A stretch of DNA of 64,000 bases from Pythium myriotylum (lineage: Eukaryota > Oomycota > Peronosporomycetes > Pythiales > Pythiaceae): contig JALJCQ010000001.1 of NCBI GenBank assembly GCA_023091665.1, forward strand, positions 3,348,001-3,412,000, in the 5' to 3' direction. Within the stretch, counting starts at the first letter, position 1. The number at the start of each line of letters is the position of its first letter. The position numbers were made by a program, and so were the translations under genes. Below the pieces are notes generated by a model. It was not told the DNA's origin. It searched no databases and was given only the letters and a program-made list of their open reading frames with translations. Below are positions 1 through 64,000 of the stretch, piece after piece.

Positions 1-3000
1 GCTAAGACCCGCTACATCTGCTTGAAGGTCCATGAGTCCATGCCAAAAACAAGAAGAGATCGGTTTTTCGCATCAAGAGAGCAAGGACCACGATCTGGTG
101 AACAATCTCATTCAACTGGGTTTGATAATCACGAACGAATTATGATCAACTTTGTTCGACTACTCGAGACAAGTATTAACGCAAAGCTGCCCCTTCTACA
201 TTGCTCGTCTGGAATGGGATACAGGAGCATGGTAGAACTCCTAGTTGGGGCGGGTATGAGCTTTTCCACGTCGATTGCTCCGAGTGTGGAATGGAAACAC
301 ATGCAATGGCGCTGGGAATGGTACGCTGAGACGGCTATCCACGTCGCTATACTGCGTGGGCACCTTCAAGTTCTCCAGTACTTTGCCTCTCAGGTTCAGT
401 TCAACTTTCCGCGCTTTTTCTCGAGAGAAGACAGAAGACCACGAAGTCTACTTCTTCTTGCTTGCTTGGTAAAGCGAGTGGATATCGTAAACTATTTGAT
501 CTCCAGTGGTGCGGTGGGAGATGCTGGAGGTGGTTACAATATGGAGAACACAGCGGACGATCTAGAGCACGCAATGAACTGCTGTGCCTTGGGGCAGTTT
601 GTTGAGGGTTTTCGGCTTTTGCTTCAAGAAGGCACACAACCGGACATCTTAACACTGTCAAAAACTTTGGAAGGGATCGAGAGAGCGCATGGATTTGATG
701 AGCTCGTAGGTGATTTTGCTCCATCCGTAACGGAAGTATTTACAAGTTCTCGAGTGCCTAGTCGTTATCGAAACAAGAAGCGGGTGTTTGCGCCTGCCTT
801 AGCACTTCTGAACGAAATCGGGCCATTCGCGAAAGACCCAGATAGGTTTTTTAGAGTGCTCTCGTTTGATCAAGCGCTGACAACATTTATCATGTGCTCT
901 CAGTACGGATTGTGGACTAGCTTCCGCGATGTTTTTCTTGTCAATGAAGTCTACTTCATACAACCATTGAATCCATGGAAAAACCTTCTCGTCCGAGCAG
1001 CGAACTGTTGCATGATACTCCATCGCGCAGCAATCGCTGATCAGGTCGATGTTCTCCGCTTCTTTGTGTCGCTTGGCGTAACTCCTGATTTGAAGTTACC
1101 CGAGGTTCCCCAGCTTTCTTGCCCAGTGCGTTTCGCTGCAAGACACCATGCGCTCCAAGCTTTCCTCTTCCTGTCGCTCCAATCAGCAGATCTAGGTGTC
1201 TCACTGGATTTGAAGCGTCTTCCCCCTCCTCATATCCATCATCGTTCGATAGAGTGCTCGAGCAGTTTCTTGGCACTATCCTCAGGTTGTCGATGGCAAA
1301 ATCTGAGCGTTATGAGCTGCTACGAAGTCTCAAGATCAAGGCAAGCTCCCTACATGATACAAACTATCATCAACCTCTGGATAGCGGAGAGCAAGAAGCC
1401 CAACGGGAATTCTCTTCTTCATTTAGCGTGTGGTCGTGCACATCCTGTTCTCGTTGAGTTGCTGATCAACGCGGGCGCACGTATTTCTGCGCTAAATTCT
1501 TCTCAAGAAACGCCGCTGATGATTGCTGCCAAGAGAAAGGACTTGTTGGGTGTGGCTGTGGTTCGTTACCTCATCTCTGCGATGCCGAAGCCTGAAACAG
1601 AATTTGACGCAGCCGATCATACTGTGATATTAAGTCGAGCGCTCGTTAGTTGTTTTGCGCAAGCTCCACTATGCAATCTTAAGACAGCAAAGATCCTGCT
1701 TGCCGCAGGTGCAGACGCAAACTTCCAAGACCTTCAATCGGACTCCCTCGAACAGTCCGCTATGTATCACGCTCTGCGAAGTGCGCAGTTTGCTGGAGTG
1801 AAGTTACTTCTCGACAACGGCGCAAAGTTGTCTCAGTCATTTAGCGACGTTTTTCTCTCACCTTTACAGGTAGTGAACGGCACTCTGAAAACCCACTGGC
1901 GTCGATTCTCGTCCTACCTAAAGCACAACGGTCAACGACTCCTTGAGGTAGAAAGTCTCATGAATTTGCTCTTGGAAAAACGATACTCGCAGATTTGCCT
2001 CAATGAAGACTTGCTTCATGAGATGCTTAATGTTGCAGCCGCAATAGCTGCCACAGCAGCGAAGTGGTCAAATCAAGAGGAACGATTTTGGGCTATCTGT
2101 ACACGCATTCTACAAGAACACTCAAGAGAAATTTCCAGTCGAAAGACTGTTTGGGGGCGTCGATCTGCTTTGCACTACGCAGTGGAATGCCTCGAAGTGG
2201 AAGTAGTACGACAACTAGTGAGTCTTCATTTGTGCGATGTTGATGCTGAAGACGAGCGAAAGCGCACGCCACTTCATCTCGTAGCAATCAAAGGTGACTA
2301 CGCAATATGCGATCTACTCATTAACAAGCTCGACGACAAAACCCGGATTGATTGTATGGATGGTAAAGGTCGCACTCCGCTTCATCTTGCGATCGTGTAC
2401 GGGCACGAGCAAGTTGTCGCACAGCTTCTTCAGCATGGTGCATCGATGAGAATGCGATGTTCGCGCGGCTATAACGCGCATTTATATGCTGCCTCGTTGA
2501 ATCGAGTTGCAATGATGATCACACTCTTTGATAGAGACAGCTCTCGAGACTTGCTCTATACATCAAGTGGTGAGTTCGCTCTGTTCCTCGCTGCACGCAA
2601 CGCTTCTTTTCGCATTGTTCGGTGGTTCGCGACGATGACAGCCGACATGAGATATGGATTGAACACGAATTCACTTACCCACACCGCGAGTTGTACCAAG
2701 TACAATCGGACAATTCTACACTATGCTGCAATGTTTGGAGACGCTGGAATTGTGAAAGAAATTTTGAGCGCTGGGATATCTTCAACAATCATCGATAGCC
2801 CTGATTGTGCAGGATATACTGCATTGATGTACTCATTTGCTTTCGGAAAGATCGACGTCACTCAACTTCTCCTTGACGCTGGTGCAGATCCGACAATTGG
2901 TGTGGATCACTCCACCGAAGCGAAGACTCATCCGTACGCTTGCCAGTTTACCATCGCTTCTTTGGGGGAATGGTTTGTGCTGCCTGGATGGCTCTCGTTT

Positions 3001-4089
3001 GTCTCGAAGTCTTCACCTACACAGAAGCGATCACTGGTTGAGCCATCCCTCAGTGAGCATTACTTCTATACATCTGGATATCGCCTACGGTTCCTGCGCA
3101 CTCCGATCAAAACAGGACGCTATGGCCGCGATCTACCTCGGACAGCAAAGCGTGTCGCGGTGAGAACTTCGCTCAGAGCATGGAACTATCGAACGTCATC
3201 GTTTTTTGAATTTGCGTGCGAAGTAGGTGATGAGAAGCTCATAGATTTGCTCTGTCATCTCCCACTTCCAGGGATGATTCGGCATCCATCCCTTTATGCG
3301 GTCCTTCGGCGTGGATTCCTGCAGGCTGTTCAATGGAATCGAGTCAAGATTGTGAAACAATTGCTGACCCTCCCTACTTCCGGATCAGCGATCACGAGCA
3401 GTGGAATAAATATGACGAGCGGCGATGTCAAATTCGCCGACTTCCTGGAAGTCGCTGTAGACTGCGCAGTTTCGCGGGGACTTGAGGAGATGACAATCCT
3501 TCTTCTGTCCGAGTGGCATGGGATCAAAGAGAATGGGCGAATCGGTGGAGACACAAGTGCCTTTGCCTTTCAATTCGCCCAAGCTTTCCAGGTTGCGTGC
3601 ATCCGAGGTCTCGCGGATGTCGTGAGGTACATGATCACTCGGGGCAGCGAGGAGATAGTGGCATTCCACTGGAATGACGGACCCTCTCTTGTGTACGCAT
3701 TTGCGTTTGGACACAACATCATTTCATCGATCTTGCTGGAGCACGGCGCACACATCAGCACCATGGACACGTACATTGCCCCATCGTTTAAGAAATGGAT
3801 CGAGTTTGGATGTCCGTCCGACGTCCAAGTGCAATGGTATGAGCTATCATCTGCTCGCACCATGATTCAGGCGTTGAATAGTCAATTACCGTTGTTTGTT
3901 GGTCCCCTGGAGACCTATGAGCCACCACATGATCGCCTGGATGCGGAAGCAATGGCCTCCATGTTCCTCCTGCATAATGAAGAGGTGGCCGACGTGAAAG
4001 AAGCTGCATCCGAAGATGTCAGGATCACTACCGGTATTGAAGAGCTATCGATTGAGGAGCCACCAAGTGAGCACATGAATCGCGAGTAA
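1..4089 (+). CDS. Large ankyrin-repeat protein, possibly 5'-partial
   Basis: A single uninterrupted reading frame of about 1,360 codons, open to the left edge. The first ATG is at 40, but a start or upstream exon outside the window cannot be excluded. Ankyrin helix-turn-helix repeats are clear at about residues 460-510 (NSLLHLACGRAHPVLVELL), 710-820 (TPLHLVAIKGDYAICDLL, TPLHLAIVYGHEQVVAQLL) and 890-960 (ILHYAAMFGDAGIVKEIL, then GADP). Weaker repeats extend over most of the rest. I see no signal peptide, membrane segment or catalytic domain. The C-terminal 60 residues are acidic and non-repetitive. It lacks the N-terminal module of the ankyrin family at 26-58 kb, so it is a separate gene. The role is presumably protein-protein scaffolding; the partner is unknown. 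It ends 45 bp before the end of the convergent Rrp1 gene. Confidence 0.85.
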   Translation, partial: AKTRYICLKVHESMPKTRRDRFFASREQGPRSGEQSHSTGFDNHERIMINFVRLLETSINAKLPLLHCSSGMGYRSMVELLVGAGMSFSTSIAPSVEWKHMQWRWEWYAETAIHVAILRGHLQVLQYFASQVQFNFPRFFSREDRRPRSLLLLACLVKRVDIVNYLISSGAVGDAGGGYNMENTADDLEHAMNCCALGQFVEGFRLLLQEGTQPDILTLSKTLEGIERAHGFDELVGDFAPSVTEVFTSSRVPSRYRNKKRVFAPALALLNEIGPFAKDPDRFFRVLSFDQALTTFIMCSQYGLWTSFRDVFLVNEVYFIQPLNPWKNLLVRAANCCMILHRAAIADQVDVLRFFVSLGVTPDLKLPEVPQLSCPVRFAARHHALQAFLFLSLQSADLGVSLDLKRLPPPHIHHRSIECSSSFLALSSGCRWQNLSVMSCYEVSRSRQAPYMIQTIINLWIAESKKPNGNSLLHLACGRAHPVLVELLINAGARISALNSSQETPLMIAAKRKDLLGVAVVRYLISAMPKPETEFDAADHTVILSRALVSCFAQAPLCNLKTAKILLAAGADANFQDLQSDSLEQSAMYHALRSAQFAGVKLLLDNGAKLSQSFSDVFLSPLQVVNGTLKTHWRRFSSYLKHNGQRLLEVESLMNLLLEKRYSQICLNEDLLHEMLNVAAAIAATAAKWSNQEERFWAICTRILQEHSREISSRKTVWGRRSALHYAVECLEVEVVRQLVSLHLCDVDAEDERKRTPLHLVAIKGDYAICDLLINKLDDKTRIDCMDGKGRTPLHLAIVYGHEQVVAQLLQHGASMRMRCSRGYNAHLYAASLNRVAMMITLFDRDSSRDLLYTSSGEFALFLAARNASFRIVRWFATMTADMRYGLNTNSLTHTASCTKYNRTILHYAAMFGDAGIVKEILSAGISSTIIDSPDCAGYTALMYSFAFGKIDVTQLLLDAGADPTIGVDHSTEAKTHPYACQFTIASLGEWFVLPGWLSFVSKSSPTQKRSLVEPSLSEHYFYTSGYRLRFLRTPIKTGRYGRDLPRTAKRVAVRTSLRAWNYRTSSFFEFACEVGDEKLIDLLCHLPLPGMIRHPSLYAVLRRGFLQAVQWNRVKIVKQLLTLPTSGSAITSSGINMTSGDVKFADFLEVAVDCAVSRGLEEMTILLLSEWHGIKENGRIGGDTSAFAFQFAQAFQVACIRGLADVVRYMITRGSEEIVAFHWNDGPSLVYAFAFGHNIISSILLEHGAHISTMDTYIAPSFKKWIEFGCPSDVQVQWYELSSARTMIQALNSQLPLFVGPLETYEPPHDRLDAEAMASMFLLHNEEVADVKEAASEDVRITTGIEELSIEEPPSEHMNRE

Positions 4090-4134
4090 AACAAATCTAT
4101 ATGAGGTCACTTAAATCGTGTGTACTTTCGCCGG

Positions 4135-6465
4135 TCAGAAAAAGTCGGCAGCTTTCATTCGTCCCCCCGAGCTCTTGGTTTTAGACTTGCTCGGCGTGGC
4201 GGCAGGACTCGACCCAGCCTTCAAGACACCCTTAATATCGCTCGTGAGTTCCTTCACAACTGCCTTCGAAGCCTTCAAGCGCTTGACTGACAATTCATGA
4301 GGCAAGGCACGGTTCTTCCCAAAAGTCACTTTTTTGGATGGTGCAGCGGCCTCGTCTTCGGCTGCTGCGGCGGCGAGCACTTCGGCCTTGCGCTTCTTCT
4401 TGTCGGCAGCCTGTTCTTTCTTCTTTTGCTGACCAGTGCGCTCGCAGTGACGGCAACAGTCCTTCCCCACGGGCACAAGACCCTTGCCAATACCACCGCA
4501 TCCGCCACAACGACGGAACTTCATACCGCTGCGAACAACGACACTGGCATCGGCATCTTTCTTGTCCTTCTTGTCCTTCTTGGACGGCGTAGTCTCTGCC
4601 GACTCAACTTCCTTCTTCACCTTCTTCTCCTTCTTGGATGGCGTCGACTCTTTCGAGGTCACTTCTTCCGCAGCTTTGGCTGTCTTCTTCTTGGCCTGTC
4701 CTGTGCGTTCACAATGACGGCAAAAGTCCTTGCCCACGGGAACGAGGCCCTTGCCAATGCCTCCACAGCCGCCGCAGCGACGGAACTTCATACCACTACG
4801 CACAACCACATTGGAATCCGACTCCTTGGTCTTCTTCTCCTTTTTGATCGGCGTCTCGTCCTCAACCTTCACTTTCTTCTCCTTCGTTGGGGTCGACTTC
4901 TCCGAAACCTTCGGTTCCTTTTTGATTGGCGTCGTCTCTTCAGTCTTGATCTGCTTTTCCTTCTTGGAAGGAGTGGTCTCCACTTCGGAGTTCTTCTTCT
5001 TACTCTTCTTGGAAGGCGTCTCCTCTTCATCAGCCTTCACTGGCTTGGAGTGCGCGACTTCTTCGAGGGCAGCCGCGACTTCCTCCTCCACCTTCTTCTT
5101 GTCCTTCTTCTGCTTCTTGGACGTTGTCGACTCTTCCGGAGCGGTCTCTACCTCGGCCTCGGTCTTCTTGGCCTTCTTCGACTTCTTTGCACTCTCAGGC
5201 GTCGCTACCTCGAGAGCCTTGGCAGCTTCCATGACCACGTCATCGGCAGCCTTGGCCTTCTTCTGCTTCTTGGTTGGCGTCTCCTCAGCCGCCTTCACCG
5301 GTGTGTTTACTGGCGTCTTGGCTTCATCCGCCTCCTTCTTGCCCTTCTTCTTCTTCTTCTCGGGCGTCACGGCCTCGACGACAGGAGCTTCTTCTTCTTC
5401 TTTCACTTCGGTGTCCTTTTCGTCCATGTCAGCATCTTCCTCGCCCTCGCTCTGCTTGTTCTTCTTTCGTCGCTTGTTCTTCTTCTTTTTCTTGGGCTCG
5501 TCGCTCTCGGCCGCCGGCTCAGCCTCCGCCTCGGGCTCAGGTTCCTTGCGCTTCTTCGTAGCCTTCTTGGGCTTGTTGTTCGCGTCCTGGTTGGCCTTGA
5601 GCGAGTCAATCTTGGTTACTTTGAAGAAGTGCGAGTAGAGATCGTAGAGTACGCTGCGGTTACGCTCGGCTGTGTCATCGGCCGAGGCGATCGCGAAGAT
5701 GCGGTGCTGCACGAATGGCAGCTCGACCTGTTCAAACACCTTGGGCGGCTCTTCCTCATCCTCCTCACCGTCGGTCTCGTCGTTCTCGCTCTTCTTCTTC
5801 TCCTGCTTCGGTGGCTGCGGGCCAAACTTGTACTCGCTCAGCATCGGCAGGAAGACGAGCTCGCGCACGCGCTTGAAGACCGTCTTGTCGTACTCGGAGC
5901 TCAGCAGCGTGAAGAACGGCTCGAGCAGCAGCAGGAACGTCTCGGTGTCCACCGTCTCACCACCGGCACCGTGGAGCTCGGTGAGGAAGAGATCGGTCGT
6001 GTGGAGACGCAGTCCGTTCGGCAGCTGGCTCATGACCTCGCTCGAGAGGATCGACACGAAGCGCTCGACGAGCGCGCGGTCCCACTCGTGGTTCTGCAGC
6101 AGTAGCAGCGTCTGGTGGACAAACTTTCGGATGAGCGAGTAAAACTTGTCGAGCCGCAGCCCGTCGATGCCGTGCCACTCGCGGTGCATCGTGCGGAAGA
6201 AGCTGTGCACAAAGCCCATGGCGTCGTCGACGGCCGGGATCTTGTGCACGAGCGCCGCGAGATTGGTCGAGAGCTCGTCCTGCACGGGGCGCTTGTCGCT
6301 CATCCACATGCAGTAGAAGAGCGCCTTCCAGAGCTTGTCCCACTCGAGCTCGTTCCATTGCGCGCGCTTCGAGAGATACGCCGAGAGCTTCTTGAGCGCC
6401 TGGTCGCGGTACTTCTTCTCCGTGTGCGCCAGGCGCTGCCCGAAGCGCGACGCCACGTTCTCCAT
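4135..6465 (-). CDS. RRP1: Rrp1/Nop52-like ribosomal RNA processing protein with duplicated CxxC modules
   Basis: An intronless 776-residue protein. Residues about 1-220 match the Nop52/Rrp1 helical domain (FGQRLAHTEKKYRDQALKKL, LWKALFYCMWMSDKRPVQ, FYSLIRKFVHQTL). This nucleolar factor is needed for 27S pre-rRNA processing and 60S subunit assembly. After an acidic stretch, residues about 290-775 are a Lys/Glu-rich tail with recurring TPSKKEKK-like units, as expected for a nucleolar protein. Two near-identical copies of a module (about residues 550-590 and 645-685) each carry CGGC and CRHC, a four-cysteine layout that could bind zinc. I do not associate this with Rrp1 of other lineages. The start at 6465 opens directly into the conserved domain. 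The long + strand frame opposite reflects codon bias. The gene diverges from the cyclin at 6816. Confidence 0.88.
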   Translation of the reverse strand: MENVASRFGQRLAHTEKKYRDQALKKLSAYLSKRAQWNELEWDKLWKALFYCMWMSDKRPVQDELSTNLAALVHKIPAVDDAMGFVHSFFRTMHREWHGIDGLRLDKFYSLIRKFVHQTLLLLQNHEWDRALVERFVSILSSEVMSQLPNGLRLHTTDLFLTELHGAGGETVDTETFLLLLEPFFTLLSSEYDKTVFKRVRELVFLPMLSEYKFGPQPPKQEKKKSENDETDGEEDEEEPPKVFEQVELPFVQHRIFAIASADDTAERNRSVLYDLYSHFFKVTKIDSLKANQDANNKPKKATKKRKEPEPEAEAEPAAESDEPKKKKKNKRRKKNKQSEGEEDADMDEKDTEVKEEEEAPVVEAVTPEKKKKKGKKEADEAKTPVNTPVKAAEETPTKKQKKAKAADDVVMEAAKALEVATPESAKKSKKAKKTEAEVETAPEESTTSKKQKKDKKKVEEEVAAALEEVAHSKPVKADEEETPSKKSKKKNSEVETTPSKKEKQIKTEETTPIKKEPKVSEKSTPTKEKKVKVEDETPIKKEKKTKESDSNVVVRSGMKFRRCGGCGGIGKGLVPVGKDFCRHCERTGQAKKKTAKAAEEVTSKESTPSKKEKKVKKEVESAETTPSKKDKKDKKDADASVVVRSGMKFRRCGGCGGIGKGLVPVGKDCCRHCERTGQQKKKEQAADKKKRKAEVLAAAAAEDEAAAPSKKVTFGKNRALPHELSVKRLKASKAVVKELTSDIKGVLKAGSSPAATPSKSKTKSSGGRMKAADFF

Positions 6466-6815
6466 CGTTGCTGCTCTGCGGGTCCGTTCACGAGCTTCCC
6501 TCCAGGCAAGAGCTCCTCATGAAGAGCGGATCACTTGCCAACCAGCGACTGCCTTCTTCCATTTGATTGGATGAAAATTTGCACCATATCCACCAATCCG
6601 ATCACTTTAGTAGTATAAATGGCTCGTTTCTGGCCAGTTTCGAAAAAAAATACAACACCACCTGAATCTGGTTCTCTCGTTTTAGTGACAGTCGTGTGTA
6701 GTGACAAATACCCCTGCTGGAGAGCTCCAAAGCGACTGCATCTTCCACGAGGAGATCCTCTTCCTCTTCCTCGCTGGCCATTCTTCTTCTTCTTCTTCTT
6801 CCTCTCCTTCTGCTC
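6466..6815. promoter_or_regulatory. Divergent promoter between Rrp1 and cyclin genes
   Basis: These 350 bp separate the two ATGs and must hold both 5' leaders and promoters. A pyrimidine tract of repeated CTT triplets lies just before the cyclin ATG (about 6783-6805). I see no convincing TATA box. The exact elements cannot be assigned by eye. Confidence 0.5.
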
Positions 6816-7988
6816 ATGGTGCAGGCGGCCGTGCGGCTCCCGCAAGACGACGAGCTCAGCATGTCGGTGTCGCCGCTGCTCCCGTCGTCCATCGAGGACG
6901 AGGACGATGGCAAGCGCGTGCGCTTCGACGCGTCTTTCCAGCCCACGCACACCGTCTTCACGCCCAAGCTCTCGGACGCCGCGCAGCTGCGGTACCGCAA
7001 GCCCGACGACCGCATCGCCAGCAGCTCGTCGCTGCCGACCTCGGTCTCGTCGGTCGTGCAGCCCAACTACGACGACTTTCTGCGCCGCACGAGCGTCGTG
7101 CTCTACCAGCACGTGCGCCGCTGCGAGAAGCGCTTCCGCGAGCAGCGCAGCGCCGTCGCAGCGTCGACCGCCGTCGCCATGCGCGCGCAGTCGACGATCG
7201 ACGAAGGCGACGAGAGCGAGCAGGAGAAGCAGGCCTTTGAGGCCACGGTGAGCAACACGAGGCTCAACGGAGGCCCCGAGAGCACGGCGTCGCCCAAGCT
7301 GCTCGAGCTGCCCGTGGACGAGCTCTTCCGCGAGGAACACTTTGTCACGCCGCAGTACAAGTACACGTTCATCCGCCTGCCGCGCGTGCACCCGATGACG
7401 AGCTACGTCATGCAAAAAGTGCAGACCAAGAGCCACGTCCCGACCGTCGACGAGATCTTCCGCTTTTGCAAGAACCTCTTCCACAAGGCACAGCTCTCGG
7501 CCGAGTGCGCCATCGTCTGCCTCATCTACATCGAGCGCCTCATGGAGCAGGCCGGCGTGCCGCTGCTCGCGCGCACGTGGAAACCCATCGTGCTCTGTGG
7601 TCTGCTGCTCGCCTCCAAGGTACGCCTCCTTCAGTGGATATCGTGCGCACTCGCCCCAGCATCTCACACGTCGCTCGCTTGGTTTGTGTTGTCGTAGGTG
7701 TGGCAGGACCTGAGCTCGTGGAACGTCGAGATCAGCAGTATTTATCCGCAGTACCCGCTCCACTCGATCAACCGGCTCGAGCGGCTCTTCCTGCACCACA
7801 TCCAGTGGGACCTCTACATCTCGGCCTCAGTCTACGCCAAGTACTACTTCGCGCTGCGGTCGCTCACGGAGAAGAAAGACTTTCGGAGACGGTACAACTA
7901 CACCATGCGCGTGGACCCGCCCAACTCGAAGCGCCTCGAGGAGCGCAGCGCGGCGATCCGCCACGAGCTGTACTCGAAGAGTCTGTGA
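6816..7988 (+). CDS. Cyclin Y / PHO80-like cyclin
   Basis: Two exons, 6816-7619 and 7698-7988, flank a 78-nt GT-AG intron (phase 0) and encode 364 residues. The cyclin box spans about residues 195-330. It includes a helix with IVCLIYIERLMEQ, then TWKPIVLCGLLLASKVWQD across the splice junction, then SSWNVEIS and INRLERLFL. This pattern is typical of cyclin Y and Pho80/PCL-type cyclins, which activate Pho85/CDK14-16-class kinases. The N-terminal 150 residues are polar and probably disordered, with Ser/Asp/Glu clusters. No myristoylation glycine follows the initiator Met. The gene ends 48 bp from the convergent Sec10 stop. The subfamily is inferred from the WKPIVLCGLLLASKVW region, and the kinase partner is unknown. 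Confidence 0.85.
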
Positions 7989-8036
7989 GCTGCACCTTTT
8001 GCCTCAAAATAATCTGTATTCATGGTCTTACGCCCC

Positions 8037-10999
8037 TCACAGCTGCAGCTGCAGCTTATCGCCTTGCGTCTTGTAGTCCCAGCGGCGCTTGAGAAGGTCG
8101 GTGAGGCTCTGTTTCGTCATGCTCGCGAGCTTGCCGTCGCGGATGAAGCTACCGACGTTCTCAGGCGGCAGTGCAAAGAGGTTAGCGACCTCGTGGAGAA
8201 CGTCGAAGATGTCATCGATGGCGTCGTGGCGGTAGCCGCTGAAGATCTGGCGGTAGGCGTTCACGTCTCGCAGCAGCATGCACGCGCCGTCCGGGTCAAA
8301 GCGGAACTTCTGCAAGTGCTGCAGGTAGAGATCTTTAAAGATCGAGCAGAGTCCGATCAAGAACCGGTCGCGGTTCTCCGCCATCTGAAACACACAGGCC
8401 TCGTGAGAGAGTCGGATAACATATTGGCGAGAGCGAGAAGACCCACCAGCACTTGGGAGATGATCGCGACGAGCGGCTGCAGCACGTCGATGCACTTTTT
8501 GCACGCGCGCGAGCACGAGAGCGACATGTTGGCCTCGCTGCCGATGAAGTCGGCCTTGTCCTGCGTCGTCGCGAGAATCTGCGCCACCTGCTTCTCAACG
8601 ACCGCGAAGACCTGCTGGAGACCCGAGGCGATCGCACGTTCGAGTTCCTCCGAACACTTGCGCTTGGTCTCGTAGCAGATCCTACGTTGATTAAAAGCGT
8701 GAGGAATGCCTAGCGAGAGAGAGAGAGAGAGAGAGAGAGAAAGCAAAAGCGAAGCAACTCACGTGAGCTGCGTGGGCCAGTCGGCGAGCTTTGGCGAGAT
8801 GAGCGTCTCGAACTGCTCCTCGACATAGTCGATGCGCTTGAGCACATGCTGTCAGAAAGGGCGCCCCACGTGAGCCAAATGTCTCGATCCACAAAAAGGA
8901 CACGGAGCTCTTCACCTCGAGCACCGAGAAAAACCGAGTCGCCGTGTTTGATGAGACCAAGGGCTCCTGGAGCAGGTCGGTCGTCATGGCTACAACTTTC
9001 TGCAGACATGACCACGATGAGTACAAAGCTGCTTCTTCCGCATCAGCCAGACGAGTCAGCCAGTCACTCACTGCCAAATATTTTTCGAGGAACGCGGCGA
9101 GGAATGACGAGAAGAGTTTTGTGATGAGCTCGCCACGCGTCTCGTTGTCCTTGAGGATGATATCGCATCGGTCGAGCGCGTCTTTCATGCGGCTCGAATA
9201 CTGCGTCGCGACGATTTCATCCTCTGCGATCGCCAGCAGCGTCTCGTAATAAATCAGCACAGCCGATTCGGTCGTTACTGCAGCTGGTGGTGGTGCCACG
9301 AAGTCTTTCTCTAGGTTCGAAGATGAAGGCGTGGGAGGTGCGTTGACGTTTGTCGTGGACGTCGACGGAAGCGAGGTCGATGAAGACCCGGTAGAAGCAG
9401 CTTTGTCTCCGGTCTTGTCGCTCTTGGTCGCTTTCGCCTTCTGCTTGATCGGCACGACGGGCACCGGGAACTTGATTTGTGTGAAGAGCTCTTCGAATTG
9501 GGATTGTACGAGCTCGAGTTCTGTGCGGGAATACTTCTGGCGATGGCTGCCGAAGAGCGAGTGGAGCTGCAGGGCAAGAAAGGCGTGCATCCGCTCACGG
9601 TCTCCGATTTGAGACGCTGGATCTGGCGTTGCCGCGAGATCCGTGGCTTCTTTAAGCGGACTGAATGTTATGGCGGCTGTGGGCACCGGCGAGACTCGAG
9701 CTGGACCCACTGAGTCCACGGCTGTGGAGGGAATTTCGATCGTCTCAATCTGCCCGGCTAAGTCACAGGTTCTCTCGTACGCCGCGCATAGCAGTCTCAC
9801 GTACTCTGAATTGGCACTGGAGGAAGGCGACGACGACTTTCCGCTCAAGAATTGGTCCAGAAACGAAAAGATCCCGAACGCCGGGTCGTTGAAGAGCCTC
9901 TCGACCAACAGCTCGCGGATCGACGTGCACGACTCCGGTGGGAAGACGTTGCTGACGACGGCGAACTGGTCCTTGCAGATTGCGCGGATCTTGGCGTAGA
10001 GCGACTCGAGGTCTTGGATCGGATTGAGCGAGTCGAGTTCGCTATTTGCTTCCAGGTTCTTGGCGAGCCGGTCCTTCATGACGTTCCACACGTACCGGTC
10101 GGCGACTTTTTCCTTGTCGTTGTACTCGATGAGCGACTCGGCGCACTTGCGCATGGCCTTGAAGTTGTCTCGCTCTTGCGCGTCGCTAAACTCGGTGAGC
10201 AGGTCGTTCTCGATGGTCTGGCTCAGGCGTTCGATCTCGTTCACGGCCGTGGCGATCACAGGCGACGAGAGCTCCGAGGAGAAGACGAGCATCTTCTTGA
10301 TCACGCGCGAGGCCTCGTGGAGCTGGGTTTTATCCTGCAGCGTGTTGAAGAGCCGGTTGCTCGACCGTGAGAGCTTGCTGCTCGGGTCGTTGAGCGCCAG
10401 CAGCGCCTCCATCACCTCGTCCGTGTCGAGCACGCGCGCGCGCTCCTGGTCGAGCGACGCGAGCTTGTCGCCGATCACGACGGCCGTGGAGCTCACCTTG
10501 GTGAAGCGCTCTTCGAGGTCCTCCATCTGCGCGCAGATTTGCTACCACCAATACAGTACAGTCAGCGCTACCTTTTCTCCTTGAGGTCGACGAGTGCTCT
10601 CTCTCTCTCTCTCTCTCTCTCTCGCACCGTGAGAAGCTGCTCGGGGCGCTGGAGCCCGTCGTGGAACTTGGCGGCGACCCGCTGGTTCTCCTTCTCGAGC
10701 GCGAGGATGCGCTCCGAGACGCCCTGGCGGTGGAGCCGCAGCCGCTCGACCGCGTCGGCCAGCACGCCGTGGAGCTCGGTCATGGCTTTGGTCTGCTGCG
10801 AGAACGAGGCGACGCGCGCCGACGACGGCGAGAGCGTCGCGACGAGCGTGCCCGACGAGCGCCGTCGCGGCGGCGGCGGCGGCGGCGCCCACGTGCTCGC
10901 GAGCAGCTGGTCGACCATGCGCTCGGCGTCGTAGGGCGCTGAGCCGGGCGCGCCCCAGGCGCTGAGCAGCGCCTCGAGCTGCTCGCTACGTCGCTCCAT
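8037..10999 (-). CDS. SEC10: Exocyst complex component Sec10 (EXOC5)
   Basis: Six exons on the minus strand: 10999-10628, 10541-9072, 8999-8916, 8848-8763, 8681-8447 and 8384-8037, giving about 864 residues with consistent phases. Introns are 86, 72, 67, 81 and 62 nt. The body matches Sec10: EDLEERFTKVSSTAVVIGDKL, then YVWNVMKDRLAKNL, FNDPAFGIFSFLDQFL, and a C-terminal FRFDPDGACMLLRDVNAYRQIF. Sec10 links exocyst subcomplexes that tether secretory vesicles to the plasma membrane, relevant to hyphal tip growth. The N-terminal exon carries a Pro-rich segment and a coiled coil. The 72-nt second intron has no stop and stays in frame, so it could be read through; canonical GTGAGT and TGCAG ends favour splicing. 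The last donor could instead be 6 nt upstream. Introns 1 and 4 carry complementary dinucleotide runs. Confidence 0.88.
8715..8740. repeat. (GA)13 microsatellite in Sec10 intron 4
   Basis: A perfect run of 13 GA units on the + strand lies inside the 81-nt fourth intron (8682-8762). In the transcript it reads as (UC)13 ahead of the acceptor and lengthens the polypyrimidine tract. Confidence 0.9.
10597..10622. repeat. (CT)13 microsatellite in Sec10 intron 1
   Basis: A perfect run of 13 CT units on the + strand lies inside the 86-nt first intron (10542-10627), a few bases after the donor. In the transcript it reads as a (GA)13 tract, the exact complement of the tract in intron 4. Confidence 0.9.
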
Positions 11000-12384
11000 G
11001 TTGGAGAGATTGATTGCGACTTTTCAAGATCGCAGACTCAGTCATTCCTTTCCTCAGTCTCAGAGATGGATTCAGATTCCAGTGGGAAGTGGTTCCACGC
11101 GAAGGATGTATCCCCTGGCTTTAGCAACGTATAATCGGTTCTCGTGCGCGCGGCAGAACCGTTTTTTTTTTTTTCTCCTCGCGGAACGGTTCTCCACTCT
11201 TGCGGGGGCCGTGTCGACACTCGCAAAACACGAGCTCCCAGTCGCTGGATCGTCTGCACTGGCTTTCTTTGGCTGGGTGTGGCAAACGTGGCGACGGGGC
11301 AAAGACGGGCCAGCGACGCAATCGGCCGGCGGCCGCAGCTGCGCGAGAGAAGAGGCCGTCGGGCCCAGGCCAGTGGGTGCCACTGGCGTCAGTCTGTCTC
11401 ATGTGGCCGCGCCGTCCACCAAGGGGACGCTCGGCAAGAGTCCATTTCATCGGGCTGTCGCCGCGTGACCTAATGACCGTCCGGGCTTTTGCGTTCTCTC
11501 TCTTTTGTGTTTTTCGCAAAGTCGGTTCCACGACGAGAGCAATCGTGCGTGGCGTCAGCCCAAGAGTCGTGGGGGCGCGCTGATGCAGTGATGCATTCCT
11601 GCCGAGCCCGACAGGGGGGGGGGGGGGTACGCCAGAACGGTTCCGCCCCAATGCGCTAATCCAGTAGGTACTGTACAGTACCCGCGAGTCCCTTCCATTC
11701 TCCACGCCAGTGATTTGCCACCCTCTAAATTTTTCGAAGGCCGGGCAGAAAGGAAGAGGAGACGCTTCTCCCGAGAGAAAGCAGCCATGAGATCTGTGAA
11801 CCCACGCGTGTCAAAATGTCCTGAGAGGCCCCCGACTGGACCAACCCGAAAATGGATACCACGTGGGTCCCTGGCTGCCGTTGGTGTCCATGTATCTCGC
11901 CCGCTTGATGGATTCCTGCGCAAATTCGGAAGCGGAACCGTTCCACGCTCCAGCGCCTCTACTCAGAACGAAAAACTGGTTCCACGACCACTTTGGGCGA
12001 GATGCCGTCGTCATCTCCTCGGAAAAAGCTCGCCTGCTCTCCGTCGCCTTCAAGAAGCGCGCCGCGTGCCGGTGGAATGTTCTCTGGTTTCAGCGTTGGT
12101 GCCGCGCAACGTGTATCACTTCTCACAGGTTCTCCCAACGACCCGACGAAGTGGCTGTCACACCCGTCCAGCCGGCCTTCCCCCCATCCATACCCGCGTC
12201 AAGTCCGCTGTCGCCTCTTCGCGTGTCTCCCTCTCTTTTCTTATACACGTCCGCGAATCTTCGCCCAATCCCGACAATTTTTTTGTTCTCCTTCCCCCCT
12301 CCGCCCATCCATGGCGCCCTCCCTTTTTCCTCTTCTTCTCACTCGCCAAACGCACGCTTCCCAGAACACATTTCCCCCGACGCC
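11000..12384. other. Intergenic region between Sec10 and the FAD oxidase
   Basis: About 1.4 kb separate two divergent starts. I find no supportable gene. Visible features are a T13 run near 11162, a G12 run near 11617, a 16-bp perfect palindrome (GGTACTGTACAGTACC, 11667-11682) and long pyrimidine stretches after 12170 that probably belong to the oxidase leader. Open frames here have odd composition and no recognisable motif. Confidence 0.5.
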
Positions 12385-14157
12385 ATGGGATCCCTCCGTG
12401 GGATGCCGTCGCCCGTCGCGGCGACGCTGCACGAGCCCTCCGCCACCGCCGCCTACGGCGCCAAGCCGCGAGTCGCCGGCGCCGCCGTGCGCGCGCACCG
12501 CGTCGCCGAGCCGCTCGAGCCGCCCATGCCAACGAATCCAACGAACCCGACCAAGCGCTCGCTCGAGGTCGCGGCGCCCGAGCTCGAGACGCGCAGCGTG
12601 GCGTCGACGACGTCGTCGGCCGGCCCCGAGGGCGAGCTGCTGCCGCCGCTGACCAACGTGACGGCCTCGAAGCGCGCGCACCTCGTGGAGACGAGCCCGC
12701 CCGTCGAGATCAAGCGCGTGATCGTCTGCGGCGCCGGCATCGTCGGGCTCACGACCTGCTACTACCTCGCCAAGCTCGGCCACGAAGTGCTCTGCGTCGA
12801 GAAAGAGAGCTCGGTCGGCACGCAGGCCAGCCTCTGCAACGGCGCGTTCCTCGACCCGGCCATGTACTCGTCCTGGGCCGACATGGGCAACCTCAAGCGC
12901 GTCAAGGCCGCCGCGGCCACGGGCGGCGTCTCGCGCACGATCCTCGAAGTCTCGCGCTCGGGCGGCAGCGGCGGCGGCGCAGCAGCCGCAGACGCCAGCG
13001 CCGCGTCGGGCGAAACGGCGCCGCTCAAGCGCGCGCGCGCCACGCAGTCGATGACGAGATCGAGCGGCACGGGACGAGGATGGAGAGGACTCGGCAAACC
13101 CATGAAGCTCGAGTTCTCGGCGCTGCGCGACCCGACGTTCTGGAAATGGGGCTGGAAATTCTACCGCAACTCGAAGAACAAGGCCAAGGCCGACGCCAAC
13201 AGCCGCACGATCCGCGAGCTCGGCTTCTATAGCATGATCAAGCTTCGAGAACTGCAGATGCACGCCAAGAAAGGAGAGCTCGAGATGGACGAGACGGCCG
13301 AAGGCACCATCGAGGTCTTCCGCAACGGCGCCGAGCTCGACCATGTCTGGGAATCGGACCGCAAGCGACACTTGGAAGAGCTCGGCATGGACCTGCAGCC
13401 CATGGACGCCCAGTCGGCCGAAGAACTCGAGTCGGCGCTGCGCCCCGAAGTGTACGAGCCCGGCGCCATCCTCTCGGCCTACGGCACCAGCGGCGACGTC
13501 CACAAGATGTGCCAGGCGCTCTACAAGCTCTGCGTGCGCGAGGGCGTCATGTTCCGCTTCAACGCTGAAGTCATCGAGATTCTCCGCAACCGCACGCGCG
13601 TCATCGCGCTCCAGACACGGCGCGGTGCTCTCATCGAAGGCGACGAGTTCGTGCTCGCGATGGGCAACGCCACGGCGCCGATCGCGCGCCGCGCCGGGCT
13701 CCCGCTCAGTATTTATCCGGTCAAGGGCTACGTGATCTCGGTGCCCGTGAGCCGCCACTTCAAGCCGCTCTCGCACAACGTGTACGCCGGCGGACTCGCG
13801 CTCGTGTCGCCGCTCGGCCGTTGGCTCCGCATCTCGGGCGGCGTGGACTTTTCCAACCCAAACAAGAGGCAATCGAACCAGCCTCGCTTTGACTGGCTGC
13901 TCGACCAGGCCAAGACACTTTTCCCCGACGGATACCTCAACACCAAGGAGATGAAGACCCATGTGTGCTGGAGGCCCGTAACCCCCGACGACGTGCCGTT
14001 CATCGGGCGCACCCGTATCGAGAACCTGTTTGTGAACGCCGGCCACGGCTCCAAGGGCTGGACGCTTTCGTTCGGCGCCGCCGCGTTGCTGGCAGACCTC
14101 ATTAGCGGCCTGAGGCCGCAGCTCGACGTATCCAAGTTTGACCCACATCGCGTGTAA
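12385..14157 (+). CDS. DadA-like FAD-dependent amino-acid dehydrogenase/oxidase
   Basis: An intronless 590-residue protein. The ATG at 12385 has a good context (GACGCCATGG). After about 110 polar residues comes the Rossmann FAD motif GAGIVGLTTCYYLAKLGHEV at about 114-133. The DAO-fold C-terminus is CWRPVTPDDVPFIG, then NAGHGSKGWTLSFGAAALLADL. Both are typical of the D-amino-acid dehydrogenase (DadA) branch of FAD-dependent oxidoreductases, which oxidise amino acids to keto acids. An Ala/Gly/Ser-rich insert of about 60 residues (about 175-235) interrupts the family core, and the protein is much longer than bacterial DadA (about 430). The substrate is not readable from sequence. The N-terminus may be a targeting segment but is not a clear signal peptide. 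Very GC-rich third positions produce long antisense frames. Confidence 0.82.
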   Translation: MGSLRGMPSPVAATLHEPSATAAYGAKPRVAGAAVRAHRVAEPLEPPMPTNPTNPTKRSLEVAAPELETRSVASTTSSAGPEGELLPPLTNVTASKRAHLVETSPPVEIKRVIVCGAGIVGLTTCYYLAKLGHEVLCVEKESSVGTQASLCNGAFLDPAMYSSWADMGNLKRVKAAAATGGVSRTILEVSRSGGSGGGAAAADASAASGETAPLKRARATQSMTRSSGTGRGWRGLGKPMKLEFSALRDPTFWKWGWKFYRNSKNKAKADANSRTIRELGFYSMIKLRELQMHAKKGELEMDETAEGTIEVFRNGAELDHVWESDRKRHLEELGMDLQPMDAQSAEELESALRPEVYEPGAILSAYGTSGDVHKMCQALYKLCVREGVMFRFNAEVIEILRNRTRVIALQTRRGALIEGDEFVLAMGNATAPIARRAGLPLSIYPVKGYVISVPVSRHFKPLSHNVYAGGLALVSPLGRWLRISGGVDFSNPNKRQSNQPRFDWLLDQAKTLFPDGYLNTKEMKTHVCWRPVTPDDVPFIGRTRIENLFVNAGHGSKGWTLSFGAAALLADLISGLRPQLDVSKFDPHRV

Positions 14158-14573
14158 GTAAAATATGATAGATGACCAAGACGAGCCAGGCATTTCCCGC
14201 CTCCTCTCCACCGCGGTCCATGGACTCGCAAACGAGTCTGATAGAGAAAGAGAGAGTCGGAGAGAGGGGGTGGGCCTGGTCTCCATACACAAGAAAAGAC
14301 CCGACGCGTATAGCGGCTGCGGAGACGATCGACGAGAATACATCAGTATGAACGTAGATGAACACACACACACAAAAAAGCAAGAAACCAAGCGGCCGGC
14401 GCCGGAGATTCCCCCTACGGCGTAGAGTAGAGACATTAGACCAAGCGAGTGGAGTGGCGCCGACGCACGTAGAGAAACCAGAAAGAGTAGACGATGTGAT
14501 TGTAGTTTGGAAGGGTGCTTAATCAGGATAATTTAGTTTGCAGCATAGCGTGCCGTGGAGGAAAAACAGCTTT
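14158..14573. other. Convergent 3' region between the FAD oxidase and kinesin genes
   Basis: These 416 bp lie between two stop codons of converging genes and are presumably two 3' UTRs. There is a purine-rich GA stretch near 14240-14275 and an ACACAC run near 14360. I see no gene. Confidence 0.5.
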
Positions 14574-17500
14574 CTACAGTTGGAACCAAGCCTGCTCGTG
14601 CTCGAGATCCTCCGGCGTGAGCGAGATCCAACCATTTGAGACGAGCGGCATGATCAGCTTGTCGAAGTACTCCGAGTCGGTGGGTCGGTGGAAAAACCAC
14701 TCGGCACACGCGTGGCATTGGTCGAGACTCAGGAACGGATTGCTCGGGTCTTCGTCGTGACTGGACAGAGGCACACTCTGCTCCGCCTCGATCCGGGCTT
14801 TCAGGCGAGAATGGAGCCGTTGTGCTGCAAGAGTTACGAGCTGCTGGGCCAGTTTTCCGAGGAATTCTTGTTGAACACGAAGGGAGTAGGCCTTGAGTTC
14901 TGGCTCGCTGATCGGGGCTCGATTCTCAATGCACAAAACTTCTTCCAGTGACAATACCCGACGCCGAAGCTGCGATATCCGTTGCTGGCGTCTATAGCGT
15001 TGATCAATGTAATGCCTCGTCTCGGACATGAGCTGGCAAACTGGCGAGTAGTCCAAAAGATCTTCAACTTCATCTCGAGCGTTCAGAGTCGAGCCAAACT
15101 CATCCTCGGCGATTTGTCTTAATTCCTAGCAATAGTCCATCGAGCTGATAGTCAGACCACCTGCAGCCAGGCAGCACATTAAGAAACTGATAACGCACCT
15201 CATAAAGGCTCATCGCCCTCGCAGCGGTTTTCTCGGACGGTCCAGTGGCGACGTCATCATCAAACGTGAAAATTCTTAGAGGTCGTACCGTCTGATGACA
15301 AGGTGACGACAACCAGTGTCGAGACATGGTCCCACGTGGAGACGGGAGCGGAGACCGCTGGTTGTCTCCGATAGCTCGCGGAGATCGGACCGAAACGAAG
15401 TCGAGCGGCGGCTTTAAGGACGCCCGCGATGTGCAGGCTGGGTCGTCGATCTCGTCCTGATTCTTCAGATCTGTATCAGATAGTGACGAGCGCACTGATA
15501 CAGGTAACAGCGCCGGTAACGCGGTATCCGGGGCCCAAATCGGCCCATCATGGAAGCACTCGTTGTCGTCGCCATAGGTGTGTTGCGCGGGGACGAAATT
15601 TCCGGATGCTTGCGCGGTTCTCGTTGTGACATCATGATGGAAATTATCATCCTCATCAACGGGATTACACACGAAAGCGAATGGCCCAGGTTCCCCAGCC
15701 TCAAGTTGGTTCTCAGAACGTTCACTTGAGTCCTTGGGCTTTTCTTCCTCTTGTATTTCTGGTGTGAGCGATCTTCTGGTCTTGTCCGACTGGAAGATGG
15801 TGTTATCATATGTCGAAATCGGACGTGAGCACTCGTAGTGATCGGTCAAAACAGCAGCTTCCAGCTTGAAATCTTGTTCAATTTCAAATGGGAATTGATC
15901 CATCTTGCTGGATTCGTTCTCGCTCAATGTGTGCTTCGACAATCCGCCAGTCAAAGTTAACTTTGCGGAGTGGTCGTTCGAGGGAGTTGAAATTGAATCC
16001 TCTTCCTTCGGGATGCTGAGCTCGATAGATTCGTTACAGTCATCTTGAACGCATCCTGCTGTGACCGATTCGCTTAGTGTCGAGAAGGTGGCATGTTGGA
16101 AGTCTGTGGGGCAAACGTTTCTGGAAGAAGAGGGTAGAGATGTAAGAGGTAACGAATCTGGTTCTCTGTGAGTCAGTGGTTGAGTTGCCAACACCTCGGA
16201 GGATGAATCAAACTGAACACCAGCATCTACGCAACAAATAGGGGCACACCAAGTCGACACGTCGCACATCATAGTGATTGGATCGATGCCAGTGAATGTC
16301 TCCGCGTCATTACGCGTTCTCGTAACTGCGAGGGCAGCCTCTACACAAAGCACGCCAATTGGATTTGCTACACCCAACGCTTGATTCTCGTCGACTGTAG
16401 TTGCCATGGCTGCAGACGTCATAGCTTGGATATGTGTTGCTCCCTCAACAATTTCGGTTGCCTCAGTGCAGGTCTCCACATCATTCAACATCGTCATTTC
16501 CGAACGAGTCACGAGGCTATTTGCACTGGTTGGGGCCACATCAATGGGTAGCAAAGACTCGAACTGGGTGGCCACATGAACACCTGACTTGGCGTCGGTA
16601 TACGTCTCCACTTCTACGAGCTTAGGCGCGTCAGGCTGAGTCGCAGAGTCAACGGCAACACAAAAGTCAGTGCTGACCTCAACTTCCACAAAAACTGCTA
16701 CCTCCGATTGGATCGCAGTGTCCACGGAGTCAATTATATTGGTATTGACGCCCGCTTCCACTGATACCGGTACGTCGAGTTGAGTGCACGCGTCCACCGT
16801 AGCTCTCGCATTGGTGATAAGTCTCACGTCCTCCGCCACAAATTCGTGCGGATCCGTTCCAGCATCTACCTTGCAGTCAACAGATTGCGGCTCAGTTGAC
16901 TGATCAACACACTCCATAGCAGGCCAACTCTCTGGCGGTAGCTGTATATCGCTCAACTGCAGTCGAGTCGGATAGATCTGAACAGCCGAGTCCACCAAGA
17001 CACCGCGCAAATCGGAACTGTCTGTCCACGCTTCCGCTGATAAATCACGGTCTGTCATGACTTCCGCTTCAACATGAGAAGGTTTCCAGTCTGTCTGGAT
17101 TGAAACTTCAAAAAATCTCTTCGGGGTCAAGATGACTTCATCAATGACTTCAGTTGACGTTGACTTGTCCACGAATTTGTCATCTTGTTCCCTAGTACTT
17201 TCACCCTCGAATTGAGTATGAGCATCAATCTGAGGAAAGATGGTGATCTCTGTGGTCATCTCAACGTCTCTTCGGCTGTCAACTTTTCGCTGCTTTCTCA
17301 ACGACCTTTCATGCTCATTAGCTGCGATTTCTTCATCTCGCTTTCGAGCAGATTGTTCAAGCTCCTCGATTTGGCATGTGAGGCGTCTGACTTCTTCCTG
17401 GAGACAGCTGATTTCAAGGCTTCTCGGGCTCAGTGGTACCTCCACGATAGCTTCTGCACGAATAACGCATTTCTCGGCCTTGTTCTGGATATTTCTCGCT

Positions 17501-18766
17501 CGGTTCGCGAATTGGAGAGTAATTAAAGTCTCATCTGCATTCGAGTCTAAAGGAGACACACACGCTCTGCATGTTTGACTCAATCGCTTGTTCAACAACG
17601 TCAGGGCATTCCAATTGCGTACTTACATGAACAAAGTTCTCGCATTTCCTCCTAGACCGTCCCGTAGCAACCTCGTCAGTTTGGAAGATCGATACGGAAT
17701 GTGGGCATCAGGTGAAGACGGGCGAGAGGCGGAGTCCTGGTTGCTTCGACGTTGCATTTTCTTCTCATCTGCCAACGCGTTTATGACATTTCCCAGAGCA
17801 CTGAGCCCCACTACGATAACAACACATCACATCAGTAAGTACGCATCGTAAACTGTGCATCACGAGGTACGCACTATTGATTTGGATGCTTTCTCGCTTC
17901 CGCACACCCTCAACTTGAGTCTTCTTGATCCTCTCACTACCCGCGAGATCCACAAAGGTGACCTTGGACTTCTTTGTTTCACTCAGGAACTTGCGAGTTA
18001 CTTCCATCGTGTACACGGCGTGGGAGCGACTGGACTCATCGTTGAGGGCGTTCACTCCGACTGTTTGGCGAGCTCGGCCAGAGTTGAGAACTTCTAGTGC
18101 ACGCGACAGAGTCTCAACCTGCACCGAGCGGACATTCTCGACCCATACATTATGTGAATCGTCTCGGATAGTCAACGTCTTATTGACCCGATCATCGAGC
18201 AAGTCGCGGATGGTGTCGCAATAGATCTCAACGAAGGTCACACGAATGTCTCTGATACTGGGCTCTTTCTTGAGGTTCACGAACAGGTCGTTGAGAAACC
18301 GAGGCATGAGACCGTCCTCCGCTGAGCCTCGGAAGCTCTTGACTTCAGGTACTACGATGGTTGGAGCAGGTAGCGACGAGGCTCGCTCACGGCCAGGCGA
18401 CGTGGTGGGTGTCGTGTTGAAGACGGTCGCCTTGTTGCCCATAGTGTAAGTTTTGCCTGAGCCCGTCTGCCCGTACGCCATGACCGTCACATTGAACCCG
18501 TCCAAGAACTGTGCCATGAGCGGCTGCAATGCGTTCGCGTAGAGGTCTTCCTGGGTCGCCTCTGGGCCGAAGACATGGTCGAACGTGAAGGTCTTGGCCT
18601 GCTCTTCGTGGTGAAAGGCCACAGCGTTGGGCGCATGCGCGTGCGGTACGACGCACGGCGGGCGAGTGGCGTCCTTCGGGATCTTGGCATCGGGCGGACG
18701 CACGCGCACGGCCACGCGGATGCGAGAGCTGGCGGCGGCGCTGTTGAGAGACCCACGGCGCTGCAT
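14574..18766 (-). CDS. Kinesin-4-type motor protein with a Ser/Thr-rich repeat tail
   Basis: Four exons: 18766-17875, 17810-17627, 17566-15199 and 15125-14574 (introns of 64, 60 and 73 nt; phases 1, 2 and 0) encode about 1,331 residues. The motor spans about residues 15-385. It has P-loop GQTGSGKT (about 102), switch [13 protein letters not shown], switch [15 protein letters not shown], then [15 protein letters not shown], and after splicing [17 protein letters not shown] and [11 protein letters not shown]. The last two resemble kinesin-4/KIF21. A short coiled coil follows. Residues about 510-740 are a degenerate tandem array of a roughly 20-residue acidic unit (VD.ATQ....V..E..T.TD). The C-terminal 184 residues are helical and not recognised. 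The motor is plus-end type by family; cargo is unknown. It diverges from the second kinesin at 19385, which shares the ACxSP intron position. Confidence 0.85.
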
Positions 18767-19384
18767 CTTGGAGCGGCGAGGCGAGCGGGAGGAGATCGAG
18801 TGCGGGACTATATTTGCAGCGGCACGCCATCCTTCATCCGATAGAACATGCGCACGTCGCGTACGGCTGGCGCGAGGAATCTGTCACGTCGCATGGACTA
18901 AGATTGGAGTCTCCATGCTCCAACGGGCGTCATCGCATCCTTGCGAGGAGATCCATTTTCATCGATTGTGAGGCATGATACCCGCATTGTCGGGTGGAGC
19001 AGTATTCTACATGAGAGGTTCTTTGTTGAACCTCTGTTATAGAATCTGGTTAGTGGTTAACACAGGCGTTCCGGCTGGGTGGTCGACGCAAAAGAAAGGT
19101 CTCAGAGCATTCTGATTTCAGTTCCAGTAACGATTGGTCAATATATTCAACGTATATAACCAATCCAAAATCTATGCGGAGGAAATTTAAGCGAACCATC
19201 GCTCTCTTAGTGATTTTAACGCACGTGCATTGGCTAAAACCACAACAGTTGAACTCAGAGTGATGGTCGTCCTGCCCGGCTTTTGCCGTGCAAAGGGGAT
19301 GCGTGGCCAAAAAGGAAACCAAGCCGCGGCAGCGTCGGCCCAAGTGCAACCAAGGAGGCTGTATATGCGCGTGGCGAGCGCACG
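18767..19384. promoter_or_regulatory. Shared divergent promoter of the two kinesin genes
   Basis: Only 618 bp separate the two kinesin ATGs, so both promoters and leaders lie here. The centre (about 19080-19200) is AT-richer than its flanks. The arrangement suggests co-expression, for example during division. I could not assign specific elements. Confidence 0.5.
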
Positions 19385-22300
19385 ATGAGACGCGCGTCCA
19401 TGGCTCCAGCTCCTGCGGGTGAAGACGCGCCTGGCGGTGCCGTCGGTACCTCTCACGGCGCCGCAAGTGGCCTGAGTCGCCTGCAAATGCCCCAAGTCGT
19501 GCCGGTGCTGACGCGCCCGCCGATTCCCAGTCCGTCGGAAGGTTCGGGCTCGGCCTCGACGTCGTTCGATGACGCCGGTGCGTGCGTAGAGAGTGGAGAT
19601 GACGGCGACGTGGTTATGGCGCCTGCGCGGCGCACGCCGCCGACGTCGCCGTCGACGACGAGAAAGGACGGAAGTGTGCAAGTCGCAGTGCGTGTCCGAC
19701 CGCTCCTGCCCAAAGAAATCCTCTCGCGAGTGGGAACTTGCGTGAAGAGTGAAGGTAACAAGGTCCATATCCCATCGAATGATAAGACGTTCACGTGAGT
19801 GCTAGAGCTGGTGTCGCTTGGTCGCTTGGACTCACCAGTCGTTGTGTGACAGGTACGATCACGTGTTTCCCGTGGAAGCAAGCCAGAAAGGTATGGAGCA
19901 ATTTATGCATTCCTTTGGGTTGACGTAGCGAGTTGCTCACCTTTGAGCAGATCTGTATAATCAGGTCGTTGAGCCTCTGATGGATCCATTCTTGCAAGGC
20001 TACAATGTCACCATATTGGCGTATGGCCAAACTGGGGCAGGCAAAACTTATACCATGGGCAATGATAGCTCGACACTTGTTCTCACAACTGGATCGCAAG
20101 ATTGCGCAGTCAACGACTCGATGCAGGATGATGTGGGTGTCATCCCGAGATTTATTGATGAGATGTTTGCGAAACTTGACCGAGATAAAGACCGATCCAA
20201 TGACGAGGTAACAGTATCATTTCTTGAGATTTATGGTGAAGAGATCCGTGATCTTCTCGATCAAAATCGAGGTCTATCACGTGATGGTCTCCAGATTCGT
20301 GAGAGCAGTGGCAGTGTGTGGGTCCAAGGTCTCACGGAGGTGAGTTACTCAAAGCAAAGATTTACTTTTGGTGATACTCAATTGACTGGCGTAGGTAAAA
20401 GTCGCGAATTCCATTGAAGCGAGCGAACAGATGCGACGAGGGTGTTTCCGACGAATCACAGGTAGTACAGGGATGAATGAACGCTCGAGCCGTTCACATG
20501 CTATCTACACCGTCAAGCTCGTAAGGAAGGCCAAAAAATGCCAAACTACAAGTTCTGATGCAGTTGCACGGGGTATCGTTCCACCAAACAAGCGTCGAGG
20601 AAGCAAAAAATATGTGCCGTTTCCGTCGAGTCAAAATCCGGTGGATGACGCCGAAACCGAGTCGACCGTTATCTCCAAGTTGACTTTCGTCGACCTCGCT
20701 GGGAGTGAGAGGTTGAAGAAGACACAGGCGGAGGGTGATAGGATGAAGGAAGGTATACAGATTAATGTTGGTCTTCTCGCACTTGGCAACGTCATCACTG
20801 CACTGGGCGATGAGAGACGACGATCAAACCCTCGTCAACACGTAGCATATCGAGACTCCAAGCTCACTCGTCTCCTTCAAGATGCCCTCGGTGGCAATAG
20901 TCGGACTCTGTTCATGTATGTAAATCCCTGTCCTTTTTGATGTGGATATCCCGGTAATGTGTGCAATGTGGTTGGCGCAGTGCGTGCATATCTCCAGCTG
21001 AGTCAAGCTTAAGCGAAACTATCAACACTCTGCAATACGCGAGTCGCGCCAAAAACATTCAAAACAAGGCAGTGAAGAACATCGATCCACGGTCGGCGGA
21101 GCTCGCACGATTAAAAGTGTTAAATGACGTATTGCGAAGTGCACTCACCAAGGCATGTGCACTTGTGACTGGAGATTTCGACTATCGCCACACCGAGCTG
21201 AATGCACACAGCATAGACGTTGTAGTGTTGGACTACCTACGGAAGCTGGAGCAAATCGCGTGGTCTGTTGCAAGTGGGGCGCTATCCTCATCAGATGCTA
21301 CATTGGAAGTTTCGAAAGCAATGTCGACGATCATCGCACGCAGGGGATCTCTTCCACCATGCGACTTTTTTCCAGGATACAGTTCATCCAAGCTTGTAGA
21401 TGCGAAAAGCGGTAGCTCGGCTTCGTCGTTGGCTGAAATGACTTACAGTGACACTGGGTCTTCAGTTCACTTCTCTGGAATGGACGACATCTATCAGCCG
21501 ACCAATCTCGCGGGTGTTGCGAGAGTTCTGCAAGTAATTGGTCTAACTCTCGAGATACAAGAGCTTCGTGGGAAGTTATCTTCACTCCAAGCGGAATTTA
21601 ATGCATCCATGTCGCACCTCGATGCTCGACTGTCCCAGAAGAACGCACTGGTTTTCGCCAATGAAGCCGCACTCGAGAAAATGAAATGTTGGGAAACGGA
21701 GGCAATCCCAAGCACCAGCGTCTCTAAGCGAATGGAGAGTTTCACGCATTTGTCTGGTAGACTCGATCTGCTGAAAATTGAAGTAAGAGCCATCACTGAA
21801 GAGAAGGAGACCCGAGTATCAGAATTCGACAAGGCATCCAGAGCAATTCAATCCGAAATCCAAGAACGACAGCTTGCAATCGAGAAAGCTCGTCTTGCGA
21901 GTGATAATTCTGCTATTGCTGAGCGCAGAAGTTCAATCGATCTAATTGTACAAGTGGCGGAGCTCAAAGTACGACAATTGATTGATTCGGGCGTTAACTT
22001 TAGTGTGGGACTAAATTTTTATATGTAGAACAGATTCGGGCTCGCTGAGCTTTGCGACGTTGCCTGGGCACTGCAAGACGACGAAAAAGAGGTCTGCGAG
22101 TTTCTTGACGACGAGCCAGAGGCACTTGCTTTCGAGCCTAGGCTTTTCTCAGGTGAAGTGGGTGGTGATGCTCGCAGTGCGTACAATCAGATTCAGAACG
22201 CGATTGAGGTGGGATCATACTTTTTCAATCTTGCTTAAGACAAGGCTGATGCGTATAATTTGATGGCAGAGTGCCATCGTGGAAGAGGACCTACACACAT

Positions 22301-24944
22301 CGCAGTGCAAGAAACTTCGCGAACGCACCGCGATTCTGCAACGTATTGTAGGTGGCTGGACTCAAGATTCTTACTCGAAGTCGGAAGAGGAGTTTCTCGC
22401 TGCGAATGAGGAGCAACTTCGCTCATGTGAGGAGAGTATTCGAGAAATCAGTCAAGCTCTCCGTCACCGGCGCCACCAGAACTCATCTATTGGCTACCTG
22501 ATCGACGGAATGGATTCTCTCGACCTTGCTAAAGGTGTAATCAGAAGCCTTGTTGACGCTCTTTACGGGCACAAACGAATCGCGATGACTCGCCTACATG
22601 TTAACAATTTGTCGGCACAGAAGAGTGAGCAACTACCAGATAATGGTCGAACCATTCGTAACGACGACTCGCATGAAGAAAAGCTGCGCGCTCTTGAGCA
22701 GAAATTCTGCGAAGATCTTGCAGCTGCCTACGAGTCAGTTAGGCCGTTTTCAATTGACTCGCTGAGTCTCGAGAGTGAGGCTTTTCTTGCTCAAAGGCAG
22801 GATGATGCGATAAGGATTCGAGAACTAGAAGAACGCAACAGACTCGGTACAGCTGAGATCACAAAGATGCAAAGAGAAATCGAGAATCTCACGAAAAGTG
22901 TCGATTCGATGAAGGAACAGTTCCAACAATTAAAGGAACTTGCGGTCATTAGAGAGGTACCTGTTCTACGAGATTATTTAGAATTATTCAACTCACACAT
23001 GTTTCTGTTACGTAGGAATGCGAACAGCTTGCGAAGGAGCTGGGGCTTCAGACTAAGGATTTTTCTGGAATAGCTGCACTTATTAATCCACTGGCGATGG
23101 CGGAGGCGCGCGAAATCTGCGAAAACCTCAGAGCACAGAAAGCCAGCAAGATGGAGCAGATTGATCTTGCTTGGAGTCGAGTGAAGCGGTTAGAAATGAT
23201 TCTGGAGGCAGACGATACTTTTGATCTTACCCATCTTGGGAACCGTCATGAAAGTCTCCTGGATGATCAGCTGTTTGCAATTCGAATGCATCAAAAGAAG
23301 CTTGCTGATGAATTGTCGCGAAGGTTGGACTCTCATCTCCGAGTACTCGACTCAATTTATGAACTCGTGACCGAGGTTGAGATAGCCCGTGTAGAAGACC
23401 TGCTCTACGCAAAACATTTACTCTGCCAAGAAGATCTCGACCGTGTGCTCAAATTAATGCCCGGACGCTCGGCGTGCCGGCAGCTCCAGATTATACCTGA
23501 CCTGGAAACTGCAATCGCGGAAGTTTTACCCAAAGATGAGGTTCTGAATGAGATTCTATCAGTGAAGATTCACGATCGCAACAGCCAGATCTTGAAAGCA
23601 TTGTTGCTCGAAAAGACTACCCGACATGCTGAAATTGAGAAGATTGCTGACGAAATCCGTTCGTTGGTGGAGCTCATGGCTCTAACCCAAGCTGAAGTTC
23701 AGACTACGCTTCATCTGATTGAACCACAGTCTTCCGAAAAGCAGCATACATGGGCAGGGTTCGCCGATGAGATGAGCGGAATTCTCGGCATAGGGTTTCA
23801 AATCGATACCAGCGTGCAGATGATGAAACGTTTGATCACCGTACGAGACGGCTTCGTGAGGATCAGAGATTGTAGGTCAAAGGCGCTATCCTTCTTGACC
23901 TCAAAACTCGACGAAGCTGAAAAGATAGCACATGAAGAGTATACAAGTTCTGGCATCGCAGTGTCTTTAGCAGCACCTTCAAGCTGTAGTAGCAACCAGA
24001 TGGACGCCAAGGAGTGGAGTTGTTCTCGCGATTCGTTGCAGTTATGCTTGGGGAAATTCCAACACTTGTTCGAGTCATTAAGTCAAGAGATCCGCCCAAG
24101 TCTCTTGAAAATGAACAGTATCCTCGTGAACGACTACGGGATTGATAACAGTCTGCAACGACTGAGTTTCTTTTTGGGATCAGACGACACTGTGAACAAC
24201 CCAAATAGGAAGGTTCTCGAGAAATATCTGTTTGTGGGTGAAGAAAAGGTGGTGGAGGACGAACCAGCCAATCCTTACAGTGGCAGCCTCTTGTCCGAGT
24301 TGGATCCAGCATACGAAGATTATGCAAGGTTTTATTCTCCGTCGTTCACGTCCACCCGATTATCCGAACTTCGAAATGGCGCGAATGAGGTGCGGATCAT
24401 CAAAGAGATCGTTCAATCTGCTAATACTCGGCTGGAATCACTTCGAAAGATCAGCGGTGGGTTGAGTGCGCTCGAGGCGTTGAAGAAAGAAATTAAGGAC
24501 TTCGCCCAGAATGCACAAAGTAGAAATCGGCTGTTCGGCAATTCGTCCGTGTTATTGCAAGAGGACAAGATGAGGAAGAGATTTGCGCGGGAGTATGCGT
24601 CCAAGATTGCTTATCTGCGTGAAGAGGCAACCAGATGGGCTGTAAATGAACGGGGAGAGTTTGACCTCGGAATTCTTGGCGAAGGTCTGAAGAAGGTGGT
24701 GACTGATCAACTCAATGAAGACACGCACCTCATGCACCTTGACGTGGGAGTTCTCGATCCTTCTCGCCCATCAGCACGAAGAGCCTCCAAGACTGCGGCG
24801 GGGATGGCAGTTCCCACTCTACCTGTGACGCCTGGCGCAAGCCCAAATCAATCTATTCATCCAAACCAAGAGTCTTCAACTGCAGTTCCAAGAACTCGTC
24901 CAGGATCTGCACTTGCACGCGATGGAAGCGGCAAGAAGCGCTAA
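19385..24944 (+). CDS. Kinesin-4-type motor fused to a MAP65/Ase1/PRC1-like tail
   Basis: Eight exons: 19385-19794, 19853-19890, 19951-20339, 20395-20915, 20981-21968, 22029-22208, 22270-22956 and 23016-24944. Introns are 55-65 nt, phases agree, and the product is about 1,713 residues. The motor is at about 98-485: P-loop [12 protein letters not shown] (about 176), [27 protein letters not shown], then [17 protein letters not shown] and [10 protein letters not shown], a kinesin-4 pattern. Long coiled coils follow. Residues about 1070-1650 are helical, spectrin-like. Near 1520-1635 the segment [19 protein letters not shown], then a basic helix, RW and a Glu-rich turn matches the MAP65/Ase1/PRC1 signature around NRF.nRG..L..EEK. 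The tail end is basic and Ser/Pro-rich. Such a protein could cross-link and slide antiparallel microtubules. The motor call is firm; the MAP65 call is from motif reading only. Confidence 0.82.
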
Positions 24945-25043
24945 GACGATTGAAGCCACCCAAAGGTTCTTGTTTATCCCACTTAGTTAGAGAGATCTTA
25001 GCGATACGAGTGTTCTACGTGGTACGAGATCCTTCTATTCTAT

Positions 25044-26163
25044 TTAAGCGCGATGAAGATTTTGCTTCTGCTGCTGATACTTCTGGTACTTGCTCGTGAG
25101 TTCCCACCCAAGCCCCGTGAAGACGATGGCGACACCAATCCACGACATGGTCGTGAGCTGGTGGCCGTACCAGACGACCGAGAAGAGGATCGTGAAGAAC
25201 TTGCGTGTGGTCGTGATCGTCGTGCACGTGAGCGCAGAGAACTGTTGGATGGTGAAGTAGATGAAGTTCTGTCCGAGAGCGCTGCAGATCGAGAAGTAGA
25301 AGACCGAGTTGAGGATCGCAGGGTTCTCGACGCAGAAGAGGAAGCCCGAGTACGCTTGGCCCGTGAGCAGGGCGCCGGCGCCAGTGTAGATGACGGCCCA
25401 GAGGTTCGTGTAGAACATTTGCTGGTGGACCGACGGACGCAGCAGGTGCGAGATCTCTTCCTGCTTGGGGCCCGAGACGCCGTCGAGGGTGAGCGACACG
25501 AACAGCAGCAGCAGGCCGTAGGTACTGTTCTCCTGCGCCGCGTGCTTGGCCGAGGCCTTGCCCAGCTGGAACACTGCGATGCCCGTGGTGATGAGCAGCA
25601 CGCAGATGTAGTCACGCAGCGTGTACTTCTTGCGGCGGATGAGCACGCCCATGAGCATGACGGGGATCATCTTGCACGACTTGCCGAGCGCCTGCGTCGG
25701 GTAGCTCACGTGCTTGAGCGCCTCGTTACTGCAGAGCATCGCGCCGAGGTACGCGAACGACGTCACGGCGAAGGGCTTGAGCGGCATGGTCGGGCGCTGC
25801 GGCTTCCACACAAACGTCGCTACAGCACACAATGGCATTAATCGCCACCAAAAAACCAATCCTCGCGCGATCGCGCCAACTCACCCGAGTACGCCACGAG
25901 CGCGTTCGTGAGACACTGCACAAAGAGCATGAAGAGCGTGGCCGTGAACTTGTCGCCATCGGGCGTGCGGTACGTGAAGCTGCGCACAAACTCGCACGTC
26001 AGCGAAAGCTCAAGTGTCATCGAAGCCTCGCTTGCGATCATGACACGCACATTTTCTCCTGGAAGATGCCGTACGAGAGGTAGCAGATGTAGATGCCGCC
26101 GATGCAGATGAGCAGGTTGAGGATGCCCGAGTCGGCGCCCGCGGCGCGAGGCTTGGTCGCCAT
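25044..26163 (-). CDS. SLC35B1/HUT1-type nucleotide-sugar transporter
   Basis: Three exons: 26163-26051, 25979-25885 and 25819-25044 (introns of 71 and 65 nt) encode about 327 residues. The protein is a string of hydrophobic helices of the UAA/drug-metabolite transporter fold. The first helix ICIGGIYICYLSYGIFQEKI crosses the first splice junction and matches SLC35B1. Later landmarks are YLGAMLCSNEALKHVSYPTQ, then GKSCKMIPVML, and near the end ALTCTTITTTRKFFTILFSV. The family sits in the ER membrane and exchanges nucleotide sugars or ATP/ADP. The C-terminus is Lys/Gln-rich (KYQKYQQQKQ). The acceptor at 25980 was chosen because it restores QEKI-FTYRTPDG in frame. An in-frame ATG at 26232 would add 23 residues. 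The gene ends 99 bp from the convergent kinesin stop. Confidence 0.85.
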
Positions 26164-26399
26164 GGCGTTCGAGAATTGGAAGTGACGCCGCTTCGGCGGC
26201 GGCCACGTGGAGACCGTGACCAGCGGATCCACTTGGGCGGATCCGCTCGTAGGGGTGCTAAATCAGTAGGTGTGGGACTCAAGTTTGGCGATTGGGAAAG
26301 TGTTGCGATCACTATCAAAGACTTCTGGGCCCCGTCGACTATTCTGTTTGCACCGTGCTATGGTGGAGCGACTCAATTCGGCATCATTCATGGCACATG

Positions 26400-26885
26400 C
26401 GGAATCCACACACATGCTGGCTCCCATGAGTAAACTAGTTTAGTGAATTCCATCGTCGGATCTGCGCCGTGGGCGAGTAGCAAGTCGACGAGCCCCACAC
26501 TTGTATTTTCCAACTCGTACGCGAGCAGTTGCTTCTGCTCCTCTGGCTGCATGAATTTGCTCAAATATTGGTGACGTGAGCATGATCTCCAACATTTCGC
26601 GTCCAGCAGATGAATTCGGTAGGAAACCGGCAAGAAATCATCGACCTCACACGAAACCGCAATGTTTCTTCGAGTAGAATGACTCGCTCAGCAGCAAACA
26701 ACCACCGAAGCACCTCGATTTCCTCGAACAATATGATCTCTCGAAGCATAGCGCCGCCATAGCCGTGTTTAAACCACGGATTTGGAAGCTCGGCCTACGG
26801 TGTCGCACGATCACCGATCCGCCCGAGTCGCAGCTCTTCTTCCCAGAACTTCACGTTCTCGAGGACCTCGGGTAGCGCAAGATGT
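26400..26885 (-). pseudogene. Decayed ankyrin-family copy related to the gene at 37.5 kb
   Basis: Fragments in several frames match the gene at 37489 in the same order. These are LPEVLENVKFWEE (about 26880), VLRWLFAAERV (about 26700), a frame-shifted NVGDHAHV segment (about 26590) and finally GLVDLLLAHGADPTM (about 26480). Stops and frame changes separate the pieces and no start codon is preserved. It lies in the opposite orientation to its relative 11 kb away. It marks the left edge of the ankyrin island. Confidence 0.7.
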
Positions 26886-27036
26886 GCTGACAATTCACGA
26901 CTTCGGCTTCATCTTCCCAAATCAACAGCGCTATGCAACACTTGTTTGGACTCTCATGTAGGAATGAGATCACTTCACATATGTATTGGATGAAAGAGTC
27001 CGTTGGCATGCAGTAATTTGCTCCAGCCTCGTACTG

Positions 27037-28217
27037 TCACTGCGAGTTGAAGAACTGAGGTCTCGCTTTCATGAATTTTTGCCCAGTTTTGTTTCGTTCG
27101 GGTAGTTGCGCTGGCGAGATACCCTCTTTATCACACAAGTACGGATCAGCCCCAGCCTCCAACATTCGATCGATGAACTCGGCTACGTGCTTGCGTGCGT
27201 CGCCTCGAGTTCGATTTAACAAGTCGATGAGAGGCGTCCTCCCGTTGACGTCTTGGCAGTTGGGGTCGGCTCCGTGATCAAGGAGGGATTTTGCAACGTG
27301 AATATTCCACTTCTCGATCGCTACGTGGAGGACGCCACGCCCCGTAGGATCAACGGCCTCGATACTCGCTCCACGATCAAGCAAGTGCTTGGCAATCATC
27401 GGGCTTTTCACCGCCATTAGCGGAGGTCTACCATTTGCATCCCGCAGATCGAGGTTAACACCGAGGCGGTAGAGGAGTTCGAACCTTTCGCTCCGACAGA
27501 ATACTGTTGCAAAGTGAAGTGGTGAGCCGTAAATTGTAGAGAGAGCGTTGACGTCGGCGCCTCGCTCCACGAGCATCTCGACGTAACCTTCCCAGCCTTC
27601 GCAGATGAGCAGGTTCTCGTGATCCAGGCTTGCGCCATGAGTTAATAAGACATCAACAGTTTCAGCATCACCCCTGATGGACGCGGCTATTATTGGCATA
27701 TCCAGATGTGACGAAGCATTTGGATCGGCTCCGTACGCGAGCAAAACATGGAGCCACTCATTCAGACCCTTCACAGCGGCCAGTCTCGTTTCGCTTCAAC
27801 CAATACCTTGGCGCGCTCCCCGTCATCAATGATCTGGATGAAAAGCGAGGACTCGGCAACGACTTCGAACATCGCGAGTCCTGCTGGGATGTCTTGGCAC
27901 GTGATGATCGCTTTGATGACGTCAGAAAGAAGAATCCGCATCGTGTCCTCCAGGATCGCGACGCGCCCCGGGAGAAAAAACCACCGCAGCAACTCAATAT
28001 GGCCGTTCCGGATAACGCACGACATTATAAAGTCATTATCTCGGTCTCGGTTGTGAAACCATGGATGGACCCAGGCATTCAAGGACCGATTTCCCAGACG
28101 ACGCATGTGATGATTGGTGTTCCACGTGGCGACGTTCGCGGCAACTTCAGGAAGCGCCATGTAACGCTGGACGGCCTCGATGTCGCCGGCAGCGGCAGCA
28201 TCGAAGAGAGCGTCCAT
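27037..28217 (-). pseudogene. Frameshifted ankyrin-family gene (relative of the intact copy at 39.7 kb)
   Basis: The ATG at 28217 starts MDALFDAAAAGDIEAVQRYM, and the frame runs to 27771 with the family N-terminal module (VIRNGHIELLRWFFLPGRV, then FEVVAESSLF and IDDGERAKVL). It then shifts, and ankyrin repeats continue in another frame from 27774 to 27037 (LLAYGADPN, LLTHGASLDHENLL, VERGADVNAL, LLDHGADPNCQDVNGRTPL) to the C-terminal block ERNKTGQKFMKAR. The intact paralogue reads through this point, so a small indel near 27775 broke the frame. The distance between the halves is too short for an intron. A single sequencing error would give the same picture. Confidence 0.75.
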
Positions 28218-28387
28218 GGGGAAATCGTAGTCTGGTTTGCTGCGGAGAGGAAGACAGTTGATACGAGACCTTCATTCACATCGTCAGTGACGGGCAACAC
28301 GAGACCTTCATTCACACGATGTCACGTGACTGTCTCATCGAGACCTCCAACCGAATGTCCTGGCTCAATGATACTTTCGAAATAGCA

Positions 28388-28424
28388 GCCTTGTTCATTT
28401 CTTCAGTGAAGAAATGAACAAGGC
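28388..28424. repeat. 37-bp palindrome with 18-bp perfect arms
   Basis: GCCTTGTTCATTTCTTCA (28388-28405), one central G, then its exact reverse complement (28407-28424). The palindrome contains the ATG (28414) of the + strand ankyrin gene. It lies between an ankyrin copy on the minus strand (ending 28217) and one on the plus strand. Confidence 0.95.
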
Positions 28425-29603
28425 CGAGGAAGTTGCTAGCTGGAAGCGGCTGCTCGTGGCCGCGGAACTCGGAGACTTGGCGGTCGTGCAGGAATACTTC
28501 ACACAACCGGACGTGGTCGCTCGCATGATTTTCGTCCGATGGTCGCAAATAGCCCCCTGGTCGCCCTGAACAACCACCACGGCAAGACGCGTTTCCAGCT
28601 GCCGCTCATGAGCGGAGTGTACGCCAAGTCGCTTTGGTTTGGAGCGCCTTCGAACGGCACAGAGCTGCTCGGTTCGTGTGTCATTGACCATGGCCAGGTC
28701 GAAATCTTCCTGTGGCTCTTCTCGGATGATCTTATAAGTCTCTGGAGTGAGACTGCCAGCGCACTCGCCAAAGATCTTGCACTGCGATGCCTCGATAACC
28801 GGACGACTGCCTCGCTTGAGATGCTCGAGATTGTGCTCCACTCGCGCGGGTTTACTGAGCTACTCGACAGTGACGCACGATACCGCGTTCTCCAAACACT
28901 GATGCAACGGGCTGCTTCGCGAAACGACAAGGACGCGATGAACGTGCTTCTGAGCCACGGCGCAGACCTGATCGGCGGGTACAAGTCTTCATTATCGCCA
29001 GCTATAGTGGGCTTCGCTGAGACTGTTGAAACAAAGCGGTTCCTTGACTCCAACGGCGCGTGCTTAGACAGGTCTCGACACGCCACACTTCTGTGCCAAC
29101 CGGGTGGCTACAGCGACGACGTCCTCTTTGAGCTGATCCGGCTAGGAGCAGACGCCAACATATCTACGCATTACAACGGATCCCCGCTACACTGTGCGGC
29201 CAGCATCGGCCGGACAGATCTCGTCGCTTGCCTCATTCGCGAAGGCTTTGCCGATGTTGACGCGCGCGATCGCTTCGACCGCACGCCATTGATGGTCGCT
29301 GTCGAAGCTGTCGAAGCTGAGCGTGCTTCCGTGTATGCGGACCAGGCGTTGATAGAGCTGTTACTTGATAATGGTGCTGAGGTTGACGCTCAAGATAACA
29401 GCGGGAGCACTGCGCTGCACGCGGCTATTCTAAGACTGGATGTCGACGCCGCGCGAGTTCTTCTGGCTCGTGGTGCTGATCCTAACCACCGAGGAGGTTC
29501 CAGGAAGAGCTTGTTAGCACAGCTTGCAGGCGGATGCGACGCCAGCAAAGTGGAGAAGATGATGGGCTTGCTTCTCGAGTACGGCGCAGATCCCTGCTGT
29601 TAA
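28414..29603 (+). pseudogene. Ankyrin-family gene with an N-terminal frameshift
   Basis: The ATG at 28414 opens MNKAEEVASWKRLLVAAELGD then VVQEYFTQPDVVARM, the family N-terminus, and hits a TGA near 28567. The rest of the protein lies in another frame to 29603. It reads VALNNHHGKTRF, CVIDHGQVEIFLWLFSDD, LEMLEIVLHSRGFTELL, then ankyrin repeats with GADANISTHYNGSPLHCAA, GFADVDARDRFDRTPLMVA, NGAEVDAQDNSGSTALHAA and GADPN, ending GADPCC. The C-terminal block is shorter than in relatives. A shift of one or two bases near 28540 would restore the family order. Alternatively translation starts downstream and the protein lacks its first 50 residues. Confidence 0.65.
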
Positions 29604-30227
29604 TAACCGAGCTTCGTCACACAGAAGAAGAAAAACAAGAAGACCAGCTGCTCATTGTGGAGGACTTGCCGTGGGGGAGATGACACGACGTACACGAAGA
29701 TGTTTTCGTGCTGGGAGCCCGACAACGAGGAGCTAATAGTTCCAGATTGAGAATCAAAAGGAAAATCAGCCTGCGATATTTTTCTAGAGTGAAATATTGC
29801 CGATCACTGGAGGATCGCAAAGTCGAGTACTCGCTATGACTCGCACATCGAACGGACTATGGCATCCAGAAAACTTTTGATGACCTTGAGAGTCATGCAA
29901 TTTGCATCCTGCCATTTGATCATCCCACAAGCGTAAAGCAAGTGGAAGACCAGGCTGAAGACTGTTGCCTCGAGGGAACGGAAATGGATGATACCGGCAC
30001 GCCTGTGATGCTCACTGCTATTAAAACGAGACAGTAAACGATACGCGCTTCCCAGTTGAAGCCAGAACAAGTTTTACATCGTCGGAAAAAGACATTCAAA
30101 GGTATCGTAAAGGAATATGGTTTCCGACATTGGTCGCATTTTGGTATCCTAAAGTGTTTATTGCTTAAGCTTCCTCTTCAATGGTCGCATTTCGTTGTTC
30201 ACGACTCGAAACGCTTCTCGGTTGCGT
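29604..30227. other. Intergenic region, no gene seen
   Basis: AT-richer DNA between two ankyrin copies. No ankyrin motif or other supportable coding segment was found. Confidence 0.5.
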
Positions 30228-31360
30228 TCACATGTACGCCGGACCCCACTGGTTTTGCGACAACAGATCGACTGGTGCATTGCCGTCGTTGTCGGCCAAG
30301 AATGGGTCTGCCCCATACTTGAGAAGAATATCGAGGATATCGCTGACGGCCTGTATGGTAAAGCCCGGCAGTTTCCATGTGAGATCACTCTGTGCGGAGT
30401 CCAAGAGGAAGAGCATTGGTGTCTGTCCACGAATATTCTTGAGATTCGGATTGGCTCCGTGCTGGAGAAGCATCTCAACCAATTTTGTCTTGTCTTCAGA
30501 AGGGTACATCATCGCGTAGTGGAGGACGGTATGCTGGGACCAGACACTCACTGCTTCAACATCAGCGCCATATTTGAGTAAGGTTTTAGCCATGCAGATG
30601 TACGAGTTCGCCCATCCATCTCCGCCCCTTGACGCGAGCGACATCAGAGGCGTGTAATCGCTCAAGTCCCGTCTATCGACGTCCATGAATCCCACACGAA
30701 GCAGAATCTCAACCATTCGTTCCCTCGAAAATTTGACCGCGAAATGCAAAAGAAAATTGTTTGCTCTCGGCCAGCCATTGGCGTCGACGCGGCGCTTCAG
30801 CACTTCTTCGACGGCGTCGTCTTGATAGCGGAAGACATTGTCAGTCAAGATGTCGTCGATCTCTGTTCCGTGCTGGATGAGCGTCTCCACGACTTGCTCT
30901 GTATTCGCGGTCACTTTGAGGATGCTCGCTCCAAGATACTCTTGGCCGAGATTGGCGCCGTGCGCAAACAAAATATCAAACAACTCGTAGAATCCCAATG
31001 CTGTCGCTTGCCTCAGCAGACACCCGAGAACTCGCTGACGACGGTGATCCGAATAGATCAATTCGACGAAGACGTGAGACTCGAGAAGGGTCTCCAGCAT
31101 CGCGTATGCTCGTTGAGACACAGCGATGGATGCGATTTGCTCGATCTGTAGCTCCAGGAGCCGACCCAACAGTTCAAGTTGTCCCGAGAGAAAAGCCACT
31201 GCACGGTCTCGACTTCATTGCTCCTAATGAGCTCCCACCAGAATCCGTGCTCTCCCCACAAACTGCGGTCTGCGATCCACGCATTGACGTTAGCGACGAC
31301 CTCGGGTTGCTCCAAGTAGCCGCGCATGGTCACGAGCGTCCAGTCCATCGTGGAAGCCAA
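30228..31360 (-). pseudogene. Frameshifted ankyrin-family gene, source of the scrambled copy at 38.2-39.5 kb
   Basis: The frame from ATG 31360 reads MASTMDWTLVTMRGYLEQPE then VVANVNAW and VETVQWLFSRD, the family N-terminus. It leaves frame near 31165, where one missing base would rejoin it to the frame 31199-30228. That frame reads LLGRLLELQIEQIASIAV, MLETLLESHVFVELIYSD, FDILFAHGANLG, FMDVDRRDLSDYTPLM, LLKYGADVEAV, LLQHGANPNLKNIRGQTPM and LLKYGADPFLADNDG, and ends SQNQWGPAYM. The same frameshift is present in the duplicate at 38.5 kb, so it predates the duplication and is unlikely to be a random read error. Confidence 0.75.
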
Positions 31361-31463
31361 GGAGAAGAAGACGCCGTGTGTTCTCTGGATGCAAGCTGCT
31401 TTTTGATTGTGCTAGAGGGTCTTCGAGTTTGAGAGAGGTTGACGAATCCGCAACTGTGAGTGA

Positions 31464-32097
31464 TTGAAGCCCGATTTGATGGAACCGGAGAAAACGTCCA
31501 AGGCTGTCAGAGACCACTTTCAGCGACTACGACACGTGGTGAAGGGAAAGAGAAAACGACAAAACATGACGAAGTACGGCGCTACTGGCGCAACACCACG
31601 CGCGTCTCGAGAGGTTGTGGAAGCTCCATGGACCAACCTTCTCACAAAACCAGGTATGACTTCGGGTGCCCCAGCGACTACAGTCCGAGTGTATGTGCGT
31701 GACGATAACCGCATCGCGTCGCCAGCGAAAATTCCCGTCAGAACACGGCGTGAATTGGTGCGCGCAGCATTTGAAGACCCAGTGTTCAAGAGAGACGTTT
31801 CTTGACTTTGAAGATGATAGCTTATCGGTGGATCAGGCTGTGACGGCAGCTGACGCAACTACATGGACGGCCAAAAAGCCACTTACATTGAAGTACAAGG
31901 TGAGAACACGCAACCAAATCAGTGTTGGTTCAATGCAGAGATTGACGTCGTATGTGCTGTGGATAGAGAGACGATTTGTGTCTGATCTTGTGAATGATGT
32001 TGAGACCGAGTTAATGGGAAAGTGCTTCAAAATTTTGCAGGCAAACACAATGGAAGGATTATCGCTCTTGTCGGTGCTGTCAATGCTGGCTTCATAA
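31464..32097 (+). other. Unrecognised open frames, partly duplicated at 38.1-38.4 kb
   Basis: A 113-codon frame (31464-31805, first ATG near 31479) is Lys/Arg-rich, with MTKYGATGATPRASREVVEA and VRTRRELVRAAFEDPVF. A second frame follows (to 32097) with ATTWTAKKPLTLKYKVRTRN. A GT-AG pair of about 55 nt (about 31780-31836) could join them, but I have no family match to test this. The first 180 bp recur inverted at 38.2-38.4 kb and then diverge. It may be a decayed gene or element carried with the neighbouring ankyrin copy. Confidence 0.3.
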
Positions 32098-32162
32098 CTT
32101 GGATGGTCATAGCCATGACAGTCGCAGTCCTTCAGGACGAATTCTGAACTGAAGCCATTTTT

Positions 32163-32475
32163 CTTGCTGTTCGACCATTGGATGAAAAAAACCAGCAAGT
32201 GAGACCGAGTCCAACGTGGCTCACGAACAGAACACACACAACAGTTCTTGGCGTCGGAATGGCGACCATCGCTGTCGCCGACCACGTCGCCTTCGTGAAC
32301 GCCGCTCAGTGTGGCGATCTCTCAGCTGTGAAAAAGTTCTTCGCGAGACCCGAAGTGCAAGCGAACGCAGCGTTGTGGGAGAACCATTTCCGCGAGCGCC
32401 GACTCAACAACGACACGTCCGACGCAACTCGTCACAACAGTCTTCTGCCTCGTGGGTGGTTCTACAACTTCCAGA
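32163..32475. repeat. Near-identical inverted tract shared with 34651-34964
   Basis: About 313 bp covering the leader and the first 73 codons are almost identical (one SNP and one A-run difference by eye) to the reverse complement of 34651-34964. Beyond FYNFQ the two genes diverge abruptly. The identity extends upstream of the ATG into non-coding DNA. Confidence 0.85.
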
Positions 32476-33533
32476 TCGGCGATTGGTATATCTGGTCCCG
32501 CATTTCTTATGGACACAAAGTCGAGATCGTGCGATGGTTCTTCTCGGAGGAAGGATTGGCTTTAGTTGGTGAGACGCTGCGAGCCTTGCTCCTCTACGTG
32601 GCAAACATGATCTCGGAGGTTCCGACAGCGCTCGAGCGGCTGGGTGTTGTGGTAGAGTCTCGACTATTTGCGCGTATCATCGACGAGGACGAACGGAAGG
32701 CAATGCTAAGTTTTGCTTTGATTTGATCCGTGACAAAAAGGCTTGCTCCTCTAGTGGACGCGTTGCTCGCGTACGGCGCTGACCCTAACGCCAACTATCG
32801 GGAAGATAGAGCATTTGCCGAGGCGATTACTGAGACACCACTCGGTGTGGCGATTTCCGATGGATCCAAACGAATTGTGGATAAATTGGTGGCCCACGGT
32901 GCGTGGGTAGATGACGACCACGTGCTGGCCGGAGGATCGCGATTAAGGCGGCCCGAGCTCATCCGCATGGCTCTCGACCACGGTGCGGACGCCAATCGCT
33001 TCGTGTGGGAACACGGCCCGCCCTTTCATTACGCAGCCGACTCCTTGAACAAAGCCGTGATGGAAACGCTAGTCAACGATGGCTTCGCGGACTTTGATGC
33101 GCGGGACCGACGAGGACGCACGCCTCTTCTGGTCACAGCATCGAAAAGTGAAGAGAATCGGTCGTGCGTAGCTGGGTGGCTGATCGACCGCGGCGCTAAC
33201 GTCCATGCTGTTGATCCGTACGGCCGTGGTGTGCTCCACTGGGTAGTTCATGGGAAGAGCATTAGTTTGCTCAAGCTTTTCCTCTCACACGGAGCGGATC
33301 CGAACTGCCGAGACATTTTCGGTCGAACTCCAGCGAAAACGATGTTGTCGAGACCTCGGATCCGTGTTGCTGGCAAAGTGAAGGTGATCCTAGGGCTGCT
33401 GTTGGAGGCTGGAGTTGATCTGTTCATGTGCGACGAGAACGGGAAGTGTGCTGCTGAATTGCTTACACGTGATGTCACTGGCCAGCAGTTTCTCAAGGAC
33501 AAAGGAATTCAAGTTGAAGGAAGGATGGATTAA
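32259..33533 (+). pseudogene. Ankyrin-family gene interrupted by an in-frame TGA
   Basis: ATG 32259 opens MATIAVADHVAFVNAAQCGD, then the family module (RPEVQANAALWENHF, GWFYNFQ, VEIVRWFFSEEGLALVGETL, LERLGVVVESRLFARIIDEDER). A TGA at 32724-32726 falls where the paralogue at 33.6-34.9 kb has Arg. The same frame continues without a break through ankyrin repeats (VDALLAYGADPN, GADANRFVWEHGPPFHYAA, DRRGRTPLLV, DRGANVHAVDPYGRGVLHW, SHGADPNCRDIFGRTP) to the C-terminal block LLTRDVTGQQFLKDKG at 33533. One nonsense change thus separates the two halves. Translational readthrough cannot be excluded. It faces its paralogue tail to tail across 80 bp. Confidence 0.75.
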
Positions 33534-33613
33534 CCACGTTTTTTAAGTTGGGTATCAGTGATGTCGACTTCATAACACGTTAGAGCACTGAGCGAAACAC
33601 GAAATGTGAATTC

Positions 33614-34867
33614 CTAACGTTGTGATCCATGTCTTTGTACTGAAAGCATTTGAGCAGCACACTTTCCACTTCGATCGCACACAGAAAGATCTGCTCCCGC
33701 CCCGACTAGCAGCTCCAAAACTGCCTTCACTTTCGGTTTAACGCGATACCGAGCCTTGATGAGTAGCGTCGCTGCAGGCGTGCGACCTAGCCTGTCTTGG
33801 AAGTTGGGATCGGCTCCGCGAGAGAGAAAGAGCTTCAACAGGATGATGCTCTTCCCACGAACCGCCCAGTGCAGCACGCCGCGCCCGAATGGATCAACTG
33901 CGTGGAGATCAGCGCCGCGGTCGATTAACCACTCCGCCACGCGCACTTTATCCGCGTACGGCCAGCTCTCGTCACTTTTAGACGCAGTGACCATCAGGGG
34001 TGTGCGACCTCGTCGATCTCGTCCGTCCAGATCCGCGAACCCGTCGTTGACCAGCGTCTCCATCGCTGGAATGCTCATAGCGTTGCTTGCATGGTGCAAG
34101 GCCGAGCCGTGCTGCCACGAGAAGCAGTTCCCGTCTGCACCGTGTTTGATTGCCTTTTGGATGAGCTCGGGTTTTCTAGCACGCCATCCTCCGACTAACA
34201 CGCGCTCGTCGTCCACCCACGCACCGTGTGCCACGACGCTATCCACGATGCTTGAGTAGCCATGGAAAACCGACATGGCCAGCGGCGTTTCGATGTCTCC
34301 TTCTGCAAATGCTCGGTCGTGATACTCGGCGTTCGGCTCGGCTCCGTACGCGAGCAAGGCGTCCACGAGAAGACCATACCCGTACCGCGCACACCGAATA
34401 ATCGTAAAGTTTAGGGCTTCACAGCGCTCGTCGTCGTCGATGACATTCTGGAACAGTCGAGACTCCATCACCACCTCGAGTCGCTCAAGTGCTGTTGGGT
34501 ACCTCGAGATCATCTCGGCCAAGACGTTGAGCAACAAGGCTCGCAGCGTCTCACCAACCAAAGCCAGACCTTCGTCCGAGAACAGCCATCGGAGGACCAC
34601 GAACCCCTGGGTTCTCACCCACAGACTCGGCCAGACATACAGCGACCCGACCTGGAAGTTGTAGAACCACCCACGAGGCAGAAGACTGTTGTGACGAGTT
34701 GCGTCGGACGTGTCGTTGTTGAGTCGGCGCTCGCGGAAATGGTTCTCCCACAACGCTGCGTTCGCTTGCACTTCGGGTCTCGCGAAGAACTTTTTCACAG
34801 CTGAGAGGTCGCCACACTGAGCGGCGTTCACGAAGGCGACGTGGTCGGCGACAGCGATGGTCGCCAT
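33614..34867 (-). CDS. Intact ankyrin-family protein
   Basis: A 417-residue single-exon gene. The start MATIAVADHVAFVNAAQCGD at 34867 is the first ATG; the upstream frame is open but has no ATG. The N-terminal module (about 1-165) has RPEVQANAALWENHF, WVRTQGFVVLRWLFSDEG, GETLRALLLNVLAEMI, LERLEVVMESRLFQNVIDDDER. It is followed by about five ankyrin repeats (VDALLAYGAEPN, VVAHGAWVDDERVL, GADGNCFSWQHGSALHHA, GFADLDGRDRRGRTPLMVTA, DRGADLHAVDPFGRGVLHW, SRGADPNFQDRLGRTPAATL) and a C-terminal block GADLSVCDRSGKCAAQML. There is no signal peptide or membrane segment. The function is probably protein binding and the target is unknown. It is one of two undamaged copies in the island. Confidence 0.8.
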   Translation of the reverse strand: MATIAVADHVAFVNAAQCGDLSAVKKFFARPEVQANAALWENHFRERRLNNDTSDATRHNSLLPRGWFYNFQVGSLYVWPSLWVRTQGFVVLRWLFSDEGLALVGETLRALLLNVLAEMISRYPTALERLEVVMESRLFQNVIDDDERCEALNFTIIRCARYGYGLLVDALLAYGAEPNAEYHDRAFAEGDIETPLAMSVFHGYSSIVDSVVAHGAWVDDERVLVGGWRARKPELIQKAIKHGADGNCFSWQHGSALHHASNAMSIPAMETLVNDGFADLDGRDRRGRTPLMVTASKSDESWPYADKVRVAEWLIDRGADLHAVDPFGRGVLHWAVRGKSIILLKLFLSRGADPNFQDRLGRTPAATLLIKARYRVKPKVKAVLELLVGAGADLSVCDRSGKCAAQMLSVQRHGSQR

Positions 34868-35404
34868 TCCGACGCCAAGAACTGTTGTGTGTGTTCTGTT
34901 CGTGAGCCACGTTGGACTCGGTCTCACTTGCTGGTTTTTTCATCCAATGGTCGAACAGCAAGAAGATGGCTACACGCATCCAGCGCTTGGGTTCAGAAGT
35001 GCCACCGTGGCACATTGCCACTGGTCCTTGCAGTTGGGTTGCAGTAGTCTCGGCCACGCAAGCGACTTTGCAATCGTTGGAAAACTACCTTCTAGCCATG
35101 AGCTCGATGCCTGCTCACTTGCTCTCGCTACTTCCGAACGCCCGACGTACTTTGCACACTTGACGTTCAAAAGGACTTGCGGCGCGCGGCGCATGCCGTG
35201 TGACCCAAAACGATCACACCAAGTGTGGTTCGACATTCCAACGCATGGGGAGAGCCGAGAGCTGGAAACCGTGCAGTAGCTTTTTTCTTGATAGGGGCTG
35301 CCCTCATTACAAGTGCCCGACATGCCCGACATGTCGGGCATTGCCTGTGGGTGCAGCGATGATGGAGATTCTCTCAAGGAGGCCATGGGCATCGGCAGGT
35401 TCTG
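34868..35404. other. Intergenic region with a 20-bp perfect palindrome
   Basis: No supportable gene. The identity tract shared with 32.2 kb ends at about 34964. At 35322-35341 lies a perfect 20-bp palindrome, ATGCCCGACATGTCGGGCAT, preceded by a partial direct repeat of GTGCCCGACATGCCCGACAT. Confidence 0.6.
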
Positions 35405-35560
35405 GTGCAACTCATGAACTGCACGTCGCACTTCGGCCACGACAAGTGGCTCGAATTTCTGGTCGCATGCGGTGCTGATCCGAACGCCGTGTACGAGGTC
35501 GACGGCGAGATGTCGCTTCAGAATGAGTGGACTGCAAGTTATGACAGAATGCAACATGTC
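35405..35560 (+). pseudogene. Ankyrin-family fragment
   Basis: A short open stretch reads LMNCTSHFGHDKWLEFLVA, then CGADPNAVYEVDGEMS. It matches the junction between the N-terminal module and the first ankyrin repeat of neighbouring genes. Neither end continues into family sequence. It is a relic without start or stop. Confidence 0.55.
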
Positions 35561-36012
35561 AAAGACTGTCAGTGATATGCGTGATTTTTCTTCCCCCACG
35601 GAGCATACCCACACCAGGCGGATTGTCGCGGCGAAGCTCCTTCAGCGATTCTGACTCGACAAGATTCTGGACAGGAGGACGATGTGTTTCATGCCCTTTC
35701 ACAAACGAATAGACGGCATCAAACGCTCGTGGAAAAGCCCTCCTAGCAGCTACCGAAGTAATCGTGAAGCGAGCAGTTTTGTCATCGATATTAGTCAAAC
35801 GACTCAACACGGCTTTCCCTCTTCCAGTCTGAAGGTTGTTGCCTGATCCGAATAGAAGCCGAACGAAGGTTGCGCGAGGAAGGAAGAGTTGCTCGAGTAG
35901 CAGCTTCATGCTGCGAAAAGTGCAAAAGCTCATGTCTCTTCACTGCTTTGCCTGTCCCCCATTGGGACTTCATGCCCAAGTCCCATTTCGTAATTTCCGT
36001 CGAAAAGACACG

Positions 36013-37296
36013 ATGGCCGACGAGCAAGACACGAAGATTGATCTCGCTGAGTATGGAGACTTCGTTCCGCAAGATATGAGCGCGCTCGACGAGGCGTTGG
36101 AACCGGGCGATCTCAAGGCCTTTGCTGCGATGCTTAATGATGGTGATATGATCAATTCTGTTGCGTTGTGGAATGAACAGTTCCGTGCGCATCGTGTCAG
36201 TGGGAGGGAGTCTTTCTTTGGCGATTAAGTGGTGCAAGACTTTTTTCGGCAGTGGCTTGTTGCCAACCACCAGTTCGAGGGGTTTGCATGGTTCTTCGCC
36301 GCCGAGCGCTTCGATCTTTGGGGCGAAATCCTTGGCGCGTTCTCTCCATGCTTGATGAAGGCGATTTTGGATAGCGAACAAGGAATGCTAGCGATGGACA
36401 TGATGGATATCGTGGTCGAATCGCGAGTCTTTCGAGACGCGCTTAGCGAGGATGAGCGGAAGGATATCCTCGCGAGTATGCTGAACGACGCCACGTCGGC
36501 AGGTTACGACGACTGGATCGACGTAATGCTCGCGTACGGCGCCGATCCGAATGCGGTCTACGACAACGCGACGCCGGTGTTGGCCTTGAGCCGCTATTGC
36601 ACTGAGCAGACTGTCGAGCTCGTACTGGCGCACGGCGCGACACTGGAGAATGAAGAGCTGCTAATGCAGCGCCCGGAAGACATCGGACCAGAAGTCATGT
36701 CGGCGCTCTTGCGGCGAGGCGCGGACGCAAACGCCCGTTCGCAGGAGTATGGCTCTCCGCTCCACGACGCGGCCAGGAACTGCGCGGACGACAACATACG
36801 CTTGCTGCTTGAGGACCACTTTGCCGACGTGGACATCCGCGACCAAGCAGGCAAGACGCCATTGATGGTGCTGAGGTCGACTACGATTAGCGCTAATCGA
36901 ATCATCGAGTGGGAGAACTCGGATGCGGCCAGAATCTTGCTCGATCATGGCGCTGACGTCCACGCTGTCGACGCCAGGCAGCGAAGCGTGCTGCACTGCC
37001 TCTTGCGCGTGCGGGACGTAGCGCTCATTCGGCTTTGCCTGGAGCGCGGCGCCGATCCGAACGCCCGCGACGCGTACGGTGAGACGCCGCTCATCAACAT
37101 CGCTCTGCACTGTGAGCCTCGCGGCGTCTCGCGGGAGCTACTCGAGACGCTGCTTCACGGTGGAGCCGATCCGAGTCTGTGTAATGGTCCCAACAGATCA
37201 GTCGAGAGCATGCTCGGTAGCACAGCGAACGGGCGAGCGTTCATCGAGCAGATCTGGGGTGGCGGATGCTGCCTGACGGCTGTGATGTGGTGGTGA
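36013..37296 (+). CDS. Ankyrin-family protein; in-frame TAA, or a 57-nt intron
   Basis: ATG 36013 opens MADEQDTKIDLAEYGDFVPQ, then ALDEALEPGDLKAFAAML and SVALWNEQFRAHR. A TAA at 36226-36228 interrupts the frame, which then continues open to 37296 with AWFFAAERFDLWGEIL, MMDIVVESRVFRDALSEDER, IDVMLAYGADPNAVY, LRRGADANARSQEYGSPLHD, FADVDIRDQAGKTPLMV, LDHGADVHAVDARQRSVLH, ERGADPNARDAYGETPL, and HGGADPSLCNGP. A GT-AG segment 36196-36252 (donor GTCAGT, acceptor TTTTTTCGGCAG, 57 nt) would remove the stop and keep frame, giving about 408 residues. That size suits this genome. However, the removed stretch resembles coding sequence of relatives, so a nonsense pseudogene is the alternative. Confidence 0.6.
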
Positions 37297-37488
37297 GCCT
37301 GATATCTGTGACATGTGAACGATTGGCGAGACAATCCGGGAGATAATGTACCCATTGCACATTTTGATCCAATCGTTATTTACATTCTGTCAATATCACC
37401 TTATTTATGACCAATCATAATACTGAAGAAGGGTGATATACCGATAGAATACCGTCCAACCTTGAGTTGGTTTGTTTCTTCATGCAAA

Positions 37489-38049
37489 ATGGACGAGTCC
37501 ACGCCCGTGACGTGGACGCTCGAGGCTGTGCGGCGCTACTTTGCCCTTCCCGAGGTCCTCGAGAACGTGAAGCTGTGGGAAGAAAATTTGCGACTCTGGC
37601 GGACCGATGATCGCGCGACCACGCTGCCCGAGTTTCCAAAAGCATGGTTTCGACACGGCTATGGCGCCAAGATTTGGGTCGCAATCATCAAACAGGCGGA
37701 TGTCGAGTTGCTTCAGTGGCTTTTTGCTGCGGAGCAGGTCAGCCTGCTGGGAGAAGTCTTGCGGTTTCGAATAATGTCGATAACTCGTCGCGTCACTATG
37801 ATTTCGAATTCATCTATCGGGCGCGAAATGTTGGAGACCATACTCACATCACCGCTTTTTGAGCAAGTCATGCAGGCAAAGGAGCAGGAAGAACTACTTG
37901 AGTATCTACTGCACCACACAAATGAAGAGTTCGTCGACTTGCTGCTCGCACATGGCGCAGATCCGATGTGGGCTTCAACAGAGCGGGTTCGGGATCCCCC
38001 ACCACCTCCATGCGTATTGTTTGCGCATGTATCAGTGATGTTGAGTTGA
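37489..38049 (+). CDS. C-terminally truncated ankyrin-family protein
   Basis: ATG 37489 opens MDESTPVTWTLEAVRRYFAL, PEVLENVKLWEENLRLW, then AWFRHGYGAKIW, VELLQWLFAAEQVSLLGEVL, REMLETILTSPLFEQVM, and one ankyrin start VDLLLAHGADPMW. The frame then runs into unrelated residues (DPPPPPCVLF) and stops at 38049, giving 186 residues. All remaining repeats are missing. It may be an expressed N-terminal-module protein or a truncated pseudogene. The closest relative is the decayed inverted copy at 26.4-26.9 kb. Just downstream lies the scrambled duplication, so a rearrangement may have removed its 3' half. Confidence 0.55.
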   Translation: MDESTPVTWTLEAVRRYFALPEVLENVKLWEENLRLWRTDDRATTLPEFPKAWFRHGYGAKIWVAIIKQADVELLQWLFAAEQVSLLGEVLRFRIMSITRRVTMISNSSIGREMLETILTSPLFEQVMQAKEQEELLEYLLHHTNEEFVDLLLAHGADPMWASTERVRDPPPPPCVLFAHVSVMLS

Positions 38050-38149
38050 GTTGTTCCACCATCCCACGGGCTAACAGAAGAACTGACGCAGTCGAAGTCT
38101 TTGAGATCCGCAACACTTCGTCAATCCTAACTCCGTTCACATGAAGAAT

Positions 38150-39544
38150 AATGGTAATAATCGCACATGTACACTTGTGCCGTAGTCTCTGGGACGTCCG
38201 ATGTCACTCCCGGCTGTTTGAGGAGGTTGGTCCATGGAGCTTCCACAACCTCTCGAGATGCGCGTGGTGTTGCGCCAGTAGCGCCGTACTTCGTCATGTT
38301 TTGTCGTTTTCTCTTTCCCTTCACCACGTGTCGTAGTCGCTGAAAGTAGTCTCTGACAGCCTTGGACGTTTTCTCCGGTTCCATCAAATCGGGCTTCAAT
38401 CACTCACAGTTGCGGATTCGTCAACCTCTCTCAAACTCGAAGACCCTCTAGCACAATCAAAAAGCAGCTTGCATCCAGAGAACACACGGCGTCTTCTTCT
38501 CCTTGGCTTCCACGATGGACTGGACGCTCGTGACCATGCGCGGCTACTTGGAGCAACCCGAGGTCGTCGCTAACGTCAATGCGTGGATCGCAGACCGCAG
38601 TTTGTGGGGAGAGCACGGATTCTGGTGGGAGCTCATTAGGAGCAATGAAGTCGAGACCGTGCAGTGGCTTTTCTCTCGGGACAACTTGAACTGTTGGGTC
38701 GGCTCCTGGAGCTACAGATCGAGCAAATCGCATCCATCGCTGTGTCTCAACGAGCATACGCGATGCTGGAGACCCTTCTCGAGTCTCACGTCTTCGTCGA
38801 ATTGATCTATTCGGATCACCGTCGTCAGCGAGTTCTCGGGTGTCTGCTGAGGCAAGCGACAGCATTGGGATTCTACGAGTTGTTTGATATTTTGTTTGCG
38901 CACGGCGCCAATCTCGGCCAAGAGTGAGAAGAATATCGAGGATATCGCTGACGGCCTGTATGGTAAAGCCCGGCAGTTTCCATGTGAGATCACTCTGTGC
39001 GGAGTCCAAGAGGAAGAGCATTGGTGTCTGTCCACGAATATTCTTGAGATTCGGATTGGCTCCGTGCTGGAGAAGCATCTCAACCAATTTTGTCTTGTCT
39101 TCAGAAGGGTACATCATCGCGTAGTGGAGGACGGTATGCTGGGACCAGACACTCACTGCTTCAACATCAGCGCCATATTTGAGTAAGGTTTTAGCCATGC
39201 AGATGTACGAGTTCGCCCATCCATCTCCGCCCCTTGACGCGAGCGACATCAGAGGCGTGTAATCGCTCAAGTCCCGTCTATCGACGTCCATGAATCCCAC
39301 ACGAAGCAGAATCTCAACCATTCGTTCCCTCGAAAATTTGACCGCGAAATGCAAAAGAAAATTGTTTGCTCTCGGCCAGCCATTGGCGTCGACGCGGCGC
39401 TTCAGCACTTCTTCGACGGCGTCGTCTTGATAGCGGAAGACATTGTCAGTCAAGATGTCGTCGATCTCTGTTCCGTGCTGGATGAGCGTCTCCACGACTT
39501 GCTCTGTATTCGCGGTCACTTTGAGGATGCTCGCTCCAAGATAC
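38150..39544. repeat. Scrambled duplicate of the 30.3-31.7 kb ankyrin locus
   Basis: Positions 38925-39544 are a direct copy of 30320-30939 (620 bp, no length difference, near identical by eye). Positions from about 38220 to 38924 are an inverted copy of 30940 to about 31640, with more diverged homology reaching 38150/31700. The two blocks are adjacent in the source but here one is flipped. The ankyrin gene is therefore split: its N-terminal half reads on + (MASTMDWTLV from 38503, with the same frameshift as the source) and its C-terminal half reads on - (39567 to about 38935). Neither half can make the full protein. Confidence 0.85.
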
Positions 39545-39580
39545 CCTTGATCAGAACAGCATCTCACCTGACACCAGTGC

Positions 39581-39601
39581 TAAACCCTAAACCCTAAACC
39601 C
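39581..39601. repeat. Interstitial telomere-like tract (TAAACCC)3
   Basis: Three perfect 7-bp units TAAACCC, that is (TTTAGGG)3 on the other strand, begin 37 bp after the end of the scrambled duplicate. TTTAGGG is the telomere unit of plants and of several stramenopiles. The tract sits in the interior of a gene-bearing window. Confidence 0.85.
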
Positions 39602-39730
39602 CAACAATCATTCTCGACAGCATCAGCGCTTCGGTATTTATACCGTGCGCGAACCTCCAGATAAGTCTCGAGGTTCGAAGCGGCTGCTCTTGTCTCCCCC
39701 TCCGCAAACAGCACAAAATAAGCTTTACCC

Positions 39731-40954
39731 ATGGACGAGCTCTTCGATGCCGCTGCTGCCGGTGACCTTGAAGCCGTCCAGCGTTACATGGCGCGTCCAG
39801 AAGTTGTCGCAAACGTCGTCGCGTGGAATACTGAGCACCGCATGTATCGTCTGTGGAACCAGTTCTCGACCATAAACCAGGACCCATGGTTCTACAGCAG
39901 GGACAGAGACGAAGCCTTGTTGATTTCGTGTGTGGTCCGGAACGGCCATGTCGAGTTGCTGCGGTGGTTTTTTCTCCCTGGGCGCGTTGCTACCATGGAA
40001 GACACGATGCGGTCGCTTCTCCCTCCACTCACCGAAGCGATCGTCAAGTGCCGAGACATCCCAGCAGGATTTGCAATGTTCGAAGTCGTTGCCGAGTCGC
40101 CGTTGTTTAACGAGATCATTGACGACGGGGAGCGCACGAAAGTAATGGCAGAGATGATGAGTATAGCCGCTTCGAAAGGACTCAATGAGTGGCTCCGTCT
40201 TTTGCTCTCGTACGGTGCTGACCCAAATGCTTCATCAGAGCGGCTAGTACCAATCATGACTGCGTATGAGAAAGGCGACGCTGAGACCGTCGACATCTTG
40301 TTGACACATGGCGCAAGCTTGGATCACGAGAATCTACTCATCTACAAAGGGTACGGTCGCTGGGGAGGTTACGTACAGATGCTCGTGGAGCGAGGTGCCA
40401 ACGTCAACGCTCTCTCCTCGTATTACGGCTCTTCACTCCATGACGCGGTTGCCAATTGCCACGAGGACAAGATGATGCTCCTCTTTCGACATTTCGTCGA
40501 CGTTGATTTGCGCGATTCCAGCGGTCGAACACCACTTATGGCGGTGAGAAATTCGAAAGACACCGTCATGAAGGTGAGGTATGACAATTTGCACGTCGCT
40601 AGCCTATTGCTTGATCATGGAGCGAGCATTAATGCCGTCGATTCGAGCGGGCGCGGCGTTTTGCATGCCGCGATTGAGAAGTGGGATATTGAACTTGCGC
40701 AATTCTTTCTTGATCACGGAGCCGACCCCAACTGCCAAGACGTCAATGGTAGAACGCCTCTCATCGACTTGTTGAATCGAACTCGCGGCGACGCACGCAA
40801 ACACGTGGCCGAGTTCATCGATAGAATGTTGGAGGCTGGTGCGGATCCGTATCTGTCTGATAAAGAGGGCATCTCACCAGTGCAACTACTCGAACGAAAC
40901 AAAACTGGGCAAAAATTCATGAAAGCGAGGACTGAGTTCTTCGTCTCGCAGTGA
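39731..40954 (+). CDS. Intact ankyrin-family protein
   Basis: A 407-residue single-exon gene starting MDELFDAAAAGDLEAVQRYM at 39731. The N-terminal module has RPEVVANVVAWNTEHRMYRL, NGHVELLRWFFLPGRV, FAMFEVVAESPLFNEIIDDGER. Ankyrin repeats follow: LRLLLSYGADPNASS, ILLTHGASLDHENLL, VERGANVNALSSYYGSSLHD, FVDVDLRDSSGRTPLM, LDHGASINAVDSSGRGVLHA, LDHGADPNCQDVNGRTPLID. The conserved C-terminal block is MLEAGADPYLSDKEGISPVQ then LLERNKTGQKFMKAR. It is the undamaged relative of the frameshifted inverted copy at 27.0-28.2 kb; their last 80 codons are nearly identical. There is no secretion signal. The role is presumably protein binding. The (TAAACCC)3 tract lies 130 bp upstream. Confidence 0.8.
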   Translation: MDELFDAAAAGDLEAVQRYMARPEVVANVVAWNTEHRMYRLWNQFSTINQDPWFYSRDRDEALLISCVVRNGHVELLRWFFLPGRVATMEDTMRSLLPPLTEAIVKCRDIPAGFAMFEVVAESPLFNEIIDDGERTKVMAEMMSIAASKGLNEWLRLLLSYGADPNASSERLVPIMTAYEKGDAETVDILLTHGASLDHENLLIYKGYGRWGGYVQMLVERGANVNALSSYYGSSLHDAVANCHEDKMMLLFRHFVDVDLRDSSGRTPLMAVRNSKDTVMKVRYDNLHVASLLLDHGASINAVDSSGRGVLHAAIEKWDIELAQFFLDHGADPNCQDVNGRTPLIDLLNRTRGDARKHVAEFIDRMLEAGADPYLSDKEGISPVQLLERNKTGQKFMKARTEFFVSQ

Positions 40955-41227
40955 TAGCGCAAGGCTTGAGCAAAATACTGCACAGTAAACGACTCGTTCA
41001 TCGCATATACGTGATGGAATGCTCTCACTCCGAAGTGCGTCGTGAATTGTCAGCACATCTTCGAACATGTAATCTCCCTCAACAAAACTCAATCCCGATC
41101 TCTTAGTCGAGTTTCACGACGGCCTGCCTTCGACTACATAGCTTTTGCTATTCGAAGTGAAACGCCAGAAAAAGATCCGGAAGCATTTGCTTGCTAAGAA
41201 GTGTTAAAACAAAGTGCAGATGACATT

Positions 41228-42285
41228 CTACTCAAAGCCATCCAGCATGACCTTTACATCGCTCATGTACAGACCACATAGTTGGCGCGAACATTTCGCC
41301 GCCGTGATAGTGTCAATCAGATTCTGGGTCAGCTGGTCGGGACACTGGCATGGCACACAGTGAGAGGCCTTTTCGTAGAAGATCAGTCGTGCGTTCTTCT
41401 CGCCAATAGCTCTCCATGTTTTGATCGACTCCACACCGGGAATAAGCGTGTCTTCCGAGCAGCCAACGACGAGGATCGGTACACCAGCCGTACTGAGAGA
41501 TGCGAGGCGCTCGTCCGAGACAAAGTGCGTGCGCATCGCCATCATCTGGCCAATAAATCCTCTAGCGTTTGTGGTTTCAAGGCGTCGACCCAGCCCTTGT
41601 GGAGGCGGCGAACGACATCTACCTTGGTCTCATTCGGCGAGTTGGGCACGGGCTTGACGAGGAATTCCTTCGAGTAGTAGCCGTCGATGGTACGTTCGAC
41701 GAGCGCGTTCTTGTCGGGCGATGTAAGCGCCTTCCAGATGTAGCTGTTGGCGTGCGAGTCATCGAATTGTCCGCGCGTGGTCACGAGCGCCGACAACGAG
41801 CGCAGTCGATGCTTGGCCTGCGTCGCGAGCTCAAGGGAGATCATGCCGCCCATGCTGATACCGACAACGTGGGCTTTTTCCCACCCAAGAAAGTCCATCA
41901 ACGCAAGGGCATCCTTGGCCATGATGCTCGTGCTGTTGTATCCCCAGCCCGACCAACTGCCGCCCGAGCCGCGGTTATCAAACGTCACGATGCGAAGGTT
42001 CTTACGGACGCCTGCGCTCGGCCACTTGTCCAGAAGCAAGTCGACCATGACGGCCCAGTGTTCTTTTTCGCCCATGAAACCCATGATCAGCAGTACGCGT
42101 TCTTCATCTCCATCTTCGGCACCGTCGACCTGAGCCGTGTGGACTGCGTACTCGAGAGAGACACCAGTGGAGACATCATCCTTGAACGTGTTGTCCTTGG
42201 TGAAGTGCTTGGGGCGAGAGAAGAGTGCGTCCAACTCGCGCTGGGTCGAGAGGTCGAGTGGGATCGAATGGACTGGTTCACTCAT
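41228..42285 (-). CDS. Alpha/beta hydrolase, frameshifted near the middle of the cap region
   Basis: ATG 42285 (MSEPVHSIPLDLSTQRELDA) starts a frame running to 41542, and the fold continues in another frame from 41545 to 41228. The first half has the oxyanion strand LLIMGFMGEKEHW, VTFDNRGSGGS, and the nucleophile elbow HVVGISMGGMISLELA with Ser at about residue 146. The second half has PILVVGCSEDTLIPG (acid) and FYEKASHCVPCQCP (His), so the triad is complete across both frames. The shift falls at TTATTGGCCAGATGATGG, where one missing base would give LLGQMMAMRTHF. Family members hydrolyse esters, lactones or similar bonds; the substrate is unknown. It is either a recent pseudogene or a single-base sequence error. 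Confidence 0.75.
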
Positions 42286-44338
42286 GGAAGGACGGATCAC
42301 GAAGACGGAGACTGTCGGAATGAGATCGACGAAGTGGTCTCTGTGGATACGCGATGCCAAGGTCGTGATGAGTGTTCTAGACTCGTCACCCAGGCCCATA
42401 CGGTGTACAACTCACGGTCACTTTGCATTCGAAAAAACAGAAGCGATTTCGAATGTGGTTGATTACGAAGAAGAATCCCACAGACAAAGCCGCCGAATCG
42501 TCATCTCCCATTCGAACTTCAAAGCGAAAATGTCGAGTCAACAGAAGACTGCCGGCGGTTTCTTCTAATTCCAGTCGCACATGGACTGGGGAAACTGCTT
42601 CGCGTCTCTCTGGAGCTTTGTGGTCGTCAATCCAGGTATGATTAGTACACTGTACCGGAAGCCTATCCAAAGCTGTGTGCACTCGGGAGATTCGTTCACT
42701 CAGTGTGCACCAACTTGCTGCACAATCACTGTTCGAATCTCCCATGGGGAGACAGCTTTGCAGACGTTGTTGCGCCAGAATAATAAGAGGGAACATGCGG
42801 GAACTTCGTTTGAGTGAGTTCTCACCTGCCCATGAGTTAATCAGCAATCAACACCCAATTCTCACGACGCCGTTGCTTTCAGTGAAAGCAACCGTTGGGT
42901 GAAAGCCTTTCACCCAATGACATCGGATGACATCGGATGGAGATTCGCAGAGAACCAATCGACGCCTCTCCATCATTGCAATCCCTACCCCGATGAAGTT
43001 GAAGTGCGGGGAGTGCTGTTGCGCGTCAAGTTTGCTTTGTATTAGGCGGAAAGTGCGATTCCCAGGATCGCTCTTGCTGCCTTCAGAGATTGTGGGATTT
43101 CTAACAGAAAGACTGGAAAGGCGATGGGTTTTGGGCGAGCGAGTGCAAGAACGTGGACTTTTTGACAATCGGGACATCGATTTCACAAACGTTGGGCGAA
43201 GAACTTCTCTCGTTTTTCGAAATTGGGGCGTGAAAGCTCAGTCCTGTGACCTTGCTCTTTCGAGTACAACGTCTCGTCCACTCTACTCAAGTCAACCAGA
43301 TCCGAAATTCTCTTACTAGTATTTGAGATCGAACGCACCTTCTACGCGCTACGACTTTCACCGTCCACGCCCGGGATTTCATACAGAAAATATTTGGAGA
43401 TTCGACTACTCCGGAGTATATGCTGAACCTCGCCTGTTCGTATTCCTTCAGTGAATTGAAAATATATATCGAACAATCAAAAAGTTCCAGGCAGGTTTGG
43501 TCTGACGGTGTGAAAAAGTCTCTACTGACGGAGATTGATTGTCATCAGAAACGAGGCTCTAAACACCTGGGTGTCCAATGTTCGTCTTACTTACGCGAGT
43601 GCCCAGCCGTCGTCATGATAGTCTTGAAGATGACTAGGCACTCGCGATACAAAGTAGAATAGGCCGATATCTTGGCAAGATACGGGCCTATGCCACTCCT
43701 AGCTACGCGTCTCCGGTGTGAGAGATGGTGCCTGCTACCACAGAGCTGCAGATGAACTTCATGGATTATGATAATAGCATGCAGTCGCAGGAACACCAGG
43801 AACATATGACGTGAAGCTGATGACGCTCGATGACATCATCTACACGCATGCGATTCGACCGCACAAAGCCCGACGAGCTGTTCTTCTTTGTGAAACGAAA
43901 ACATCGTAGTTATCGCCATGACGGAGCGATTAGGCTGTCGGACACTATTGGTAATTAAAATTAAAAAATATGAAAATCTTCGTAGGTGCCGGTGCTGGTG
44001 CGGATCTAAGACACCAGCAGTTGGAACTCCACAAGGTCTCACTCAGCATTGGCGTCCTCACACGAGCCCCCAGCATCAAGATCTTGACTGTGACGTTCGA
44101 AGTCCCTTAATCCAATACACCAGTACTGTTAAGAACTGTGTTGTGCAGCACCGATTTTCAACCCACTGAATCACGATAATTGTCTACTCGATGATGCGTG
44201 TCAACGGATCCGAGAATGATGGTACAATCATCCGGAATGGTGGTTCTGTCTCCTCCTCCTGAGCTCCTCACGAGCCTCCTCGATCTTCCTCGGCCACTCG
44301 CGCTTTCTCCTCCGTCCGAGCACTCGCGAAGGCCCTCG
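42286..44338. other. Gene-poor spacer with two adjacent short palindromes
   Basis: About 2 kb without a supportable gene. Two palindromes lie side by side. One is 42872-42892 (arms GTTGCTTTCA, one-base centre) and the other is 42895-42917 (arms TTGGGTGAAAG, one-base centre). They are followed by a direct repeat of GACATCGGAT (about 42919-42938). A stretch near 43851-43950 reads DELFFFVKRKHRSYRHDGAI in one frame. This faintly recalls the N-terminus of elongin B-like proteins, but no complete gene could be built. Confidence 0.45.
42872..42917. repeat. Two adjacent near-zero-gap palindromes
   Basis: Arms of 10 bp (42872-42881 with 42883-42892) and 11 bp (42895-42905 with 42907-42917) each flank a single central base. 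They are separated from each other by 2 bp. Confidence 0.9.
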
Positions 44339-46160
44339 ATGCTGTTTCTCCGCGTGCTCGCGCTGCTTGCGGTGCTCTGCGGCCCGCTGGTCGCGCAGAG
44401 CCGCCTCGTGGCGCCGACCGACCTCATTCTCCAGGCCTGGCGATTCCGCTCGAAGGACTCGCTCGCGACCAAGATCGACGGCTATTTCCACGGCAGCGGC
44501 TTCCCGAGAGCCGGTCGGTCGTTGCAAAAGAAAATCCGCGAGGCCGAGCAGTTTTTCGCTCGCGAGATCCCCAAGAGCGGCATCGTCGGCACGGGCGTCG
44601 CGATCGTCTACAACGACGAGGTCGTGCTGGCGAAAGGATACGGCGTTCGCACAGTACGTTGGGTTCATATAAGATTGTTGTCACGAAGACTTATGAGGGT
44701 GTGTATTGTCATAGGTGAATGACTCGGGCTCGCAAGTGTCGGCGGACGCTATGTTCCAGATTGGATCCGTGACTAAGACAATGATTGCTGTGGCGATTGG
44801 GATTTTGGTTGAAGAGAAGAAAGTGGCATGGAAAGACTCGGTGAAGAAACACTTGCCCTGGCTCACACTCTACGACAAGTACGCCGAGCAATATGTCAAC
44901 ATTGGCGACTTGCTCTCGATGAACTCGGGTTTCGGTGGCTTGCCTGACCTTGCTAACTTCTTGGGCAAGTTCCCGACGGAGAGAGAGTATATCGAGGCCC
45001 TCAAGGATTGTGAACCGCAATACTCTCTGCGTGAGACACCCGAGTACGCCAACGTGAATTTCGTAATTTTGGGCCAGCTCATCGAGAGTGTGACTGGAAC
45101 TCCCTGGCACCAGTTTCTCCACGAACGTATGTGGAAGCCACTCGGAATGGATCACACGTTTGCATCGGCGGCTGAAGTACCGGAGGATCTTCGCAAACAG
45201 GCACTCAATGACGGTCATTTCGCTTGTCAAGGCGATACGATCGGGCCGTACGATCTTGTGACAGCGATAGAGATGCAGCTCTCGCCTGGTCGCGTCGGTG
45301 GGTACGATGCAGCAGGCTCGGTCGTTTCCAGCGCCGCCGATATGGCTACATTTCTTCGCCTGATCCTCAACAAAGGCCGTGTGGGTAATGTCACGCTGCT
45401 GCATTCACCATCGACTATAACAGAGATGGTCACAGGCAAAGTTCTGGCATCCGGTGAAGTGATGGAGTTCTTCAGTCGCATGGGTTTGCATTACGAGCCA
45501 GAGGGGGCCACGGTCACGGCGGGATACGGTATTGACATCATTGGTCCAGTTCTGTGGGGCCAAGCTTACTTCGATAAGAGTGGCGACGTTGCGGCCCATC
45601 AAACTCGGACCGGATTTGCTCCTCACCAAAACCTTGCTGTCATCTTCATGGGAAACACACAGGTCCCCGACGCCCATGCGTCGTACTACCTGGATCACTA
45701 CCGCAGCTACGTGCTCGGGATCTTTCTCGACGTACCCAAGAACCTATTAGATTATGAGTTCAAGAAGTGGCGTGCCGCCGACCAGCTCGTGCCTCCAGTT
45801 CCTGGAGCCCCCGGTTGCGGAATTCGGTTTTGGAAGAATCCACCCCAGCAACCACTCAGCAAGGACGAACAAGATTCGCTGGTTGGAACGTATGTCTCGA
45901 CGACTTCGGGGAAGTTCTTCCCGCCCGCCGTTGTGACTCGTGATTCGAATGGCGATCTTCGCATTCAAGTGGCGAAATATGAAAGCCCACTCTTGTGTAT
46001 CGGACCACTGAGTGCCTCGGATCCGACCAAAGTGTTCCTCGCGGCCGACTCACCCATGCCACTTGCGTTTTTGGGCATGCGCACCGATGACAGCACGTTC
46101 GCATTGGCCATCGGAACCGAATACCGCAAGCAGCGAGATGGTGAGAAGAAAAACAATTGA
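44339..46160 (+). CDS. Secreted serine beta-lactamase-like (S12 / LACTB-type) protein
   Basis: Two exons, 44339-44653 and 44715-46160, flank a 61-nt phase-0 intron and encode 586 residues. The start at 44339 gives a clear signal peptide (MLFLRVLALLAVLCGPLVAQ). The serine beta-lactamase/PBP fold is shown by GSVTK (SxxK, Ser about 123) at the start of a hydrophobic helix, the tyrosine motif PEYANVNFVILGQLIE (YAN, about 216) and HQTRTGF at about 400 in place of the KTG/HTG box. A C-terminal domain of about 130 residues has FYVS-type beta strands (SLVGTYVSTTSGKFF). In eukaryotes such proteins are hydrolases or peptidases of unclear substrate, not necessarily antibiotic resistance enzymes. An in-frame upstream ATG (44219) would bury the signal peptide and is less likely. 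Confidence 0.82.
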
Positions 46161-46374
46161 AGAAGAACTCCCTTGTCGTTGGATACTACCAGCGTTTTGA
46201 CGATATGGAGCTTCTAAGCACACTATTATTTGATGTGAAATCATTTGGTTCCTTTGTTGCAAACTTCGCTTCATGCACTCTATCAGATCTTTAAAAAAAT
46301 ACACACTTGGCTTACTTCTTGAACTCACACCCAGACAACAGAATCACCAGAGTTGCCTCAGTTTTCTAGGGGCT

Positions 46375-47484
46375 TTAATGCACGGCTCGAGATCCCCTCG
46401 CGAGATCTTGTACAAATGCGTCTTTGTTATCACGAGGGATGGGACCTTGTATGGAATGCGAGCACTCATGCAAAGAAGACTCGTCCAAAAGATCGCTGCC
46501 TGTGACAAGTCCAGCCAGCTTGGTCCAACCACGGCGGACAGCATTACCAATGATCCGTCGCCCCGAAGCGTCGAGTACGTCGGCATCAGCTCCGTGTTCC
46601 AGCAAGATTTGCGCCATCTCCACGGCCTTGTTCTCGTGGCGGTTCTCCAGCGCGAGTGTCAGAGCTGTTCGGCCATTCTCATCACGCTTGTCCAGATCAG
46701 GGCAACCGGCAGAAAGCAGAATCTTGATAGTCTCGCTCCCACCGAAACGAACAGCATAGTGTAGCAAGGATCGATTGTGGATGATCTCCTCGTTCGCATC
46801 AGCTCCGAGCTCGAGCAGCGTCGCAAAGACCTTGTCGTTGCACCCATCAGCGTACGGCTTGAGAATTCTCTCGTCCAGCACCCACGCGCCATGGTCGAGC
46901 AGTAATCTCATCGTCACTAAATCCCCTCCGCAGTCGAGCGCGCTGATCGGCATCCGACCATTATGTCGGTGGTTCGGATCGGCGCCGTACGCGAGCAGCA
47001 GGTCGACCCAGTCGTTGTCGCCTCTCGACGCCGCCATATGCAGAGCACTCCCGAGCACATCTCTCCGCTCGGCATCTTCCATCGCGTCGACAAAGATCCG
47101 CGAGTCGACCAAGATCTCGAAGAGCTCGAGCCCGTCGACAAAGCTCCTCGAGAGCACCGTGTGGACCATGCCGACGGTCACGCAGCGCAGCGTGTTGCCG
47201 CAGATCGCGACGCCGTCGCCCGAGAAGAGCCAGCGCAGCACGGCGGGCTGGCCGTCGCCCGCGAGACACTTTTCGAAGATCGTGTTGGTGCCGGCGTCGC
47301 CGACGAACCACGCCGGCTCGGTCGGGAAGACGCGGATCCGCTCGTCGCGCAGCCGCGCGCCGTGGAGCTCGTTCCAGAGATCGACGTTGGCGCGCGCCGG
47401 CGCGCTCGCGAGCTGCTGCGCGAGCGCCGGGACGTCGCCGCGCGCCGCGGCCGCCACGAGCGCGTCGTGCCAGGCGTCGAACAT
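46375..47484 (-). CDS. Ankyrin-family protein
   Basis: A 369-residue single-exon gene, ATG 47484 (MFDAWHDALVAAAARGDVPA). The N-terminal module is clear but divergent: ANVDLWNELHGARLRDER, PAWFVGDAGTNTIFEK, PAVLRWLFSGDGVAICGNTL, LELFEILVDSRIFVDAMEDAER. Ankyrin repeats are VDLLLAYGADPNHRH, LLDHGAWVLDERIL, LLELGADANEEIIHNRSLLH, KRDENGRTALTLAL, LLEHGADADVLDASG. The C-terminal 60 residues lack the family's GxxF block. GC content at the 5' end is much higher than in the island copies, which suggests an older, stable member. It converges on the beta-lactamase-like gene, 214 bp apart. Confidence 0.8.
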   Translation of the reverse strand: MFDAWHDALVAAAARGDVPALAQQLASAPARANVDLWNELHGARLRDERIRVFPTEPAWFVGDAGTNTIFEKCLAGDGQPAVLRWLFSGDGVAICGNTLRCVTVGMVHTVLSRSFVDGLELFEILVDSRIFVDAMEDAERRDVLGSALHMAASRGDNDWVDLLLAYGADPNHRHNGRMPISALDCGGDLVTMRLLLDHGAWVLDERILKPYADGCNDKVFATLLELGADANEEIIHNRSLLHYAVRFGGSETIKILLSAGCPDLDKRDENGRTALTLALENRHENKAVEMAQILLEHGADADVLDASGRRIIGNAVRRGWTKLAGLVTGSDLLDESSLHECSHSIQGPIPRDNKDAFVQDLARGSRAVH

Positions 47485-50400
47485 GTCGTCGATCGAGGTG
47501 AGGGGCTTGGCCGAGTGTCTGAATACTCAGATAGGAAGGAGGCTGACTATGATGCCTCGTGAAGAGCTACCAAGCGTAATCGGCAATAATAATGTATGCA
47601 GAATCAGAGGTCGAAGTGGATTCGTCAGTATGTATGAGATTTCATTTGCGCGTCGTCGCGTGATGAAAGACTTGGAGAGGTCGAATGGAGTGGGGGATGA
47701 AGGGTGCAAGGGAGGGTCGTTTGGTGCTTGGAAGCACGAGCAGTCGGGCGAGCTACCGACGAGCGAGCTTGGTGGGACCTGAGGCAAGGTTATTCACACG
47801 ATCACCGCTCTGGTGGGGATCTGGAGGCCAGTGTGTCAGCCCACAGACTACGAGGCGCTGATCAAATCAGGCCCGCTCGATGCGAGGCTCGGAGTCGAGA
47901 CTGTCAGCAAAGCCTTGAAGGGGCCCAACGGCGAAGGCCACGTGAAAGATGGAAGGCTACTGCAGTCTGTTCATACTGAAGAGCGTGGCCTCGAAGGGTG
48001 TCACGCTCAACATTGAAACAAGACTTCTCGTAGCCGGCGGTCTGCGCCTAAATAATCCACCCCTGCTGGTTTGAACTTGTCTCGGTTCCTCAGGTTGCCA
48101 GAAACAAGGACCATGGAGCCCAAGCGAGATTGTTTGAGTTCCCTCGCTTGGATCGAAGCGAATCGACGGCCTTCTCGATCCTGTTCTAGCTGCTCCGCAG
48201 CATCGAAGAATATTCTCCCATTGGAGCACTGCCTCACCCACCGACAGAACGTGCACTGCGTCTGCGCGGAGCGGTTTCTGCTCGATCCCACTAAAAGACA
48301 GTGAGTCTTGCCGACGAGGCGATGCTTCTGATTCCCCGAAGACAATTCCAAAATGGACCGTTTCCTCATGCTCAACAAAGCTCGTCAGGGAGCAATCGAT
48401 GTACTGACCGTGCACTCGAGGGCGTGGTGAGGCGGGTGTTTGAGCATGCGAGCAAATCGCAAACTGATCTGATCTAGTCTGTCGAAGTTGTTTGTGGGCC
48501 TTGGTCACCCAGATCGTTCCTCGCTCCTGACCGCATCCGGAAACCGCAACATCCTCGAGGGCTGTTCTGCTCAGCGACGTGCTGCCAGACCCATCTGTCA
48601 GAGAGGATGGGGATCTTCACTCAGTGACATCATCAACTCCACCTAGCCACGTTTCTCTTGGCCGTCATTGCATAGTCCATTGCTACAAACGTTCACACAG
48701 ATGTAACCTAATAGGCTCCAGCTTTCATCATCATCTCAAGCCGAAGCAGAATCTAACCCACCACTCCACTTCCTGGCCGGGCTCCACTAACTGCCACTTG
48801 CCCCTACACACATATCCCTTGCTGTCTTTGATTACCGGAAATCTTTATCCTATCCGATTCATGGATACCAGTTGGCGCCGAATGGATCCTTTCTCCAGCG
48901 AGTTGACTGTCCATCGGTACCCAGTCGATACTGTGGCGTGCATGTTCCAAAACTTTGTAACGTTTTGGAGACAGTATGCAGATGGCGGCGTGTAAAGAGT
49001 GATGGAGACAACCTGTCAGAATCTGGCAAAAAATCCCCAGCACTCTTCAATGATCTGCTCGGATTCGTTCTTGATGAAGGATGAATCCCCAAGATGGCTC
49101 ATTCGTCCATAACGCACGATTGAGAGCATCGACGAGCTCGTTCGTAGCTCAGTAAAGCCTGGGATCACCACCCACGGGCAGCTAATCGGATGGCAGATGC
49201 GGCAGCAAATCTAGCCATGGACAGTAAGGCCAGCAGTCAGGTGCACCACCCGACTGATCATGTGCAGCACCAACTCATCGCGGCTCTCCTTCCTGGGGAC
49301 ATCGCGCACTGGAGAGAGGGTCATCCTCAGTAATATGGCCTAGCGCCGGCTATAGGTTTCTAGATCAGTAAACCAATAGACCTCAATTGAATTCGAATTC
49401 GTTCGTAGCTCAGTTGCAGATTTGTGATTTACACGCCTGCGTCTGGTGGACAACATGTTGGAAGATGTTCAGCTTGAGAAAGTGCAACTTAGGCCGGTTC
49501 CCAGCCAATTTGGGAAACCCGTTGGCACGGAATGGGTCCAGTGGATTGACTGTCCATCGGAACCCAGTGGATATCGCGGCTCGCATTGTTCGATTGGCCT
49601 CTTCACACCCAACGGCGGTCCGTAACTTTGTGATCGTTCTGCACACACCCTGCGGACGGCAGCCTCTGAAGAGTGTCGGAGACAATCTGTCAGAAAGTCA
49701 CTCTGTTTGATGCCATAGTCAGTTGTCAGGGTTCAGGATCGCGCGTCGCTCGTAGTTCACCCATGGGCAGATCGAGTGGCCGTCAGTAGCAACACTAATT
49801 CCAATGGGCAACGTTTTCCTCAGTCGGTGCCCTCATTCGGTCCGTAACTTTGGGTGAGCGTTCTGGGGACAGTATGCGGACAGTCGCCTTTAAAGAGTGT
49901 TGGAGACAATCTGTCAGAATCTACCTATCCGTCTTTAGCACATTTTTATGACTTTACACATGGGAGAATCCTCCAAACGACTCACCCATCCCTTTTTCTA
50001 TCCGCGTGTGAGAACATCCGCGAACTCGTTCGCAGCTCAATTGCAGATCTGCAATTCACACGCCTGCGTCTGGGGGACAACAGATTGGAAGAAGTTCAGC
50101 TGAAAAGAGGGCAACGGAGGGTGCAAACAAGTTTGTGGACAGTTCATTGAGCCTGGTGTGAAGACAGCTTGGTTCCAAGTGACCAGCTGGCACTTGTTTT
50201 CGCCCCAAAGATGGGAAAGCCCAGGAGCACAATCGTAACAGTTGCCGCGATTTATCCACGTGTGTGCGGTGAAGTTGCAGATCTTGCGGCAAACCCGTGG
50301 TTGGAATACTAGTATACCGACTAATAGTGTACTCAGTAACATGCAGTTCCAGCGAGTCCATCGCAGTTATGCCAATTAGTGGAAGAGAGTCTACGATAGC

Positions 50401-50514
50401 TTCTGCAAGCTCGTTCAGGTTGTCAGGCTGCGACGGTCTCCGCACCACTCAACTCCATCCGTCTCTCATTCTTCAATTTCCCCTCCTCCACTGAAGACAA
50501 CTCAAGCGACCAAG
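47485..50514. other. 3-kb gene-poor region with decayed repeated modules
   Basis: I find no intact gene. The 3' half (48.86-50.1 kb) holds several diverged copies of a module of roughly 0.5 kb. Open frames are short and differ between copies. The last 150 bp belong to the leader of the secreted protein at 50515. Confidence 0.5.
48860..50105. repeat. Diverged tandem module, at least four partial copies
   Basis: Part 1 (GAGCTCGTTCGTAGCTCAGT and following, ending near TTGGAAGATGTTCAGCTT) occurs near 49130 (start only), 49400-49475 and 50023-50103. Part 2 (TTGACTGTCCATCGG...CCCAGT) occurs near 48902 and 49536. Part 3 (GAGTGTTGGAGACAATCTGT and variants) occurs near 48998, 49673 and 49897. The parts keep the same order. 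One frame of the last copy reads LVRSSIADLQFTRLRLGDNR, which could be an LRR remnant, but stops are frequent. Confidence 0.6.
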
Positions 50515-52426
50515 ATGGTCAAGTTCTGGTCTGTCGCCGTCATAGTGGCGTTCAGCCTTGCCGCCACCACGTCGATAGATGCGCAGAATGCCGCTGTGCA
50601 CGCCCCCGACTTGGAGTCGCGTGCGGCTACCCCCGCAGCTACGTCGGCCACGGCTTCGGCCACGACCCCGAAGGCTCGTGCATCCACAACGACGACTGCA
50701 ACTACTCGGAAGACTGCTGCAGCTACACCGTCTGCCGCAACCCCCAAAGCTGCTGCGACTACGCCAAAGGCGGCTGCACCTACGCCGGCTGCTGCAACCC
50801 CCAAAGCCGCAGCGACTACCCCAAAGGCTGCTAGTACGACAACGGGAAAGACAACAAACACGACTGCGACTGCATCCAAGGCGTCAGTTGCTCCATCGCC
50901 TGCCCCGGCAGCGGATTCGCCCACTTGGGTCGAGAATAAGATCAAGGCAAACCCCAAGCAAAACGCGTGCTACCGCCGAGTCAGTCTGACTACCGATAAG
51001 TCGTGCAAGACCGGCTACACGTTCGATAACGCCACCTCGTGCTGGTCGCAGTGTCCGCTCGACTATCCTGTCCAGTGTGGCTTCGAATGTCTGCCTCAAA
51101 ACAAGGACTGCACGCTGGAGATTGTCTCCAAGGCGAGTGCGGTCGCGACCACGGCATTGTCGGTAGCCACGGCTGGTGTCTTCGGAGCGTTGTATAGCGC
51201 TGCATCTGGTGCTCAGAAGGCTCTGGCTTGTGGTCAGGCGCTTTTCGATGTCACCACCAAGATCTCCGGTGAAATCGACAAGCTCGCTGGTGGAACCACA
51301 CTAACTACAAAGGACAAGATCAAGACTGCTATCTCCAATGCTGATTTTGTGGTCTACGACGTTCCAGCCGCGATTGCGACGTGCTTAGGCATCAAACTTC
51401 CTGCCGACTTCAAAAAAAAGCCAGAAAATTGTCAAGTACGTCGAAAAATTTCTTGTCAACCTCATCGACCTCAAAATCGAGAAAATCAATCCACTCGACC
51501 CAAAGAACTTCATCAACTTCTACAAGTCATTTCGCGATTTCTGGGCCAAGGACCCATCAGCTGCTGCTGACGAAAAGCTGACCGTGGTTACTGCTGATGA
51601 TTTGGTGCAAGTCGGTCAAGCCGCAACGACGTGCGGTGGTATGGTCAGAGACTACATTGGCCAGGTACAGAGCGCGGTCGCCCAATACATCAAGGATAAG
51701 CCGACCAGCACTGCCGAGAAGCTCGAATCCTTCATCTTCAACTTGCCGCTGGTCCTAAATGGTCTCCCCGATGCGACAGTCAACTGCATCAAGAAGAACA
51801 GCGCCGACGGCATTAAGACGCGTGATGAGATCGTTACGGCAGCCCGTTTGATCTCCGAGCAGATCATCCACCTTGCGAAGAGTGGTACGAAGAATACACT
51901 CAAGACCCTCGACCAGTACAAGCTAGAGATCGCGCAGTTCGGTTTGGACGTAATCTCTTTCTGGGATCCGCTCAAGATTGCCGATCTTGTCAAGGCGTTC
52001 CTCATGCCCATCTGCACAGTGACCGTGTACAAGGGTGAGATTCAGCGAGGCACCCTCGACAAGGCTCTCGGTCTCGAAGCTGTCGGCAAGGCCTTCCAGG
52101 GATCCACCGGTACGTGGGAGAACGAAGATGACGGCTACATCTACTTCCGTTTCAAAAGCTCCGACACCGAGAATGTCAAGCTCAACATCATGTCGGGTGG
52201 AAAGAAGTTATACGAGTGGCCACTGCTGTCCAAGAAGAACATGCAACAATCACTGCCTCTCTCGACGTTCGCTGGCAAGACGCTCTACATCGATCGTTGG
52301 CGTGCGGGTATTCTGAACTTCATGGGCACGGGGGGTGGCTCGCTCCTGATGTGGGTGCCGGAGAATACTAAGGGTCGTATCGTGCTGGATGTGATGGTCA
52401 ACCCAACCCAGATGGGCAACAGATAA
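50515..52426 (+). CDS. Secreted Ala/Thr-rich cysteine protein, frameshifted in an A8 run
   Basis: ATG 50515 gives a signal peptide (MVKFWSVAVIVAFSLAATTS, cut near DAQ). Residues about 35-140 are an O-glycosylation-prone Ala/Thr/Pro/Lys linker with repeats such as AATPKAAATTPKAA. A Cys-rich segment follows (CYRRVS, CKTG, SCWSQCPLDYPVQCGFECLP). After that comes a helical domain with ALACGQALFDVTTKISGEID and VVYDVPAAIATCLG. The frame then breaks in eight A residues (51412-51419). Removing one A joins it to a second frame (KIVKYVEKFLVNLIDLKIEK through 52426) of about 335 residues, ending in a beta-rich domain. Proteins with this CPxxYPVxCGxEC layout occur in oomycete secretomes as far as I recall; I know no function. 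It is either a pseudogene, a sequence error or slippage. Confidence 0.72.
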
Positions 52427-52861
52427 ACGCCGTGTAATGTCTCGAGACCTCCAGCATCTCCTGACTGAATCCGCGAGGTTGCCCTTTGCATGCTCCTAGC
52501 TAGCGTACGCTCGAGTCCGCTTTAGATTCGAGCGGAGCGAGCTTTTGTTCGAATGCATTTCTTGAACTTTTTTGCACGTTTGAAAGAATCGAAAGTTGTC
52601 TTGGCCTTTTCCTCCTGGGAATGAAGCTAAACTGTGCATTACTCACCAGCACTTCTTGCTTGCTCACACTAGCAGAATCTCCCATTGGAAATGACGGGTA
52701 CACTGCACCTGATCCATCGGGTGGTGTACAGCTCAAAATTGCACAAACAGACCAGGTGAAAGCTGGCTCGTTTGGCTATTGTGATAACTCTCAACGAGCT
52801 TGCAAGCTGATTCACAACCACTTTATACAACACTATTAGAAAGTGAGTACACGTGGTAGAG

Positions 52862-54127
52862 TCAAGACAAAGGTCCACGTTGAGTGGGTACTCTGCCTGC
52901 CTCTGATGACTCACTATCGCGGCGGAAAAATTGCTCTCGGCTGGCCAAGAACCGCCGACCTTCAGCTTTGCGCTGCAGTACCGTGATAGCTGACTTGCCA
53001 GTGGATGTAGTGATATACGGATCGACACCGCACTGAAGAAGCAGGTCGATCATTTGTTCGACGGTTTTGTTGAGCTTACACTCGGTTAGCTCTATGAGCG
53101 GCGTCAAGCCGTCGAGATTCTGTCGGTTTGGATCGCAACCGCGCTCGAGTAGCATCCGGAACAGCGCGACGTCGTCACTTCGGCTTGCCCAATGGAGAAC
53201 TGTCGAGCCCTCGCTGTCGACGGCGTTCAGGTCCGCGTTGAGATTGATTAGCAGTGTGACTATCTCAGTGCTCCGTTCGTGGCCAAGTTTGAGCTTGTCG
53301 TGCACTGCATACATCAATGGAGTGCGGCCCCCTTCCACTGGAGGTTCTAAATCCACCATACCTTCCGTGATCAACAGCGCGACGATCGGCGTGAGTCGCT
53401 GCTCGACGGCGAACAACAACGCCGGCGGGTGATCCGCTATGACGCTTCTGGGGTCTGCGCCCAGCTTCAACAGCTCGCGAACCACGTTCGTGTTGCTCTC
53501 GAACACAGCTTGCGTCATGAGACCGGCTTGAGATACAAACGCTCCATTGTTTGCGAGGCGGCGGATCGTGCTGCCAGTGCCGTGCTCTGTCGCAGCAAAG
53601 AGTGGCGTGACATAGGCATACGACTGGTTCGGATCGGCGCCGTGGGCGATCAAAGGCTCGATCCACGAATCGGTCGAAGCTGCCGTGGCCGCGCTCAGTA
53701 GCTCAGCTAACACGTTCTGGCGCTGTTCGTGGCCCATCGACACTGTGAACTGGTGCGAGCCCAAGACAATCTCGAGCATCTCGCGCGCTTGAGACGTCGT
53801 CTTTTCGAGAATCGCGAGTCCGATGTGCGCGGTCAGCACCAAGACGGTGTGGTAGAACATTTCCTGCGAAAAGAACCACTCGAGCATCTCGATATGGCCG
53901 TGCTCAACGATCGTCGAGAAGACGAAATCCCCATGAAGAACGCTCTCGAACCAAATGTGCTCGGTGCTGACGTACACCGGCAGCGCGCGCGCGCGAGCGT
54001 TCAGACGCTGCACCTCCGTGCGCACATCGACCTGCTCGAAGTACCGGCTCACGACCGCGAGCTCTCCCGCGCGCACAGCCGCGAAGAACGCACGCGCCGA
54101 GACGCGGTCTCGGCGAACTCGTGCCAT
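52862..54127 (-). CDS. Ankyrin-family protein
   Basis: A 421-residue single-exon gene, ATG 54127 (MARVRRDRVSARAFFAAVRA). Module landmarks are GELAVVSRYFEQVDV, HIWFESVLHGDFVF, EHGHIEMLEWFFSQEM, AREMLEIVLGSHQFTVSM, VLAELLSAATAAS. Repeats are IEPLIAHGADPNQSY, LKLGADPRSVI, MVDLEPPVEGGRTPLMYA, LNADLNAVDSEGSTVLHWA, ERGCDPNRQNLDGLTPLIEL. The C-terminal block LLQCGVDPYITTSTGKSAIT, then LQRKAEGRRFLASREQFF, matches island members closely and argues for one family. No secretion signal. It lies between the secreted protein and the hydroxy-acid oxidase. Confidence 0.82.
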   Translation of the reverse strand: MARVRRDRVSARAFFAAVRAGELAVVSRYFEQVDVRTEVQRLNARARALPVYVSTEHIWFESVLHGDFVFSTIVEHGHIEMLEWFFSQEMFYHTVLVLTAHIGLAILEKTTSQAREMLEIVLGSHQFTVSMGHEQRQNVLAELLSAATAASTDSWIEPLIAHGADPNQSYAYVTPLFAATEHGTGSTIRRLANNGAFVSQAGLMTQAVFESNTNVVRELLKLGADPRSVIADHPPALLFAVEQRLTPIVALLITEGMVDLEPPVEGGRTPLMYAVHDKLKLGHERSTEIVTLLINLNADLNAVDSEGSTVLHWASRSDDVALFRMLLERGCDPNRQNLDGLTPLIELTECKLNKTVEQMIDLLLQCGVDPYITTSTGKSAITVLQRKAEGRRFLASREQFFRRDSESSEAGRVPTQRGPLS

Positions 54128-55369
54128 CAGACGTCGTCCAACACTTTCGATCGAACTGAGCTCGTGAGCAGCTCAAGTGTTCACAAGTCGCAGATTTGTG
54201 TATACTATACGGTATACACGATCCAAACGTGGCCACATTGATTACACTGGGTATTGCCGTTCTCCGTCGAGATCGAGTGCCATCAGCACACGGTTGAAGA
54301 AGCACGGAGCTCTCCTGGTCCTGCACCAGCGCCCTGGAGATCCGGATTCTTTCGGCCCGCGTTCCTGGACGCGGTGCAAACGAGCCAAGGGCGCGTCATG
54401 CTGAGAACTGCGTGTTTATATCGCACGGAATCCACCGTCAACTCCTCCGAACCGATCTTTTCTCGCGATGGGTGAGCCTCCATCAAATGGAAGCACCAAC
54501 TCGCGTTCCGATTTGCCCTTGAAATCAGTACATAGTGAACATTTGCTCACACAGAATGATACAGTACAAGTGATCGATCCATCACAGTGCGATCCAATCC
54601 TCCACACCGTGTAATTGAAAGTACTGTGGTGATCCTGTCTCGCTGCAATTCGGTGATGGGTGGCTTGCAGTTCGTTCAGTGAAACCTTTGGTCGCGTGCA
54701 GGGCTGACATGGAGGGACATCCTGAACTTCGGTCATCATGGAATGATGGGGTTCCGTCTCACGTTGAAGTTTCGAATTCTTCTGCTTGGGCCGTCTATGA
54801 GCTAACAGTCGGGTGTAGAAAACAGATCCGCGGTTGCTCAACAAGGTACAACCGCAATTCTCAAGGTACGAAAGGGAATTGCTCAGAAAACAGCCCAGTT
54901 AACGAGGTTGATTTTTGCGGTTTCCACGAAGAGAGATGCCATGGAGATGCAAATCTCGTGCACAAACAAACGCATTTCTCTTGTGGAATCCATACTTCAG
55001 AACAAACCACTGAACTGTCCAGGGCAGTTAACTAGGTACGTAGGTATTCTGTTGAACGAGCGGTGACAACACCGTTACTGTCTTCATAAAGACAGAATCT
55101 GGAAGACTCTTCCACCAGTTAGACAACTCTTCTCTTGGCAATCTAGTAAACTGCCCTCGTCGGCAGCTGCTTCACATGTGCCCGTCAGAATTAATTCTCC
55201 CATCAAACAGAAGCTGAAGATGGTCCACGGTCTCCTCGATGACTGTGTGACACGCTGCGTAAGCTGCTTGGTGTGATGGGCGCTCACTCTGCTCCAGCCG
55301 CCTCGGAGCTAACAGTCCGCTGAGTCACACTTGCGAATTTGCACCCTGGAGATCAAGTTTCCCACCGCC
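54128..55369. other. Intergenic region, no gene seen
   Basis: About 1.2 kb between divergent genes, presumably holding both promoters. The ATG at 55370 is preceded by a good initiation context (CCCACCGCCATG). Open frames here are short and show no recognisable motif. Confidence 0.5.
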
Positions 55370-56767
55370 ATGAAGATTGTTCCTGGAAGCGACGGCACCC
55401 CTCTGAACGTGCTCGAGTTCGAAGAGTACGCCGAAGAGTACTTGCCCAAGAACACATTCGACTACTATGCCTCGGGTGCCGATGACATGGTCACGCTGCG
55501 CGAGAACCGCGAGGCCTTCAAGCGTTTGGTGCTGCGTCCGCGCGTGCTGCGTGACGTGTCGAACATGGACATCACGACCACGGTGCTCGGGAAGCCAATC
55601 GCCACGCCCGTGTGCGTTTCGCCATCGGCTATGCACCGCTTGGCTCACCCCGATGGTGAGATCGCAAGCACGGGTGCGACCTCCAAGACAGGCAGCTGCT
55701 ACATTCTCAGCTCGCTCTCGACCACGAGTCTCGAGGATGTGGCGGTCGCCAACGGCAATGGTGTCCGCTGGTTCCAGCTGTACGTGTTCAAAGACCGAGG
55801 TGAGTCACGCTGTTAACGTGGCACTCAAACTTCAACTTGATCTGACTATTAGATTGTCGCAGACATCACGCGAGATCTTGTCTCGCGCGCCGAAAAGGCT
55901 GGCTACCAGGCCATCGTGCTCACGGTGGACACGCCTCTGCTGGGTCACCGTGAGGCCGATGTACGCAACAAGTTCCACCTTCCAAGCCATCTCAAGGCAG
56001 CCAACTTCTTGAAAATCGGTGGCGAGCATGCCAACGGACTACGCAGCCTCCAGGACTCGGGCCTCGCGCAGTACGTGAGCAACCTCTTCGATCTCAAACT
56101 CAACTGGGAAGATGTTAAGTGGCTCAAGAGCATCACCAAGCTCCCGGTAGTCGTGAAAGGCATTCTCACAGGCGAGGATGCCAAGATCGCTGTCGACATT
56201 GGGTGTGAAGGTATCATGGTGTCGAACCATGGGGCTCGTCAACTCGACGGCGTCTCTGCTACGATCGACGCTCTCCCCGAGGTTGTTGCGGCTGTCAACG
56301 GCCGTGCAGAAGTATACCTCGATGGCGGTATTCGTCGTGGCACCGACGTCTTCAAGGTGCGTCAATCTCCTGTTTGATACTAAATCACTTATTTTCACGC
56401 TGATGAGCGCTGATCTGTAGGCACTTGCTCTGGGAGCGCGAGCTGTGTTCTTAGGACGCCCAGTTCTTTGGGGTCTCGCCCACAGCGTGAGTTCATATCG
56501 CATTCCTCTTTCTAGGGCGATAAACCAACTCTGGAATTGTGTTGGTGTAATTAGGGCGAGGAAGGCGTACTGAGTGTGCTTCGTATCCTCAACGATGAGC
56601 TCAAGCACGCAATGTTGTTCTCTGGCACCAAGTACCTCTCGGATATTGGGTGCGTTCCGTTCTCCTAGGTCTCTGTATAAAACTCCACGAACTCACTCCT
56701 CCATGCAACTCAACTCAGCCCACAGCATGTGCGTCGTGGTCCTCCATCGCTTCCGTCCAACTTGTAA
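55370..56767 (+). CDS. FMN-dependent 2-hydroxy-acid oxidase (glycolate/lactate oxidase family)
   Basis: Five exons: 55370-55799, 55863-56356, 56421-56486, 56555-56649 and 56719-56767 (introns of 63-69 nt) encode about 377 residues. The TIM-barrel family signature is complete. It includes FDYYASGADDMVTLRENREA, PVCVSPSAMHRLAHPDGE, WFQLYVFKDR, AIVLTVDTPLLGHREADVRN, active-site SNHGARQLDG (about 263) and DGGIRRGTDVFKALALGA across a splice junction. Such enzymes oxidise glycolate or related acids to keto acids with H2O2 release, usually in peroxisomes. The acceptor at 55862 restores KDRDITRDLV. The last acceptor was chosen at 56718, giving VRRGPPSLPSNL at the end. SNL resembles a peroxisomal PTS1. 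The next AG (56725) would give a different, longer, less family-like tail. Confidence 0.87.
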
Positions 56768-56923
56768 GCGCTCGAGCCTCTCATCTCCAGAGAATAGGAA
56801 CTATATCAACCAACTAGCAGCCATGGAATCCCGAAAATGCACAACGTCAACCTGATCTGGAGTGAAAGGACTACATTACTCTCTGTGTAGACCTCTCCAC
56901 ACTAGCTCACTTTCCAAATTACG

Positions 56924-58171
56924 TTGACAAGATTTGATCTCTTCGAGGCTGCCGAGACAGGCGATGTCGCGGTCTTTGAGCGGTTCTTCGCAGAGCCCAA
57001 GGCACTCGATGCGGCGGTCGCTGTGGAAGCCGCTATCACCAAGACCGCAATCGTTAAAAAATCGCGAGGCACCACCAATCTTAGGCTCATTCCGAGGCGT
57101 GCGTGGATCTATCTCCACGAACACCGCGACAATTTAATAAGCAGAGCAGTCAACTGCAGCCAGTTTGGCGTAGTGCAATGGCTGTTTTGATTCTCCAACC
57201 TCGCTGGTATTTCCACGTACGCTCCAATTTTTCCTAGAGAATGCGGCAAGTGCAGCGGTGCGCATGCGCGAGTTGGACATGTTGGAGTTCCTACTATCGT
57301 CCAAAGCGTGCACGACGTTCCCTGGAGCGGCGCGGCCCGACTAGTTGTCTCGACTGGTAACGGAAACGATCATGACTTGTGACGAACGGGTACTAGCTTT
57401 GTTGCTCGCCCATGGGGCTGATATCGGAGGGCATACTCGCAGCCAGCTCGTTCCGATTGACCATGCGTCGAGCTGGGACTCCACTGGGGACCTCATGCGA
57501 TATATGCACAAAGAAGGCAGCGTTGTTTGCGGTGCAAGCTGTGCACTCATTCGAGCAGCCGAGTGCGGATTCAAAGAATTCGTCGCTACCCTCATTGATC
57601 TTGGAGCTGATCCTCGGGAAACCGACGATTACCTCCAAACACCACTTCACAAAGCAGCAGCTAAAGGACGTCATGAGGTCGTTCGAGTGCTTTTACAAGT
57701 TGCGTACGTTGATATAGATGCTCCGAATGAAAACGGTGACACTCCGCTAATTTATGCAGTGACGGCGGACCCTTTTGTCGACGATGAGTAATGTTGTCGA
57801 CAATAATGACGACGACTTTATATCCCCCTGAAAGCAATTGCATGCTCGTTGGAAAGTCGAGCTGATACGACGATATGGGTCAAGAAGCTTCAATGTACTT
57901 TCCCCTCTCCACTGGGTGTCCCTGGGGCGCCTCGAAGTCGTTCGTTGGTTGCTGTATTACGGGGCGAACCCAAACCTGACGACCCAATAAATAAACTGGT
58001 GAGACGCCAACTCACTTCGTGGTCAAACAGGATGAAGCGCAAAGCATACTGAACCTCGTCGTGGACTGTGGAGCAACACTCAAAGAACGAGACCATCGCG
58101 GAAGTATGCCTATCGATTTGTTGGAGGTGAAGTTCATGAGTAACCCTTGGTTACAGTTTCTGCTGGATTGA
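56924..58171 (+). pseudogene. Decayed ankyrin-family gene
   Basis: There is no ATG at the 5' end. The first frame reads FDLFEAAETGDVAVFERFF and SQFGVVQWLF, then a stop near 57188. Ankyrin repeats resume in a new frame at 57345-57791 (VLALLLAHGADIGGHTRSQL, LIDLGADPRETDDYLQTPLH, VAYVDIDAPNENGDTPLIYA), stop again, and continue in fragments to 58171 (VVRWLLYYGANPNLTTQ, then a stop, THFVVKQDEAQSIL, LLEVKFMSNPWLQFLLD). At least three disabling changes are present. It is the rightmost family member in the window. Confidence 0.75.
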
Positions 58172-60922
58172 GTGAGGAGACTCGACACACGTGACAGATT
58201 CACAGTGCGATTTCAAGGCGGGAGTGAGAGAAAAATAACCACTCACCCCTACGAAGTGTTTGGTCTTGGAGAACTTGCTTGTATCACGGATTGATCTTAC
58301 AGCGATACGTGTTAACATGATAAATGCGCGGCATACACTGGCGTGGGGAGCATTCACCTATCGTTCACACGAGAACGAGGCTCAATTCCTCTACTGATCG
58401 TTCGGCGATAGTTTTTGCCGCTCGATCAATATCTTCATAGCTCATGGCACCGACATCAATGGGTTCCGCTTCACCTGGGACGAACACTGTCGAAGTGCTG
58501 TGGGCAAATCCACAATTCAGTTTGTCCGGCACATCGACCCATTCCTTTGCGTGCGGCCGAATCCTGTAGAAGACAGCGAAGAGGAGTTGTCTTGCTGCAA
58601 CTATCCTGGCTTGGGCTGCCGACAACAACACGAAGTTGTTGTGCTCGTGAGTAGATCTCAGTGTCGGCTTGTCGTTATTGCAATTCACACGTCAGTATCG
58701 CTTCAGATCCAGCCCTCCAGAAGGTTCGACAGGTTCTTTACACCACGAGTCTAGTTAATTGCAGACGATCTACTCCTGTCGTTTCGTCAGGCCCCCGAAG
58801 TTTGAGCAGTAATCTCTCGATGGCGACATAAAAAAAGGAGCGCAACTCTTTCGTCTGCAATTCGTGTGATGAGCAAGTACGACTGAGAAGATGTTTAACA
58901 CCGAACGATTTCGTGGGGCTTTCTAGCCAAGAACCGATCCCAATAGACGTGATGTTCCTCACGTGGCGACCCCACAACAAGACAAGCTCGATTTTCGTTG
59001 TGGTGCTGGCATGAACAGACAGTTGTTTCCAAAGCTGACATGACAACCTTACGAAGCTATGCGGAGCGTCCCGCACTCTTCAACTGATGTTTAATAACGT
59101 AGATGATTCCACAGCATATGCACGGCGAGTACAAGCACGGCAAGAACAATCAAACTACATCAGCAGAACAGCCAGGAAGTTCGACACGAATGAAGTTTCA
59201 CGTCGAGACATCGAGTTCAGCTGGATGGCAGATTTGTAGAAGCGATTCCTTCGTATCAGAAACTGTCAATGCGCCCATCTCGGTCCTTAGCGATCGCGGG
59301 ACGCGAAGATTGGGCTTCTGGAACTCTTGGAGAAGTTTGAAACGAGAACCCATGCAGATGCGACGATGGTAACCGAGATCGAATGTGGCATTCATTGCCG
59401 ATGGACCTCAGCCTTTGCATCAGGCAGCTGCGAGAAGCCATTCTCCGGCAGATGAAAAGCTTCTTTCATTGGCGTGCGTTGGGCTCTCTATTTGAACTCA
59501 TGGACCAAGACAATCGAGACGAAGTGATGTGGTCAGATGGTAGGAACGAACAGTACGTCTCTCGTGGGGGGATCTATGGCGCCGCGAATTGAGTCCAGAG
59601 CAAACCTAGCAATCTGTTCGATGGGCGACTTCACATCTGAGCCCTTCCACAAATATTGGCCGCGAGAAGATCATCCTATCGAGTCATCATCCAAGATGTT
59701 GGCCCGAATATTCGGCCCAACTGGGGGGGCGAGACTGCACTGCTCCAAGTACCATCTATCCGGTTCATGAAAACAAGAGCAAGAGATTCGCTCTCGTGGT
59801 TGAAAAAAATCTCTCGCTTGCTGTCTCCCTCGACCGATGTAAATCAAGTCACTTTGGCTTCATGGGACCACTCGGTTTGTGGCTCCGAGAGGTTGAAGCC
59901 ACGATATTATTTGGTGAAGCTGTTGAACAAGAGCCGTTCAGTTCGAGCAAGAGCGGTAGATGGCTACATTTACCTCGCGCGAGTGCCACCTTCTTTTTTG
60001 GGCCTTTGTTGTCTGGCGTGCGTGTGTGTCAACAAAACGCAGGAAACCTCCCCACGCTCTCTGCAGGCACCAACGGGGAGGAGACCCACCGTTCTCTGCG
60101 CGCGAATGCCACCCCCGCTCACGTCGATCTCCGCTTCCATTCTCCCGAACATTTTCTCTAACATTCCTAGAAAAATGTTAGTATTTTTTTGTTTGGCAAT
60201 CTGTAAATATATACACCAACCTTGTCCAACGTAGCGCGCTCCTCTCCAAGCAGAGAATGCTCGAAAGCCATCTGCATTCAACGAGCCGCGATCTTCAAAT
60301 GGGGCACGTGTCCACTCGTTCCCGACAAAGCGGACCCGACCGACCTAACTTCAGCTCTGCTGTATGTTATGATTGTAATACTACTTCTCCACGGCTTCTC
60401 CATCATCCAGTCTGTCGGATGCACTTTTGTACCGAACACTCCACGCGGCCCACTCTGGTCGACTCGGATCGTCCACTGACGTCGTCGACTCACTTCGCCG
60501 TCGGTTGGCGAGACCGTCGACTTCGTCAGTCAAGAATGCTGCAGAGAGAATCTTTCGCGCGACTCAGTTGTTAGTTTTCACCAAACACCACGCATTTGCT
60601 GGTTCGAATCGTGGTTTTTGGTCATTTATCGGACCGCACTGTCTCTACTTGGCGTCCCACTTGGCCCGGCTCTGTCCCAAACGAGCTCATGAGCAGCTCT
60701 TTTCATGGAGGGGGGGGGGACCTGGTTGGGCTCATGATGAGGTTCGGCGTGCCCAGTCCAACGCGACGACCGCGCGGGCTTCCACTCAGCCATTCTCCGC
60801 GTCGTCTCCACGGAGCCGCCCACTCTACATGCGTGGGGAGAGCGGGATCGATCGATTTGACGCACTGCGAGACCCTGACCTGACCGAGCATTCGACGAGC
60901 CCCGACGCACTCGGCGCATCTC
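58172..60922. other. Gene-poor spacer before the receptor kinase
   Basis: About 2.7 kb with no supportable multi-exon gene. One 107-codon frame on the minus strand is listed separately. A run of nine G lies near 60711. The last few hundred bases are presumably promoter and leader of the receptor-like kinase gene. Confidence 0.45.
58365..58688 (-). CDS. Hypothetical small protein, unrecognised
   Basis: A 107-codon frame with an acidic C-terminal half (VPGEAEPIDVGAMSYEDIDR, then AAKTIAERSVEEL) and a hydrophobic patch (RQLLFAVFYRI). It has no signal peptide. Amino-acid composition is protein-like, which is why it is listed. There is no motif I recognise and no conserved neighbour. It could be an exon of a longer gene or chance. 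Confidence 0.22.
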   Translation of the reverse strand: MNCNNDKPTLRSTHEHNNFVLLSAAQARIVAARQLLFAVFYRIRPHAKEWVDVPDKLNCGFAHSTSTVFVPGEAEPIDVGAMSYEDIDRAAKTIAERSVEELSLVLV

Positions 60923-63900
60923 GTGGACCGCGCCGACATGGGGGCTGTCTGGAGAGACGCGCGCGGCGTGCGGAGGAGAAGAAGATCGAGCTCCGGCACG
61001 ATCGCCGCCGTGGTCGCCGCCGGCCTCGCGGTCGCGATCGTGGCCGCGCAGGCCGACGACGGCCCGGGGCGCGTCGGCGCCGCGGGATCGAATCTCGCTG
61101 GCATTGACGCCAACACGTTGACCACGAGCTGCGGATCGCTCTGCTCGAGTGTGCCCAACGCCAAGGCCTGTCTCGCGCTGGATGTGGACCTGGAGACGTG
61201 TGTCGCGACGCGCCAGATGAATGGCGCCACCTGCCGGCAGGTCGGCGCCGCGTCCTCGATGGTCTGTTTGGCGCCAGCCGAGGCGAGGAACTGGAAACTG
61301 CTGCTCACGAGCGACGCCGAACTGCTCTCGGTCGCGAAAAACGGGCTGCCGATCACCGATGACAGTGCTCTTGCAAATGCGATCGTGTTAAATGCGAGCG
61401 ACGTGGCCGTGTGGAAGAACTTTGCGATGCCGACCGAGACGACACAGCTAACCCTACGCGCGGCGGTTGAGACTGGAGATCCTTTGAAACTTGCCGTCTC
61501 GACTGATGTAATCACCAGCTGGCAGTCTCTTGAACGTCTCTCCGTTCGAGATGTGGACCTCTCTGCGACCGCCTCGCTGCCAGCGTTCAACAAACTCATC
61601 TCCTTGTAAGTCGCTTCTACCCCGAACGAGACGATCACGACTCATATCGTCTCTCGCACAGAGATCTGTCAAGTTGTCGGCTGAAAAAATGGTCAACGGG
61701 CGCTACGCCCGCACTCTCCATACTGTAAGTCACGTGGGTGCAAACTTGAACCGCTTCCGACGACTTACTGCTTTTTTATCAGAGATTTGTCGTCCAACGA
61801 GCTCTCGGCTTTGCCCAATGGCTCGCTACCTGTCTCTCTGAATGTGTTGTACGTGGACGATAACTTCGAGGACCATTTTTGGTCCCGTCACCTGATCGGG
61901 GTCTTTCGAGTAGAAATGTGTCAAGTAACAACCTCGTCGAGCTCCCAGTCGACCTTACGTCGATGACAGGGCTGTTCCGTTTGTGAGTTCACCGTCAAAC
62001 TGCCTTGTCCTGACTAGCACGACTAACGTCGCTGTATCGCTCGAAAGATCTATGTCCAACAACAGTCTTGCCACCTTGACTGAGTTCCCAAAACTACCCG
62101 CTCTGAAAGAACTGTAGGTTTCCACCAGCCCGATCCTCAATGATGCGTAACGTCTGACGATAACTCGTTGTTCAGCTATTTATCGTCTTCCAGTCTGTCC
62201 TCTGTTCCTCCGGGTATCGCCAATCTCCCAGGTTTGCAAATCCTCGACCTCTCCCACAATAATTTTGCGTCCAACATGGCCAACGGCTTTCCTGCCTCGC
62301 TCAATAGCTTGTACGTGGAGGGTCGATTAACTTCTCACTGCTCTCCGTCTGACGTTTGGTTGCACCAGAAAACTGCGAAGCTGCAATTTGCGAATAGTTC
62401 CAGGCGACTTCGGTATCGAAAAAACGTGGGAACTTGTGTAAGATTATTCTTTCGGGTTGGCCTCATGCAGCTCAGCTAATAGTTCTGGGTAGTGATTTAA
62501 GCGAGAACCCTTTCAACGCCGGGGCGTTCGCAGGAGTCAAGCTTCGCGCCAACAACTTGTAAGTGATGCGGTCGTTGATTATCAAATCGTTTCAGCACCC
62601 TGAGCCGAGTTACTGCGAGTATAGAATCCTCGAGCAAGTTCAACTCACTGAAATCTCCTCGAACATCAAGAATTGGGCAGTCGGAAACAAACTTGTCTTG
62701 TCCAAGAACGCCCTCGGCACCGTGGATGCGGAAAGCCTCCCAGCCGACATCGCTGATCTGTAAGTCGTTTATCAACGGTACTACACATCGCGTAACTCAC
62801 CATTTGGGGCTTCTGTGATGCATTTAGGAGGCTCGCCAACTGCTCCCTGAAAGAAGTTCCAGACAATCTCAAGTCGCTTCGCCGACTCACTATTCTGTAT
62901 GTCGCTTTGTTGCGCCAAACTTCACACTCCCATTTATACTCATTTCCTCTTCCTGCCAGCGACTTGTCCGAGAACAGCCTAGGATTGATTTTGAACGGGA
63001 TACTCCCTACAGCTTTGACTGAACTGTACGATGAAACCTCTGCAATGTGCGCATGCATGCTTCTGACGTTGGTGTTGGTCTAGATACCTTGGGAACTGCA
63101 AGCTTGAGGAAGTCCCTGCTGACGTTCAGTCAATGGGGTCAACTCTGCAGAAACTGTGAGTGGCTGCTAAATATCAGTTCCGAATTCATGACGAAGCACC
63201 TGACCAAGTCCCTTCTTGTGGTCTAGGGATCTCAGTTCGAACAATTTGACCACGGTCGAACTCGAGAAATTCTCAAGTTTGCAATATTTGTGAGATCTCG
63301 GCGTGGCGTTTTAGTTGTGACCGACTCTCACCATGTTTCTCCCAATCTAGGGATCTGCATGATAATGCACTGAAGTCTATTCCAGAGTCGGTGTTCAACA
63401 TGTCCAGTCTGACATCACTGTAAGTTTGGCTACTAGATACCAAATTCTCTTGTCGAGGGCTCATTTTCCTCCTTTACGCACAGTGACCTCCGTGGAAATC
63501 CGATCAGTTTGCTGAATATCACGAATGATCGAATCGCGTTCTTGTCCAAGCTTCGAACTTTCGAGATTGACGCCTCTGCTTTTGACGTCAAAGGCACGTG
63601 CGTCGAATCGGTCGTCTTTCGCGGCAAATTTAAGATATGCACGAAAGTCGTGGAAACTACTCCATCACCTATCACGACAGACGTGCCATCCAGTGCCGTG
63701 CCCTCTCCAAGCCCAAGTAGTACGTCAAAATCGTCCAAGTCGAACTGGACACTCAACATCGTTCTTGGCTGTGCCGTCTTGTTCGTGATGATTGTGTCGG
63801 TGATCGTGGCTCGCATGCCTAAATCTCGATGCTCGGGCGATGATGAAGAAGAAGGCTACGATCAACTCGCGACCGTTACTAATCGGTACGGACCACTCGA

Positions 63901-64000
63901 TATGTGGGACGATCCGGAGCTACTTCGTTGGCGCGTCGACATACTCGATATTGAGCTCGTGATGCAAATTGGCATCGGCGCCAACAGCGTCCTGTGGCTT
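60923..64000 (+). CDS. LRR receptor-like kinase, 5' part (kinase domain cut by window edge)
   Basis: Fifteen exons read in frame: 60923-61605, 61662-61724, 61783-61848, 61914-61982, 62048-62113, 62176-62310, 62369-62437, 62493-62558, 62625-62759, 62828-62896, 62960-63025, 63084-63155, 63227-63289, 63351-63419, and 63484 to beyond 64000. The N-terminus has Arg-rich residues, then a hydrophobic segment (GTIAAVVAAGLAVAIVAAQA), likely a signal peptide. A Cys-containing cap (CGSLCSSVPNAKACL) follows, then about 16 leucine-rich repeats (LDLSSNELSALP, LDLSSNNLTTVELEKFSSLQ, LDLHDNALKSIPESVFNMSS). A Cys-bearing LRR cap and Ser/Pro-rich juxtamembrane stalk precede a TM helix (LNIVLGCAVLFVMIVSVIVA). The sequence VDILDIELVMQIGIGANSVL begins a TKL-type kinase N-lobe at the edge. 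It is presumably a plasma-membrane sensor; ligand unknown. Confidence 0.85.

What the first reader, a model, noticed from the sequence alone, without database searches (positions are those of the whole stretch)
19385..24944. Kinesin-4-type motor fused to a MAP65/Ase1/PRC1-like microtubule bundler
The rebuilt 1,713-residue protein has a kinesin-4-like motor. Near its C-terminus it has [19 protein letters not shown] followed by a basic helix and Trp, which matches the core signature of MAP65/Ase1/PRC1 as I know it. In animals KIF4A (kinesin-4) and PRC1 are separate proteins that work together to set antiparallel overlap length in the spindle midzone. One polypeptide carrying both would be a Rosetta-stone fusion able to bundle and regulate overlaps alone. 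The motor is seen directly; the tail identity is a motif-level reading.
Basis: partly seen in the sequence, partly recalled or inferred. Interest (0 to 1): 0.75.

Follow-up and report, generated by a model that had tools for sequence, protein, structure and literature searches.

The report
Kinesin-4-like motor with PRC1-like tip
An oomycete gene encodes a motor protein whose far end carries a weak, unproven likeness to the microtubule-gripping part of PRC1, a separate protein that works with such motors in animals.

Summary
The gene model holds. Eight exons (window 19385-24944, +) with seven GT..AG introns of 55-65 nt give one 1,713-residue protein; each exon scores best in the chosen frame. 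The motor is a kinesin (PF00225, E 4.6e-99) whose best solved relatives are kinesin-4 proteins.

A full MAP65/Ase1/PRC1 fusion is not established. The whole protein and exon 8 do not match PF03999. Shorter pieces holding the last ~100 folded residues do, at best E 0.0014 and 18 bits against a cut-off of 26.9. That match lies on the C-terminal part of the profile, and the cited motif keeps PRC1's spacing. But the same tail gives equally weak hits to unrelated families; profile comparison, PDB sequence searches and fold prediction gave no support. For the ~1,000 residues in between there is no Pfam match to MAP65, only one weak alignment to PRC1.

Most likely: a crosslinking kinesin with a diverged PRC1-type tip (about 45%). 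An unrelated helical tail is nearly as likely (about 40%).

The parts
19385..24944 (+). whole gene, 8 exons and 7 introns, 1,713-residue kinesin-4-type protein (stop codon included)
   Evidence: splicing and frame, coding scores
19691..21059 (+). kinesin motor domain, residues 103-479, spread over exons 1-5; P-loop GQTGAGKT at 20025-20048, switch I NERSSRSH at 20476-20499, switch II DLAGSE at 20692-20709
   Evidence: PF00225 E 4.6e-99; KIF4 is the best solved relative, 282.6 bits; coordinates. The motif names are recalled
21060..24413 (+). long, mostly helical middle of the tail, residues 480-1537 (exons 5-8), with no recognised domain
   Evidence: 10 pieces without the C-terminal end list no PF03999; the part in exon 8 is modelled as mostly helix, at low confidence
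24414..24710 (+). candidate PRC1/MAP65-type microtubule-binding domain, residues 1538-1636
   Evidence: PF03999 profile positions 331-428 of 477, E 0.0017, 17.6 bits, cut-off 26.9
24525..24575 (+). motif [17 protein letters not shown], residues 1575-1591, aligned without gaps to human PRC1 NRFTNRGGNLLKEEKQR
   Evidence: score 32, only place in 264,520 windows; coordinates
24750..24941 (+). basic, Ser/Pro-rich C-terminal end, residues 1650-1713: 10 Lys/Arg, 3 Asp/Glu, 18 Ser/Pro of 64
   Evidence: composition counted; PRC1 and MAP65 also end in a basic disordered tail (recalled)

Best explanation
One oomycete gene makes a kinesin-4-type motor with a ~1,230-residue, mostly helical tail. I think the last ~100 folded residues are most likely a strongly diverged copy of the C-terminal three-helix (spectrin-type) domain of the MAP65/Ase1/PRC1 family, followed by a basic disordered end. 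It would work as a crosslinking motor: the head steps along one microtubule while the tail tip holds a second, so that sliding and grip sit in one polypeptide. Shown: the gene, the motor, the motif. Inferred: homology of the tip, dimerisation, microtubule binding by the tail, any role in the spindle midzone. Not claimed: PRC1's dimerisation and rod domains.
For: PF03999 is listed for 8 pieces that hold the end and is the best of 24,736 families in 7 of them, E 0.0014-0.031, in each case on the C-terminal part of the profile. A reversed copy and 3 shuffles list no PF03999; 0 of 67 windows of other kinesin tails at E 0.01 and at most 1 of 95 at 0.003 (that list is cut). The 17-residue motif is unique in 264,520 windows. 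Of 10 identities with PRC1 in a 46-residue ungapped block, 8 fall in the 19 columns that PRC1 shares with MAP65-1 and 2 in the other 27, p 0.007. In automatic alignments 14 of 34 invariant columns are kept, reached by 1 of 162 decoys, 3 of 200 shuffles and 3 of 200 local shuffles.
Against: Below the curated cut-off, and not listed at E up to 10 for the three longest pieces that hold the end: 1,713, 737 and 642 aa. Spurious-looking hits as strong elsewhere in the tail: MoCF_biosynth 0.0014 and GAS 0.00067, BLOC1S3 0.0028. Against PRC1's C-terminal domain 11 of 67 decoys reach the tip's score with BLOSUM62 and 2 of 67 with BLOSUM45; against full PRC1 32 and 13; against plant MAP65 50 and 47. hhalign probability under 1% for 7 of 7 pieces. 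A PRC1 plus plant profile scores exon 8 within the shuffles. PRC1 absent from the PDB lists of 4 tail pieces. No usable fold. The motif's second basic position, Lys in PRC1, is Gln here.
Confidence: 0.45

Rival explanations
1. An ordinary kinesin-4-type motor with a lineage-specific helical tail unrelated to MAP65/PRC1. The tail carries cargo or partners in some other way; the motif and the weak PF03999 match are chance likenesses of a basic helical protein.
For: Everything listed against the best explanation: sub-threshold score, equally weak hits to unrelated families in the same tail, 89 families hit at E 0.01 by 68 windows of kinesin tails, ours included, negative hhalign and PDB searches. 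A reversed tail scores 75 against PRC1 where the real one scores 85.
Confidence: 0.4
2. A complete fusion: residues ~1000-1650 are a whole, diverged PRC1 (dimerisation, rod and spectrin domains) joined to a kinesin-4, able to bundle and size overlaps alone.
For: The tail is long enough and modelled as helical in exon 8 (low confidence). PRC1's N-terminal two thirds align to residues 1028-1293 with score 85, reached by 0 of 300 full shuffles and by 0, 2 and 1 of 200 local shuffles; MAP65-1 aligns to nearly the same stretch, but there 34 of 300 shuffles do as well. Searches for a separate PRC1 in this genome found no credible one.
Against: The reversed tail scores 75 and 59 against the same two proteins, where the real one scores 85 and 67, so much of this is common to helical sequence. 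No PF03999 listing for that stretch. In PRC1 the spectrin domain starts at residue 351 (PMC9164050), whereas here over 200 residues lie between the aligned stretch and the tip. The genome search with PF03999 did not report this gene either, so absence of a separate PRC1 is weak.
Confidence: 0.12
3. Two neighbouring genes wrongly joined: a short kinesin ending in exon 5 and a second helical protein.
For: No transcript data are at hand; introns 5-7 rest on splice signals, frame and coding score.
Against: Exons 5-8 are separated by only 59-61 nt with GT..AG ends, the frame runs on through all of them, and exons 6 and 7 have the highest coding scores of the gene, 0.32 and 0.29.
Confidence: 0.03

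Closest known systems
KIF4/KIF4A and other kinesin-4 motors
   Same: Motor domain: KIF4 is the best solved match (282.6 bits), and the first seven rows are KIF4, KIF7 and 7x4n, which I recall as a kinesin-4. N-terminal motor, long helical tail.
   Different: No KIF21A_4th domain at E up to 10, whereas the genome's L011 kinesin has it (E 7.5e-31). In animals the crosslinker PRC1 is a separate protein that recruits Kif4A (PMC6200392, passages).
PRC1 / Ase1 / MAP65 (PF03999)
   Same: C-terminal position, motif spacing, Leu, Trp and Phe at the same distances as PRC1, and a basic end after the domain.
   Different: Score below the family cut-off; dimerisation and rod domains not recognised; attached to a motor.
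Head-to-head kinesin on the - strand (window 18766-14574)
   Same: Motor 54% identical over aligned columns, same intron place in the Leu-Phe-Ile-Ala-Cys stretch, KIF4 its best solved match too.
   Different: A different tail: the two tails align at 53, the reversed tail at 46.
Other kinesins with a second microtubule-binding site, such as kinesin-14, kinesin-5 and kinesin-6 (recalled)
   Same: Same working principle as the one proposed: head on one microtubule, second site on another.
   Different: Their second sites are of other kinds; none is known to me to be a MAP65 domain (recalled, not searched exhaustively).

Membership tests
Kinesin superfamily | full motor domain (PF00225) over the cut-off | tested here: met
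   331.9 bits, profile 1-327 of 327
Kinesin-4 | motor closest to kinesin-4 members | tested here: met
   First seven PDB rows 254.5-282.6 bits against 224.5 for the next family. A ranking only; no tree was built
Kinesin-4 | KIF21A_4th tail domain, as in the genome's L011 kinesin (not every kinesin-4 need have it) | tested here: not met
   Absent at E up to 10; present in L011
MAP65/Ase1/PRC1 | PF03999 match over the curated cut-off | tested here: not met
   Best 17.9 bits against 26.9; none for whole protein or exon 8. Positive control MAP65-1: 285 bits
MAP65/Ase1/PRC1 | conserved loop and helix of the C-terminal domain | tested here: inconclusive
   Motif unique in 264,520 windows, 14 of 34 invariant columns kept, reached by 7 of 562 controls; but several score comparisons with decoys are unremarkable
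MAP65/Ase1/PRC1 | three-helix spectrin fold of the C-terminal domain | tested here: inconclusive
   Models at pLDDT 39.8 and 50.7, no Foldseek match
MAP65/Ase1/PRC1 | N-terminal dimerisation domain and rod | tested here: inconclusive
   No Pfam listing in pieces covering this part; one weak pairwise likeness to PRC1
MAP65/Ase1/PRC1 | bundles antiparallel microtubules | not testable with these tools
   needs purified protein

The most novel reading that the evidence does not exclude
A natural single-chain kinesin-4/PRC1: the organism has no separate PRC1, and this one protein crosslinks, slides and sizes antiparallel overlaps, so that evolution has fused the KIF4A-PRC1 partnership in a lineage far from animals.
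Probability: 0.1. Interest if true: 0.75.

Novelty: new variant of a known kind. Interest (0 to 1): 0.35.

Why it matters
If the tip is a PRC1-type domain, the partnership of kinesin-4 and PRC1 that sets overlap length in animal spindles would exist here in one chain, a natural test of whether motor and crosslinker must be separate to tune overlap length. If it is not, the case is a caution: in long helical tails, weak family hits and one attractive motif are easily found.

Tried and rejected
Relatives: exon 8 alone (none at E up to 10 among 7,994 candidates scored) and residues 500-1713 of the whole protein (none at E up to 1 among 7,984). The same database gave 2,854 hits for MAP65-1, of which I saw the 120 listed, with plant names or no name. 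The word filter reaches only fairly close relatives, and could not return full-length proteins because of the length limit, so absence from other oomycetes is not shown.

Structure: exon 8 (mean pLDDT 39.8) and residues 1505-1665 (50.7), both too poor; Foldseek and the VIA second look of the latter found nothing. I did not fold the tip inside an alignment with MAP65 proteins, because that would have imposed the answer.

Two-gene reading: rejected on frame, introns and coding score. The bacterial-type promoter and terminator scan of 21900-23100 says nothing for a eukaryote and was not used.

Weak genome hits: L004 (E 0.325 to the tip) is a SecA-like frame, not a MAP65; L002 (E 1.56 to MAP65-1) was not followed. 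The automatic alignment of the tip with full-length plant MAP65 proteins put it on the wrong part of them; it was set aside and the domains alone were aligned instead.

Papers: ten searches (searches returned nothing) listed no title or abstract start describing a kinesin-MAP65 fusion. Only passages of PMC5795050, PMC6200392, PMC2661371 and PMC9164050 were seen; all others as search listings.

Dropped before counting: 3 of the 20 fetched kinesin loci (L012, L016, L020) gave no decoy window because no whole tail stretch was in frame. The 95 windows overlap the 67, and both come from the same 17 loci.
Full report
What is there. The interval holds one gene on the + strand. Eight exons joined at seven GT..AG introns of 55-65 nt give 1,713 residues and a stop. 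The chosen frame has the best codon score of the three forward frames in 8 of 8 exons, and 5 of 7 introns contain an in-frame stop if read through. The organism is an oomycete: elicitin PF00964, which I recall as essentially confined to oomycetes, has 111 places in the 58.7 Mb assembly. The assembly has 80 kinesin-domain places, counted exon by exon.

The motor. PF00225 matches from end to end. Of the 60 solved structures shown (154 matched), the first seven are KIF4, KIF7 and 7x4n, which I recall as a kinesin-4 (254.5-282.6 bits); the next family has 224.5 bits. Among 17 other motors compared (16 of the 20 fetched loci, and the neighbour), the closest are L011 and the head-to-head neighbour, each 54% identical over aligned columns. 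L011 carries a KIF21A-type tail domain, which this protein lacks. No tree was built.

The tail against the MAP65 claim. The whole protein, residues 977-1713 and exon 8 list no PF03999 at E up to 10, while MAP65-1 gives 285 bits. Shorter cut-outs that hold the C-terminal folded end do: 1517-1663 E 0.0023; 1500-1660 0.0017, 1535-1640 0.0014, 1450-1713 0.0025, 1300-1713 0.0053; 1540-1646 0.0019, 1322-1621 0.031, 1572-1713 0.10. All eight lie on the profile from position 331 on, and all are under the cut-off of 26.9 bits. In seven of the eight PF03999 is the best family. The 10 pieces without this end list no PF03999, one of those lists being cut at 25 of 30. The cut-outs were chosen by me after the longer queries had failed.

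How much that is worth. A reversed copy and three shuffles list no PF03999. 0 of 67 windows from other kinesin tails of this genome do so at E 0.01, and at most 1 of 95 further, overlapping windows at 0.003. But 68 such windows, ours included, pick up 89 families at 0.01, and other parts of this tail hit unrelated families just as well: MoCF_biosynth 0.0014 and GAS 0.00067, BLOC1S3 0.0028. So E near 0.002 is not rare in such sequence. What counts is that the family was named beforehand and that the place is right.

The motif. Without gaps, [17 protein letters not shown] lies on PRC1's NRFTNRGGNLLKEEKQR, and the spacing holds on to the Leu, Trp and Phe that are residues 31, 38 and 46 counted from the Asn. 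With the human N-terminus recalled, the Arg is PRC1 R377. I recall R377 and K387 as microtubule contacts, but found no held paper that says so; K387 is Gln here. Of 10 identities in 46, 8 fall in the 19 columns that PRC1 shares with MAP65-1 and 2 in the other 27 (p 0.007). In automatic alignments 14 of 34 invariant columns are kept; 1 of 162 decoys, 3 of 200 shuffles and 3 of 200 local shuffles do as well.

Results against. With BLOSUM62, 11 of 67 decoys reach the tip's score against PRC1's C-terminal domain, 32 against full PRC1 and 50 against the plant domain; with BLOSUM45, 2, 13 and 47. Over 46 residues 3 of 199,270 other places beat the tip and 1 ties. hhalign gives under 1% for 7 of 7 pieces. 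A PRC1 plus plant profile scores exon 8 at 2.3 bits, with shuffles up to 4.0. PRC1 is not in the PDB lists at E up to 10 for four tail pieces.

The middle of the tail. PRC1 aligns to residues 1028-1293 with score 85, above all of 300 full shuffles and reached by 0, 2 and 1 of 200 local shuffles; but the reversed tail scores 75. MAP65-1 aligns to nearly the same stretch with 67, reached by 34 of 300 shuffles, its reversal 59. I count this as a hint at best.

Fold. With no relatives found, AlphaFold2 gave mean pLDDT 39.8 and 50.7. The helix layout of the tip (long helix, loop, 30-residue helix, short loop, helix) is what a three-helix domain would show, but at this confidence it is not evidence. 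Foldseek found nothing. One paper places PRC1's three-helix spectrin domain at residues 351-486 and credits the rod with microtubule binding (PMC9164050, passages); that the spectrin domain is the main binding site is my recollection.

A separate PRC1? PF03999, MAP65-1 and PRC1 searches of the whole genome found no credible gene, while EB1 and gamma-tubulin complex proteins were found. The PF03999 search did not report this gene either, so absence is only suggested.

How it would work. In animals PRC1 crosslinks antiparallel microtubules and recruits Kif4A by direct binding, and the pair slide microtubules until crowded plus ends stall (PMC6200392, passages). Here, if the tip binds microtubules, this motor would itself bridge two microtubules. 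Dimerisation, polarity preference and midzone location are inference.

Verdict. As a member of MAP65/Ase1/PRC1 it fails the curated test; that it works as a crosslinking motor stays open.

Noticed in passing
window 14574-18766, - strand: A second kinesin with a KIF4-like motor lies head to head with this gene (start codons about 620 bp apart), 54% identical in the motor and with an intron at the same place; its tail is rich in repeated acidic and Thr-containing stretches and unrelated. Its last exons were not resolved.
   Followed up: partly
L004:112-2382 (G000:C1, about 29-32 kb): A 756-aa open frame in this oomycete with SecA-type domains (SecA_DEAD 1.3e-10, P-loop_SecA 6e-07, SecA_PP_bind 7.5e-05), unexpected for a nuclear eukaryotic contig.
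   Followed up: partly
G000:C1:2480441-2556984: A dense cluster of elicitin-like genes, some in pairs with identical scores on opposite strands, as if recently duplicated.
   Followed up: no
window 20548-20661: The motor has an extra ~38 residues, partly basic, absent from KIF4, between the two stretches that align with it (residues 331-368).
   Followed up: no
window 11800-14157 (+) and 25044-25880 (-): Nearby genes are ordinary: an FAD-dependent oxidoreductase (DAO, 8.5e-53) and part of a UAA-type nucleotide-sugar transporter (1.7e-56).
   Followed up: yes
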